From positions 1-45,336 of the IMG/VR virus record IMGVR_UViG_3300012964_000015: a DNA stretch of 45,336 nucleotides; one strand, written 5' to 3'. A program made the position numbers and the translations under genes. The notes below the pieces were generated by a model. It was given only the letters and a program-made list of their open reading frames with translations. It was not told the origin of the DNA and did not search any database. Numbering within the stretch: position 1 is the stretch's first letter; each line of letters begins with the position of its first letter. Shown in pieces: positions 1 to 45,336 of this stretch. The stretch is from a virus.

Positions 1-123
1 AGCATACTGAATGCAGAGCCTCTCCGTAATCATGACCGACTCTCCAAATGTAGCCTCGAACAATTCTACTTGTGAAGAGCAAGCTCTCTTATCCCTGAGT
101 GTTTGCAGTGTTAAGATTTTCAT
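1..123 (-). CDS. Small conserved phage protein, 3' end cut off by the window edge
   Basis: Forty-one codons are visible, starting with ATG at 123 and running off the left edge. The ribosome binding site AAAGGA lies six bases before the ATG. The visible residues have the pattern LRDKRACSSQVELF, then FGESVMITE and C, a short Cys/Leu pattern seen in many phage proteins of unknown role. It is the last visible member of the leftward block with the genes at 191-718 and 777-947. No function can be assigned. Confidence 0.6.
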   Translation of the reverse strand, partial: MKILTLQTLRDKRACSSQVELFEATFGESVMITERLCIQYA

Positions 124-190
124 TTTATTTCCTTTATTAGTGTGAAGGCAAAGGACTAACTAATTACTTACCTAATCCTTTGTATTAATA

Positions 191-718
191 CTACAGTGTA
201 ACCATGCCTGTATCGGATGCAATCTTTTCAGTGCTGCCAATTTTCTTGAGCAACTCTTTTACTTGCAATAATACTTCTGGGTGCAAGATAATAACTTCTT
301 TACCTTCTTTACGGCTTTCCTCAGCCGTAATTACACGTTTTACAATTCCGTGTACAAGGGCGAGTACATCGACAGTCATTTTAAGCTGAGGTTGTGCCGT
401 CAATTCCCAGTAAGGCAGAGCTTCTGCCTTATCAATGAATGACTGGGCATTTTCAGGCGTAATATCCAAACGCTTACGAAATACCATCACACCTTTACGC
501 AATCCCAGCTTGCCGAATTTCATGAGCCATGTTGCGACCCGCTGTGCATCATGTTTCTTGCCCATTGCTTCAATAAGACGCTGTGCAAAGCCGTCATTAC
601 CATGTAGATTGGCTTGAGCAATAGCGAAGACACCAGCTTCATGGATTGCTTGTGCCAATGCTTCAGAATTACCTTTGATTGCTTTGATTGTACTATTGAA
701 TTGTTTATCATTAATCAT
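191..718 (-). CDS. Hypothetical phage protein, 175 aa
   Basis: A soluble, mostly helical protein with no signal peptide or membrane segment. A basic central stretch (KFGKLGLRKGVMVFRKR, about residues 67-83) is followed by a helical C-terminal half. AGAGG eight bases before the ATG supports this start. Its codons are clearly richer in G+C than those of most other genes in the window, suggesting high expression or a different history. It is transcribed leftward with the small genes on either side, probably from the promoter at 1524-1552, and so is probably an early gene. I do not recognise the family. Confidence 0.7.
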   Translation of the reverse strand: MINDKQFNSTIKAIKGNSEALAQAIHEAGVFAIAQANLHGNDGFAQRLIEAMGKKHDAQRVATWLMKFGKLGLRKGVMVFRKRLDITPENAQSFIDKAEALPYWELTAQPQLKMTVDVLALVHGIVKRVITAEESRKEGKEVIILHPEVLLQVKELLKKIGSTEKIASDTGMVTL

Positions 719-776
719 TTTATTGCCTCTTTTCTGTTTAGTTAGTTGATTGACTGTTAAAGCGTGACCGTCTTTA

Positions 777-947
777 TCACACTATTGCACGGATAAAAGC
801 TTGCATCATTTGTGATGGTTGTGGCGTACCAATTGCATACCGTACTGTTTTACTGTATTCAATTGGCAAGGGCTGACTGCGATACTGATGAAAGTTAACC
901 CTCTTTGCTACTCTTAGACACATAGCCTTTAATGTTTCTTTTTGCAT
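777..947 (-). CDS. Small basic hypothetical protein, 56 aa
   Basis: Found by reading the minus strand: ATG at 947, TGA at 777-779. It encodes 56 residues with a basic N-terminal half (MCLRVAKRVNFHQYRSQPL) and no membrane segment. An AAGGGA ribosome binding site (953-958) lies five bases before the ATG. Fifty-eight bases separate it from the next leftward gene. The mRNA just upstream can form a hairpin whose loop is complementary to this ribosome binding site, so translation may be controlled by structure. Function unknown. Confidence 0.55.
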   Translation of the reverse strand: MQKETLKAMCLRVAKRVNFHQYRSQPLPIEYSKTVRYAIGTPQPSQMMQAFIRAIV

Positions 948-991
948 ACAATTCCCTTTCTTAAGGTTGCCATTGATTAAGGGACAATGGC
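945..991 (-). promoter_or_regulatory. Possible pseudoknot masking the ribosome binding site of the 56-aa gene
   Basis: On the minus strand GCCATTG (985-991) pairs perfectly with CAATGGC (969-975). The nine-base loop between them contains TCCCTT, the exact complement of the ribosome binding site AAGGGA at 953-958. Stem plus loop-to-SD pairing would form an H-type pseudoknot that hides the start of the 56-aa gene. The pairings are read directly; the regulatory role is inferred. Confidence 0.4.
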
Positions 992-1038
992 TTGCCCAAT
1001 AAGAAACATACTAATTAATAATATGCTTCTCATTCTTC

Positions 1039-1101
1039 CGGCATGTTCTATTGTCATATATCATAGAGTTTTTATCCTCATTAGATATTAGAACATGTCC
1101 G
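1039..1101 (-). ncRNA. Nested hairpin in the leftward leader
   Basis: CGGCATGTTCTA (1039-1050) is the reverse complement of TAGAACATGTCCG (1089-1101) except for one bulged base, giving a 12-bp outer stem. Inside, ATATC (1058-1062) pairs with GATAT (1084-1088), and GAG (1066-1068) with CTC (1077-1079). Three stacked helices in an intergenic region are unlikely to be chance. The same symmetry exists on both strands; the minus strand is preferred because the promoter at 1524-1552 points that way. There is no U-run, so this is not a standard terminator. Confidence 0.4.
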
Positions 1102-1228
1102 TTCATCGCGTGGTTATTATAGACTTGTTAAGTCCTGCCAGTATTCCTGCCTTTTATACCCTAGGTTGTGGCCATATCAATTTACTGCAATTTTCAATTG
1201 ATTAGCTTCGGTTACTTGCATTAGGAGG

Positions 1229-1254
1229 CATAGCAATTAAAGCTATGACCGACC
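1229..1254. repeat. Hairpin followed by GACCGACC, copy 1
   Basis: ATAGC and GCTAT form a five-base stem around a seven-base A-rich loop, followed directly by GACCGACC. A second copy at 1605-1628 has the same architecture, a different but again self-complementary stem, and the same GACCGACC. The stem sequences differ in a compensatory way, which suggests that structure is conserved. Role unknown. Confidence 0.35.
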
Positions 1255-1523
1255 CTTAAATAAGTTAGTGATTACTCACTCCGTTATTCGTGCATTAAAT
1301 GTAACCTTCCCATCACGGGATAAAACATATCGCTTTGTTAATGTGTAGCGTGCACTATTTCATATTACGCCTGCATTATCACATAAAACCGATTCTAATA
1401 CAAGTACATTAATACATCGGGTTGCTATTCGTTCGCCTAAGCTACTCCGTACCCTTGCAATCTAATTTGCCTCTTACGGATAGAACAGTTATTCAATATC
1501 AACCTGAACTAATCAGGTGACGC

Positions 1524-1552
1524 ATTAAACCACAAATAAATAAAACTGTCAA
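1524..1552 (-). promoter_or_regulatory. Sigma-70-like promoter for the leftward block
   Basis: On the minus strand TTGACA (1547-1552) and TTTAAT (1524-1529) are separated by exactly 17 bases. A start near 1517 would give the long leader and then the small genes 777-947, 191-718 and <1-123. The -35 is perfect and the -10 has five of six consensus bases. Confidence 0.65.
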
Positions 1553-1604
1553 ATAATATTTAAACTACTTTGTGGATTGATACATGCAAATAGAATGCAA
1601 CAAC

Positions 1605-1628
1605 CATGCCAGCAAAGCATGACCGACC
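1605..1628. repeat. Hairpin followed by GACCGACC, copy 2
   Basis: CATGC and GCATG form a stem around a seven-base loop and run into GACCGACC, matching the arrangement at 1229-1254. AATAAATAAT follows here and TTAAATAAG there, so some similarity extends downstream. The G+C-rich octamer stands out in this AT-rich background. Confidence 0.35.
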
Positions 1629-1694
1629 AATAAATAATGCTAAGTAATTGATTAATATAGATATAATACATAAAGAACATCAGTAAACAATAAT

Positions 1695-1880
1695 ATAATG
1701 TATTAGTTAATGATTATATAGGTGTTAAATGTGTCGATATAATGACAATTGCTGTCGAGATTATGACAGTATTAGATTAAGTGATTGATTGTAATGGATT
1801 GTATTGTGTCAGATATTCAACATAGTATTTAAGTCATTGAATAATAGGGGAATAATAATGTATTAGTATATGATTATATT
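1695..1880. repeat. 26-bp direct repeat pair, 160 bp apart
   Basis: Positions 1695-1720 and 1855-1880 share ATAATGTATTAGT, then a two-base swap (TA/AT), then ATGATTATAT; only the last base and the swapped pair differ. The copies flank the 21-bp-period repeats at 1732-1768. Confidence 0.55.
1732..1768. repeat. Iteron-like pair TGTCGANATWATGACA, 21-bp period
   Basis: TGTCGATATAATGACA (1732-1747) and TGTCGAGATTATGACA (1753-1768) differ at two bases and are spaced by 21 bp, two helical turns. Each begins with TGTC and ends with GACA, so each is itself an imperfect palindrome, as expected for a dimeric DNA-binding protein. A related sequence, TGTCATTATATTA, lies in the opposite orientation at 1882-1894. 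Candidate origin iterons or operators. Confidence 0.5.
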
Positions 1881-1891
1881 GTGTCATTATA

Positions 1892-1947
1892 TTAGTGTCT
1901 CTTTATTACAACATAATAATTTAATAGTGTCTCATTTATACAACATA
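1892..1947. repeat. 24-bp direct repeat pair, 32-bp period
   Basis: Positions 1892-1915 and 1924-1947 match at 20 of 24 bases. They share TAGTGTCTC and TACAACATA at equivalent places, separated by a short AT-rich stretch. They belong to the repeat-rich divergent region. Confidence 0.5.
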
Positions 1948-2190
1948 TAATTAATTAATCATTTAATAATATTCCCATAATCTAATATTTAATAGGGGTA
2001 TAAGGGGGATTGATTAATTTCTATTATATTGCATTACACCAAAATAAAATCTAATAGAAATTCCCAAATAACGGGATTATATTTAAAATTTTGCTCCCGA
2101 TTAATATAAAACTTTAATAGATCGGTCGCATAATAATTCTCTTAAATAAGACAATATTTGACATTTTATAATATTACGTAGTACTACCAC

Positions 2191-2219
2191 TTGTGAAGTT
2201 AATTAATTTATGCTATAAT
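2191..2219 (+). promoter_or_regulatory. Rightward promoter for the virion block
   Basis: TTGTGA (2191-2196), a 17-base spacer, and TATAAT (2214-2219) preceded by TGC (extended -10). It resembles the element at 10672-10700 far beyond the core hexamers: CACTTGTG before and within the -35, 12 of 17 spacer bases, and ATAT after the -10. It lies at the head of the long rightward gene block. Recognition by host sigma-70 fits; a phage-modified polymerase cannot be excluded. Confidence 0.65.
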
Positions 2220-2359
2220 ATATGTATATTAAGTAATTAATTAGAAAGACTACTTAGAACATACTACTTGATAAGTAAAGAGTACAAAGACTGCCCCAAG
2301 CAGGATTTGTTGTACTAAATAATAAATAGATCTATTACATAATACTAAAGAGGGATACT

Positions 2360-2560
2360 ATGTTCTTCGTTGAAGAACCAATTCTTAGTCTATTACCAGA
2401 ATTGAAATATTGTTCTACCGAACTATTATTGTCTGGTATTAATCATTCTTTGGTCTGTGAAGTAGTCAATACTGTCATGCACTGCTATGCTCAACTGGCT
2501 CACTCTACCTTGACCACTTGTGAAATATTTATTATTTATGGTAGTTATAATTTTATTTAG
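2360..2560 (+). CDS. Small hypothetical protein, 66 aa
   Basis: The first ORF after the rightward promoter, with AGAGGG six bases before the ATG. It encodes 66 residues rich in Leu, Cys and Ile, with hydrophobic segments but no clean transmembrane helix. Its 3' end overlaps a CACTTGTGAA...TATAAT sequence resembling the upstream promoter but with a 22-base spacer. The ribosome binding site is good but no family was recognised, so coding status is likely rather than certain. Confidence 0.4.
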   Translation: MFFVEEPILSLLPELKYCSTELLLSGINHSLVCEVVNTVMHCYAQLAHSTLTTCEIFIIYGSYNFI

Positions 2561-2599
2561 CTCCTCGGAATTATATTCCTTCGGTGCAGAAAGACAATC

Positions 2600-3172
2600 T
2601 TGAAACCTGAGTATGCAGCATGGAGAGCAGTAATGTTAGACTCTCTTAGTAGATTCCGTAGTAAATCCCTTTTCTGGGAATTACGGAACATTGATCGTTC
2701 TGATATTTGGGAACCATTGTTTACTATTAAGGATAAACCTCATACTGTTCCTACATTTGATAAGAAAGGATTAATTACTTATCCTTCTCTTAAACAGATT
2801 TATATGTCTTATGACCATATCCCCGGACATGAGTATGAGTTTGCCATGGATGTCTTTGGTTCTTGGAAACATTGGGATCATCTAGCAACACAATCTTCTC
2901 TTCAAGACATGCTACAAGAGTGGAGAGATGAATTAGCAATTAAGATTAAAGCAGAAGCTATTCGTAATATGATTATGGCTTCCAAGGAAAGTTCTACAGT
3001 TGGAGTTAATGCCTCTCGTTATCTTGCTGATGAAGGGTATATTCCTAAAAAGGTTGGACGTATTACAAAAGAAGAAAAGATTAAACAAGCAAAGATAGCT
3101 GCTGGTGTACGAGATACATTATCAGAAGATATGGAAAGACTAGGAATTTCAGTAATTCAAGGAAATAAATAA
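2600..3172 (+). CDS. Terminase small subunit (probable)
   Basis: 190 residues starting with TTG at 2600; an alternative ATG eleven codons later has GGAG upstream. The layout matches phage small terminases: an N-terminal region, a central segment with the YEFAMDVFGSWKHWDHL pattern (about 79-95) followed by LQEWRDELAIKIKAEAI, then a basic C-terminal part with YLADEGYIPKK and a KEEKIKQAKIAAGV helix. The small subunit recognises the packaging site and loads the large subunit onto DNA. It heads the packaging and virion block, 3 kb before the large subunit. The assignment rests on pattern memory. Confidence 0.6.
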   Translation: MKPEYAAWRAVMLDSLSRFRSKSLFWELRNIDRSDIWEPLFTIKDKPHTVPTFDKKGLITYPSLKQIYMSYDHIPGHEYEFAMDVFGSWKHWDHLATQSSLQDMLQEWRDELAIKIKAEAIRNMIMASKESSTVGVNASRYLADEGYIPKKVGRITKEEKIKQAKIAAGVRDTLSEDMERLGISVIQGNK

Positions 3173-3174
3173 AT

Positions 3175-3636
3175 ATGCCAACACGCTCAGTAAATGACTT
3201 AGATGCAAATCGATATACAGATTATGTAGCAGTAACTAATCCAGCAGTAATGGTAAATGGAGATACAATTTTTACTCTTAATGGTGATGTTCAGATTATG
3301 AATTTATTCTCTGAATGTATTACTGCTAATGATGCAACTGCCTCTACTTTACAATATTCAATTACTCCTACAATAGGTAGTGCTACAACTATCTCAGGGG
3401 CATCTTCTACACTTGCTAGTGCAGTTCCCGGTACATTGGTAGTACTTGATGGCACTGCTCTTGCTACAGCCCCTATAGTGGCTCCTACTGGGGTATCTCT
3501 CAGTACTACTGCTCGTGGTATTCTTGCTATGTCAGGGGTTGTTAAAATTGTTATTGGTACTGGTTCTACTACTGGTACATGGAAACACTATATTAGATAT
3601 AAAGCTCTTGAATCTGGTGCTTATGTTTCTAACTAA
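3175..3636 (+). CDS. Virion-associated beta-rich protein, 153 aa
   Basis: Thr-, Ser- and Ala-rich with short hydrophobic beta-type segments, no charged helices and no signal peptide. It follows the terminase small subunit by two bases. The composition (ATASTLQYSITPTIGSATT) resembles capsid-decorating or fibre-associated phage proteins, and it looks like the 176-aa protein encoded at 12673-13203 in type, though I cannot align them convincingly. A structural role is inferred. Confidence 0.5.
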   Translation: MPTRSVNDLDANRYTDYVAVTNPAVMVNGDTIFTLNGDVQIMNLFSECITANDATASTLQYSITPTIGSATTISGASSTLASAVPGTLVVLDGTALATAPIVAPTGVSLSTTARGILAMSGVVKIVIGTGSTTGTWKHYIRYKALESGAYVSN

Positions 3637-3649
3637 AAGGAATAACTAA

Positions 3650-3922
3650 ATGCCTTTTATGAAAAATGGGAAACGTGATTATCAAAAAGAAAAGCAATGG
3701 GATCATACTCATGATGGTGGAAAGAGACTTAAAGATCGTGCAGAACGGAATAAGGCTCGTCGTGAAGTAGGTCTTAAAGTAGGCGATCCACGACAAGCAG
3801 ACCATAAAAAAGAACTCACTAAAGGGGGTTCCAATGCTAAATCAAATATTCGTATTGTTAGTGCTAAAACTAATTATGCTAAAGAAGTAAAACGTAAACG
3901 TAGTAAGCCCGGAAATAATTGA
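3650..3922 (+). CDS. Small HNH-type protein, 90 aa
   Basis: A highly basic protein with the pattern NKARREVGLKVGD, then DHKKELTKGGSNAKSNIRIVS and a final N. This is the H-N-N core of the small HNH proteins common near packaging genes in podoviruses. In this family DH supplies the general base and a metal ligand, and the later Asn/His complete the beta-beta-alpha metal site. AAGGA precedes the ATG; the stop overlaps the holin start (ATGATG). It could be a packaging-associated nuclease or a small homing nuclease. Confidence 0.65.
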   Translation: MPFMKNGKRDYQKEKQWDHTHDGGKRLKDRAERNKARREVGLKVGDPRQADHKKELTKGGSNAKSNIRIVSAKTNYAKEVKRKRSKPGNN

Positions 3923-4143
3923 TGATAGACCATATTGACATAACAGAAGGACATTTTCATATTAGTTCCTTTATAAAACATCTTGTAGATGGGATTTCAT
4001 ACATTACAGTTCTTGCTACATTAACTGCATGGCTTCCTCCCATTGCTGCTCTTCTTTCTATTATCTGGACTTCATTAAGAATATATGAAATGGTAACAGG
4101 AAAAGAAATTGCAGGTAGGAAAATACCAAGGGAACCAAAATAA
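3919..4143 (+). CDS. Holin-like membrane protein, 74 aa
   Basis: A soluble N-terminal 25 residues are followed by two hydrophobic segments (ISYITVLATLTAWL and IAALLSIIWTSLRIY, about residues 27-58) and a basic tail ending RKIPREPK. Two helices with a short turn and a charged C-terminus are typical of small class II-type holins of T7-like phages. Holins open the inner membrane at a set time so that the endolysin can act. It sits between terminase and tail fibre genes, a common holin location. A second holin of another family is encoded at 27190-27705. Confidence 0.6.
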   Translation: MMIDHIDITEGHFHISSFIKHLVDGISYITVLATLTAWLPPIAALLSIIWTSLRIYEMVTGKEIAGRKIPREPK

Positions 4144-4145
4144 TA

Positions 4146-5237
4146 ATGGCTAAACTAACACTTGCAAATATAACTTCTGGTTATTTAACTACAGTTACTC
4201 AAAATGCTAATAATACTCTTATTAGTAACGCAATAGAAAATACATTATCAAGAGATGGTACTACTCCTAACACTATGGGAGCTAACCTTGATATGAATAA
4301 TAATAAGATTACAAATCTAGCTGCTCCTACAGTAGCTAGTGATGCTGCACGTTTATCTGATGTAACTTCTGCAATAAGTGGGTTGCCTACAGCAGCAATG
4401 GTTCCTAATACCCCAGCAGGAAATATAGTTGCAACTAATGTACAGACAGCACTGAATGAGTTAGACACAGAGAAGGCGCTATTAGCTGGCTCTGCTTCTC
4501 AGACATTCTCAGTTGCACCCGCTACTGCTTTAACAATGGCTCCAGAAGCACTACAAATACAGAATCAATCTCTTACTGCATTTACTACTGCCGGAACCAG
4601 CACAGCTTATACGCTAACGCCTACGCCCGCGATAACAGCTTATGCTGTTGGACAATGTTTTGATGTTACGTTTAATGCAACTTGTGGAGCTTCTCCAACA
4701 CTAGCAATTAGTGGCCTCGCTTCCCCTCTTAATCTTGTTCGCCTTGGGTTTGACGGGACACTGGAAAATATTGGGGCAGGAGAAATTACTTCTGGAATGA
4801 CAAGTAGGTGTCGTGTTATGTCATCAGCACAAATACTTGTAGAGCGTTTAACAAGACCAACAAAAACAGGAACGTGGACTCCTAGTGTTGGGGGCACAGC
4901 GACGTATACTGCCCAGCTTGGCTACTATATTGATTTCGGTGATTACTGTTTGGCGTGGGGAGTTATAGCAATAAATGTTTTGGGGACAGGGTCAACTACT
5001 TTACTAACAGGAATACCATTTGCGCCAGCAGGAGCTGGTGCATCTTATATGGGCGGTTCGTGTTCTTATTGGTCAGGACTTGCGGTAACACCAGTTTGCA
5101 TGATGCCAACAACAGCGGGGGGTGGTTCGACTATACAGTTCAACGGAAACACTGTGGCTAATGCAAATATGACACAAGCGATGGCACTCTTTGGTAATAG
5201 TGCTCGCGTTGACTTCATAATTATGTATAGGAAATAG
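4146..5237 (+). CDS. Tail fibre / receptor-binding protein, 363 aa
   Basis: The N-terminal 90 residues carry the attachment pattern of many phage fibres: ITSGYLTTVTQNANN, then MGANLDMNNNKITNLAAPT and ASDAARLSDV. These repeats usually form the trimeric stalk at the virion end. The C-terminal half is Gly-, Ser- and Thr-rich, as expected of a beta-structured receptor-binding tip. From about 4580 onwards the DNA is richer in G+C than the start of the gene, suggesting that the tip was exchanged by recombination. A putative assembly protein follows by two bases. Confidence 0.75.
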   Translation: MAKLTLANITSGYLTTVTQNANNTLISNAIENTLSRDGTTPNTMGANLDMNNNKITNLAAPTVASDAARLSDVTSAISGLPTAAMVPNTPAGNIVATNVQTALNELDTEKALLAGSASQTFSVAPATALTMAPEALQIQNQSLTAFTTAGTSTAYTLTPTPAITAYAVGQCFDVTFNATCGASPTLAISGLASPLNLVRLGFDGTLENIGAGEITSGMTSRCRVMSSAQILVERLTRPTKTGTWTPSVGGTATYTAQLGYYIDFGDYCLAWGVIAINVLGTGSTTLLTGIPFAPAGAGASYMGGSCSYWSGLAVTPVCMMPTTAGGGSTIQFNGNTVANANMTQAMALFGNSARVDFIIMYRK

Positions 5238-5239
5238 TC

Positions 5240-5593
5240 ATGGAAATTACAGTAAATAGTGTTGGCGCACTTAATGTCGCGGAAGATATAAATGGGTCTG
5301 AGCATAGGCGTTGTCTAGTACCTACAGATAGTCTTGTGGGTGAGCCGCAAGAAGTAATAGATGCTGCTAATGCTGCATGGACTCCAGAAGTGATTGCTGC
5401 TTATAAAGCATTAGTCATATCAAATATACAAGTAAAAACACCATGGCAACTTACTAATGAGGCAAATTCTTTAGTAATGGCTGAATTAGATGCGGCTGAC
5501 TTGAAAATAATAAGAGCGATTACAGAAAATGACAACACAAAAATTAGTGCTCATGTCATATCTCAAGCCCTTCTAAGGTCAAAATTAAAATGA
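5240..5593 (+). CDS. Tail fibre assembly-like protein, 117 aa
   Basis: Starts two bases after the tail fibre gene. The C-terminal half (LDAADLKIIRAI, TENDNTKISAH, QALLRSKLK) matches the charged helical end common in tail fibre assembly proteins and small fibre-tip partners. Together with its position this suggests help with folding or trimerising the fibre. The N-terminal half (MEITVNSVGALNVAED) has no recognisable motif. A 98-base gap without a gene or terminator follows. Confidence 0.5.
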   Translation: MEITVNSVGALNVAEDINGSEHRRCLVPTDSLVGEPQEVIDAANAAWTPEVIAAYKALVISNIQVKTPWQLTNEANSLVMAELDAADLKIIRAITENDNTKISAHVISQALLRSKLK

Positions 5594-5691
5594 TTCCCCG
5601 CTACCTAACCCTATTAACCATTTAAGTATCCACTATTCCTAATTGTTGCTTATTATGTTTGAGTATCAATTCCATTAATTAGAAAGATAAA

Positions 5692-6093
5692 ATGTTACTT
5701 GAATTAAATAGAGATACTTTTACAAATAAAACTACTATTGGTAAATTATATATTGATGGTAGATTTGAATGTGATACTCTTGAAGATTTACTTCGTCCAG
5801 ACGGAATTAAAGTCTTTGGAGAAACTGCAATTCCAAAAGGGATGTACCATTTAACTATTGATTATAGTCCCCATTTTAAAAGGGAAATGGTTCATGTATT
5901 AGATGTACCCGGATTTGTAGGAATTCGTATACATACAGGAAATAAAGCAGAAGATACTGAAGGATGTATTTTACTAGGTACAAGAAAAGGAAAGGACTGG
6001 ATTACCGAATCTGTAAAAGCATATCTTAAATTCTTCCCAAAAATTAATAGTGCTTATGAAGCAGAAGAAGAAATAATCCTTAAAATAACTTGA
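5692..6093 (+). CDS. DUF5675-type protein, possible cell wall enzyme, 133 aa
   Basis: The motifs GVIRIH-like GIRIHTGNKAEDTEGCILLG (about residues 83-102) and the N-terminal LYIDGRFECDTLED identify the DUF5675 family as I remember it. The His...Thr-Glu-Gly-Cys arrangement resembles the His/Cys active site of L,D-transpeptidases, so a role in peptidoglycan cutting has been suggested by context. It sits in the holin-fibre-terminase region, a good place for a lysis gene. No signal peptide is present. The reaction is not established; the separate lysozyme at 34924-35271 is the clearer endolysin. Confidence 0.5.
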   Translation: MLLELNRDTFTNKTTIGKLYIDGRFECDTLEDLLRPDGIKVFGETAIPKGMYHLTIDYSPHFKREMVHVLDVPGFVGIRIHTGNKAEDTEGCILLGTRKGKDWITESVKAYLKFFPKINSAYEAEEEIILKIT

Positions 6094-7628
6094 GTAAAGA
6101 TAAAATACAATTAGTAAGAGAATCTGCTGAAGAAGATCTTGCTATATTTATTAAATTAGTTGCTCCTCATTTACTACTTGGAGGTATCCACTATGAACTT
6201 ATCAAGTGGTGGTGTCGTCAAGATGCTAAAAAGAACCAATTAGTTCTATTACCACGAGGACACTTAAAAAGTAAATTAGCAGCCTATAGAGTTGCATGGT
6301 GGATTACTAAAAACCCAGAAACTACTATTTTATATGTATCTGCAACGGCAGATTTGGCTGAGAAACAGTTATATCAAATTAAACAAATTATTGACAATCC
6401 AATTTACAGGCGTTATTGGCCCGAAATGATTGGAGTGGATGAGGGTAAACGTGAAAAATGGGCTGTAGCAGAGATTGCTATTGACCATCCTAAGCGTAAA
6501 TTAGAGGGTATTCGTGATGCTACTTGTAAAGCAGTAGGATTAACTTCTAATACAACTGGATTCCATGCAGATATAGTAGTTCTTGACGATATTGTAGTTC
6601 CGGGGAATGCTTACACAGAAGAAGGGCGTGATAAAGTAGCTTCTTTATACTCTCAATTAGCTTCTATTGAAAATCCGGGATCTCAGGAGTGGGTGGTTGG
6701 TACTCGTTACCACCCAAAAGACATATATCAAAACATGATCGAAATGAAATCAGAGATATATGACCCTGAAACAGGTGACCTTGAAAGTGATGAAGAGATT
6801 TATGAGTTATTCCAAAGAGTTGTTGAATCTAATGGTGAATTTTTATGGCCTAGTCAAACAAGACCTGATGGTAAATCATTTGGATTTAATTATAAAATAC
6901 TAGCTGGAATTAAGGGTAAGTATCAAGGAGATATTACTCAATTCTATAGTCAATACTATAATAACCCAAACAATATTGATACTGCTTGTATTAATAGTGA
7001 TAAATTTCAATACTATGAAAGGACCCTTCTAAATAATAGAGAAGGTGATTGGTATATTAAGAATAGAAAACTTAATGTCTATGCTGCAATTGACTTTGCT
7101 TTCTCTCTCCGTAAAAAGGCCGATTATACTGCTTTAGTAGTTATTGGAGTAGATCATCTAGGTAATTATTATATTCTTGATATAGATAGGTTTAAAACTG
7201 AACGTATTGTAGAATATTTTAATCATATTGTTAAAGCGCAGCAAAAATGGGGTTTTAGAAAACTTAGTGCTGAGGTTACAGTAGCCCAAAAGACTATTGT
7301 ATCAGAATTAAAAGAAAGTTATATAAAACCTAATGGTATTGCCCTTTCTATTGATGAACATAATCCAAATAGACATCAAGGAGATAAAGAAGAGCGTATG
7401 AGTGCTATTCTTGAACCTAAATATGATAATATGCAGATTTGGCATTATCGTGGAGGTAATTGCCAATCCCTTGAGGAAGAACTTATAATGAGGCACCCTC
7501 CTCATGATGACATTAAAGATGCTCTATCTAATGCAATTCATATCTCAGTAATACCAAGACAAAGACTTAATTCTAGTCTTGGAAGTAATATTATAACTCA
7601 TGCGCGTTTCGGGGGGTGTTCTTGGTAA
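6090..7628 (+). CDS. Terminase large subunit
   Basis: ATPase-nuclease that translocates DNA into the prohead and cuts it. The N-terminal ATPase has a P-loop variant PRGHLKSK (residues 55-62) and a Walker B strand DIVVLDDI (161-168). The C-terminal RNase H-like nuclease has AAIDFAFSLRKKADYTALVV (D335, D345) and the late acidic cluster HDDIKDAL (472-479). The gene starts with TTG at 6090, overlapping the previous stop as TTGA. Its last codons (GGCSW) overlap the start of an HNH gene, so the natural C-terminus may have been altered when that gene arrived. Length 512 residues is usual for the family. Confidence 0.9.
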   Translation: MSKDKIQLVRESAEEDLAIFIKLVAPHLLLGGIHYELIKWWCRQDAKKNQLVLLPRGHLKSKLAAYRVAWWITKNPETTILYVSATADLAEKQLYQIKQIIDNPIYRRYWPEMIGVDEGKREKWAVAEIAIDHPKRKLEGIRDATCKAVGLTSNTTGFHADIVVLDDIVVPGNAYTEEGRDKVASLYSQLASIENPGSQEWVVGTRYHPKDIYQNMIEMKSEIYDPETGDLESDEEIYELFQRVVESNGEFLWPSQTRPDGKSFGFNYKILAGIKGKYQGDITQFYSQYYNNPNNIDTACINSDKFQYYERTLLNNREGDWYIKNRKLNVYAAIDFAFSLRKKADYTALVVIGVDHLGNYYILDIDRFKTERIVEYFNHIVKAQQKWGFRKLSAEVTVAQKTIVSELKESYIKPNGIALSIDEHNPNRHQGDKEERMSAILEPKYDNMQIWHYRGGNCQSLEEELIMRHPPHDDIKDALSNAIHISVIPRQRLNSSLGSNIITHARFGGCSW

Positions 7629-8095
7629 AATGTAGAAATCCAGAATGTAATAAGGAGTTTACTCGCACTTTATTAAGAGGAAGACCACATCCGAGACAAA
7701 AGTTTTGTTGTGTTGCTTGTATGAAAAGAGAAGAGTATATAATTAAGTCTTTAGAGTATAAATGGAGACTTAATAAATTAATGGCAGCAGCTAAGAATAG
7801 AGCAAAAGAGAAGGTCCTACCTTTCAATTTAACTTTAGATTATTTAGTGTCTCTTTGGGAAGCATCCTCTGGCTGTTGCGTTTTAACAAGGCAACCCTTT
7901 GATCTATCTTCTTGGGGTAATAAGAGCCAAGTTTCTCCACAGGCCCCTAGTATAGATAGAATAAAGCCTAGTCTAGGGTATATAAAAGAAAATATAAGAT
8001 TAGTCACTTATCATATAAATATATCTTTGTCTGATTTTGGAGAAGAAGAGTTCAAGAAATTAATTGCTGCCTATCAGGACAGCGTTGCTTATTAA
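7616..8095 (+). CDS. HNH-type homing endonuclease with N-terminal zinc finger
   Basis: GTG at 7616 or TTG at 7622 are possible starts; both overlap the terminase 3' end. The N-terminus has a four-cysteine zinc site (CRNPEC ... CCVAC). The C-terminus has SIDRIKPSLGYIKENIRLVTYHIN, the signature shared with many phage free-standing HNH homing enzymes (D-R-I, GY, N-[IV]). A similar motif occurs in the protein at 10171-10659. It lies between the terminase and a small gene that precedes the portal gene, in a position consistent with recent insertion. Such enzymes cut alleles lacking the insertion and spread their gene. Confidence 0.7.
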   Translation: MFLVKCRNPECNKEFTRTLLRGRPHPRQKFCCVACMKREEYIIKSLEYKWRLNKLMAAAKNRAKEKVLPFNLTLDYLVSLWEASSGCCVLTRQPFDLSSWGNKSQVSPQAPSIDRIKPSLGYIKENIRLVTYHINISLSDFGEEEFKKLIAAYQDSVAY

Positions 8096-8105
8096 AGGAA
8101 ATAAA

Positions 8106-8318
8106 ATGGCAGATAAAATTGAAGGTTATCGTAAACGTGATGAATCATATACATCAAGTACTCCAAAAGAAGTAAGTAAAGAAATGCCTATCTCTCCTCC
8201 TTCAGAAGGAAGTTCTATGTCTACATTTAGAAAATCAATGGAAGATCATATGAATGATATAAATATTGGACGAGGTAATGGAATTCCTAATAATTATCAA
8301 GAAAAAAAGGTTAAATAA
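8106..8318 (+). CDS. Small hydrophilic protein before portal, 70 aa
   Basis: AAGGA six bases before ATG at 8106 supports this start over an upstream in-frame ATG at 8064 that lies inside the HNH gene. The protein is short, charged and Ser/Pro-rich (STPKEVSKEMPISPPSEGSS), probably disordered. Its stop overlaps the portal start by one base (TAATG). It probably followed the terminase directly before the HNH gene inserted. Function unknown. Confidence 0.6.
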   Translation: MADKIEGYRKRDESYTSSTPKEVSKEMPISPPSEGSSMSTFRKSMEDHMNDINIGRGNGIPNNYQEKKVK

Positions 8319-10090
8319 TGGCAGGGAAAGTAGCTCAGATACAGGAGATAATTAGTCCAACTAGTCTTGCTAGGCAATTAGCAGGATTATATAATAAATG
8401 GTGGATACAACGTTCTGCTAAAGAAGCAGAGTGGAGGGAACTCCGTGGGTATCTATTTGCTACTGATACTACTAAAACAACTAACTCTAAACTTCCTTGG
8501 AAGAATAAAACAACCATCCCTAAATTAACTCAAATTAGGGATAATCTCCATGCTAACTATAATGATGCTATTTTCCCTAATGATGATTGGCTTCGTTGGG
8601 AAGGTTACAGTGTTGACGCTGTAGTACAGACCAAACGTAAAGCTATTGAAGCCTACATGAAGAATAAACTTCGTGAGGGTGGTTTTAGAGAAACAATTTC
8701 AAAATTACTTAATGATTATATTGATTATGGTAATGTTTTTGCGGAAGTCCTTTGGGTAGAAGATAAACATACTGATCCAGTAACAGGAGAAAAAGTAGTT
8801 AATTATGTAGGACCAAAAGCAGTCCGAATTTCTCCTTATGATATAGTATTTAATCCTACTGCTCTTACCTTTAAAGACTCTCCTAAATTTACTCGCTATC
8901 TTAAATCAATAGGAGAACTTAAAAAAGATGTTCTAATGGATTCTACATTAGGATATAACAAAGAAGTATATTCTAAGATAATTGATACTAGAAAAGCTCT
9001 TAATGCTTTCCGTATGGAAGATATTAATAAAGCTGGTGGATATTTAATTGAGGGATTTGGTTCTCTTAATGAATACTATCAATCAGGTATGGTTGAAATC
9101 CTTGAGTTTGAGGGTGATATTTATGATGTAGTAAATGATGAATTAAAAGAAAAACGAATCATTACTATTGTAGATCGTACCCATATTTTAAGAGATATTG
9201 CTAATCCTTCATGGCTTGGTCAAGATACTAAATGCCATGTTGGTTGGAGAGAGCGTCAAGATAATTTATATGCAATGGGGCCACTAGATAATTTAGTTGG
9301 TATGCAGTATCGTGTAGACCATCTAGAGAACTTAAAAGCTGATGCTCTTGATCTTACAATTCATCCCCCATTAATTATTAAAGGTGATGTAGAACCTTTT
9401 GTTTGGGGACCAGAAGTACAAATCCATATTCCTGAAGATGGTGACATTGCTCCTATAGCCCCAAATCAACAAGCTTTCATGGTTAATAATGAAATTTCTT
9501 CTTTATTAGCATTAATGGAAGAAATGGCTGGTGCTCCTAAAGAAGCAATGGGATTCCGTACTCAGGGGGAGAAAACTGCCTTTGAAGTTGATAAGTTAGA
9601 TAATGCTGCTCAACGTATTTTCCGTAATAAAACTAATAAATTTGAAATAGAATTTATGGAGCCATTACTTAATAAAATGCTTGAAATGGCAAAACGTAAA
9701 ATGGATACAGTAGACATTGCTCGTGTAATGGATACTGATCTTGGAGTAATGGAATTTATTTCTATTACTAAAGAAGATATTACTGCTAAAGGTAAACTAC
9801 GTCCTATTGGATCTAGACACTTCTCTGCAAGAGCACAACTAATGCAAAATATGTTAGGAATCTTTAATAGTCCAGTAGGACAAATGATTGCTCCTCATGT
9901 ATCTGCTAAGAATCTTGCTAAACTTGTTGAAGAACAAATGGGGTTTGAACAGTACCAATTTATTAAAGATAATATTGCTGTTACTGAACAACAGGAAACT
10001 CAAAGGCTTATGAACCAAGCAAGTGCCACTCTACAAAGTGAACAGGCAGTTCCAGCAGAGGAGCAATTACTTACTCCTCAAAATAAGTAA
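8318..10090 (+). CDS. Portal (head-tail connector) protein, 590 aa
   Basis: The dodecameric portal is the DNA entry and exit ring and the base for head assembly. Length and position between terminase and scaffold fit. Recognisable family features include the N-terminal WKNKTTIPKLTQIRDNLHA, the FPNDDWLRWEG segment (about residues 85-95), DYIDYGNVFAEV, and GPLDNLVGMQYRVDHLENLKAD in the central part, all seen in portals of podoviruses from aquatic environments. The C-terminal helices (NKTNKFEIEFMEPLLNKMLEMA) fit the clip/crown region. Confidence 0.8.
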   Translation: MAGKVAQIQEIISPTSLARQLAGLYNKWWIQRSAKEAEWRELRGYLFATDTTKTTNSKLPWKNKTTIPKLTQIRDNLHANYNDAIFPNDDWLRWEGYSVDAVVQTKRKAIEAYMKNKLREGGFRETISKLLNDYIDYGNVFAEVLWVEDKHTDPVTGEKVVNYVGPKAVRISPYDIVFNPTALTFKDSPKFTRYLKSIGELKKDVLMDSTLGYNKEVYSKIIDTRKALNAFRMEDINKAGGYLIEGFGSLNEYYQSGMVEILEFEGDIYDVVNDELKEKRIITIVDRTHILRDIANPSWLGQDTKCHVGWRERQDNLYAMGPLDNLVGMQYRVDHLENLKADALDLTIHPPLIIKGDVEPFVWGPEVQIHIPEDGDIAPIAPNQQAFMVNNEISSLLALMEEMAGAPKEAMGFRTQGEKTAFEVDKLDNAAQRIFRNKTNKFEIEFMEPLLNKMLEMAKRKMDTVDIARVMDTDLGVMEFISITKEDITAKGKLRPIGSRHFSARAQLMQNMLGIFNSPVGQMIAPHVSAKNLAKLVEEQMGFEQYQFIKDNIAVTEQQETQRLMNQASATLQSEQAVPAEEQLLTPQNK

Positions 10091-10098
10091 AATAGTTC

Positions 10099-10127
10099 TT
10101 GACAAAAACATTAAATCATGATATACT
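10099..10127 (+). promoter_or_regulatory. Sigma-70 promoter in front of the HNH gene at 10171
   Basis: TTGACA (10099-10104), exactly 17 bases, and TATACT (10122-10127) preceded by TGA (extended -10). It lies nine bases after the portal stop and would start RNA near 10134, giving a leader of about 37 nt to the homing endonuclease. A nearly perfect host promoter inside the late block, placed only for this gene, suggests the homing gene brought its own transcription signal. Confidence 0.7.
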
Positions 10128-10170
10128 TATTATAGTAATGTAGAAATATAAAACTATTATAGGTATATAA

Positions 10171-10659
10171 ATGAAAGAACAAATTAAATCCTTATGTAAA
10201 GAAGGAAAATCAAATAAAGAAATAATGTCCATATTAAATATAACTAATCCTTTGATTTGTTATTATAAAAGACAATTAGGAATAAAAAGAATAAAGAAAG
10301 TATACCCAATAGGGAAACGAAAAGAGAGGTTAGAAAGAACAAAACTCTCTCCTGAACAACTAACCCAAGCTATTTTAAAATATCAAAGAAAAAAAGAAAA
10401 TTCTACAAGAACTAAACATGAATTTTCTATTCTTTTTGATGATTTAGTATGGAATAAGGTCTGCCCTATCTTAGGATTAGAACTTGATTATTTTAGTACA
10501 AAAGCTTCTCCTAATAGTGTATCTTTTGACAGAATCAATTCTTCTTTAGGATATATAAAAGGAAATGTACAAATTATTTCTTGGAGAGCAAATAATCTAA
10601 AAAGCAATGGTACTAAGGAAGAATTTAAATTAATTCTTGACTATTTTGATTCTTTGTGA
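10171..10659 (+). CDS. HNH-type homing endonuclease with N-terminal helix-turn-helix
   Basis: The N-terminal 40 residues (SLCKEGKSNKEIMSILNI ... YYKRQLGI) look like a helix-turn-helix DNA-binding domain. The C-terminal part holds SFDRINSSLGYIKGNVQIISWRAN followed by KEEFKLIL, the same HNH signature as in the 7616-8095 protein. It is flanked by two promoters (10099-10127 before it, 10672-10700 after it) and separates portal from scaffold. The insertion is inferred from the usual portal-scaffold adjacency. Probable site-specific nicking or cutting enzyme that spreads its own gene. Confidence 0.7.
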   Translation: MKEQIKSLCKEGKSNKEIMSILNITNPLICYYKRQLGIKRIKKVYPIGKRKERLERTKLSPEQLTQAILKYQRKKENSTRTKHEFSILFDDLVWNKVCPILGLELDYFSTKASPNSVSFDRINSSLGYIKGNVQIISWRANNLKSNGTKEEFKLILDYFDSL

Positions 10660-10671
10660 TTTCTATAGCAC

Positions 10672-10700
10672 TTGTGGAGTCAATCTATTTGTGATATAAT
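10672..10700 (+). promoter_or_regulatory. Promoter before the scaffold and capsid genes
   Basis: TTGTGG (10672-10677), a 17-base spacer, and TATAAT (10695-10700) with TGA before it. It matches the promoter at 2191-2219 in the hexamers, most of the spacer and the flanking CAC and ATAT, so both belong to one conserved promoter type. It would provide extra transcription of the 75-aa gene, scaffold and major capsid protein. The predicted start site is only about seven bases before the ATG at 10714. Confidence 0.65.
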
Positions 10701-10713
10701 ATATACTATACAT

Positions 10714-10941
10714 ATGAATTTAAACTTAAAATCAAAAGAAGCAAAAGAATATACAAAAGAAGAAATTTATTTAATTATTCAAGAGTATATTATTGAACAA
10801 ATTGATCTCTCTAGACGTAAAACTCTTGATGAAGATTCTTTTAATAAACCTAGTTGGAGTGAATATCAAGCTTATCAACTAGGATTTCAAAAAGCCTTAA
10901 GTAAAGTAGCATCATTTCTTCCTGACCCGGACGGTAATTAA
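10714..10941 (+). CDS. Small charged protein between portal and scaffold, 75 aa
   Basis: The ATG at 10714 is preferred to an upstream in-frame start at 10672, because that one lies inside the promoter. The protein is acidic and helical (KEYTKEEIYLIIQEYIIEQIDLSRRK) and ends LPDPDGN. No ribosome binding site precedes it and the predicted leader is about seven bases, so translation may be nearly leaderless. The scaffold gene starts two bases after its stop. Function unknown; a head-assembly role is suggested only by position. Confidence 0.5.
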   Translation: MNLNLKSKEAKEYTKEEIYLIIQEYIIEQIDLSRRKTLDEDSFNKPSWSEYQAYQLGFQKALSKVASFLPDPDGN

Positions 10942-10943
10942 AA

Positions 10944-11651
10944 TTGACAACTGAAACAACTGTATTTAATCAGGTGACCCCTGACCCTGTAACACCTGTA
11001 GTAGTTCCTTCTACACCAGTTCTTCCACAAGATGTATCTGAGTTTGTAGGGGTAGGTAAGAAGTATGCGTCAGTAGATGATGCTCTTAAATCAGTTCCTC
11101 ATGCACAAAAGCATATTAATACTCTTGAAGAAGAGCTAGCACTTGTGAAAGCAGAATTGGTAAAGCGTCGTACTACCGAAGAACTTCTTACTGAACTAAA
11201 GTCTACTAGTAATTCAAATGATGGAACACCACCTCAGAATAATTTTACTCCAGAAGACCTACAGAAAATAGTAAAACAGACTATTGAACAAAATGAACAA
11301 CAAGTAGTTGCTAAAAATAATATTAATTTAGTGACCTCTACTTTTACAGAGAAATTTGGAGATAAAGCAGAAGCAACTTTTATTCGTATTGCTCAAGAGT
11401 CTGGGATTTCTATCTCTAATCTTAATAGGTTAGCGGCATCATCTCCTGCTGTGGTTATGAAATTAGCTGGACTTGAAAATAAGAAGATAGAGTCTGTTGT
11501 AACAAAACCTAGTGGTACAATTAATACCCAAACTCTAAATGATAATGGAAATCAAACTTCATTAACTGCTAGAGTAAAGCAAGGTGCTTCTACTAAAGAT
11601 TTAGTTTCTGCTTGGAAGATTGCCGGTCAAAAAGTTGGTAAAACAACTTAA
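10944..11651 (+). CDS. Scaffolding-type protein, 235 aa
   Basis: Starts with TTG at 10944. The sequence is hydrophilic with a Pro/Val-rich N-terminus, a coiled-coil-like stretch (AQKHINTLEEELALVKAELVKRR, about residues 52-74), a Gln/Asn-rich linker and a basic C-terminal segment (TARVKQGASTKDLVSAWKIAGQKVGK). This composition and the place directly before the major capsid gene are those of podovirus scaffolding proteins, which guide coat assembly through a basic C-terminal tail and then leave. No protease domain is seen. Confidence 0.7.
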   Translation: MTTETTVFNQVTPDPVTPVVVPSTPVLPQDVSEFVGVGKKYASVDDALKSVPHAQKHINTLEEELALVKAELVKRRTTEELLTELKSTSNSNDGTPPQNNFTPEDLQKIVKQTIEQNEQQVVAKNNINLVTSTFTEKFGDKAEATFIRIAQESGISISNLNRLAASSPAVVMKLAGLENKKIESVVTKPSGTINTQTLNDNGNQTSLTARVKQGASTKDLVSAWKIAGQKVGKTT

Positions 11652-11672
11652 TATAAATAAAAGGAATAAATA

Positions 11673-12656
11673 ATGTCTCAATTAACAACTAATACAACTG
11701 CTTTTATCGAAGCACAACAGTATAGTCAGTTTATCTTGGATAACCTGCATGACTATCTGCTTCCTGAAGGTATGTCTCGTGATGTCTCGGATTTTGGTTC
11801 GGGTACAACTCTTAATATCAAAACTGTAGGTACAGTAACATTACAAGATGCTGCTGAGGATACTCCTCTGGTATTCAATCCTATTGACACTGGTACTATC
11901 ACACTGTCCATTACTGATTATATTGGTGATGCTTGGCGTGTGTCTGATGACCTTCGTGAAGATGGTTCTCAAGTAGATACCTTAATGGCAATGCGAGCAA
12001 TGGAGTCTACTCGTGCTCTTGGTGAAAACCATGAGTCTCGTTTTCTCTCTGTAGCTAACTTGGCCCAAACTAATGCTAACGTGAACTTGATTAACTCTCG
12101 TCCTCACCGTTGGATTGGCGGTGGTGCTGGTGTTACTACTCGCGTAATGTCAATGTCTGACTTTATTGCAATGAAATTGGCTTTTGATAAAGCTAATGCC
12201 CCTGCTGGTGGTCGTATTGCTATCGTCGATCCTATTGTTGAGGCTACTATTAATAGCTTGACAAATCTGGTAAACGTATCTAATAATCCACAATTTGAAG
12301 GTATTATTACTGATGGATTTGCACGTGACCATAAGTTTGTCCGAAACATCTTTGGATTTGATATTTATACTTCTAACTATCTACCTCTGAAAACTGCTAC
12401 TGAAGCAGTGAATGCTTCTACATATGGTTTGGCTAACACTACTGCTGCTGTTGGTGACGTTGCTAATATCTTTATGTGCGTTGCTGATGATTCATGCAAA
12501 CCTATTATGCACGCATGGCGTCGTCAACCTCAAACTGAGGGCTGGCGTGATCCAGAAGGTCGTGGTGATAAGTTCCAAGTTACATCTCGTTTTGGCCTTG
12601 GTGCTCAACGTGTTGATACTCTTGGTGTTGTTTTAACCAGCGCATCTACATACTAA
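11673..12656 (+). CDS. Major capsid protein, 327 aa
   Basis: Follows the scaffold with a strong ribosome binding site (AAGGAATAAATA before ATG). The N-terminal helix (FIEAQQYSQFILDNLHDYLLPEG) and the segment GTTLNIKTVGTVTLQDAAEDTPL followed by DYIGDAWRVSDDLRED match podovirus coat proteins with the HK97-type fold. Codons such as CGT, CTG and AAC are more frequent than in neighbouring genes, as expected of the most abundant product. Hundreds of copies form the icosahedral shell. Confidence 0.8.
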   Translation: MSQLTTNTTAFIEAQQYSQFILDNLHDYLLPEGMSRDVSDFGSGTTLNIKTVGTVTLQDAAEDTPLVFNPIDTGTITLSITDYIGDAWRVSDDLREDGSQVDTLMAMRAMESTRALGENHESRFLSVANLAQTNANVNLINSRPHRWIGGGAGVTTRVMSMSDFIAMKLAFDKANAPAGGRIAIVDPIVEATINSLTNLVNVSNNPQFEGIITDGFARDHKFVRNIFGFDIYTSNYLPLKTATEAVNASTYGLANTTAAVGDVANIFMCVADDSCKPIMHAWRRQPQTEGWRDPEGRGDKFQVTSRFGLGAQRVDTLGVVLTSASTY

Positions 12657-12672
12657 TCTAAAGGAGATATAA

Positions 12673-13203
12673 ATGAGTTTTGAACTTGATGGTAAACGTA
12701 GTGTATTGAATTCCTATGGTGTTCGTACTACAAATTCTGCATATGGTGCAGAGCAGTCTGATGAAGTAGTTAAGTATGTATCAGTAGAATTTCAAGCCCC
12801 TTCATCGGGTGCTGGTGGTGCTACTAATGGTATGGCGGCTGCTGCTTGGGCTAAGGGGGGTTTGGATGTAGTTATTCCAGTAGGGGCTATTTTCCTTCGT
12901 GCAGATGTTATTGTAGAAACAGCATTTGATGCTCTTACTGCATTGACTATTGGTACATACCGTTCTTCTGATGGTACAACTGCAATTGCTGCTGAAGGTT
13001 TAGTAGCTGCTGCTGGTTCTGCTCTTACTACGATTGATGCTGTTGGTGATCGTTTAGTAGGTGCAGGTACACAATTAGTTACTGGTACTGCCGGTCTTGG
13101 TGCTACATTGTATTCATCTGTTATTCGTGTATTGTATACAGGTACAGTCCCTACTGTTGGTAAGGCTCGTCTGATTGTGCAATATGTACTTAAAGCAGCT
13201 TAA
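12673..13203 (+). CDS. Capsid-associated protein, 176 aa
   Basis: AAGGAGAT six bases before the ATG gives strong translation. The protein is Ala-, Gly- and Thr-rich with beta-type segments (GLDVVIPVGAIFLRADVIVETAF; ARLIVQYVLKAA at the end), typical of abundant head proteins encoded after the coat gene. A strong terminator follows. A head decoration or minor capsid role is inferred from abundance signals and position. Confidence 0.55.
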   Translation: MSFELDGKRSVLNSYGVRTTNSAYGAEQSDEVVKYVSVEFQAPSSGAGGATNGMAAAAWAKGGLDVVIPVGAIFLRADVIVETAFDALTALTIGTYRSSDGTTAIAAEGLVAAAGSALTTIDAVGDRLVGAGTQLVTGTAGLGATLYSSVIRVLYTGTVPTVGKARLIVQYVLKAA

Positions 13204-13229
13204 ATAATAACTATAACTAGTTAGTCCTT

Positions 13230-13265
13230 GAGGGGGTAGGGGTTTCGCCTCTACTCCCTCTTTTA
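13230..13265 (+). terminator. Rho-independent terminator after the capsid genes
   Basis: GAGGGGGTAGGGG pairs over its full length with CCTCTACTCCCTC (two G-U pairs), loop TTTCG, followed by TTTTAATTTT. It separates the highly expressed scaffold and capsid genes from the tail genes and would lower expression of the latter by partial termination. Confidence 0.85.
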
Positions 13266-13285
13266 ATTTTATTGGAGAAATAAAT

Positions 13286-13672
13286 ATGGCATTACCAAAT
13301 GGCAACTCAATGGACTTTAATGGTCTTGAATTAGAATGTGCCCAATTGAATATTGGGCCTTCTGCAACTGTAACTCAACTTACAAATCGTTCTACAGGTG
13401 TAACAATTAATGCTGCTTCTGGGCAAATTACTACTGATGCAACTTCACTAGCTGCTGGTGCAGAAGCAACTTTTATTGTAACAAATAGTACAGTAGGTGC
13501 TAAATCGGTCCCTGTAGTAGCTCTTGCCTCTGGAGCAACTGCCGATACTTCAGTAGCAGTAGTCTCTGCTGTGGCTGCTGGTTCCTTTAGTATTCGTCTT
13601 ACTAACTTAAATGCTGCTACTGCTGATACAGGTGCAAGTGTAATTAACTTTGTAGTTATCAACGCGGTTTAA
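13286..13672 (+). CDS. Beta-rich head decoration-type protein, 128 aa
   Basis: GGAGAAATAAAT precedes the ATG. The central segment ATVTQLTNRSTGVTINAASG, then ITTDATSLAAGAEATFIVTN, followed by FSIRLTNLNA, is a pattern seen in many phage and prophage structural genes near the coat gene. Almost the whole protein is short beta strands with no charged helices. A decoration or stabilising role on the capsid surface is likely but not proven. Confidence 0.6.
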   Translation: MALPNGNSMDFNGLELECAQLNIGPSATVTQLTNRSTGVTINAASGQITTDATSLAAGAEATFIVTNSTVGAKSVPVVALASGATADTSVAVVSAVAAGSFSIRLTNLNAATADTGASVINFVVINAV

Positions 13673-13679
13673 TTAAATC

Positions 13680-14429
13680 ATGGCTAAAATGACATTATTG
13701 GAAATAGTACAGGACATACTTTCAGATATGGATTCAGATCCAGTCAATAGTATTAATGATACTGTTGAGGCATTGCAAATTGCTCAAACTGTAAAAACTA
13801 CTTACAATAATATTGTTGATGGTCGTGATTGGCCTTGGCAGTATGAGTTATTTCAGTTTGATGCTCTCTCTAGCACAGCCAAACCAAATTACTTAAAGAT
13901 TCCAGATACTATTATTAGTCTGGAATTTGTTAAGTATAATATTCGTAAATCTACAGATACTAAAGATAAATTTGTAGGCATTTTGTACAAGTCTCCTCAA
14001 GACTTCCTTGATCTAGTAACACGAAGAGATTCAAGTCTTACTACTATTCAAGTAGTTACTGATTTTGGTGGAGTAAGTCTTAATATATTAAATAATAAGG
14101 CTCCACAATATTATACATCATTCGACGATCAATATATTGTATTTGATTCATTTGATAATACAGTAGATACTACAGTAATGGCTAGTAAATCTTCTGGTCA
14201 TGGCAAGAGAGGTGTAACATTTACTCTTAGTGATACATTCATTCCTGATCTTCCAGTACAAATGTTTTCTTACTTGCTTAATGAATCAAAAGCAACTTCA
14301 TTTGTTAATTTTAAACAAATGCAAAATGGAAAAGCAGAACAGAACTCAGTAAGTCAAAAACGACGTATGAGTCAAGATGCTTGGCGTATTAAAAATGGAA
14401 TCTCATTCCCTAATTATGGACGTAAATAA
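13680..14429 (+). CDS. Tail tubular protein A / head-tail adaptor (T7 gp11-like)
   Basis: The N-terminal helices (MTLLEIVQDILSDMDSDPVNS; EALQIAQTVKTTYNNIVDGRDWPWQ) are the typical start of podovirus adaptor proteins, in which twelve copies sit below the portal. A beta-rich centre (ILNNKAPQYYTSFDDQYIVFDSF) and a basic C-terminus (SQKRRMSQDAWRIKNG) follow. It lies before the tail tubular B gene, as in T7. Length 249 residues is within the family range. Confidence 0.75.
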   Translation: MAKMTLLEIVQDILSDMDSDPVNSINDTVEALQIAQTVKTTYNNIVDGRDWPWQYELFQFDALSSTAKPNYLKIPDTIISLEFVKYNIRKSTDTKDKFVGILYKSPQDFLDLVTRRDSSLTTIQVVTDFGGVSLNILNNKAPQYYTSFDDQYIVFDSFDNTVDTTVMASKSSGHGKRGVTFTLSDTFIPDLPVQMFSYLLNESKATSFVNFKQMQNGKAEQNSVSQKRRMSQDAWRIKNGISFPNYGRK

Positions 14430-14431
14430 TT

Positions 14432-14554
14432 ATGCCAGTAAATAAAAAAATGATGTCTAGTATGAAAAAACAGTATGGTAAAGAAAAAGGTAGAGACGTA
14501 TACTATGCAGTTGAAAATAAAATGAAAAATAAGAAAGCAAAACCAAAGAAATGA
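14432..14554 (+). CDS. Very small basic protein, 40 aa
   Basis: ATG at 14432 two bases after the previous stop; TGA at 14552-14554 overlaps the next ATG (ATGA). The residues KKQYGKEKGRDVYYAVENK resemble a short conserved phage peptide usually found among head and tail genes (YGxxKGxxVFYAxxNK). Strongly basic. Function unknown, but tight coupling on both sides and the recognisable pattern make it a real gene. Confidence 0.65.
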   Translation: MPVNKKMMSSMKKQYGKEKGRDVYYAVENKMKNKKAKPKK

Positions 14555-14760
14555 AGTCTTTTGAAACGTTACTAGGTAAGAAAATAGAATTATTTCGTGA
14601 TATTAAAACCACATTAATCCGTTTAAAGTTTGTTCCCGGAGGGGAATTACCAGAAGAACTATCTGGTCTTTATAAATCAGAACGTGATGCAGAAAAAGAT
14701 ATTTTGTTTTATTTAGAACGAGTTAAAGATAAAAAACCAAGATTAAAAGACAATGGCTAA
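14551..14760 (+). CDS. Small charged protein, 69 aa
   Basis: Start overlaps the previous stop and its own end overlaps the next start by eight bases (ATGGCTAA). Highly charged and helical (KKIELFRDIKTTLIRLKF; YKSERDAEKDILFYLERVKDKK). No membrane segment. Its position between adaptor and nozzle genes suggests a tail or head-completion accessory, but no family was recognised. Confidence 0.55.
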   Translation: MKSFETLLGKKIELFRDIKTTLIRLKFVPGGELPEELSGLYKSERDAEKDILFYLERVKDKKPRLKDNG

Positions 14761-16963
14761 TATAGTAAAAGAACTCCAGATAAATTCTTTTGTAAAAGGT
14801 TTAATTACAGAAGCTAATCCACTTACATTTCCAGAAAATGCTTCTCTGGATGAGGAGAATTTTGTTCTCGAACTTAATGGTTCTAGGTCTAGACGGCTCG
14901 GTCTTGATTATGAGTCTGGATATGCTTTTACTAATACAACTTTTACTGATGCTAATATGGCCTCAGCTAATATTTCTTTCCATTACTGGCCTAATCCCGG
15001 AGGAAGTACTACAGTATCATTAGGAGTAGTAAGAATAAAAAATAAATATTATTTTATTAATCTACTAGCTACTAGTCCTAGTAATGCTATTTTAGACACT
15101 TATTTTGCATTAGGGGACACAGGGCCGATAACTTCTGCTGTGATTAATGGGTTTTTAATTATCTCTCCTAGTACAGTGGCAAGTGCCTCCATTATTTTTT
15201 CTTGGAATAAAACTACTAATTTAATAGCTTCTACTGAACAAATTTATATAAAAATTAGAGATTTTTATGGTATATATGAAAGTACTAATGTAACAGATAG
15301 ACCAGCAGCATTAACTATGGATCACCACTACAATTTATTAAATCAAGGTTGGAATGATGATAGAATGCAGTCTACTTGTGGTGTTGCTGTTTCTCCTATG
15401 CAGTGTGTTAAAAATACAGTTAATCCTGTAACTCCCGGAGGAGTAGCCATACCTACAGGATACCCAAGTAATGCTGATGTGATGTCTTTAGGTAGAATTG
15501 GTGCTACTGGTGCTGCTGGAATGTACAATAAATTTGATCCATTAGCATTATTTGCAAATTCAACTGATAATAATCAATCCCCAAAGGGGCATTTTGTATT
15601 ATCTTATAATGCTAGAGGATCTGATAGAACTACTTATTCTGGAGTAGTTGGTTTGCCTACTGACCTAGAAAATTCTTTTATTACTATTGTAGCAGCATAT
15701 GCTTCAAGAGCTTTTTATTCAGGATGTTTATCTAATATTTCTGGGGGCGATAATAATTCCCCTAATTACTCTGGGTATATTTTTTTTAGTCAGATTGCTA
15801 CTAGTAAAGATAAACTAAGTAAATGTTACCAAGAAAATGATCCTACTTCTCCAGATATTTCTGATATATTGGACACTGATGGGGGAACAATTCATATCCC
15901 AGAGGCTACTAAAATAGTTGGATTAGTTCCATATGGAACCTCATTGATTGTTTTTGCAGAAAATGGTGTATGGGAAATTACTGGCGAAAATGGAGTCTTT
16001 AGGGCTACTTCTTATCAAGTAAATAAAATAACAAATATAGGAGTAGTAAGTCCAACTTCTATAGTAGAAGGGGCAGGCCAATTATTATATTGGGCTAATT
16101 CTGGAATATATGCAGTAATTCCAGATCAAACTACAGGTAGATTATCAGTACAAAGTATTACTCTAAATACAATACAAACAACTTATAATAATCTCTCTAC
16201 TACTTGTAAACAATATGCTAAAGGATTTTTTGATGAGCGCAATAATATAGTCCGCTGGTTATATAATGATACTTCTGCATATTCTACTACAAATTATATA
16301 AGTAAGTATAATAAACAACTTAATTTAAATCTTTCATTAAAAGCTTTTAATATATATAATCTTGGGGATACTAGTGCAACTACTTCCCCTTATGTAGCAG
16401 ATTTTATTAAAATACCAAACTATAGTCCTAGTTCCATAGTATCACGAGTAGAGCCATATTCTTTATTAACTATTAAAAATGGTACATTTACAATTAGTAA
16501 GTATTCGAGTACTAGATTTAAAGATTGGTATACTAATGATTCAATAGGGGTAGATTATTCTAGTTATTTGATTACTGGACATGAAATATTTGGTGATATT
16601 TCTCACTCTAAACAAATACCATATATTAATTTCTATTTTGATAGGACAGAACAGAATTTTATTCTATCTGGTACAGATTTAGTATTAGATTTTCCTTCTA
16701 GTTGTCTTGTACAAGCACAATGGGATTGGTGTAATAGTGCTAATAGTGGTAAGTGGGGAGCACAATTCCAAGCATATAGATTACTTCGTAATTATATTCC
16801 TACTGGAGTTGGTACTTTTGATTATGGTGAAAGAGTAATTATTACTAAGAGTAAATTACGTGGTTCTGGTAAAGCATTAAGTCTTAAAATATTATCTGAA
16901 ACAGGTAAGGATATGAAGTTATTAGGGTGGTCTTCTGATGTTACAGTTAAACCAAAAGTCTAA
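14753..16963 (+). CDS. Tail tubular protein B / tail nozzle (T7 gp12-like), 736 aa
   Basis: Typical N-terminus for nozzle proteins: a short start, then INSFVKGLITEANPLTFPENAS and DEENFVLELNGSRSRRLGLDYE (about residues 10-50), in which the fibre protein fixes its arginine-rich beta strand. A later segment, VGLVPYGTSLIVFAENGVWEITG, is the propeller-like repeat common in this family. Six copies form the lower tail tube. Length is near T7 gp12 (about 790). Position after the adaptor fits. Confidence 0.8.
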   Translation: MANIVKELQINSFVKGLITEANPLTFPENASLDEENFVLELNGSRSRRLGLDYESGYAFTNTTFTDANMASANISFHYWPNPGGSTTVSLGVVRIKNKYYFINLLATSPSNAILDTYFALGDTGPITSAVINGFLIISPSTVASASIIFSWNKTTNLIASTEQIYIKIRDFYGIYESTNVTDRPAALTMDHHYNLLNQGWNDDRMQSTCGVAVSPMQCVKNTVNPVTPGGVAIPTGYPSNADVMSLGRIGATGAAGMYNKFDPLALFANSTDNNQSPKGHFVLSYNARGSDRTTYSGVVGLPTDLENSFITIVAAYASRAFYSGCLSNISGGDNNSPNYSGYIFFSQIATSKDKLSKCYQENDPTSPDISDILDTDGGTIHIPEATKIVGLVPYGTSLIVFAENGVWEITGENGVFRATSYQVNKITNIGVVSPTSIVEGAGQLLYWANSGIYAVIPDQTTGRLSVQSITLNTIQTTYNNLSTTCKQYAKGFFDERNNIVRWLYNDTSAYSTTNYISKYNKQLNLNLSLKAFNIYNLGDTSATTSPYVADFIKIPNYSPSSIVSRVEPYSLLTIKNGTFTISKYSSTRFKDWYTNDSIGVDYSSYLITGHEIFGDISHSKQIPYINFYFDRTEQNFILSGTDLVLDFPSSCLVQAQWDWCNSANSGKWGAQFQAYRLLRNYIPTGVGTFDYGERVIITKSKLRGSGKALSLKILSETGKDMKLLGWSSDVTVKPKV

Positions 16964-16973
16964 TACTGAAGTA

Positions 16974-17249
16974 ATGTATTCTGATGATGATATTACTATC
17001 TCATTAGAATATTTAGTTAATACTAATATATATATTGTACATACTAAAGTATCTAAATGGTCTTTATCAAAGTATAAGAAATATGTATTAGAATTTGCTA
17101 ATATATTAAATACTTTAAAATTAAGGGAAATAGAAGAAGTATTTACTATTCCTCCTACTGATAAGATAGAAAAATGGCAGAGACTATTTGGTTTTATTGA
17201 TAGTGGATATAGACCAAGAGGATTAAAATTAATGGTAATTAAAACATGA
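16974..17249 (+). CDS. Small protein between nozzle and internal virion genes, 91 aa
   Basis: Start chosen at ATG 16974; an upstream in-frame ATG at 16938 lies inside the nozzle gene. The end (KWQRLFGFIDSGYRPRGLKLMVIK) resembles the last strand-helix-strand of GNAT acetyltransferases ('F..lGF...g'), and a similar gene occurs at this place in many podoviruses. The CoA-binding loop of a real GNAT is not visible, so enzymatic activity is doubtful. The stop overlaps the next ATG (ATGA). Confidence 0.5.
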   Translation: MYSDDDITISLEYLVNTNIYIVHTKVSKWSLSKYKKYVLEFANILNTLKLREIEEVFTIPPTDKIEKWQRLFGFIDSGYRPRGLKLMVIKT

Positions 17250-17821
17250 GTCTAGAAGATCTAGCAGATATACCTACATTTGGTGGATACACAGCTATTA
17301 GTGGATCTAAAACTACTACTTATTCTAAACTAGGTAGAGTAGGGGAAGGTATTGTTAAAAATCTTTCTGGGGAATATGAAGCAGAGAGGGCTAAAGCACA
17401 GCACGAAGCCAATGCTGCCCAGCAAAGGCAAGCTGAGGCAGAGGCTCAGAGAGCACGTATATCTCAACAAAGAGAGGCTCGTATACGTAGAGCACAAGTA
17501 CTAGCCTCTACAGGCATCAGTGGCTCTTCTGGAACTGCTGGGGCTATTGCTAGTATTGGTTCTCAAGAAGCAAATAATATTTCTACTATTAATCAAAATC
17601 TAGACTTTTCTGCTCAAATTAGTGCTGCTAATCAAGTTGCTGCTGATGCTTCTGGTGCTTCTGCTCTTGCCTCTGCTCAATTTGGTGCAGGAGTTTCTAT
17701 CTTTAGTGCTGGATTCCCCGGAGGACTAAAAACTATATTCAGTGATGCTGTTGCTCCTGCTGATGCTTCTGGTGAAGTTAAATCAAAAGCACATATTATT
17801 AATAGAACACCTAATAGATAA
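17246..17821 (+). CDS. Internal virion protein, T7 gp14-like, 191 aa
   Basis: A long Ala/Gln/Glu/Arg helix (YEAERAKAQHEANAAQQRQ; RARISQQREARIRRAQVLAS, about residues 44-90) is followed by small-residue-rich segments (GISGSSGTAGAIASIGSQEAN). This matches the small ejection proteins encoded before the large core proteins. In T7, gp14 leaves the virion first and forms a pore in the outer membrane. Function by analogy in position and composition. Confidence 0.65.
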   Translation: MSLEDLADIPTFGGYTAISGSKTTTYSKLGRVGEGIVKNLSGEYEAERAKAQHEANAAQQRQAEAEAQRARISQQREARIRRAQVLASTGISGSSGTAGAIASIGSQEANNISTINQNLDFSAQISAANQVAADASGASALASAQFGAGVSIFSAGFPGGLKTIFSDAVAPADASGEVKSKAHIINRTPNR

Positions 17822-17826
17822 GGAAT

Positions 17827-20800
17827 ATGGATAATTTTCAAGTCCCCACAATTCAAAATGATGTTAGTACAATGTCTCCTAAGAAAGCCTCTGAGGAGGC
17901 TTTTTACGCTTCTGCTACAGTAGGTGGCCCCAATTTAATTACTAATTATGATACTGCTACTGCTGATTTACAGCAAAAAGGACAATCAGAATTTATAGAT
18001 ACTGAAAAAGCCAAATGGAATCAAGAACAAGAACAAAATAATAAAGATACTATCTCGGGTATTATAGGTGATCCTACAGTATCTAAAAGTATTAAAAAAT
18101 CTATTTTACAAGGATATGCTCTCACTGGAGAGCTTCCTTCTACACTAAAAGATAAGTATATTCAGAAGACAGCTATTGCCTCTACTCATGAGACTATTGA
18201 TGATAAAGAAAATCAAGATGTTATTGTAGAACAATTAGGTCAAAGAGTCGCATCAAATACAAAAGATAGTGTAGATAATAATATTGCTTCTGGTACATTA
18301 GCTTTAACTAATATACTTAGTCAAGTAACAGTAAGACAAACCCTTGGTTTAAATCAGATGGAGGATACAGGTAAAGCTGTAGCCTCTATTGGTGCTTCTA
18401 TTTTATCTAGTATTCCTGCTGGTATTGCTGGATTATTTCAAACAATTAAAGAACAAGACCCATCTAAGGGGGTAGAAGTAATTTCTGACATACAGGCATA
18501 TGTACATTCTAAAATGCCTTTAGATAAGAAGTCTGAACTTATTCAAGAATCTATTTTAAAAGCTGTAGATGCTTTAAATATACCAGCTAAAGTAGTTGGC
18601 GATTTTATAAATAGTGCTAAATTTACACAAACTCCTGAAACAATAGCTAAATTAAAAGACCTTGGCATAACAGATACAGGGACTAATCCAAAGGAACAAG
18701 CTGCTCTTGCAACGGCAGGAGAAATATTATTAAACCCACTTAATTTTATTGGGATGGAAAGTGCAAAAGCAGTAAAAGCTACTAGAGAACTTCCTGCTAG
18801 TATTTATACTCCTAAAATACCAATTGATTCTCCATTAGAAATTACTAATGTAGCTAACCCAGTAGCGGCAGAGAAATCTGCTCTTGCTGCTATTAAAGAG
18901 CCCACAGGAAAATTAGCTGCTGCTCTTGGGGTAGATAAAGGAGAGATTGTTCATGATTGGGTATTACCAAAAGCAATCGCCCCCGAAGTAGGAAAAATGC
19001 ACCCTGATCTTTCTGCTAAACTTATTGCAGATATACAAGCTCAGGATGATGCTGTACGAACAAGTTTTGTACAATCTCGTTATGATCCTAATATTCTTAA
19101 TGCTACAAAACGAGAAGAAGAAGTAAGTCAGATCTTTCAAATAATGAAAGAGTCTCGTATGCCTTATTATAATCAATCTATGTCATTGATTAATGAGACA
19201 GATAAATTATTTGAAGGTAATACAGTATTTGGTCGTAATGGATCAGGTGGATATGTACGTGCTGGAGATGCTCAACGAGCATATAATAATCTTAAAGAAT
19301 CAATTGATTTATTACCTGAAGAGCAAAGAGGTAGCTTATCTATTGTTAAAATGGATGGTCAACACTATCTTAATTGGCAATGGAAAAAAGAATATAATGA
19401 ATTAAATAATGAAGTATTTAGTAAAGACTCTATTCAAACATCCGTACTAGGAAAGGATGTTTCTGATCTTGCTCGTTCAGGATTAGGTCGTTGGATATTT
19501 CCTACTGGAAGATTCCCAAAAGATATTGAAAGTGCTTCATTAAGAGCAGTAGAACGTGGAGCAGTACTTAAAAAAGATCTTACTGATTCTATTAGTAAGA
19601 ATATTGCTTCATCTAAACATAAGGCCGAACTAGATTACCTTATTAATGATGCAGAACAAAAAGGAATTGAATATTACAGTCCTGAAAAGATTAGTTCAAT
19701 GTTTCCTAAACTATCTAAATCAGAAGCAGAAGATTTATTTGTAACCCATACTTATTGGAATAGACAACAACAATATAACCATAATTTCTTAAATCGTATT
19801 GAAAGAAATAGATTGGTTGCTGGTGATATGCAAGGTCTTTATAAGAAAGATGGGACTTATATTGGACATGTTTCAGAGAAGGTGGGGCCTTCCGAATTAA
19901 ATGATATTAAAGAAGTATGGGATTTTGATAAAGGAACTCCAGTAGTATTAGAACAAGACAGTTTGAAAGTATCTGGAAGAAAGGTAGTACGATTGCATGA
20001 TCCAGTAATAGGGGAAGGTACTCGTCATGAGTATGGCCTAACTGGAACTGATGCACATTTAAATCTTTTACCTCAAGAGGTTCTACCAAAGATCCCCGGA
20101 TATTCTGGACGTAGAGTTAAAGAGAGTTGGTATGTGGATGTTAAACCAAAAACTCTTGAAGTTAATGGAAAAACTATATCTGATCCAAAAGGATTAGATG
20201 CTTATGTACTAACTAAAGCTGCTACTAAAACAGAGCATGAAGGATTAAAGGTAGCAGAACAATTACAAGAAAAATATCCAGATCACACCATAACTGTTCG
20301 TCCAGAAAGACAAGATAATTATGGTAGAGTAATGACCGACTATGGTATTCATCAAGAGTTCTTAAAGCACTCAATGCAAAGAGGAGAGAGACTTCCTTCT
20401 TTGAATGGCCCTGCTCGTCTTGAAGATCGTATGACTACTCTTCACAATACAACTAATTCTATTGCTCGTACAGTATCAATGGCTACATGGGAAGAATCTT
20501 TTAAACGTAAGTTCCTTGCTGGATTCTCTGAATTTACAAAAGGAGAGTTTCCACAATATGCTACTGATATTCATCCAAAACCAAATATGGATAGGGCAAT
20601 GAAACAGGAGTATAATACTGCTCATGCAATGTTTAAACAGTATGAACGTATTAAAAATAGTGAGACCCTTGGAGATTTTTATTATACTCAAGGTCTACAT
20701 ACTATAGCAGATACACTAGAGAAATGGAAACTTCCTTCTGGTCTTGTAGAAAAACTAAGAGGTAAACATGAAAACCCATTAATGGCAGCTAAGAAATTAG

Positions 20801-22461
20801 CTACTATATTTTATATTCATCTTAATATCCCTCGTCAATGGCTTGTGCAAACAGCTCAGCAATGGGAAATGTATGCTATTAATCCGTCTACAGCACAAAA
20901 GAACTTTGCTAATACAGCCGCTATAAAAATGTATTTAGGGGCAGAGTCTAAAATGACATCACAATTTAAGGACATAATTCAATCCAATATGAAAGTATTA
21001 GGAGAGAAAGCTGGTAATAAAGAGTTTCTTGATGATGTGGATGCAATTAGAAAATCAGGAATGCTTCAGGCTGTTGATATGAATTCTATTGTCCATGGTG
21101 TATTCCGTGAAGCTGATAGGCATCTCATAGAGAATGTACCAGAGAAAGTTTGGAAGGATATAACTACTCTAGGAAAAACTCCCATTAGAGCTTCTCGTAC
21201 TATTGGATTTGATTCTGCGGAATTAACAAATAGAATTGGTAACTGGTTGCAAGTAAAGGATATGTGGAAACAGAAATACCCAGAACGTAATTGGAAAACA
21301 AAAGAGGCCCAAGAAGAAATTTCAGTAGAAGCATTAAAATTATCTGGTGGAATGAATCGTGCTGGGCAATTACCTTATCAAGAAGGTATGGCATCTATTT
21401 TCTTTCAGTTTGCTGCTATTAATCATAAGATGTTAATGAATCTTATTCAAGATAATGCTACTCTTATGTCTGCTTCCCAAAGAGCTAAACTAGCTGCTGT
21501 TAGATTTGCTTTATTTGGTGGTAAATATGGTATTCCCGGTGGAGGTATTGCATATTACTTTATTGAGAAATCAAATAATGAGGATGTGAAAAAATATTCA
21601 GAGCAGATTAAAAGAGGAGCTATTGATTATTCTACTAATCATTTAATGGCTGCTTTTGTAGAGCCTAATGAGAAACCTGATCTCTCTGTTTCTAAGGCTT
21701 TATCTCCTTATTCACAGGGATTTATTCCTTACTTAGATTTTGCATGGGAAACTGCTAAATTAGTAGATAATAAACCAGCAGGTCCTCGTTACCCTTCCTT
21801 TGGTATGATTAGTTCTTTTGGACAAGCAGTTGAAGATATTCAAGGGTGGTGGAAAACTCGTGATGTAAATGAGACTAATTATAAGCAAATGTTTATGGAA
21901 GCAGCAGAAACTGCCTCTGGATTTAATAACTATGCTCAAGGATTAGCTATGCTTGGTATGAGAGATAAGATTACTAAGATGGGTAATAAAGAGGGAATGG
22001 AATTTACCAAGCAAGAAGCTTATGCTAAAATGATATTTGGTATAGGTACTGGTAAAGAGGAAGATCTCTGGGATTTAGTTCAAAAGACTAATGATAGAAA
22101 AGCCCAATCAAAAGAAATGGCTAAAGTAGTTTATCAACAAATTTCTAATCAGATTAATAAACTAAAGCAAGATGGTGATATAAATGATTATGAAGAGCAT
22201 GTAAAGAGAATTAATTCTTTTATTAATGTTCTTGATCCTAATCATTTTAATGAAGCAGATAAATTAGATGTTATTACTGAGATAGAAAATATTGATAAGA
22301 AAAATCATACTTCTATTAAACAATCAATTATGGCAGATCATTGGAAATATCATCAGGAACAAAGAACTCAAGAATGGAAACAGATAGATGATATTCTTGG
22401 TCGTAGTCCTGATCCTGAAGTACAGAAATATATGGAAGCAATTAGAAAAGGTAATATGTAA
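17827..22461 (+). CDS. Large internal virion / DNA ejection protein, 1544 aa
   Basis: By far the longest gene of the window, in the position of T7 gp16. It is helical and charged almost throughout. Features include an N-terminal low-complexity region, GKAVASIGASILSSIPAGIAGLF (about residues 185-207, hydrophobic), and a C-terminal conserved-looking stretch (FFQFAAINHKMLMNLIQDNA, about 1195-1214), as in large core or polyvalent phage proteins. No lytic transglycosylase motif (E-S-x-x-x...GLMQ) was found, unlike T7 gp16. The probable role is forming the conduit that carries DNA through the cell envelope. Confidence 0.7.
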   Translation: MDNFQVPTIQNDVSTMSPKKASEEAFYASATVGGPNLITNYDTATADLQQKGQSEFIDTEKAKWNQEQEQNNKDTISGIIGDPTVSKSIKKSILQGYALTGELPSTLKDKYIQKTAIASTHETIDDKENQDVIVEQLGQRVASNTKDSVDNNIASGTLALTNILSQVTVRQTLGLNQMEDTGKAVASIGASILSSIPAGIAGLFQTIKEQDPSKGVEVISDIQAYVHSKMPLDKKSELIQESILKAVDALNIPAKVVGDFINSAKFTQTPETIAKLKDLGITDTGTNPKEQAALATAGEILLNPLNFIGMESAKAVKATRELPASIYTPKIPIDSPLEITNVANPVAAEKSALAAIKEPTGKLAAALGVDKGEIVHDWVLPKAIAPEVGKMHPDLSAKLIADIQAQDDAVRTSFVQSRYDPNILNATKREEEVSQIFQIMKESRMPYYNQSMSLINETDKLFEGNTVFGRNGSGGYVRAGDAQRAYNNLKESIDLLPEEQRGSLSIVKMDGQHYLNWQWKKEYNELNNEVFSKDSIQTSVLGKDVSDLARSGLGRWIFPTGRFPKDIESASLRAVERGAVLKKDLTDSISKNIASSKHKAELDYLINDAEQKGIEYYSPEKISSMFPKLSKSEAEDLFVTHTYWNRQQQYNHNFLNRIERNRLVAGDMQGLYKKDGTYIGHVSEKVGPSELNDIKEVWDFDKGTPVVLEQDSLKVSGRKVVRLHDPVIGEGTRHEYGLTGTDAHLNLLPQEVLPKIPGYSGRRVKESWYVDVKPKTLEVNGKTISDPKGLDAYVLTKAATKTEHEGLKVAEQLQEKYPDHTITVRPERQDNYGRVMTDYGIHQEFLKHSMQRGERLPSLNGPARLEDRMTTLHNTTNSIARTVSMATWEESFKRKFLAGFSEFTKGEFPQYATDIHPKPNMDRAMKQEYNTAHAMFKQYERIKNSETLGDFYYTQGLHTIADTLEKWKLPSGLVEKLRGKHENPLMAAKKLATIFYIHLNIPRQWLVQTAQQWEMYAINPSTAQKNFANTAAIKMYLGAESKMTSQFKDIIQSNMKVLGEKAGNKEFLDDVDAIRKSGMLQAVDMNSIVHGVFREADRHLIENVPEKVWKDITTLGKTPIRASRTIGFDSAELTNRIGNWLQVKDMWKQKYPERNWKTKEAQEEISVEALKLSGGMNRAGQLPYQEGMASIFFQFAAINHKMLMNLIQDNATLMSASQRAKLAAVRFALFGGKYGIPGGGIAYYFIEKSNNEDVKKYSEQIKRGAIDYSTNHLMAAFVEPNEKPDLSVSKALSPYSQGFIPYLDFAWETAKLVDNKPAGPRYPSFGMISSFGQAVEDIQGWWKTRDVNETNYKQMFMEAAETASGFNNYAQGLAMLGMRDKITKMGNKEGMEFTKQEAYAKMIFGIGTGKEEDLWDLVQKTNDRKAQSKEMAKVVYQQISNQINKLKQDGDINDYEEHVKRINSFINVLDPNHFNEADKLDVITEIENIDKKNHTSIKQSIMADHWKYHQEQRTQEWKQIDDILGRSPDPEVQKYMEAIRKGNM

Positions 22462-22463
22462 TT

Positions 22464-24209
22464 ATGGCTAAATTTGGAAGTGATGTTACAAGTATGTCTC
22501 CAGTAAGTCCTTATGTAGGAAAATATAATCTACAGGGAGTACAAGATAATAGTTCAGCCATTGTTGCTCAAACTGTAGGGGAAGCAGCTAAAGCTGGAGG
22601 AGAACTATATCAAGGAAGTATTCTCAATAAAATATCTCTTGAAGATCAAGCCAATGTACAAGAGTATATGGATAGATCACATCCTCAAGAATTACAAATA
22701 GAGGCAGCAGGATTATCCAAAAGTATTGATAATATTTGGGGTAGTTTAGATGCTACTATTGAAGATGTAAATCCAGTAGAAAAAGAATTTCAGAGTAGGG
22801 TATCACGTCTTAAAACTGCTGTAGATCAAGGAGTAATGTCACCAGAAGAATTTACTAATCGTACTTTATCTACTCTTCGTAATGCAGTAAATAGGAATCC
22901 CGGAATGATTAAAGAATTAGCAAATCACGCTAATTCAGTTCTGGCTTTGACTGGAATTAATGGGATTGTCCAGCAAGACATTGCAGATAGAGATAAAATT
23001 GCAAATGCAAAACATGCAGATGAAGCCTTTATTCTTGATATTGCAAAGAAAGCTAATACTCCGTTAATGTACAATCCTAATGGTAGTATTGATTATGTTG
23101 GTATGAATAAAGTTAATAGTACTTGGCAAGGAGAGAAGGCTTTATTAGATTCTGCTGATAGACAAAATCAATTTACAGAAGAAAACTTCAGAAACTTTGG
23201 GCCTCAATATGCTACAGGAAAGATTAATGAGGCTACTGATTTAGCCATTAATATTTTAAAAGACCCTACTATGCCATTAGATAAAGCAATGGTACAGGTT
23301 AATCTTGCTCTTGATTCTGTAGAGAAAGGGTTTACTTCTGATCCACGAGTAGGAAGAATTCTTGATAAACCTTCTGTAGCTTCTACAGTGACATATCTTA
23401 GAAATCAAGTTAATGCTATTAAATCTAATATAAAATCTTTTGCTACAAAAGAAGATGCTGCTGCTTATTTTAAAAATTCTACTAATATAATTAGAGATCA
23501 ACAGTATCAAGATATGTCAAAAGTAGTTAATCCACAGATGCTTGATATGTTAAGTAAACTTACAGCTAATGTAGGAGTAGCAGATTTTATTTCTAAACAG
23601 CCAGAACTTAAAGTAGAAGTATATAATGGTATTACTAGAATATTAGATGGTTTACCAACTAATTCAGCAGTAATGTATGGGGGTAATGCTAAATCTCCAA
23701 TCAATACTATTATTAGTGCTCTATCTAAAGATGCGGGTAAACCAGATAATCCTAATGCAAATACAGCTTTGTCTAATACATTTAGAACAGTAGATTCTGA
23801 TATTACTAAATTACCTATTGGAGATAAGTTTAATTTCTATTCTAATTATACTAAGACTCTTGGTAATCCAGCTAATAAAGAAGGTCTTGCTAAATTAGAT
23901 GATGATGCTAGGGCAAAAGCTACAAATCATGTTAATGATTATGCAAATATTACATTAACTAATATGAAAGAAGTTCTTGATAAATCTGTAACTGCAAATG
24001 ATAAGGTTATATTTAATGTACTTCCCGATGGAAGATTATCAATTACTTCTAATAATCCTAGTCTTACTAATGAATTAAATACCAAATTTATTCCTCGTAT
24101 TAATGATAGTATATTAGCAATCTCTAATCTTAGTGGTCATACTGCAACTAAAGAAGCGGCTAAGGAATTCTATAATACTCATAAACAATTCTTTATTGGT
24201 GGAAAATAA
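22464..24209 (+). CDS. Internal virion protein, T7 gp15-like, 581 aa
   Basis: Begins two bases after the large core gene and ends overlapping the next ATG. Mostly helical; the N-terminus (AKFGSDVTSMSPVSPYVGKY) shares the TSMSP motif with the start of the preceding large protein (VSTMSPKKASEEAFY), suggesting a common docking signal. Residues 100-170 (EKEFQSRVSRLKTAVDQGVMSPEEFTNR) fit the helical core proteins. Probable partner of the 1544-aa protein in the ejection machinery. Confidence 0.6.
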   Translation: MAKFGSDVTSMSPVSPYVGKYNLQGVQDNSSAIVAQTVGEAAKAGGELYQGSILNKISLEDQANVQEYMDRSHPQELQIEAAGLSKSIDNIWGSLDATIEDVNPVEKEFQSRVSRLKTAVDQGVMSPEEFTNRTLSTLRNAVNRNPGMIKELANHANSVLALTGINGIVQQDIADRDKIANAKHADEAFILDIAKKANTPLMYNPNGSIDYVGMNKVNSTWQGEKALLDSADRQNQFTEENFRNFGPQYATGKINEATDLAINILKDPTMPLDKAMVQVNLALDSVEKGFTSDPRVGRILDKPSVASTVTYLRNQVNAIKSNIKSFATKEDAAAYFKNSTNIIRDQQYQDMSKVVNPQMLDMLSKLTANVGVADFISKQPELKVEVYNGITRILDGLPTNSAVMYGGNAKSPINTIISALSKDAGKPDNPNANTALSNTFRTVDSDITKLPIGDKFNFYSNYTKTLGNPANKEGLAKLDDDARAKATNHVNDYANITLTNMKEVLDKSVTANDKVIFNVLPDGRLSITSNNPSLTNELNTKFIPRINDSILAISNLSGHTATKEAAKEFYNTHKQFFIGGK

Positions 24210-24892
24210 TGCCTATTGAGTTATCTAAAGAATTCTTTGATACTGCTGGATGGGGAGATATTAATAAAGCAGTTATAGAAAGTCAATCAGGTAAAGATGA
24301 ACAACGGGCTTTAATATTACAAGCTGAATATATCCAGTCCCCAGATAAATCTCTCCTTGGAGATATTAAAAAACAATCCAATCATATTGGAGATTTTAAA
24401 GGAATGCCTGCTTTTAATGGATTAGATATTAATTTAAAGAATGTTAATTATGACCAAGTATTAGAACATATTAGTAATCCAATTAATATTGAAGCTATTA
24501 AAACTAAAGAAGGTTTTAGTAATCAAGAACCAACTAAAGAGGAAATAGAACAAGCTAAAAAAACTGCATTTGGTGGAGTTGATCTTCGAAAAAAATATCC
24601 TAATAGTAAGATTGCTCAGGGAATAGAGCATGGTGGATATGTAGAAAATATTCTTAATGATAACCCTAATCTTGTTCCTATATTAGCTCCTCTGGGGGCT
24701 GTAGCAATACCTCTATATCAATTAGGTAAAACTACAGAAACAGGACGAGAGTTATTAAAAACCTCTTCCGAGCCAGCTTCTAAACCAAGTATTGAACAGA
24801 TGATGGGAGGATATGAAGGATTGGGTAGAGGATTATCTAAATACATGGCAAAGGAATTTGCAGATTTTATGGGAATAGAAATTACAAAATAA
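24209..24892 (+). CDS. Last gene of the virion block, 227 aa, unknown
   Basis: Overlaps the preceding stop (TAATG). Hydrophilic, with a moderately hydrophobic segment near the C-terminus (NLVPILAPLGAVAIPLYQLG, about residues 152-171) that could contact a membrane. It ends just before a bidirectional terminator. By position it is probably an additional internal or virion-associated protein; no family recognised. Confidence 0.55.
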   Translation: MPIELSKEFFDTAGWGDINKAVIESQSGKDEQRALILQAEYIQSPDKSLLGDIKKQSNHIGDFKGMPAFNGLDINLKNVNYDQVLEHISNPINIEAIKTKEGFSNQEPTKEEIEQAKKTAFGGVDLRKKYPNSKIAQGIEHGGYVENILNDNPNLVPILAPLGAVAIPLYQLGKTTETGRELLKTSSEPASKPSIEQMMGGYEGLGRGLSKYMAKEFADFMGIEITK

Positions 24893-24901
24893 GAACGAAA
24901 A

Positions 24902-24934
24902 AAAAGCCCCTATCTTAATTGATTAGGGGCTTTT
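24902..24934. terminator. Bidirectional terminator between converging blocks
   Basis: GCCCCTATC (24906-24914) and GATTAGGGGC (24921-24930) form a stem extended by A4/T4 on the flanks, loop TTAATT. The T-run on the right serves rightward transcripts; the A-run on the left is a T-run for leftward ones. It lies between the stops of the rightward virion genes and the leftward block. Confidence 0.9.
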
Positions 24935-24938
24935 CTAT

Positions 24939-25136
24939 TTAGTGCACTACAATACTAGATGATTCTTTTGGTTTATGAATCATTAACTTAAATTCAATAT
25001 CTGGATTTTCTTTATACCTCCAGACAAATACTACTGGGGTTTCTTCAAGATCAATATCTTTGTGATCTTTCATAATTCCATTAACCAATTCTAGTAATTG
25101 GCCTTTCATTGGTTTCTCTTCTTTTATTTTTTGCAT
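24939..25136 (-). CDS. Small hypothetical protein after the reductase gene, 65 aa
   Basis: Thirteen bases downstream of the ribonucleotide reductase stop, and last gene of the leftward block. Charged protein with a short beta-like centre (TPVVFVWRYKENPDIEFKLMI). An internal ATG at codon 10 (MKGQLLELVNG) is an alternative start. Phage reductase operons often end in small accessory genes; no known glutaredoxin motif (CxxC) is present. Confidence 0.5.
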   Translation of the reverse strand: MQKIKEEKPMKGQLLELVNGIMKDHKDIDLEETPVVFVWRYKENPDIEFKLMIHKPKESSSIVVH

Positions 25137-25149
25137 TTATAATTACCTA

Positions 25150-27024
25150 TTAAATTTCACAATTCCCAGCACTACATGCTAGAGTTTGTGTTCCTTCTGT
25201 AAAATCATCAAGTTCAATAAATGAACTCCAATCAATATCTTTTGGCATTGTTGCCACCATAGCATTATATTGTTCTTCATTAATGTCTTGATATGGTGCT
25301 TGTACATATGTATGATTACTAAATGGGAGAAATGAAATCCCACTTACTTCATCAAAATATTTCCATACCCATGCACCAACTTCAGGCCACTCTTCTTCTT
25401 TAACACTAATTGTTACTGATGGTTTATGGTCACAAAAATATACTTGATATATTCTCCACAATTCTAATTGTTCAATTGCAGTCTTATCAGTACGGCATAC
25501 TGCACCTTCTGGACTCTTCATTGGAAAACTAAATACTGCTGTACTATCTGGCCTGTATGCTTCATCTTCTACAGAAATGCCCTTATCTTTTAGGAATTGA
25601 TAAATGGGGTCTTTCTTATCCATACGAATAGTTCGTATATAGAAGGGGTTATGTCTAGCATGAATGCCACTAGCAGAATCAACCAACTGACTGACAGTAC
25701 CGGATGGTTTAACACAAGTGATAGAAGCAGAAGGGTTAATGCCCAACTTTTTAGCCCACTCTTCATTTGTATCCTTTGCTATCTGTTTTAATTCTACTAG
25801 CATATTAGGATTTGGTTCAGATGTTAATTTACAATCCATAATACCAGTAAGACTTACACCAAGTAATCTTTCTTCTTCTGTATTCTTTTTCCATTCATCA
25901 GAAAGAAATTGGAAATTAGTTAAGGTCGATTGGATCGTACCAAGTATTGTTGCGAGAACCATTTTTTTCTGTAAGTTCTGCATTGTATCTCCAGAGCGTA
26001 CAACCACCTCGGTGAGATTACAGAACTGTTTATCTCGCAATATGATCTCAGAACAAGGGTTACAGCCATAAGCAAGTGCTCCATCTCTTCCTGATTTAAC
26101 TGCTTGTTTTTGAGCAGCAACTCTATTGAAGATACCACGTTCCCCTGATTTTGATTTAACAAGACTAAGCCACTCCTCTAAAAATGTTTCAGCGTCGGGT
26201 TTCTCAGTATAAGCTACACTATTATTAGATAGACCCAAATGTGGTTTATCATTATACCAAGCACCCATCTTTGCTTCACGCATACGTCGATCAGTAAGAT
26301 TAGATAATGAAATCAATGCACTACGACGAACACCACCAACTACAACAATCTCACCAATCATACACATTAATTCATGTACTTCAAGGCTATTTAATTTACG
26401 TCCCATTGCATCTTTAAAGATTTCAACAGTAAAATCAAATAATTTCTTTAATGGTTCAGGTCCACTAGCACGTCCACCAAAAGTACGCAACCTAGCACCA
26501 GCAGGGCGTACTCTACTAAAGTCAAATGAAGGTATTTCACCCCCATATAATGCTCCAATAAGTTTCTTATATGCCTTAGCCCATCCAAGTTTACTGTCTC
26601 CTACAATAATAACATCGTCAATATATTCAATACTATCTGGTACATTTGGAAGTTTAGCAATTTCTTGTCGTTCACAACTAAAACCAACTCCAGTACCATT
26701 CATTAGAATATAAAGAGCTTCACTAAAAGCTCGTTTATGATTAATTGCTAGATAAGAACAATTGTAAGCAGCAATATTATCACGTTCGCAAGCTTCTCCA
26801 GCAGCCATTAGTAAACGCATTGATGGCATTACTTCAAGATTAATAATTGCCCAATAAAGAGAACCAAAAGTCTTATCATCAAGAGTTACTTTTTGATTAA
26901 TATAATTCATCAATCGAGAAACTGTTTCTTCCCATGTCTCACGACGTTTCTGTTCTGGAAGGTATCTTGCATAACGGCTTTTAGCAATTATTGTTTGATA
27001 AATTGTTGGTAATTCTTTATTCAT
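25150..27024 (-). CDS. nrdJ: Adenosylcobalamin-dependent ribonucleotide reductase (class II)
   Basis: Single-chain B12-dependent ribonucleoside-triphosphate reductase that makes dNTPs from host NTPs. Numbering from GTG 27054: C99 (AAYNCSYL), N332-C334-E336 in NPCSEI, C345 (CNLTEV) and the C-terminal redox pair C627/C632 (ACSAGNC) match the catalytic set of the Lactobacillus-type enzyme. GGVRRSALISL and CVKPSGTVSQL are family motifs. I prefer ATG 27024, which overlaps the upstream gene's stop by eight bases; GTG at 27054 would add ten residues. Being oxygen-independent, it works in oxic and anoxic hosts but needs cobalamin. Confidence 0.9.
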   Translation of the reverse strand: MNKELPTIYQTIIAKSRYARYLPEQKRRETWEETVSRLMNYINQKVTLDDKTFGSLYWAIINLEVMPSMRLLMAAGEACERDNIAAYNCSYLAINHKRAFSEALYILMNGTGVGFSCERQEIAKLPNVPDSIEYIDDVIIVGDSKLGWAKAYKKLIGALYGGEIPSFDFSRVRPAGARLRTFGGRASGPEPLKKLFDFTVEIFKDAMGRKLNSLEVHELMCMIGEIVVVGGVRRSALISLSNLTDRRMREAKMGAWYNDKPHLGLSNNSVAYTEKPDAETFLEEWLSLVKSKSGERGIFNRVAAQKQAVKSGRDGALAYGCNPCSEIILRDKQFCNLTEVVVRSGDTMQNLQKKMVLATILGTIQSTLTNFQFLSDEWKKNTEEERLLGVSLTGIMDCKLTSEPNPNMLVELKQIAKDTNEEWAKKLGINPSASITCVKPSGTVSQLVDSASGIHARHNPFYIRTIRMDKKDPIYQFLKDKGISVEDEAYRPDSTAVFSFPMKSPEGAVCRTDKTAIEQLELWRIYQVYFCDHKPSVTISVKEEEWPEVGAWVWKYFDEVSGISFLPFSNHTYVQAPYQDINEEQYNAMVATMPKDIDWSSFIELDDFTEGTQTLACSAGNCEI

Positions 27025-27193
27025 ATTCTCCATTATTTGTATTAAATTCCTCACTTAGAGAATCAAATTTCTCTTCTATTTTATCGGTAAAATGTTCTAC
27101 AAGATCTTCTGATGAAATCTCTAATCTTTCCATCAGAGTAATCTCATCAATTTCTTTTAATTTTTCTATTAACTCTGATAGAATAAGGCTCAC
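27017..27193 (-). CDS. Small acidic helical protein upstream of nrdJ, 58 aa
   Basis: GTG at 27193 overlaps the previous stop (GTGA), and TAA at 27017-27019 overlaps the nrdJ ATG. The residues LIEKLKEIDEITLMERLEI, SSEDLVEHF and DKIEEKFDSL are a recognisable small phage family ('IDEITLLE.L.IssEDlV..F.d.IEe'). Function unknown. Coupling on both sides shows it belongs to the reductase operon. Confidence 0.65.
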   Translation of the reverse strand: MSLILSELIEKLKEIDEITLMERLEISSEDLVEHFTDKIEEKFDSLSEEFNTNNGEYE

Positions 27194-27705
27194 AATTTAT
27201 TTCCCATTATATTATCTTTTTGTTTACTTCCTGCACTAGAACCATAATAATATGCAATAATAGTTGTCCAAGCAGTACCCAAAGAACCAATAAGAACTAA
27301 TAGTACATCATGCCCTTCTTTAGGAAGATCATGAAATACAAGAAGACATAGTGTACCAAAGAAACCAAGAGTAACTACTCCGGCTAAAATTGCTGGTACT
27401 TTGTCTTTAACTGCAATCTCTCGTTTACGGGCACTATCACGATCATTAGCAGAAATCTGCTCAAGTGAAATACCATTATCTTCAAGATGCTTTTGAAGAT
27501 CAATTTCCATTTGTTTAATAGCAAGAATTTGATCTCCAGTTAATTGACTATTAGTAAGAGCAGATTGAATTTGGGTTACTGTAGAACCTTCCATTCCCAT
27601 TGCTTTACCAATCATACCCACTGCAAGCCCTGCAAAAGGCCCTCCAATTAATGTAGCAGCAGTTGGAGCAATTTTACCTAATACTTCTTTCCAATCAAAT
27701 CCCAT
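27190..27705 (-). CDS. Holin of the three-transmembrane (GTA-holin-like) family
   Basis: 171 residues. N-terminal amphipathic or membrane segment (TLIGGPFAGLAVGMIGKAMG), a soluble middle rich in Gln/Glu/Asp, then two transmembrane helices (AILAGVVTLGFFGTLCLLVF and LLVLIGSLGTAWTTIIAYYYG) and the typical end GSSAGSKQKDNIMG. This C-terminal pattern is characteristic of the three-TM holin family found in gene transfer agents and phages. It would control lysis timing from the replication-side block, separate from the holin-like gene at 3919-4143. GTGA overlap with the next gene. Confidence 0.75.
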   Translation of the reverse strand: MGFDWKEVLGKIAPTAATLIGGPFAGLAVGMIGKAMGMEGSTVTQIQSALTNSQLTGDQILAIKQMEIDLQKHLEDNGISLEQISANDRDSARKREIAVKDKVPAILAGVVTLGFFGTLCLLVFHDLPKEGHDVLLVLIGSLGTAWTTIIAYYYGSSAGSKQKDNIMGNKL

Positions 27706-28088
27706 TAGTATCTCTCCCTTTCATAGGCAATTTTAATAAGGCTTACAAGTTTTGGGTCACGATAGGCAAAAGAGTCTGGAATATTTAAATTTAAAATTTC
27801 TTTACTTTTTAATCCTAAAGTAAATAATTTTTCGCCTAAAAGATATTGTTGTTCTTCATTCATACAAACAATTTCATCTGCCCAAGTTAATAGGACATCA
27901 TCTACTTGTACTAGAGCATACTCATCACTAATACCAGCAGCCCTTGTATTATAATTAAAAGGTTCTTGGGAAAGAACTACAGCAGCAGTAGGACTACGAA
28001 GCAATCCTGCACTACATACACATAGTACTTTCTTAGTTTCCCCCTGAAAGGGATTAGTACAATTACCCAATCTATTCATAAAACTCAT
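27705..28088 (-). CDS. Low-molecular-weight protein tyrosine phosphatase-like
   Basis: The P-loop CSAGLLRS (C25-x5-R31) after a hydrophobic strand (KVLCV) is the catalytic signature of cysteine-based tyrosine phosphatases; the Cys forms the phospho-enzyme and the Arg binds phosphate. IPDSFAYRDP (about residues 102-111) could supply the general-acid Asp. 127 residues is shorter than the usual 150. Related proteins are frequent in phages but their targets are unknown; dephosphorylating a host regulator is one possibility. One-base overlap (TAATG-type) with the holin gene. Confidence 0.7.
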   Translation of the reverse strand: MSFMNRLGNCTNPFQGETKKVLCVCSAGLLRSPTAAVVLSQEPFNYNTRAAGISDEYALVQVDDVLLTWADEIVCMNEEQQYLLGEKLFTLGLKSKEILNLNIPDSFAYRDPKLVSLIKIAYERERY

Positions 28089-28327
28089 TTATTTTTCCTT
28101 TGTTCAATAAGAGTACGAATATAAACTGCACCATCAAGTAATTCTTCATATAGATGTTGCAGCATATCTTCATCTGTCTTTTCTGTAAGATATTTATTAT
28201 ATTTCTTAAATCCAAATATCTCACGTTGTTTTATATCTTTAATAACTAAATCAGTAGAAGATTTATCAATAAATTCAGTTACTTTATCTTGATATGTAAA
28301 GTCTTTATTGTCTTGTCTACCTATCAT
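28085..28327 (-). CDS. Small MazG-like/EExxD protein, 80 aa
   Basis: The pattern QREIFGFKKYNKYLTEKTDEDMLQHLYEELLDGAVYIRTLIEQR is typical of small phage proteins with a MazG-like helical layout: [RK]..GF.KYG..L followed by EE.LD...Y[LI]R. In MazG enzymes the EExxD acids bind magnesium for nucleotide pyrophosphohydrolysis. Here only one acidic motif is present, so activity is unproven. ATGA overlaps on both sides. Confidence 0.5.
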   Translation of the reverse strand: MIGRQDNKDFTYQDKVTEFIDKSSTDLVIKDIKQREIFGFKKYNKYLTEKTDEDMLQHLYEELLDGAVYIRTLIEQRKNK

Positions 28328-29049
28328 GAGGCCACCTTAATTCCTAGTGTGCCATTAATCTTCTTTGTATCTCGTGACCATGACCCACACCCAGTACACT
28401 TATATCGTTGGTATTGTCCTGCAATAGTATAGGATGTTCCCCGTTTGTGCAAGTGTTTACCACCACAATTAGGACATACATGTTCACCATTAGTAAATAG
28501 ATTTTGATTAGGGTGATTCTTAATCCAAGGCTTTAATTTACCATAAACTTTTTCAAGAAGCATAACATCTTGGATATTATATTCTTCCATCATCTTCCAA
28601 GCTTCGGGATTATTCGCCATACAATCAACCCACAATTGAAAATTAGTCTCCTTCTTTTTACCTAATCCTAATTGCTGACTAATATAATCAAGTTTATTGG
28701 AAGGAAACTTAAACTGACTACGAGCAACCCTAAGAAGATCAATCTGCTTATAAGGTGACGGGGGAGTAAGACCATAGAGCAAGAACATTTTATTCAACCA
28801 AGGGATATCAAACTTAGACCCATTATAATGACAAACAACATCTGCCTCATCTAGTAGATCCCATATCTTTAACAACATCCTCTTGGGGTTTGTATTTTGA
28901 ACCGAAGAAAAATATATTTTATTATTATCGTGCCATTTAGCCGCCCAACATAAAATTTCTCCAGAGCCTATAATTTGATTTATTGCTATATTTTGATCGT
29001 ATAGGCCCCAAACATGTGCCGTAATCGGTGAAGTCTCTATGTCTAACAT
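28324..29049 (-). CDS. DEDD-type 3'-5' exonuclease with C-terminal zinc ribbon
   Basis: RNase H-fold exonuclease: motif I LDIETSP (D3, E5), motif II YNGSKFDIPWL (D81), motif III EYNIQDVMLL (Y157, D161), then a zinc ribbon CPNCGG (C192, C195) and CTGCGSW (C218, C221). Probable role in DNA processing or degradation. The ATG at 29049 lacks a ribosome binding site and truncates the first strand, which in relatives reads K-I-L-x-L-D-I-E-T. A perfect AAGGAG (29070-29075) stands eight bases before an in-frame ATA at 29061, which would restore I/M-K-L-L before MLDIET. Confidence 0.8.
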   Translation of the reverse strand: MLDIETSPITAHVWGLYDQNIAINQIIGSGEILCWAAKWHDNNKIYFSSVQNTNPKRMLLKIWDLLDEADVVCHYNGSKFDIPWLNKMFLLYGLTPPSPYKQIDLLRVARSQFKFPSNKLDYISQQLGLGKKKETNFQLWVDCMANNPEAWKMMEEYNIQDVMLLEKVYGKLKPWIKNHPNQNLFTNGEHVCPNCGGKHLHKRGTSYTIAGQYQRYKCTGCGSWSRDTKKINGTLGIKVAS

Positions 29050-29057
29050 TAAAAGTT

Positions 29058-29447
29058 TTATGATAAGTACTCCTTAATTTTATTTTTATATGTCTCATAT
29101 ACACCAACCCGAACATTGCAGATTACACATAAAAGACCACGAACTTGCCCAGTAGTATGGTTATGATCTACAACTAATTTTCTTTTAAGTTCTATTTGAT
29201 GTCTTTTACATATAGCACAACACCCATCTTGAGAATTAAAAAGAGTTTCCCAAGTTTTATGTGTTAGGCCGAAATTCATTTTTAATCTTGACTTCTCTTT
29301 AAGAACTTTAGTTCTCTCAGGATTCTTAAGTTTCCACTCCTTTGCTAACCTAATCCTACATATTTTACAGGCTGAGGTATAATATAATCCCGACTTGTAA
29401 AACTCAGTTTTGGGTTTAGTTTCTCCGCAAGAGGAGCAGCTTTTCAT
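29058..29447 (-). CDS. Endonuclease VII-like HNH protein
   Basis: The C-terminal half matches the recombination endonuclease VII fold: CCAIC (C77, C80), LVVDHNHTTGQVRGLLC (D94-H95, C107) and C110-N111, equivalent to the zinc cysteines and catalytic D40/N62 of T4 gp49. The N-terminus has a second zinc motif (CSSCGETK, CKIC). T4 gp49 resolves branched DNA before packaging; related free-standing copies in phages act as homing enzymes. A T7-type resolvase is encoded nearby (29705-30115), so this one may be a mobile nuclease. Its 3' end contains the ribosome binding site for the exonuclease gene. Confidence 0.75.
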   Translation of the reverse strand: MKSCSSCGETKPKTEFYKSGLYYTSACKICRIRLAKEWKLKNPERTKVLKEKSRLKMNFGLTHKTWETLFNSQDGCCAICKRHQIELKRKLVVDHNHTTGQVRGLLCVICNVRVGVYETYKNKIKEYLS

Positions 29448-29686
29448 TCTTCTTCAATTTCCTCAATAGATACAATTTGATTCTTCATAATTGACATAAT
29501 ATCAGCACAATCTTCTTCACCAATAGTGCGAGCAAAGTGGAAATAATTAGTATCTTCTTTAATAAAGAATCCAAGAGACTTAAAGATTAAACTTGTGTCT
29601 GTAAATTCTTCCATATCTCCACTATAAAACCCCTCGGTTGAGAAATGATCTCGCCATTCAATTACATACATCCCATTTTTATTCAA
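29444..29686 (-). CDS. Small acidic phage protein, 80 aa
   Basis: ATGA overlap with the endonuclease VII-like gene. The pattern YVIEWRDHFSTEGFYS, SLGFFIKEDTNYFHFARTIG, ending SIEEIEEE recalls small phage proteins with 'W.D', 'GF...ed...y..a' and a terminal isoleucine-rich strand. No catalytic motif. Function unknown. Confidence 0.55.
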   Translation of the reverse strand: MNKNGMYVIEWRDHFSTEGFYSGDMEEFTDTSLIFKSLGFFIKEDTNYFHFARTIGEEDCADIMSIMKNQIVSIEEIEEE

Positions 29687-29704
29687 GTTAATTTCCTTTG
29701 TAAA

Positions 29705-30115
29705 TTAATCAAACCATTGTCTCCATTTACGTTCATTTTTTATATCTGCCCATTCAATGTGCATTTTATCACACCAATCTGAATAAGTAGTCTTTGATTT
29801 CTTATTTAATGTTAATTTACTATTCTGAAATAACATATATAATTTTACTTCTGGATTACATTTAATAACAAAGAGAATCTTTTGTCTATCAGTACTAGAA
29901 AATATACCTTTAGTTTCAATATAAGTCTTTGGTTTTATTTTCCAATCTGGAAGATAGTTTCTTCTTTTTTCAGGTTGAATATATACTAATTTTTCAGTTT
30001 CATATTGAACATTTAGTTTAAGAGATTCAATCTTCTTGAAGAAATTAAATTCAAAATTAGATCGAAATCCATTTTGAATAGCTTCTTTACGAGCAGTTCT
30101 TTTGGTTATTCTCAT
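29705..30115 (-). CDS. Endonuclease I, Holliday junction resolvase (T7 gp3-like)
   Basis: Catalytic residues are all present at the expected spacing: E22 in RSNFEFNF, D57 in LPDW, E67 and K69 in YIETKG, against E20, D55, E65 and K67 in T7. The C-terminal region with YMLFQNSKLTLNKKSKTTYSDW is the domain-swapped beta segment. It cuts four-way junctions and, in T7, helps degrade host DNA. It overlaps the preceding zinc-protein gene and belongs to the recombination set with the exonuclease at 30265. Confidence 0.85.
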   Translation of the reverse strand: MRITKRTARKEAIQNGFRSNFEFNFFKKIESLKLNVQYETEKLVYIQPEKRRNYLPDWKIKPKTYIETKGIFSSTDRQKILFVIKCNPEVKLYMLFQNSKLTLNKKSKTTYSDWCDKMHIEWADIKNERKWRQWFD

Positions 30116-30278
30116 TATACTCTTTTACTGGTATATGGTGTATTGTTCTATAACCACAATCACAATCTACTGCTTCATAATCTTGTCTATGTTTCCATTT
30201 AAATTCATTTGTAAGATCAAAATAAGAGTGTTTCCCACAATTATCACAAGTTACTATGTATCTATTATTTATTATCAT
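30087..30278 (-). CDS. Small zinc-binding protein, 63 aa
   Basis: Start set at ATG 30278; a longer frame starting at 30332 lies mostly inside the exonuclease gene. Two cysteine pairs (CDNCGKHSYFD and CDCGYRT) probably bind one zinc ion. The C-terminus overlaps the start of endonuclease I. Probable DNA- or protein-binding accessory; no family recognised. Confidence 0.55.
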   Translation of the reverse strand: MIINNRYIVTCDNCGKHSYFDLTNEFKWKHRQDYEAVDCDCGYRTIHHIPVKEYNENNQKNCS

Positions 30279-30924
30279 ATCGGTTAGAGAACCTCTCCCC
30301 TTCCTTACGCATAATCCATAGGCAGTCTGCATTTATATCAAATCTATTTGAATCTTCATAATATACTTGAACTAATTCAAACATCTCTTCTTCAGTAATT
30401 AATGGATCAATTAATTTAGCAGCTTTTACTTTACCAATTCCTTTAACACCAAATATATTATCTGCCGTATCCCCGATGAGCATTTGTCTATAGAATTGTT
30501 TAAGACCATCTAATTCAGATACTTCGTGGTATTCATGTTTAATAAAATTATAGTGCATTCCGGGAATCATCATTAAATCTTTATCAATTGAACATATGAC
30601 CGTCTCTTCTGTTTGATTAAACCCTAAAGCATCATCAGCTTCATACCCATCCGTAACTATAGATTTAAATTCATCAATAAGATATTGTTTGCAATCATTA
30701 AGATAAATTGGTTTAATAATATCTTTACGATTAGCTTTATATTCTGGATTGATTACTTTACGGAAATTATTTTCTCCAGACAAAAATGATAAGTATTTAG
30801 GGTCAAAAGATAATAATTCCATCATCATAGAATCAGTACGAGATATTGCTACATCAAGATTTTCATATTCTGATGATGATGCAGCACAGCGATAAGCAAT
30901 TATGTCTGCATCAATTAGTAACAT
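30265..30924 (-). CDS. 5'-3' exonuclease (T7 gp6-like, FEN family)
   Basis: Begins with LLIDADIIAYR (D5, D7), continues with GYEADDALG and CSIDKDLMMIPG, and has the helix-hairpin-helix signature LIGDTADNIFGVKGIGKVKA (about residues 148-167). These acids bind two metal ions in flap endonucleases. In T7-like phages the enzyme removes RNA primers, degrades host DNA and exposes single strands for recombination. 219 residues is short but has all motifs. It overlaps the zinc-protein gene at its 3' end. Confidence 0.85.
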   Translation of the reverse strand: MLLIDADIIAYRCAASSSEYENLDVAISRTDSMMMELLSFDPKYLSFLSGENNFRKVINPEYKANRKDIIKPIYLNDCKQYLIDEFKSIVTDGYEADDALGFNQTEETVICSIDKDLMMIPGMHYNFIKHEYHEVSELDGLKQFYRQMLIGDTADNIFGVKGIGKVKAAKLIDPLITEEEMFELVQVYYEDSNRFDINADCLWIMRKEGERFSNRYDNK

Positions 30925-30926
30925 AA

Positions 30927-31142
30927 TTAGAAAGGAATGTCGTCATCTAATGGTGTCTGTGTAACTTCTTTAGTAGTTTTCTTCGCCTGCTCATCAAAGT
31001 ACATTTTGTAGTCTGGTTCATTGGAACCTTCTTTCTTAAAAGTGTTTTTAAAAATAACTACACGTAGATGCCCCATACTACCACTAAAATACTTTACACC
31101 TTCTTTACCTTCGTTAAGCCATAGGCCGGTCGCTTCGATCAT
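30927..31142 (-). CDS. Small protein with SSB-like acidic tail, 71 aa
   Basis: A compact beta-rich N-terminal part (ATGLWLNEGKEGVKYFSGSMGHLRVVIFKN) is followed by DYKMYF and a C-terminal PLDDDIPF. The D-D-D-I-P-F end is the classic protein-docking tail of bacterial single-strand binding proteins. The small N-terminal domain is a known phage type of unknown fold and function. Possibly competes with or mimics SSB tails to recruit replication proteins. Confidence 0.55.
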   Translation of the reverse strand: MIEATGLWLNEGKEGVKYFSGSMGHLRVVIFKNTFKKEGSNEPDYKMYFDEQAKKTTKEVTQTPLDDDIPF

Positions 31143-31378
31143 TAATCATTCTCCACTTTTTCATTATCTTTAATTAAATTTCTATTCTGTAATTGAATAA
31201 AACCTGTACCTTTATCATTATAAGGAATATTATGGTCTCCAAATACAGCCTCATCATCACTCTCTGATTCTTCTTTAGTATACTTCTTCTTACCAAAGAT
31301 CCGGTCATAACCATCATCATAATCTTTAGTTTTTGGTTTACTTACTAATCTTGCACCAGTAATATCATTAGTAGCCAT
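31142..31378 (-). CDS. Small hydrophilic phage protein, 78 aa
   Basis: N-terminal NDITGARLVSKPKTKDYDDGYDRIFGKKK is a common start of small phage proteins ('NDITGD.[IL].[ST]K......F..IFGKK'). The remainder is acidic and probably disordered. One-base overlap (TAATG) with the upstream 22-codon gene and shared last base with the downstream one. Function unknown. Confidence 0.6.
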   Translation of the reverse strand: MATNDITGARLVSKPKTKDYDDGYDRIFGKKKYTKEESESDDEAVFGDHNIPYNDKGTGFIQLQNRNLIKDNEKVEND

Positions 31379-31446
31379 TATTCATCCCATTTATGAATTA
31401 ACATAAATGCTACAAAGACAATTACTGCAATTATAATAAATCCCAT
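31378..31446 (-). CDS. 22-residue single-helix membrane micropeptide
   Basis: ATG at 31446 overlaps the stop of the putative ssDNA-binding protein gene (TGATG), and the stop at 31378-31380 overlaps the next ATG (TAATG). The peptide is one hydrophobic helix (residues 3-17, all Ile, Val, Ala, Phe, Met or Leu) followed by HKWDE. Position and double coupling argue for a genuine gene. It could tune lysis or anchor a partner at the inner membrane. Confidence 0.5.
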   Translation of the reverse strand: MGFIIIAVIVFVAFMLIHKWDE

Positions 31447-32009
31447 CAATAAACCTCATGCTCATCTGATTTCATTGCTTGTGGACTACCATCATCAAAT
31501 TCAATTCCCATTACATGAGATTCAAATTCTTTTGCAATAGAAATAATATCTGCGGTTGTGCGTTCCTTTTTAAAGTAAGGAGCATTAGCAGCACAGAATG
31601 CAATTGCTTGAGTCAATGTTGATTGACGAACAATATAAATCTGTGTTTGTGCCCTTTCTTCTGGAGTAGCATAAGTGCTCTTAGGGGCTTGATAGGGAGT
31701 AGCTTTACCTGTTGCAGGTACATCCTTATCTGCTACTACTGGAGCAGCCCCCGCAGGCTGTACACTCTTCCAATTCCAGAATTCACCCTCTTTCTCTACC
31801 TCTGCTACAAAACCTTCGTTAGGTTTCAAATTAGACAATTGAGTTTTCAATATTGCATTAAATTTAAATACATTTTGATGGAATGGTTTTTCTTTAAGTG
31901 CACCTGCTTCATCACGAAATGAAAGACGTGATCCGGGATATGTTCCTCCTCCGTTCTTTGCTACCTGAACATCTGCTTCAAATGCTACTAATGTACCACG
32001 AATTTGCAT
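31446..32009 (-). CDS. Putative single-stranded DNA-binding protein, 187 aa
   Basis: The N-terminal half looks like an OB-type beta barrel (RGTLVAFEADVQV ... SRLSFRDEAG ... FWNWKSV), followed by an Ala/Pro linker and a helical C-terminal domain with STYATPEERAQTQIYIVRQSTLTQAIAF. This two-part protein occurs in many phages near replication genes. Its place next to exonuclease and endonuclease I parallels T7 gp2.5. The acidic end DEHEVY fits an SSB tail only weakly. Confidence 0.5.
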   Translation of the reverse strand: MQIRGTLVAFEADVQVAKNGGGTYPGSRLSFRDEAGALKEKPFHQNVFKFNAILKTQLSNLKPNEGFVAEVEKEGEFWNWKSVQPAGAAPVVADKDVPATGKATPYQAPKSTYATPEERAQTQIYIVRQSTLTQAIAFCAANAPYFKKERTTADIISIAKEFESHVMGIEFDDGSPQAMKSDEHEVY

Positions 32010-32023
32010 TAATAATTCCTTTA

Positions 32024-32233
32024 TTAAGCAGACAAAATTGAATTAATATTATTTACTACTTTACGTGCCCGATCAATTTCATTTTTACGAACAGCATTAT
32101 CAGAAGACAAACGATCAATTGCTTGGTAATTAACTGCAATTACAGCATGATGATCTGCAATCAATGAATCAAGTTGTACTGTCATTTTAGTGAATTGTTT
32201 TACAATTGAATCTACTGAATTATTAAAAAACAT
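32024..32233 (-). CDS. Small coiled-coil protein, 69 aa
   Basis: One long helix with heptad-like hydrophobics (VDSIVKQFTKMTVQLDSLI; AIDRLSSDNAVRKNEIDRA). Starts with ATG at 32233 and has AAGGAG nearby upstream (32240-32245). First protein gene after the tRNA pair in the leftward direction. Function unknown; small helical proteins with this layout are common early phage genes. Confidence 0.55.
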   Translation of the reverse strand: MFFNNSVDSIVKQFTKMTVQLDSLIADHHAVIAVNYQAIDRLSSDNAVRKNEIDRARKVVNNINSILSA

Positions 32234-32255
32234 TTATTACTCCTTTTAGTTAAAT

Positions 32256-32329
32256 TGGCGAAGAATAAAGGAATCGAACCTCTATCAATGGATTTGGAGG
32301 CCACTGCATTACCATTATGCTAATCCCTC
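32256..32329 (-). tRNA. tRNA-Trp(CCA)
   Basis: Seven-base acceptor GAGGGAT/ATTCTTC (with G-U pairs), D-stem GCAT/ATGC, anticodon loop CTCCAAA (anticodon CCA), T-arm AGAGG-TTCGATT-CCTTT, discriminator G as needed by bacterial TrpRS, and CCA encoded at 32256-32258. The last anticodon stem pair is a C-U mismatch; the other pairs are intact. It lies six bases after tRNA-Leu in the same transcript. Confidence 0.85.
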
Positions 32330-32334
32330 AATAC

Positions 32335-32437
32335 TGGTGCGACTGGAGAGACTTGAACTCTCATGCTATACTTGAACTCTCATGCTATAAGCGAGGGATT
32401 TTAAATCCCTCTTGTCTACCAATTCCACCACAATCGC
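32335..32437 (-). tRNA. tRNA-Leu(UAA) with internal duplication
   Basis: Acceptor GCGATTG/CAGTCGC, D-arm GTGGAATTGGTAGAC, anticodon stem-loop GAGGGA-TTTAAAA-TCCCTC, variable arm GCTTATAGC, T-arm GAGAG-TTCAAGT-CTCTC, discriminator A and encoded CCA (32335-32337). A perfect 19-base tandem duplication (32352-32389) covers part of the variable arm and the 5' half of the T-arm, making the gene 103 nt instead of 84. All other parts are canonical, so the copy without the repeat would be functional. UUA is a frequent codon in this AT-rich genome. Confidence 0.8.
32352..32389 (-). repeat. Perfect 19-bp tandem duplication inside tRNA-Leu
   Basis: CTTGAACTCTCATGCTATA occurs twice without a gap at 32352-32370 and 32371-32389. 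Removing one copy yields a normal tRNA. Either real replication slippage or an assembly artefact. Confidence 0.95.
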
Positions 32438-32461
32438 TTATTAAATTTACATTGTACTAAT

Positions 32462-32490
32462 ATTATAACCTAAATTTTATACTCTGTCAA
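32462..32490 (-). promoter_or_regulatory. Consensus sigma-70 promoter for the tRNA genes
   Basis: On the minus strand TTGACA (32485-32490), 17 bases, TATAAT (32462-32467): both hexamers perfect. It starts RNA about 18 bases before tRNA-Leu, inside the 3' end of the polymerase C-terminal gene. It would give strong transcription of both tRNAs and the downstream recombination genes. Confidence 0.8.
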
Positions 32491-33188
32491 TTCTTTTTGA
32501 TTAATTCCTATTGAGACCTCACAAGTTAATGGGATATTAAATGAAACTCCAAAAAGCCTATTAAAATTAATAGGTATATCGTTGAACACGCTATGAAATA
32601 TTTCCACTGTCCTTCGTACCTCAGACTCCATAATGTCGCATACAATGCTGTCATGCACAGTATTGATAAGCACACCGTTAATATTAGCATCTCTAAACCT
32701 TTTCATAAATGATACACGAGCAATTGACATGAGGTCAGCGCCCAAACCCTGAACCGGGTAGTTTTTTATAATAGTTTCTGGAGCTTTTAATTCTCCTTTA
32801 TAATTTCTACCTAATTCAAATTTATAAATCCTACCAGTAGGCATAATTAATTGTCCATTTTGAATTGCCTCTTGTACAATTTTAATATGCCAATCACGAA
32901 GACCAGTATATTTATTATAGAAAGCATCAATTACTTTTTGCCAATACTTCTCTGATGAACTAACACTAGAGAAGTCAGGGTCATTAGCATAAGCATAAGC
33001 ACTCCCTCCATACATTAATCTAAATACAAATATTTTTGCAATTAATCTTGATGGTAATCCAAATGCTTTTTGATTAAGACTATGTTGATCTACTCTGTCA
33101 ATAATCTCTTGTATTGCTACTTTATCTTGAGATAAATATGCTCCTACAACCCACTCAAGAGGGCCTTGGCATCACAATTGATAATCAA
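32470..33188 (-). CDS. DNA polymerase, family A, C-terminal part (split gene, frameshifted)
   Basis: Carries motif A (INCDAKA, then LEWVVGAYLSQDK), motif B (R-LIA-K-IFV-F-RLM-YGG) and motif C (INTVHDSIVCDI), so it supplies palm and fingers. A TTG start at 33188 overlaps the upstream stop (TTGA), ten bases after AGGAGG. As written, two extra bases at 33159-33162 (CTCT instead of CT) shift the frame after DAKA: the TTG frame stops within nine codons, and the frame of motif B has no start before ATG 33015, which lies after motifs A and B. So an active polymerase needs a frameshift, or the sequence has an error. F in place of T7 Tyr526 predicts low dideoxynucleotide uptake. Confidence 0.8.
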
Positions 33189-33211
33189 GGCACGGTAACC
33201 TCCTCTTGTGG
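33151..33211 (-). promoter_or_regulatory. 61-nt quasi-palindrome covering start and frameshift of polymerase C-terminal gene
   Basis: On the minus strand CCAC-AAGAGG (33202-33211) pairs with CCTCTT-GA-GTGG (33151-33162), GCCTTG (33186-33191) with CAAGGC (33163-33168), and ATCA with TGAT around ATTG (33171-33182), about 20 bp in all. The structure holds part of the AGGAGG ribosome binding site, the TTG start and the extra CT. It may control translation, stimulate frameshifting, or have produced the insertion through template switching. Confidence 0.55.
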
Positions 33212-33418
33212 ACTAGTAGCCTCAAGTTCTTGTTGTTCACAATATTCATTAATTTGCTCATTCCAAGAAGCATTAAGTTCCTTAAGAATTAGGTGAGCAT
33301 ATAAAAGCATATCTTCAGAGATATATCCGGGACGTTGTGGTTCAAAGACATAAAATCCATCACATTCCATATAAACACATTTCATTACCTCTTCTCTTAA
33401 TTCCTTATTAATTATCAT
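33185..33418 (-). CDS. Small phage protein inserted within the polymerase locus, 77 aa
   Basis: ATG at 33418 overlaps the previous stop (ATGA); the TGA at 33185 overlaps the TTG start of the polymerase C-terminal part. The residues DGFYVFEPQRPGYISEDMLLYAHLILKELNASWNEQINEY match a widespread small phage family ('DG.Y.w.P...GG.ls...L..IadeLd.lN..Wd.qi..Y'), so it is a genuine gene and not an intron artefact. Function unknown. Confidence 0.65.
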   Translation of the reverse strand: MIINKELREEVMKCVYMECDGFYVFEPQRPGYISEDMLLYAHLILKELNASWNEQINEYCEQQELEATSPQEEVTVP

Positions 33419-33588
33419 TTAAACTTCTCTATATAGTAATCAATTGTATCTATTGCATCTACTAGTTCTGTCTTAAGTATAGCAAGTTCTTTTGGGTCAC
33501 ACAAACCTAAATCCATACTAGTACTATTATTTGAAATATCCACATTAATATAATTCTTACCTACATGACGAAAAAAGATATTAAGCAT
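33415..33588 (-). CDS. Small protein inserted within the polymerase locus, 57 aa
   Basis: ATG at 33588 overlaps the end of the polymerase N-terminal gene by eight bases; GGAG seven bases upstream lies within that gene. The stop overlaps the next ATG (ATGA). Charged and helical in its second half (KELAILKTELVDAIDTIDYYIEKFK). No known family. It forms the first half of the two-gene insertion. Confidence 0.55.
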   Translation of the reverse strand: MLNIFFRHVGKNYINVDISNNSTSMDLGLCDPKELAILKTELVDAIDTIDYYIEKFK

Positions 33589-34735
33589 ATACACTCTCCA
33601 TAAAAACCTTAGTTATTGGATCTACATTCTGTAAATTTGGTTTACTACTACTAAGCCTTCCAGTAATTGCAACACATTGATTAAGAACACCATGTAACAT
33701 ATTATGATCCCACTTCATTGTCTTAATTAATTCACTGTATCCAATTAAATATGTACCACGTAATTTCTCAAGTTCTGAATATCTAGTAAGTAGATCAATA
33801 ATTACTTTAGCAGTTTTATTTAATTTTAAACTACGTAATACTGTATCATTTACTTTCCAATATTCTTGACTACCTTCTGGTTTCTTTACTTCAGTTCCTT
33901 TAAGAGGTTCAATAAGACGAGGTAAAGGATATTCTTTAATAATATTCTTATACTTTACCTGCCCCTTCTTTTCTCCTGATTTAAATACTCCAATAGGTAT
34001 TTTATCGTCCAAAAGGATATTCCCACCATAAAGAAGAACAGAAACGTGGTCATTGCTATTAAGATTAATGGGAATACCATTAGTATATTTAGTAAGTTCT
34101 TTGTAAATTGAATCAAGTTCAATCTGTATTCCTTCTGCATATTTTATTGCTTTTTCTGATGCAAAGTATATTCCATTATACTCCATTTCTTCAAGTACTA
34201 AAAGATCGGCACATTGTAATCTAAATAATGGCATAAGACCATTTGATTGAAATTGTGTTAATTGTCTTTCATATACTTGCTGTGTTAAGATTAAATCTTG
34301 GGCTAGGTAGTCAGATAGAATATCTCTTGGAATCATATCTGTATCAATACCATTAGCCCAATATTCATTTTTAACTATGTCTAATTTCTTAGGGAATCCA
34401 TATTTCTCTGCTGCTTCATCAAGTGATGGGTATTTATTCTGCTGGTGACTCAATAAGAATTCAGCAAGTTGGGTACACCAGACTTTTATGTTTGAGACAT
34501 TCACCCCTATTTTCCTAATCCAATGAATGTCAAACTTAGCATTATGGGCAATAAATAGATTACCTTCTAAAATAGACTGAATTACTTGTATATCTTTTTC
34601 TGTTGGATAATAGAATAAGTACTTTTCTTTTGTATCTACATCAAGAATTCCAACCACTACAATTTTATTTGTCCTATCAAAGACATTCCCTTTGTTACTT
34701 ATAGTACATTCAATATCACAGATTAATTTTCTCAT
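33581..34735 (-). CDS. DNA polymerase, family A, N-terminal part (3'-5' exonuclease and thumb)
   Basis: Exonuclease motif I ICDIECT (D7, E9), a second motif FIAHNAKFDIHWI, and third motif LSDYLAQDLILTQQVY, then the thumb and the conserved GRLSSSKPNLQNV. It ends KVFMESVYA, just before the strand that leads to motif A, and stops at 33581. The continuation is found 390 bases downstream (YRALIINCDAKA). Together the parts give a T7-type replicative polymerase (384 + about 238 residues). The ATG overlaps the stop of the phosphoesterase remnant. Confidence 0.85.
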   Translation of the reverse strand: MRKLICDIECTISNKGNVFDRTNKIVVVGILDVDTKEKYLFYYPTEKDIQVIQSILEGNLFIAHNAKFDIHWIRKIGVNVSNIKVWCTQLAEFLLSHQQNKYPSLDEAAEKYGFPKKLDIVKNEYWANGIDTDMIPRDILSDYLAQDLILTQQVYERQLTQFQSNGLMPLFRLQCADLLVLEEMEYNGIYFASEKAIKYAEGIQIELDSIYKELTKYTNGIPINLNSNDHVSVLLYGGNILLDDKIPIGVFKSGEKKGQVKYKNIIKEYPLPRLIEPLKGTEVKKPEGSQEYWKVNDTVLRSLKLNKTAKVIIDLLTRYSELEKLRGTYLIGYSELIKTMKWDHNMLHGVLNQCVAITGRLSSSKPNLQNVDPITKVFMESVYA

Positions 34736-34824
34736 ACTGGAAATCTTTTTAATACTTCTAAATTTAGGAATGTAAGAATATTACTATGTCCAAAATGAGT
34801 ATCACTTATTAAGAATGTCTTCAT
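34732..34824 (-). pseudogene. Truncated calcineurin-like metallophosphoesterase remnant, 30 codons
   Basis: Translation begins MKTFLISDTHFGHSNILTF, the canonical N-terminal strand and D-x-H metal-binding motif of phage metallophosphoesterases, but stops after 30 codons, where relatives run for 150-200 residues and need further GD, GNH and H motifs. The frame ends in an ATGA overlap with the polymerase start. Most of the gene has been deleted; a functional product is unlikely. Confidence 0.7.
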
Positions 34825-34978
34825 AATATTTTTGTCTTTCTTCTTGTGTAGCATAGAAATACCATGCTGGGGGTAATACCCATAAATTAATTGCTGGAAG
34901 ATTAATGTCTGGATATGTTATTACTATTCGTACTTTAGGTGTTTCTTTTCTTTCATTATTTTTCTGTAGCATGTCCAT
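34802..34978 (-). CDS. Small protein overlapping the lysozyme gene, 58 aa
   Basis: ATG at 34978 (or 34972), TGA at 34802-34804. The 5' end overlaps the lysozyme gene by 55 bases and the 3' end overlaps the phosphoesterase remnant. Residues LPAINLWVLPPAWYFYATQEERQKYYEDI look protein-like (aromatic- and Pro-rich core, charged helix) but match no family I know. Confidence 0.4.
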   Translation of the reverse strand: MDMLQKNNERKETPKVRIVITYPDINLPAINLWVLPPAWYFYATQEERQKYYEDILNK

Positions 34979-35271
34979 CTATTTTCATACCCATTATCAA
35001 GACCCCAAGCTAATAGAAATATTTGATGATTTCTATTAAACCAATCAGCAGGCCACATCTTATTTTTAATCATTTCTTTCTTGGCTAATTTGGAGAATTC
35101 ATAAAAAGTATCCTTATGAAATTGAGCTATACCATAAGCATTACCACCATCCCCCCAAACATTATTATGTTTTAGACTTGATTCACATAACATAATTTTA
35201 GTCATTAGAATTGGGTCTGCTGCTTTTGCTTGTAATGAAAAGAATAGTAATAAAGCTAAGATATATCTCAT
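34924..35271 (-). CDS. Secreted lysozyme / lytic transglycosylase, probable endolysin
   Basis: A Sec signal peptide (RYILALLLFFSLQAKA, predicted cleavage after AKA-18) precedes a small lysozyme-fold domain: ILMTKIMLCESSLKHNNVW with catalytic E30, then GGNAYGIAQFHKDTF, the GxxQ-F signature of SLT domains. A C-terminal WTCYRKI completes it. 115 residues is at the low end for an SLT domain. Export through Sec means that holin action mainly triggers activation or membrane depolarisation. It overlaps the RNA ligase stop (ATGA). Confidence 0.75.
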   Translation of the reverse strand: MRYILALLLFFSLQAKAADPILMTKIMLCESSLKHNNVWGDGGNAYGIAQFHKDTFYEFSKLAKKEMIKNKMWPADWFNRNHQIFLLAWGLDNGYENRWTCYRKIMKEKKHLKYE

Positions 35272-35834
35272 TTGTCAATAATTACCTTCCAATATGTTTT
35301 TGCTTTCTCGGTATATATAACTAAACCTTCTGGTTTCATATATCCGGGTGCTGCAATAGATCCAAATTCAATAAATTCTTTTTTAGTTCCTTCATACCAA
35401 TCAAGATTTTCATACTCTGTATAAGTAAGTGTTCGCACAAGAGGTACATTATAGCAAATAGAACTATATTTAGTTGGATTAAATAAGCTAAACCTTTTCT
35501 CAGTTAATCCATAGTTACGATTAATACCTTGACCCCACCACTCACCAAAATGATACCCTTTACCTAGGTCTTGAATGAGTTGTTCTGCATTAGCTTGAAC
35601 CCATTTAGCAAACCCATAGTTATCCTTTTCTGGTGTGATTAGTGTAGTTCTAGATTGGGCCAAAATACCATATTCTATATCCCCATCTTGATAGACACCC
35701 AATAATTCATTAGGATAGTGTGCACTTGTTTCAAAGATAATAATACAAGCATTAGTACCATCAATCTTTTCCGTAATGTGATAAATCTCATTCTCTAGTC
35801 TTGGAATCTTATGCCAAGGTTTAAACATATTCAA
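35268..35834 (-). CDS. RNA ligase (T4 Rnl2-like nucleotidyltransferase)
   Basis: Motif I EKIDGTNA with K23 as the AMP-accepting lysine, an aromatic motif YHFGEWWGQGINRNYG (IIIa-like region, about residues 96-111), motif IV PEGLVIYT and motif V WKVIIDK at the C-terminus. These are the nucleotidyltransferase motifs of RNA ligases. Phages use them to reseal tRNAs cut by host nucleases or other RNA nicks. No kinase-phosphatase partner gene is recognisable here. 188 residues implies the minimal catalytic domain only. Confidence 0.8.
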   Translation of the reverse strand: MNMFKPWHKIPRLENEIYHITEKIDGTNACIIIFETSAHYPNELLGVYQDGDIEYGILAQSRTTLITPEKDNYGFAKWVQANAEQLIQDLGKGYHFGEWWGQGINRNYGLTEKRFSLFNPTKYSSICYNVPLVRTLTYTEYENLDWYEGTKKEFIEFGSIAAPGYMKPEGLVIYTEKAKTYWKVIIDK

Positions 35835-35839
35835 TTCTC

Positions 35840-36925
35840 CTAATTAAAATCAGCATATCTAGCAATCTCAGGTTTAATTAAAACTTCTGACCGACCATGC
35901 CTCATAGTAGGATCACTATCCGTATCACCACTCAATTTATTTTTAGATAAATGAAGATAACGAATAAATTCTAATCCTATATCATGTACTGTACCAATAC
36001 CAAGAATCCAATCTGCTTCTGCTTGTTTAGACGTCTTCGCGTTCGCCACATTCCCCATATCCAACCACTTCTTACCTTCCCCCGACACATCAGCTTGACA
36101 TACACCTATAACAGGGCAGTAAGTCTTTGCTAGTTCCCTAGCCCATATATAAATACTACCAAGACGAAGATCTTCACGATCACTATCAAATCCCTTAATC
36201 TTATCAATTTGGTCAAATATAATTAAACTTGGTTTAATATCTTTACAAATAGATTCGATTTGTCGTTTATTAATACTAGCACTATCAAGAATATTAATTT
36301 TATTTTTGGTAAATTTAGTATAATATTCAGTAGCACGTTTACGATCTGAATATAATTTAGATAGGTCACATCCAAGAGCAGCTTGGTATGTTCTTACTTT
36401 TACTTTCCCACCTTGCTCCTCGTTGTTACACCAAAGAATTGGGCCATCTGAGTCTTTAAGTTGTCCAGCCATAAATGTAACTTCAGAAGCAAGAAAAGTA
36501 GTTTTTCCTGTTTCAGGTCTTGCAAAAATGAATCCGAAGTCTCCTTTGCGGAGTGATCCGAGCATTTTATTGAGTGCTTTGAGCCTCCAACGCAGACCGG
36601 GTTTGTGCACTGTTTCTTCATATAGTTCCTCTAAATCATCTGTTACAAATTTTACATCTTCAATCTTCTCTTTATCCTCAAGCTTACCATAGTAGTCTAG
36701 AATGCTTGAGAGAGGCTTTCGTCCTTCGGACACATCAATAGATATTAAAGCTAATTGGTAAGCGTGGTGACGTTCTACGAGCGTCTGGATGGCATCTTTA
36801 AGAACATCAGAACCTATGTTTGAATTCTCTATCTGAAGAATCAAATCTTGGTAGTCTGGGTACTTTGTAAGAACATTTAATTTATACTCTTCCAGAGTTA
36901 AATCTCTTTTGTAAAGATCCATCAT
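35840..36925 (-). CDS. Replicative DNA helicase (DnaB/T7 gp4-like), separate from primase
   Basis: RecA-type ATPase: Walker A ARPETGKTTF (135-144), Walker B PSLIIFDQIDKI (232-243), and the Q-rich motif ADWILGIGTVH with GRSEVLIKPEIARYADF at the end. An N-terminal helical part of about 100 residues replaces the primase domain of T7 gp4. It unwinds DNA ahead of the polymerase. The promoter at 37080-37108 gives it a 150-nt AT-rich leader. In-frame sense codons continue upstream of the double ATG, but no usable start codon was found there. Confidence 0.8.
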   Translation of the reverse strand: MMDLYKRDLTLEEYKLNVLTKYPDYQDLILQIENSNIGSDVLKDAIQTLVERHHAYQLALISIDVSEGRKPLSSILDYYGKLEDKEKIEDVKFVTDDLEELYEETVHKPGLRWRLKALNKMLGSLRKGDFGFIFARPETGKTTFLASEVTFMAGQLKDSDGPILWCNNEEQGGKVKVRTYQAALGCDLSKLYSDRKRATEYYTKFTKNKINILDSASINKRQIESICKDIKPSLIIFDQIDKIKGFDSDREDLRLGSIYIWARELAKTYCPVIGVCQADVSGEGKKWLDMGNVANAKTSKQAEADWILGIGTVHDIGLEFIRYLHLSKNKLSGDTDSDPTMRHGRSEVLIKPEIARYADFN

Positions 36926-37079
36926 ATTATCAAGAACACTATAAAGATTAAAAAGTTCTTTTTCTTCTTTATTAATATTAATGTAATTTCTATATTTGTT
37001 ATATAGATTAATTATTAATAGTTGTTTTATTATAATTAAATTTAATATAATTATTCCTTTCTACATATATACATCTATT

Positions 37080-37108
37080 AGTATAACAAGAATTTTAGAT
37101 TTTGTCAA
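37080..37108 (-). promoter_or_regulatory. Consensus sigma-70 promoter for helicase and downstream replication genes
   Basis: TTGACA (37103-37108), 17 bases, TATACT (37080-37085) on the minus strand. The -35 overlaps the stop of the 41-aa gene (37105-37107). It would boost helicase, RNA ligase, lysozyme and polymerase expression independently of the upstream primase and amidoligase genes. Confidence 0.75.
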
Positions 37109-37230
37109 GTAATAATATTATATTTTTTACAATTATTGATTACTCTTAACCTCCACAAGAATTTGTCTTTATCTTTTTTAGCATAAAACTTTTCAAGTTC
37201 TTTAGCATTCTGTGTATCACGTTGATTCAT
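37105..37230 (-). CDS. Very small basic protein, 41 aa
   Basis: ATG at 37230 overlaps the preceding gene by 14 bases; AAAGGA lies nine bases upstream. Lysine-rich helix (NAKELEKFYAKKDKDKFLWRLRVI). The end of the frame overlaps the -35 of the helicase promoter. Real by ribosome binding site and overlap; function unknown. Confidence 0.5.
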   Translation of the reverse strand: MNQRDTQNAKELEKFYAKKDKDKFLWRLRVINNCKKYNIIT

Positions 37231-37408
37231 TTTTAGGAATCCTTTCTTTACAATCTAATGGAACAGAAACAAAGAAACTAATAGGCATATAACTATTCTC
37301 TGCTAAGAATTGTCCCGGTTGTTGTGCATCTACAATATGTTGATAATTACGAAAACATTGTTTATTATCACACCAATCATGACAGAATGTTTGGTCTTTA
37401 TAAGACAT
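37217..37408 (-). CDS. Small cysteine-containing protein, 63 aa
   Basis: The start MSYKDQTFCHDWCDNKQCFRNY resembles the common phage family beginning 'y.DQ.fC...C....C.R', with three cysteines and His that may bind zinc. The rest (PISFFVSVPLDCKE) looks like a short beta region. Function unknown. It overlaps the 41-aa gene downstream. Confidence 0.55.
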   Translation of the reverse strand: MSYKDQTFCHDWCDNKQCFRNYQHIVDAQQPGQFLAENSYMPISFFVSVPLDCKERIPKNEST

Positions 37409-37410
37409 AA

Positions 37411-37614
37411 TTAAAATCCAAAAATATCATCAAGTACATCATCAATACCTGTTTCTTTAGCAATTGATTTTGTTAGTCCTGCTGTAATACCCCCAGTCAG
37501 AAATCCTGTAGCTACATGACCAATAATATTATCATCATCAGTAACCATATCTGCAACACCTTCTCCTACAGCCATACCAACACCAATACTTGCAATATCT
37601 GTAATAATACTCAT
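37411..37614 (-). CDS. Small glycine-rich, partly hydrophobic protein, 67 aa
   Basis: Alternating Gly/Ala/Ile segments (DIASIGVGMAVGEGVADMV; IIGHVATGFLTGGITAGL) might be membrane-associated helices. The C-terminus is acidic (GIDDVLDDIFGF). Its ATG overlaps the stop of the 57-aa gene. No family recognised. Confidence 0.5.
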   Translation of the reverse strand: MSIITDIASIGVGMAVGEGVADMVTDDDNIIGHVATGFLTGGITAGLTKSIAKETGIDDVLDDIFGF

Positions 37615-37784
37615 TCCAATAACTCCATTTCTATATCAAATTTAGCAATTTCAATACAACCTAATGCAGATGCTATTGACATCTGCCCTTCAAATGAATA
37701 AACAATATTTTTAATCTCCTGTACTAACCTTGATTCAGGAGGATTATTAACTTTAAATTCTGGTTTAATAATATTGTCAATCAT
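37611..37784 (-). CDS. Small phage protein between primase and helicase, 57 aa
   Basis: ATG at 37784 overlaps the primase stop (ATGA), and its own stop overlaps the next start. The residues RLVQEIKNIVYSFEGQMSIASALGCIEIAKFDI fit a widespread phage family with '[KR]..[IV]Y.ydG......lGil......'. Function unknown, but found next to replication genes elsewhere as well. Confidence 0.6.
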   Translation of the reverse strand: MIDNIIKPEFKVNNPPESRLVQEIKNIVYSFEGQMSIASALGCIEIAKFDIEMELLE

Positions 37785-38536
37785 TTTAATATTTCCTTAA
37801 TATCTAAATAGTCAATTTCCTTTGGGTCAAGTTTAGTAATTATACTTCGACAGTTAATACCACATAGTAGCCCTAATTTAGTCTCTTTAAGGCTCTCCTT
37901 GGCTTTATCATAGTCCAGCCATATCAACACCTCATCTTGTTCATTGATTAGATTATAGAGCCGTTTAAAGCGTTTACGGCCCACAAAACTTCCAAATAAT
38001 GCCATTGCCCCTACACCACAATTAGCTAACTTAATACTACTAATTACATCCTCACATAAAACAAGTTTATTAGATTGATTAAGAATGTTATAGGTATCAA
38101 CTAAATTACCCCTCCCATACCATTTTTGTTTCTTAATCTTATCAGGATCATCTCCAAAATATCTACCTTGCCATGCAATTAAATGACCGTCTCCAAATAC
38201 GGGGAATATAAGTCTCTGCATTGTTTCACTCCACAATACATTATGCTTATACAAGTCCTCACGTGTTAATTGATATTGCTCAATCCATTCCATTGCTTTA
38301 TGGGGATATAATATATCACAATCTACTGGTAAATAAGGTAATTGATAGTCAATTTCATTATCTTCTGCTATCTTGTTCTTAAATGTTGTTATTTTATTTG
38401 GGAATTCATAGTAGGAACAACTGAAGCACCACTTCCTTCCATCGGAATATACTGCCAAATTATCCATTGATATATCTTTACCTAGTTTTGCACAGGCAGG
38501 ACACTGTTCTTTTTTAATTGCATATGAATTAGTCAT
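37781..38536 (-). CDS. DNA primase (T7 gp4 N-terminal type)
   Basis: Zinc-binding domain CPAC ... CFSC near the N-terminus with DNLAVYSDGRKWC between, then an RNA polymerase domain with GRYFGDD and a TOPRIM-like pair: LVLCEDVISSIKL (Glu) and VLIWLDYDKA (DxD). It makes short RNA primers. Start taken at ATG 38536, which overlaps the previous stop by eight bases; a longer frame starts at 38569. Unlike in T7, primase and helicase are separate genes, three to four small genes apart. Confidence 0.85.
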   Translation of the reverse strand: MTNSYAIKKEQCPACAKLGKDISMDNLAVYSDGRKWCFSCSYYEFPNKITTFKNKIAEDNEIDYQLPYLPVDCDILYPHKAMEWIEQYQLTREDLYKHNVLWSETMQRLIFPVFGDGHLIAWQGRYFGDDPDKIKKQKWYGRGNLVDTYNILNQSNKLVLCEDVISSIKLANCGVGAMALFGSFVGRKRFKRLYNLINEQDEVLIWLDYDKAKESLKETKLGLLCGINCRSIITKLDPKEIDYLDIKEILK

Positions 38537-38765
38537 GCTTAAAGTGAATATAACATTCTTGTCCATCATCTTCTATTTCATCATCAATATCTTCATAATG
38601 ATTAAGGTCTTGACGTTCAACTACATTAGCTACATTACCCAATCCTGATTCTTTAAAACAACTATTACATAAATCAGGATATTCAGTAGAACCATTTTCA
38701 TGTACTACTTTTCTTGTGGATTCAAAATCATTCAAATTCTTATCGCATGCTACACATCTAGACAT
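38529..38765 (-). CDS. Small zinc-binding phage protein, 78 aa
   Basis: Four cysteines in two pairs (MSRCVACDKNL and YPDLCNSCFKESG) match a well-known small phage family ('M.RC..Cd..L......R......y.DLC..Cf..s'). The C-terminal half is acidic. The 3' end overlaps the primase gene by eight bases. Possibly a regulator or protein adaptor. Confidence 0.65.
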   Translation of the reverse strand: MSRCVACDKNLNDFESTRKVVHENGSTEYPDLCNSCFKESGLGNVANVVERQDLNHYEDIDDEIEDDGQECYIHFKHD

Positions 38766-39447
38766 TACATTCCTTCCAAAATGAATTCTTCCTACTCAGA
38801 TAATGACGATTATTAATAAGAGATATAAACCCACTATCATTATGTGCACATCCTATTTCAATATTAATCTTATCTTTATTATCTTTATTAATCAATGACA
38901 AAAGAAAATCTTCTTTATTGGATTTCTTTAAAGTAGTGTAATAACTTAGTTCGGGTTGTTTAATATTATTAAGATCTTGATAAGAAATAAGTTTAAGATA
39001 GAAAGTAAACAGACTTAATTTCCATACTTCACTTTGCCATGCTTTATCTGCTTCAATAATAACAGTATTTGGAATATTGGTTTCAATAATAATACTTGGT
39101 TCTACCTTAGAAAGATGTTCTGCATACCTAATATTACCTTCATAATTACCTTTAAAGAACTCTAATGCCGCTGGTACAGGGAATTTAAGGCTTAGTCTTA
39201 GTTTATCATCATCATAAGGAGATTCTTTATAATCATAATTAAATCCATAAATACTTGCTGGTTTAGAATGCTCACGACTATACAGTAAATCACCTAGAAA
39301 ATCACGACATTTAACTTCAGTCATTACTTGCTTATAATTATTATCATCAATTTTAGTAACAAAAGCAAACTTAATGTTCATTGATTGAGATATTTCAGAG
39401 AGAAATCCTACCAGTGGTTTTATTTCTAAATTAACTGGTGTATTCAT
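38758..39447 (-). CDS. Unknown protein of the amidoligase cassette, 229 aa (paralogue of the 251-aa gene)
   Basis: Shares layout with the protein at 39444-40199: V-[KD]-CR-x-[FY]-[LM]-G near residue 50, WKLSLFTFYLKLISY around 140-155 then E-L-S-Y-Y, and DSGFISLINNRHYLSRKN near the end. The two genes are adjacent with an ATGA overlap. No catalytic motif is obvious. Position at the end of the ligase operon suggests it is a substrate, carrier or recognition protein for the modification system. Confidence 0.55.
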   Translation of the reverse strand: MNTPVNLEIKPLVGFLSEISQSMNIKFAFVTKIDDNNYKQVMTEVKCRDFLGDLLYSREHSKPASIYGFNYDYKESPYDDDKLRLSLKFPVPAALEFFKGNYEGNIRYAEHLSKVEPSIIIETNIPNTVIIEADKAWQSEVWKLSLFTFYLKLISYQDLNNIKQPELSYYTTLKKSNKEDFLLSLINKDNKDKINIEIGCAHNDSGFISLINNRHYLSRKNSFWKECNV

Positions 39448-40199
39448 TTGCTAATTCCTAATAGTTTAGACATTGGGGGGTTATATCCTTGACATATTGA
39501 TACAAATCCGGTCATTGTGTGGCGTAGATATATATCATTGCCATAAACTGAAGGATCAAAAATTTCATCTTCTGGTTTCATACTAATATTACCAAATAGA
39601 TTCTTATAATTCTTTTTCATTAATTTATAGTACTCTATTTCTGGAACATCATCCTCTGAATAGCATAATGTTTTTAACATATATGTGTACAATTGTATTT
39701 TCCAGCAACTATCTTTCCACATTGGACTACCTTCTACTACAATAAAGATTGGACTACCTTCTACTACAATAAAGTCATTTTCTGTTTTATAAGTAGAAAA
39801 AGAATATGTTGACAAAGGTATACTAAATTCTTCTTCAATCTTGTTTAATTCCTTAAAACGAGCCTCAAAATATTCCTTATGTGAAGCAGTAGTGATATTA
39901 ATACCAATAATTGTATTTCCTTCTAGATAATTATAGTCGTTTTCAAATTGGTATCCACACCCTTCTCTATTGTACATATGGCTCTTTGGAAAAGATTTTA
40001 GGGCTTTTAGTTGAAATGTTGCTTCCCCCATATAGCTACGACAATCTACCAAAATAAAATGAGGTTCATAATTACTATCCTCTTTCTTATTAAGCATAGT
40101 GAATCGAATTCTACGGGCAGAGTACTGCCAAGTGTCTATAATTCTTGTACTAAATATAGAAGAATCCTTATTTTTCTTTCTCAATACTATTTTACTCAT
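39444..40199 (-). CDS. Unknown protein of the amidoligase cassette, 251 aa, with 9-residue internal duplication
   Basis: Paralogous to the neighbouring 229-aa protein: LVDCRSYMGEAT, CWKIQLYTYMLKTLCY then E-I-E-Y-Y, and MTGFVSICQGY near the C-terminus. A perfect 27-bp tandem repeat adds nine residues (two copies of FIVVEGSP) just before the conserved W-K-D-S-C-W-K segment. The frame is kept, so the protein could still fold. Function unknown; ATGA or one-base overlaps tie it to the ATP-grasp gene. Confidence 0.55.
   Translation of the reverse strand: MSKIVLRKKNKDSSIFSTRIIDTWQYSARRIRFTMLNKKEDSNYEPHFILVDCRSYMGEATFQLKALKSFPKSHMYNREGCGYQFENDYNYLEGNTIIGINITTASHKEYFEARFKELNKIEEEFSIPLSTYSFSTYKTENDFIVVEGSPIFIVVEGSPMWKDSCWKIQLYTYMLKTLCYSEDDVPEIEYYKLMKKNYKNLFGNISMKPEDEIFDPSVYGNDIYLRHTMTGFVSICQGYNPPMSKLLGISK
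39721..39774 (-). repeat. Perfect 27-bp tandem duplication, in frame
   Basis: Positions 39721-39747 and 39748-39774 are identical. The unit starts ATTGGACTACC and ends CAATAAAG. It lies inside the 251-aa gene and adds nine codons. Like the tRNA-Leu repeat it has exactly two perfect copies, pointing to recent slippage or a common artefact. Confidence 0.95.
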
Positions 40200-40927
40200 T
40201 AATAAATCTCCTTTATTTTAGAAACAAGTTGTTTTACTGTATATGGAAATAGAATTGGTGAAGAATTAATTTCCAACAGATTAAGTTTACCTGACGTATC
40301 TGTAATAATATCAAGCCCACAAAAATCAAGACCAATATTATTATATACTTTATTAACTAAATCAACTAATTGTGGATGATTATATGAATCATCCTTTTTA
40401 ATCAATTTAAAATCAAATACTCCTGAATCATTGTTAATTGTTTTTACATAAATAGAAAGAACTTCCTTTTTCCATACATAAACACGAAGTTCTTGTACTT
40501 CGTCAATAAGTTTTGTCCAGAAAACTGCTTCTGAATTATTAAACTCTGTAATTGATTGTATATATGATAGACCCTCCCCATTTGATCCTTTTGAAGTTCC
40601 TCTTGCGACTAAGATGTGACTGTCCATAAGCCAATTTCGTGCTTCTGCTTTATCTGTTGTATAGGCAACTGTAATGTCACAACCAATTAGAGCATTAAAG
40701 GTTTTAATTTTATCAATAGCAATTTGTGTTGGGATAACTTTATTAATTGTTGCACCTTTTACTGCCTTTACTGGACGAGAAAATCCGAATTTAAACACAC
40801 AATCATAATTTGAAAAATCACGTCTATCTGTTTCATAGGGATTCTCACAATCTGCTTTTAGTGCCTCTGCAAGAATATGTGCCGATTGCTCACCTACTTT
40901 TGTATATAGTACTACTATTTTGGTCAT
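40199..40927 (-). CDS. ATP-grasp ligase
   Basis: ATP-grasp signature: the flexible loop TSKGSNGEGLSYI (about residues 112-124), ELRVYVWKKEVLSIYVK with the catalytic beta-hairpin, and GLDFCGLDII...GKLNLLEINSSPIL with the metal-binding Glu/Asn near the C-terminus. ATP-grasp enzymes join a carboxylate and an amine through an acyl-phosphate. In this cassette it would cooperate with two amidoligases and two glutaminase-type domains, as in the phage amidoligase systems described by Iyer, Aravind and colleagues. Confidence 0.75.
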   Translation of the reverse strand: MTKIVVLYTKVGEQSAHILAEALKADCENPYETDRRDFSNYDCVFKFGFSRPVKAVKGATINKVIPTQIAIDKIKTFNALIGCDITVAYTTDKAEARNWLMDSHILVARGTSKGSNGEGLSYIQSITEFNNSEAVFWTKLIDEVQELRVYVWKKEVLSIYVKTINNDSGVFDFKLIKKDDSYNHPQLVDLVNKVYNNIGLDFCGLDIITDTSGKLNLLEINSSPILFPYTVKQLVSKIKEIY

Positions 40928-40936
40928 TATATTCCT

Positions 40937-42265
40937 TTAATTACAATGATTTGCTTGAGACAATGATGCAGCACAGGTATAGCATAGTTTGCACTCATCA
41001 ACTACTGTTAATTCCTTTTCAGGAAAATTCTTACTACAAAATTCACATTCTACTAATTTTGATTTACTACTTATACCATTAAACAATTTGATTTGTGATA
41101 CTGTATAATGACTCTCCTTTGCATTTACAAATGATGTTGTAACAATTTTGCCAACTAGATTCTTTTCATAAATAAATTTACTGAGTTCATCTACTTTACC
41201 ATAAACTTTAATTCTAAACTCATCTTCAAAATCTACTGCCATAGTAGGTAGTGATGGGTCAAGTTCTTGATTAATAAGAAGATCTCCTTCAAGATATGAG
41301 GAATGTTTTCCTTGGTGGAAAGCTCCTGCTCTAAACCTAATGTCTTGACCAAATGCAAAGGAGCCTTTTGACTTATTTTCAATTTTTAATGGTTCTTGAT
41401 ATATTGTATGTCCAGCTTTAGGGGTTCCATCTGGATTCCAAGGCCACTCTTCTGTAGAGTTATACTCAGCTCCTTCTTCATCATATTCCATATAAGGATG
41501 ATGCTTATTCTTTTTACGTTTACTATCCCCAAAGAATCCTACTGTCTGTTTATAAACATATTTATAGAATTCCACAACCTTTTCAGTATAACTTACTACA
41601 TCATCAAAAGGGAAAGAATATATTTTATGAGTATCTAACATTTTAGAAGATGTAATTGTAATATTATTACGTCCAAGAATCCATTTTGCAAGTCCTTCCT
41701 CTGAAGAAAAGAAAAAACAATCTGCTGATTCAACTATGTATAAAGGGCGTTGAGCATTGCGACAAAAATTAATTGTCTTTTCTTTGGCATCTGCCCAAAT
41801 CAAAGCAAAAGCACCATCAATTTCTTTTAGTGTCTCTTCAGCCCCTTTATTAGCAATTCCATAACAAATTGCTTTACTATCAGACTCATATATAGGGTGT
41901 AAATTATCATGCTTAAGTAGTGTACCATTATGAACAAGAGTAATATGCTTTTCACGGAATGGATGAGTATTCTTTGTACTAACTCCGCCTTTAGTTCCTG
42001 CACGATTATGACCGACTACATAAGAAGATTCCTTATAAATTGTATCTATTGAATCCTCATATTCCTTTTGGTCAATAAATATAGAAGAAGGTATTGCTGC
42101 CTTTAGAACCAAATTATTGAAAGACTCTTTCTTTGAGTTATAAAAGATACCAGTACCATCCCTACCCCTAAGTTGATCTGCATATAGCATTTGAGTAAAT
42201 GAATCAATCTCATTTTTCACAAATCCAAACTTACGTTTTGAAATCATTGCCACTAAACCACACAT
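40937..42265 (-). CDS. Class II glutamine amidotransferase domain protein with C-terminal zinc finger
   Basis: The start MCGLVAM places the nucleophile Cys at position 2 after Met removal; RGRDGTG (33-39), GHNRAGT (85-91), HNGT (112-115) and ESDS (127-130) are the glutamine-site motifs of the Ntn family. The C-terminal 35 residues hold CEFC ... CKLCYTC, probably a zinc ribbon. No synthetase domain such as asparagine synthase is fused, so the ammonia or gamma-glutamyl acceptor must be handled by partners. It follows the amidoligase gene by four bases. Confidence 0.8.
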   Translation of the reverse strand: MCGLVAMISKRKFGFVKNEIDSFTQMLYADQLRGRDGTGIFYNSKKESFNNLVLKAAIPSSIFIDQKEYEDSIDTIYKESSYVVGHNRAGTKGGVSTKNTHPFREKHITLVHNGTLLKHDNLHPIYESDSKAICYGIANKGAEETLKEIDGAFALIWADAKEKTINFCRNAQRPLYIVESADCFFFSSEEGLAKWILGRNNITITSSKMLDTHKIYSFPFDDVVSYTEKVVEFYKYVYKQTVGFFGDSKRKKNKHHPYMEYDEEGAEYNSTEEWPWNPDGTPKAGHTIYQEPLKIENKSKGSFAFGQDIRFRAGAFHQGKHSSYLEGDLLINQELDPSLPTMAVDFEDEFRIKVYGKVDELSKFIYEKNLVGKIVTTSFVNAKESHYTVSQIKLFNGISSKSKLVECEFCSKNFPEKELTVVDECKLCYTCAASLSQANHCN

Positions 42266-42269
42266 AATT

Positions 42270-43172
42270 TTATCCTTTAAATTTAATTTCTATTTTATCA
42301 TCTGCTTTATTTTTATTAAAGCACATATTTTTTGTAGCTGTTACACATGATTCTACATCTTCCTTAAATGTGGGTTGATTTAGAAGTAGATTTGCATACT
42401 TACCAAATATACTATGACATAACTCAATATAACTAGAGTCTGAATTCATAGTTAGAAGAATTCCTTCTAGAGTAGAAACATCATATTTCTTTGAAAAAAT
42501 CTTTAAAGATATAATAAGGTTAATCCAATTAATTATATATTTAGTGTCTGTTGTTCCTTTTAAGTGACGAAACTCAATTGTTCCTTGAACATTACTTCCA
42601 TCAAGACCAAATATAGGGCAAATATTAAAACCAAAATATTTATACCAGCTAAAGTCCATGTTCTTTCCTGACTGTCCTTCCATAAAGAGTTGGCTCAATA
42701 ATTGTTTTGGGTAATAAGGAGAAGCATATAGAGGAACACAGAAATTACTATTCCATCTATCCCCTGTAAATCTATATAAAGACCTTTCAAAAATAGAATA
42801 AAGAATCATGAACTTACCTATCTCTTGTAGAGTCATTTCCCTTACATTAATATGTACATGCACAGAGCATCTACTTGATGCAAGAGGGTCTTCTAAGCCA
42901 GAAAATAACCTATCTAATTCCACCTCAATATACTTAGCTTTGATTGGGACTGTTACAAACTCTCTCCCCCTAACCTTGAGTGAACCATCCTCAATATTTT
43001 GCCAAGTACTTCCAGATATATTCCTACATTCAGTTTTACTTATATTTTCTAATTCTATTTCAACTCCAATATAAGTATACCCCCCTACAATTGGTAGTTT
43101 ACCCTCAAGTCCTACATATTTATTTAAAGGTTTATATCTAGCAATAGACTTTACTTGAATTTCATTTCCCAT
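42270..43172 (-). CDS. Amidoligase (glutamine synthetase-like fold)
   Basis: YIGVEIELE (about residues 32-40, metal-binding Glu pair), EDGSLKVRGREFVTVPI, CSVHVHINV (His for ATP/phosphate contact) and TIEFRHLKGT are the core motifs of the amidoligase_2 family, which joins carboxyl and amino groups with ATP. 300 residues is typical. It overlaps the upstream gene by 11 bases. Probable partner of the second ligase at 43738-44700. Confidence 0.8.
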   Translation of the reverse strand: MGNEIQVKSIARYKPLNKYVGLEGKLPIVGGYTYIGVEIELENISKTECRNISGSTWQNIEDGSLKVRGREFVTVPIKAKYIEVELDRLFSGLEDPLASSRCSVHVHINVREMTLQEIGKFMILYSIFERSLYRFTGDRWNSNFCVPLYASPYYPKQLLSQLFMEGQSGKNMDFSWYKYFGFNICPIFGLDGSNVQGTIEFRHLKGTTDTKYIINWINLIISLKIFSKKYDVSTLEGILLTMNSDSSYIELCHSIFGKYANLLLNQPTFKEDVESCVTATKNMCFNKNKADDKIEIKFKG

Positions 43173-43728
43173 AAGTATCCCTTAACCAATCTTTAATTTC
43201 TTGGGTAAAAAGTTCATTACTACAGATTACTTTATCTTCCCCTAGTGTGCCAATAAAATGATTATGGTAGAAAATATTTTTCTCTTCGTCAACAATAATA
43301 TCAACTTTCTTAAAAGAAGTTAAATTAAGGACATTTCTCCATTGAATACAGGGACTTAATTCTGTGAATTTTTTAACAAGAGTACATAATACATACCCTG
43401 CTTCTGAAAAACTCTTCGCCCATTGTTTTTTTGGTATTTTATTTATATAAATATACCCAAGCTCACTTGATGAATATAGACCTGTTTCAGGCATAAATAC
43501 TTCAAGAGATTTAACAACAGTAACAATAGGACCTCCACTATGAATTAGTGAGTCGTAATTAAAGTAACTTACTTTATTAAAATCCCAATAAAATTCAACG
43601 ATATACTCTAATTTCCCATTAAGAAACATAACTGTATTAACTAGTTTTTTATTGGCTTCATGTAGAGCAATATCCCCTGATAGGTCAAGAATTTCTTCAA
43701 TTCTTTTTACTAATATGTTTTTAGCCAT
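43162..43728 (-). CDS. Unknown protein between two amidoligases, 188 aa
   Basis: Alternating beta-type segments (MFLNGKLEYIVEFYWDFNKVSYF; IVTVVKSLEVFMPE) and a late GYIYINKIPKKQWAKSF motif that resembles the 'GYI.....YYLSR...W..G' ending found in several phage proteins, and weakly the end of the 229-aa paralogue. The place inside the cassette suggests it is part of the modification system. No active-site motif found. Confidence 0.5.
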   Translation of the reverse strand: MAKNILVKRIEEILDLSGDIALHEANKKLVNTVMFLNGKLEYIVEFYWDFNKVSYFNYDSLIHSGGPIVTVVKSLEVFMPETGLYSSSELGYIYINKIPKKQWAKSFSEAGYVLCTLVKKFTELSPCIQWRNVLNLTSFKKVDIIVDEEKNIFYHNHFIGTLGEDKVICSNELFTQEIKDWLRDTYGK

Positions 43729-43737
43729 GACCGTCCT

Positions 43738-44700
43738 TTATCCTTGTTCGGGCTCTGGATTGTTCCAAAGTTCGTCAAGAGTAAAATAATTTGGGGGTGG
43801 TGCTATAGGTTGAGCATTAGTCATCTGCATAATAAAGGGATTTGCTAGAGCTCCTTGAATACCTCCTAATAGCTCATTAAAACTCTTAGTACTTCTCAGT
43901 GAAGTCTTAGGTGTAGGTTTAGCATAATTAATATTAATATCATATTCCTTAACTAGATTTTCTGCTAGTTTCTTATCTCCATTATTAATACATTCCACAA
44001 TTCTTTCTTGATCTTTTGAAATGTCTTGTGCAAAATGACAAGCCAATTCTGTTTGATAATAAACCCAACGAATCAAGTCTTTATCAAACAACCAGAAGTT
44101 AGAAAGTGTACGATATTCAACTCCATAAAACTTAGGGCGCATTGCACCTGCTTTACCATAAAGTTTACGACGTTCCTTTGAACTATTACTATCATCAAGA
44201 AGGATACTTGGTACACCAAGGAACAAATCCATATTCTTAATTACTTCAGCCATGTTACGATCTGTTCCAACATGGATATGCCCCCCTGCTGTACGCAAGG
44301 TTGGGTCATCTGTTGTTGGCTTTGGATTTTCACACATCAACCACGCATCATAGTCAGGCTCACATCCAAATGTCAATGCTTTTGGGTGTACAAGCTGCCC
44401 TTTATCAAACAAGGCAGAACTTTCATTTGACATTTCAAACCCAAGTTTAGTAATAATTGTATTAGACTCATTCTTCATTCTGTCCATATATTCAATAAAA
44501 CTACTTGCTGAATTTACTGGAGGAATATTAAATTCTAATGCTACATTATCTTCTTGAACCATAAATCCTGATGGAAGATGTGGAAGTTGTAAGGGAACTT
44601 CTTTAGAACCCCCAATTAATCCACATAAAGCCATGTATTCACCAGAAGGTTTCTTGGCAAATACTTCCATATCACTACCAATTGATTTAAAATTAGACAT
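43738..44700 (-). CDS. Phage-type COOH-NH2 ligase (amidoligase, type 2)
   Basis: Recognisable from GSDMEVF at the N-terminus, VQEDNVALEFNIPP (about residues 49-62), TAGGHIHVG (136-144) and GVEYRTLSNFW (193-203): the glutamate- and histidine-based active site of the phiEco32-like COOH-NH2 ligase family with a glutamine synthetase-type fold. It forms an amide or isopeptide bond using ATP. The Pro/Gln-rich C-terminal 40 residues are probably flexible. It lies at the head of the cassette together with a class I amidotransferase. Confidence 0.8.
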   Translation of the reverse strand: MSNFKSIGSDMEVFAKKPSGEYMALCGLIGGSKEVPLQLPHLPSGFMVQEDNVALEFNIPPVNSASSFIEYMDRMKNESNTIITKLGFEMSNESSALFDKGQLVHPKALTFGCEPDYDAWLMCENPKPTTDDPTLRTAGGHIHVGTDRNMAEVIKNMDLFLGVPSILLDDSNSSKERRKLYGKAGAMRPKFYGVEYRTLSNFWLFDKDLIRWVYYQTELACHFAQDISKDQERIVECINNGDKKLAENLVKEYDININYAKPTPKTSLRSTKSFNELLGGIQGALANPFIMQMTNAQPIAPPPNYFTLDELWNNPEPEQG

Positions 44701-44702
44701 TA

Positions 44703-44924
44703 TTAAAACTCCTCTACTTTAGAAACTTCAAAATTACCATCTGCTGTACGTGTAATTTTTAGTGTTATTCCACTATTACTACAATCTTCCCGTTGTTGAA
44801 TTGCTGCATGTAAAGTGATATAAGAGGAGCCTACTACCGTACCAGTTAAATAGCAATTTATGTATTTCTCTCCAGTTTCATACTTTTGGATACACTCTTT
44901 TATATCACAAATTAATTTTTTCAT
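44703..44924 (-). CDS. Small protein of the amidoligase cassette, 73 aa
   Basis: Start at ATG 44924 with AAGGAG six bases upstream; a longer frame would overlap the zinc peptide gene. Begins MKKLICDIKECIQKYETGEKYINCYL, with beta strands and cysteines afterwards (ITLKITRTADGNFEVSKVEEF). No known family. It precedes the COOH-NH2 ligase by two bases. Confidence 0.5.
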   Translation of the reverse strand: MKKLICDIKECIQKYETGEKYINCYLTGTVVGSSYITLHAAIQQREDCSNSGITLKITRTADGNFEVSKVEEF

Positions 44925-44925
44925 G

Positions 44926-45009
44926 TTATTCTCCTTGATCGTAACCACACTCAGGACAAAAGTACCCTGCAAATCTACAGTGACAAGCTTTACATATTTT
45001 ATATCTCAT
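44926..45009 (-). CDS. 27-residue zinc-ribbon micropeptide
   Basis: ATG at 45009 with GGAG seven bases upstream. Sequence pattern CKACHC...FCPECGYDQGE gives two CxxC knuckles, just enough for one zinc ion. Its last codons form the ribosome binding site of the next gene. Free-standing peptides of this size are common in phages, and this one may once have been the end of a larger protein. Confidence 0.45.
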   Translation of the reverse strand: MRYKICKACHCRFAGYFCPECGYDQGE

Positions 45010-45022
45010 AATTAATCTCCAA

Positions 45023-45336
45023 TTAATAATAAAGTGATTTTGACGAATTATACTCATTAAATGAGAAATCAATCTCGTATTCTTTGAGTTTACTATCCAC
45101 CCAATTAACAAAGGGTGTATCAACTCCACCCCATTCTGGATGTGCTTGCACACAAAAAGCTTTAATTTTTGGATACCATAATACTTCTGGTGTTTTTTCT
45201 ACAATAGACCAGTCTAAGTATGTCCCCCCTTTACCCATCACCCTTGAATGACCAACATCCCATGCAAGCAATTCAAAATCACCATTTGGAACCATAATTT
45301 GATGGTGTGCAGAGGGTATTGATGGAATAATATGAC
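45023..45336 (-). CDS. Class I glutamine amidotransferase / gamma-glutamyl hydrolase-like protein (5' part beyond the window)
   Basis: The open frame runs past the right edge; about 104 residues are visible. IPSAHHQIMVPNG near the edge is the SHHQ-type motif of class I amidotransferases, and AFCVQAHPEWGG holds the catalytic His-Pro-Glu. The nucleophile Cys lies outside the window. It could supply ammonia or remove gamma-glutamyl groups. Its presence completes a set of two amidotransferase types with three ligases. Confidence 0.7.
   Translation of the reverse strand, partial: HIIPSIPSAHHQIMVPNGDFELLAWDVGHSRVMGKGGTYLDWSIVEKTPEVLWYPKIKAFCVQAHPEWGGVDTPFVNWVDSKLKEYEIDFSFNEYNSSKSLYY

Follow-up and report, generated by a model that had tools for sequence, protein, structure and literature searches.

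Several described phage systems bear on the locus reported here. The closest ones are the Methylophilales phages MEP401 and MEP402, two Zobellviridae members whose family A DNA polymerase shows the same split, for which an intron was suggested by the authors (PMC10580990). The division of the polymerase is itself thereby already known, although the initial annotation of the present DNA took it as unusual. In phage T4, gene 39/60 was split by an endonuclease, and protection from cutting is the role assumed for the insert that the ribosome bypasses (PMC5009743, PMC2988022). Besides, synthetic "stop-hops" have been described in which matched codons flank a stop, 9 nt being read as one amino acid, and no natural stop-hop was known according to a 2016 review (PMC5009743). 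T4 gene 60 and these synthetic constructs have so far been the main bacterial models of hopping.

The DNA analysed here, called the window, is the whole stretch of 45,336 nucleotides of the viral metagenomic contig IMGVR_UViG_3300012964_000015. Its phage belongs to a group related to the Zobellviridae, and its polymerase is of the split Zobellviridae type (MEP401-like), divided between SRY and the motif A strand. The polymerase locus comprises the following features:

33581..34735, minus strand: N gene, encoding the 3'-5' exonuclease and the thumb/palm part of a family A DNA polymerase (ORF; Pfam DNA_pol_A_exo1 and DNA_pol_A; PHROG DNA polymerase).
33415..33594, minus strand: seam ORF of 59 aa from GTG or 57 aa from ATG, without family match, a singleton among seam ORFs.
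33185..33418, minus strand: seam ORF of 77 aa, without family match.
33199..33204, minus strand: AGGAGG, the Shine-Dalgarno sequence of the C gene.
33144..33188, minus strand: 5' piece of the C gene in its starting frame, carrying the motif A catalytic Asp.
32470..33159, minus strand: 3' piece of the C gene, from LEWVVGAYL to the stop, with the O helix, motif C (HDS) and the remaining palm and fingers.
33157..33161, minus strand: +2 nt lesion within motif A, the proposed take-off CTC (33161-33159) overlapping the proposed landing CTT (33159-33157).

In line with the initial annotation, the polymerase is divided just before motif A into two genes, each of which matches Pfam DNA_pol_A, and the N gene stops at 33581 after KVFMESVYA (C-terminus ITGRLSSSKPNLQNVDPITKVFMESVYA), directly ahead of motif A, while coding for the remaining palm and fingers restarts about 400 bases past its end. 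Motifs A, B and C are present, motif A being whole only if a surplus of 2 nt is skipped. The window contains no single continuous polymerase gene and no further DNA_pol_A match beyond the two halves, and a near-identity DNA search with the region gave no match in phage records. Two overlapping small genes do lie between the halves, although the first, announced as 57 aa long, reaches 59 aa from its GTG. The assignment of the 77-aa ORF to a known small phage family is not supported, as it has no Pfam or PHROG match and no relative in viral contigs; the 59-aa ORF has no Pfam or PHROG match either, and the search for both genes in related phages returned none in the viral contigs, in PHROG or among the survey seam ORFs. 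A relationship with the 77-aa ORF of MEP401 was also considered and rejected. The 77-aa ORF of the window ends in codons (SPQEE) that fall on the ribosome-binding site of its C gene and are shared with MW202697.

Two further observations concern the surroundings of the locus. At 34732-34854 (minus strand), immediately ahead of the N gene, only the start of a metallophosphoesterase-like gene remains, truncated to 40 aa (ISDTHFGHSNILTFLN), and since contig L007 has a full-length gene of this type, a deletion seems to have occurred in the window. At 32338-32437 (minus strand) lies a tRNA-Leu gene of 100 nt with a 19-nt tandem duplication (ttgaactctcatgctatac twice), which ARAGORN misses; L007 and MW202697 have an ordinary tRNA-Leu(TAA) of 84-85 nt at this place, and the tRNA-Leu of the window may be broken.

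The start signals attributed to the C gene, namely the AGGAGG and a TTGA stop-start overlap (TTG at 33186-33188), are indeed seen. However, the C-terminal part is not simply rebuilt from this TTG, as had been proposed, because the frame is broken inside motif A. More precisely, the TTG frame (TTG ATT ATC AAT TGT GAT GCC AAG GCC CTC TTG AGT GGG TTG TAG) reads MIINCDAKALLSGL and then a stop, ending at 33144 without ever reaching LEWVVGAYL, and the frame of LEWVVGAYL has a stop at 33172-33174 and no ATG, GTG or TTG until M-YGGSAY at 33015, which lies downstream of the catalytic Asp and hence leaves no usable start ahead of motif A. Compared with in-frame relatives such as L006 (GATGCGAAAGCCCTTGAATGG), the window has 2 nt in surplus inside motif A, at the junction of GAT GCC AAG GCC CT and CTTGAG (CCCTCTTGAG in the window versus CCCTTGAA in L006). 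A frameshift known from a single contig could be an assembly error, that of the window included, and a CT duplication is a plausible slip in a metagenomic contig; the real C gene would then run from TTG through motif A, and only the known split would be left. Such a sequencing or assembly error is nevertheless distinctly improbable, given that the nearest relative, MW202697, is lesioned at the same codons and that contig L278 shows the same layout (GCCTTG..AATTGTGATGCCAAGGCTCTTTAGCTTGAG) with a lesion of 6 nt.

The distribution of the split was assessed by searching viral contigs and phage records and then applying a profile, which gave 132 unique contigs with an assessable motif A. All of them have two genes at the seam and none has a joined polymerase gene (0/132); in the tree, all sampled split contigs fall on one side of a 98/94 branch, and the outgroup rows opposite are mostly single-gene. 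Since no joined form occurs among these contigs and all lie on one side of a supported branch, the split is, judged from these sequences, old and general in this phage group, and not recent as first proposed; the intact form sought in related phages was encountered as a single gene only in the outgroup. In the group, the N gene ends near SRY, while an ATG placed five codons ahead of the catalytic Asp usually opens the C gene; on the Klenow polymerase, this beginning of the C gene maps about five residues before D705. As for the in-frame coding (GGYRA) noticed upstream of the TTG, it is present in the window, but the recent insertion deduced from it does not agree with a split that is general in 132 contigs; in-frame GGY codons upstream of the start are found in the window, L106, L136 and L126 and in 0/120 relatives with intact motif A, and may be relic coding or merely Shine-Dalgarno sequence. 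Two variants of the seam deserve mention. In Vibrio phage ICP2 (L018) and VP41s3 (L019), the split lies about ten residues further upstream (LQNISN and stop, then MSDIKRCIISRF...) and looks like a separate event; the ICP2 annotation joins the polymerase across an HNH-like ORF. In L007 (1989-2702), the N gene is 83% identical to that of the window and the end of the C gene is similar, while the tract from motif A on is of a different type, a replacement that suggests recombination centred on the seam.

Across the survey, the two genes may overlap by a few bases or lie as much as 3.6 kb apart, and the seam contents are unrelated: nothing at all, endonucleases, an R67-type reductase, a methyltransferase stretch or a family of small acidic proteins. 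In many relatives the polymerase genes overlap or are adjacent, so that there is nothing to splice, and in MW202796 (L014, 1424-6893) a stretch of 3.6 kb holding a cytosine methyltransferase, a stomatin-like gene and further genes separates the halves. Such unrelated contents and such a distance give the seam little resemblance to an intron, which touches the question raised in the MEP401 paper. Phage polymerase genes often carry group I introns, and the C gene of L006 has one further downstream; still, removal of the 390-base stretch from an RNA, as suggested for MEP401/402, is extremely improbable here, as Rfam at gathering and permissive thresholds gives no intron in the seam of the window and in those of 15 relatives, the window holds no Rfam group I structure with exons in register, and excision of the 390 bases would leave the 2-nt shift unmended. 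A gene fractured with split inteins is not supported either: in most loci the N gene stops only a few residues from SRY, and even the longest N extension seen, about 27-28 residues, is too short for an intein half.

Several seams and C genes of relatives hold features of their own. A family of 43-46 survey seam ORFs (e.g. that of L015, gp14 of MEP401), mostly of about 55-80 aa and often acidic, might assist the split enzyme as an accessory factor. An R67-type dihydrofolate reductase gene occupies the MW202697 seam (L013, 2350-2556), and a similar-looking reductase-like ORF lies just upstream of the N gene in L006. In the latter, the group I intron (RF00028, 3620-3985) breaks the C gene before YGGSAY; an HNH gene is found at this very position in L005 (3449-3973), and the C gene of L057, L070, L071 and L072 is apparently interrupted before YGGSAY too.

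In most contigs (120 intact relatives), the C gene is in frame through D-x-K-x-L-E. Lesions of -1, +1, +2, +4, +7 and, with an in-frame stop, +6 are found in 12 contigs from the survey and three from a pattern scan, i.e. in at least 14 besides the window; a further pattern scan gave 20 hits, the polymerase being matched only by two already known contigs. The lesions are the following:

Window: +2, CTC TTG AG.
MW202697: +1.
L036/L136, L161 and L162: +4, identical in different samples, CTTTCTTGAG.
L106: +6, CTG TAA CTG.
L147: +6, CTT TAG CTA, then GAG.
L143: +6, CTT TAG CTC.
L278: +6, CTT TAG CTT.
L296: +6, CTA TAG CTA.
L294: +6, CTT TAG CTG.
L297: +6, CTT TAA CTG.
L176: +2, CTC TAG AG.
L164: -1.
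L126: +7.

In nine surveyed contigs, the seam contains a free-standing endonuclease gene of about 150 aa (PHROG 3322, the second PHROG match being the endonuclease VII family), the carriers being L036/L136, L161, L162, L106, L147, L143, L164 and L176, plus L005, whose motif A is intact. A lesion is present in 8/9 contigs with the endonuclease versus 4/123 without it (Fisher, 2.3e-9), a p-value that is optimistic because some contigs are related and thus not fully independent. The endonuclease gene is absent from the window seam, which has a lesion without it, as have MW202697, L278 and L294; the window could have lost the endonuclease, or never have had it and have inherited only the lesion, either reading being allowed. 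Among solved structures, none matches the endonuclease by sequence, and the central DHDH flanked by CX2-4C/CX2C of the F-CphI (DHHRN) family is not found in its alignment, which shows SIDR...GYxKxN.

The organization of the mobile unit is best seen in L161, which corresponds to L049 plus a cassette inserted inside the motif A codons, the flanks being 97% (N) and 98% (C) identical at the nucleotide level. At its 5' end, the cassette has a relic of the old C start with a promoter-like TTGACT, 17 nt, TATACT (read by eye), while its 3' end supplies a fresh ribosome-binding site, re-creates the C start and includes the lesion. In the same line, the HNH-like ORF of L297 starts with MAIVNADAKS, a relic of the C start.

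By analogy with T4 mobA and gene 60, we consider it probable that a homing-endonuclease and mini-bypass cassette is superimposed here on an anciently split polymerase. In this model, the family A polymerase gene was split long ago just upstream of motif A, its two chains presumably being translated separately and then associating, and the seam with the adjacent motif A would serve as a landing place for free-standing endonuclease genes. A recipient allele would carry the endonuclease gene, followed downstream by a C start that is formed anew with its own ribosome-binding site, together with a very small insertion or indel at the L/E codon of motif A (D-A-K-x-L/E-W). This mini-insertion would probably spoil the cleavage site, and the peptidyl-tRNA on a Leu (or Lys) codon may re-pair with a match 1, 2, 4, 6 or 7 nt downstream or, in one allele, 1 nt upstream. 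The window carries a +2 form (CTC to CTT), in which TTG and no stop follows CTC in the A site, and coding would resume at GAG (33156).

The codons around the lesions were examined in the ten lesions found without the codon-matching pattern; L294, L296 and L297 were not counted, because the pattern that found them demanded Leu-stop-Leu. Each of the ten (10/10) has an insert near the target that breaks the frame, along with matching take-off and landing codons. Each time, the tRNA on a Leu, Lys or Glu codon need re-pair only once, with a codon agreeing in the first two bases, to give back the exact protein, whereas in a simulation of random lesions at the motif A site exact restoration had a probability of 0.08-0.10 each. 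The match is only loose in L126 (GAA/GAC), and it is automatic for the CT of the window and the A of MW202697, since these are tandem duplications; Leu-stop-Leu would likewise arise if a re-created start shared a single Leu codon with the native gene. Besides, gene 60 has a stimulatory structure and a long nascent peptide, whereas the take-off here would occur as early as codon 9 or 10 of the C gene and the gap between the matched codons is too short for an internal hairpin, and L005 has the endonuclease yet keeps motif A intact. The exact restoration and the T4 precedent together lead us to read the lesions as putative target-protecting mini-bypasses. A phage-encoded hopping tRNA was considered and rejected, the downstream tRNA-Leu(TAA) being also found in the lesion-free L007, and, in the retrieved loci of the remaining lesioned relatives that were scanned, ARAGORN detected no tRNA. 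Plain stop readthrough or single-base frameshifting, with extra motif A residues and no matched-codon hop, would join the frames in the +6 alleles, and TCT TGA in L136 and MW202697 is a possible shifty stop. This way past the lesion is very improbable, as readthrough would mend none of the -1, +1, +2, +4 and +7 alleles and would place extra residues between the catalytic Asp and the motif A Glu (Klenow D705 and E710), whose spacing is kept in 120/120 intact relatives.

The lesioned genes are moreover well conserved. L294 and L297 have a stop at the same site (TAG and TAA, respectively), their C-parts being 75% identical in amino acids with saturated dS and a dN of 0.19, and the window and MW202697 are sisters, both lesioned, with 76% identity, saturated dS and a dN of 0.20; in both pairs the downstream ORF is still open and conserved. 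In the L136 group, the lesioned C-parts have a dN/dS of about 0.03-0.13 where estimable, a value that does not date the lesions because the cassette transfer is recent. Recoding of TAG or TAA as sense was rejected, those codons ending other long genes in the lesioned contigs, across which all three stop codons terminate long genes. An unreadable catalytic motif in well-kept genes calls for a way past the lesion. If, beside the ancient split, the lesions were inactivating scars of homing-endonuclease cleavage and repair, the genomes would be defective or would use the polymerase of a co-infecting phage or of the host. The lesions do occupy what appears to be the insertion target and go together with the endonuclease, some may be young because the cassette moved recently in some pairs (L161 versus L049), and PMC9860041 describes some cyanopodoviruses without an identifiable DNA polymerase gene. 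Scars are nonetheless unlikely in the face of an identical +4 lesion in four contigs from different samples, of low dN/dS in the lesioned C-parts, and of pairs that keep a stop at one site or are both lesioned while their downstream ORF stays conserved over saturated synonymous divergence.

On balance, we thus favour mobile endonuclease and mini-bypass cassettes in the catalytic motif of a two-chain polymerase, with natural stop-hops (+6) and minimal hops (-1, +1, +2, +4) that would have been selected repeatedly as uncuttable forms leaving the protein unchanged. As far as the literature searched shows, the frame break, its recurrence with the endonuclease and the conserved motif A stops are undescribed. 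If ribosomes skip the inserts, these alleles would form a natural short-hop set of about 12 distinct members, including conserved in-frame stop codons, and bypassing would be a recurrent answer to homing endonucleases. In addition, a two-chain replicative polymerase with its catalytic aspartate close to a new N-terminus would be open to testing.

Compared with known systems, MEP401 and MEP402 share with the window the enzyme, the seam and a small ORF in between, but their motif A is in frame and neither lesion nor endonuclease was reported. The two-chain polymerase tied to a homing endonuclease also recalls the split gene 43 of Aeromonas phages 25 and 44RR (PMC2988022), although the latter belongs to family B, has another break point and no motif lesion described. 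In the F-CphI collaborative homing of cyanophage S-PM2 (PMC6083498), a free-standing endonuclease likewise lies beside its target and a separate sequence blocks self-cleavage; the blocker is there a group I intron in psbA, whereas it would here be a bypassed mini-insert, and the present endonuclease lacks DHDH. CTT TAG CTA, CTT TAG CTC, CTG TAA CTG and CTA TAG CTA have exactly the layout of the synthetic stop-hops, except that the lesions are natural. Finally, as with T4 mobA and the 50-nt bypass of gene 39/60, an essential replication gene is split with, in some relatives though not in the window, an endonuclease gene at the split, and the small untranslated T4 insert, lying just downstream, is skipped at matched codons; the insert is here of 1-7 nt (or -1), lies in a family A catalytic motif and exists in many independent forms, for which bypass is predicted.
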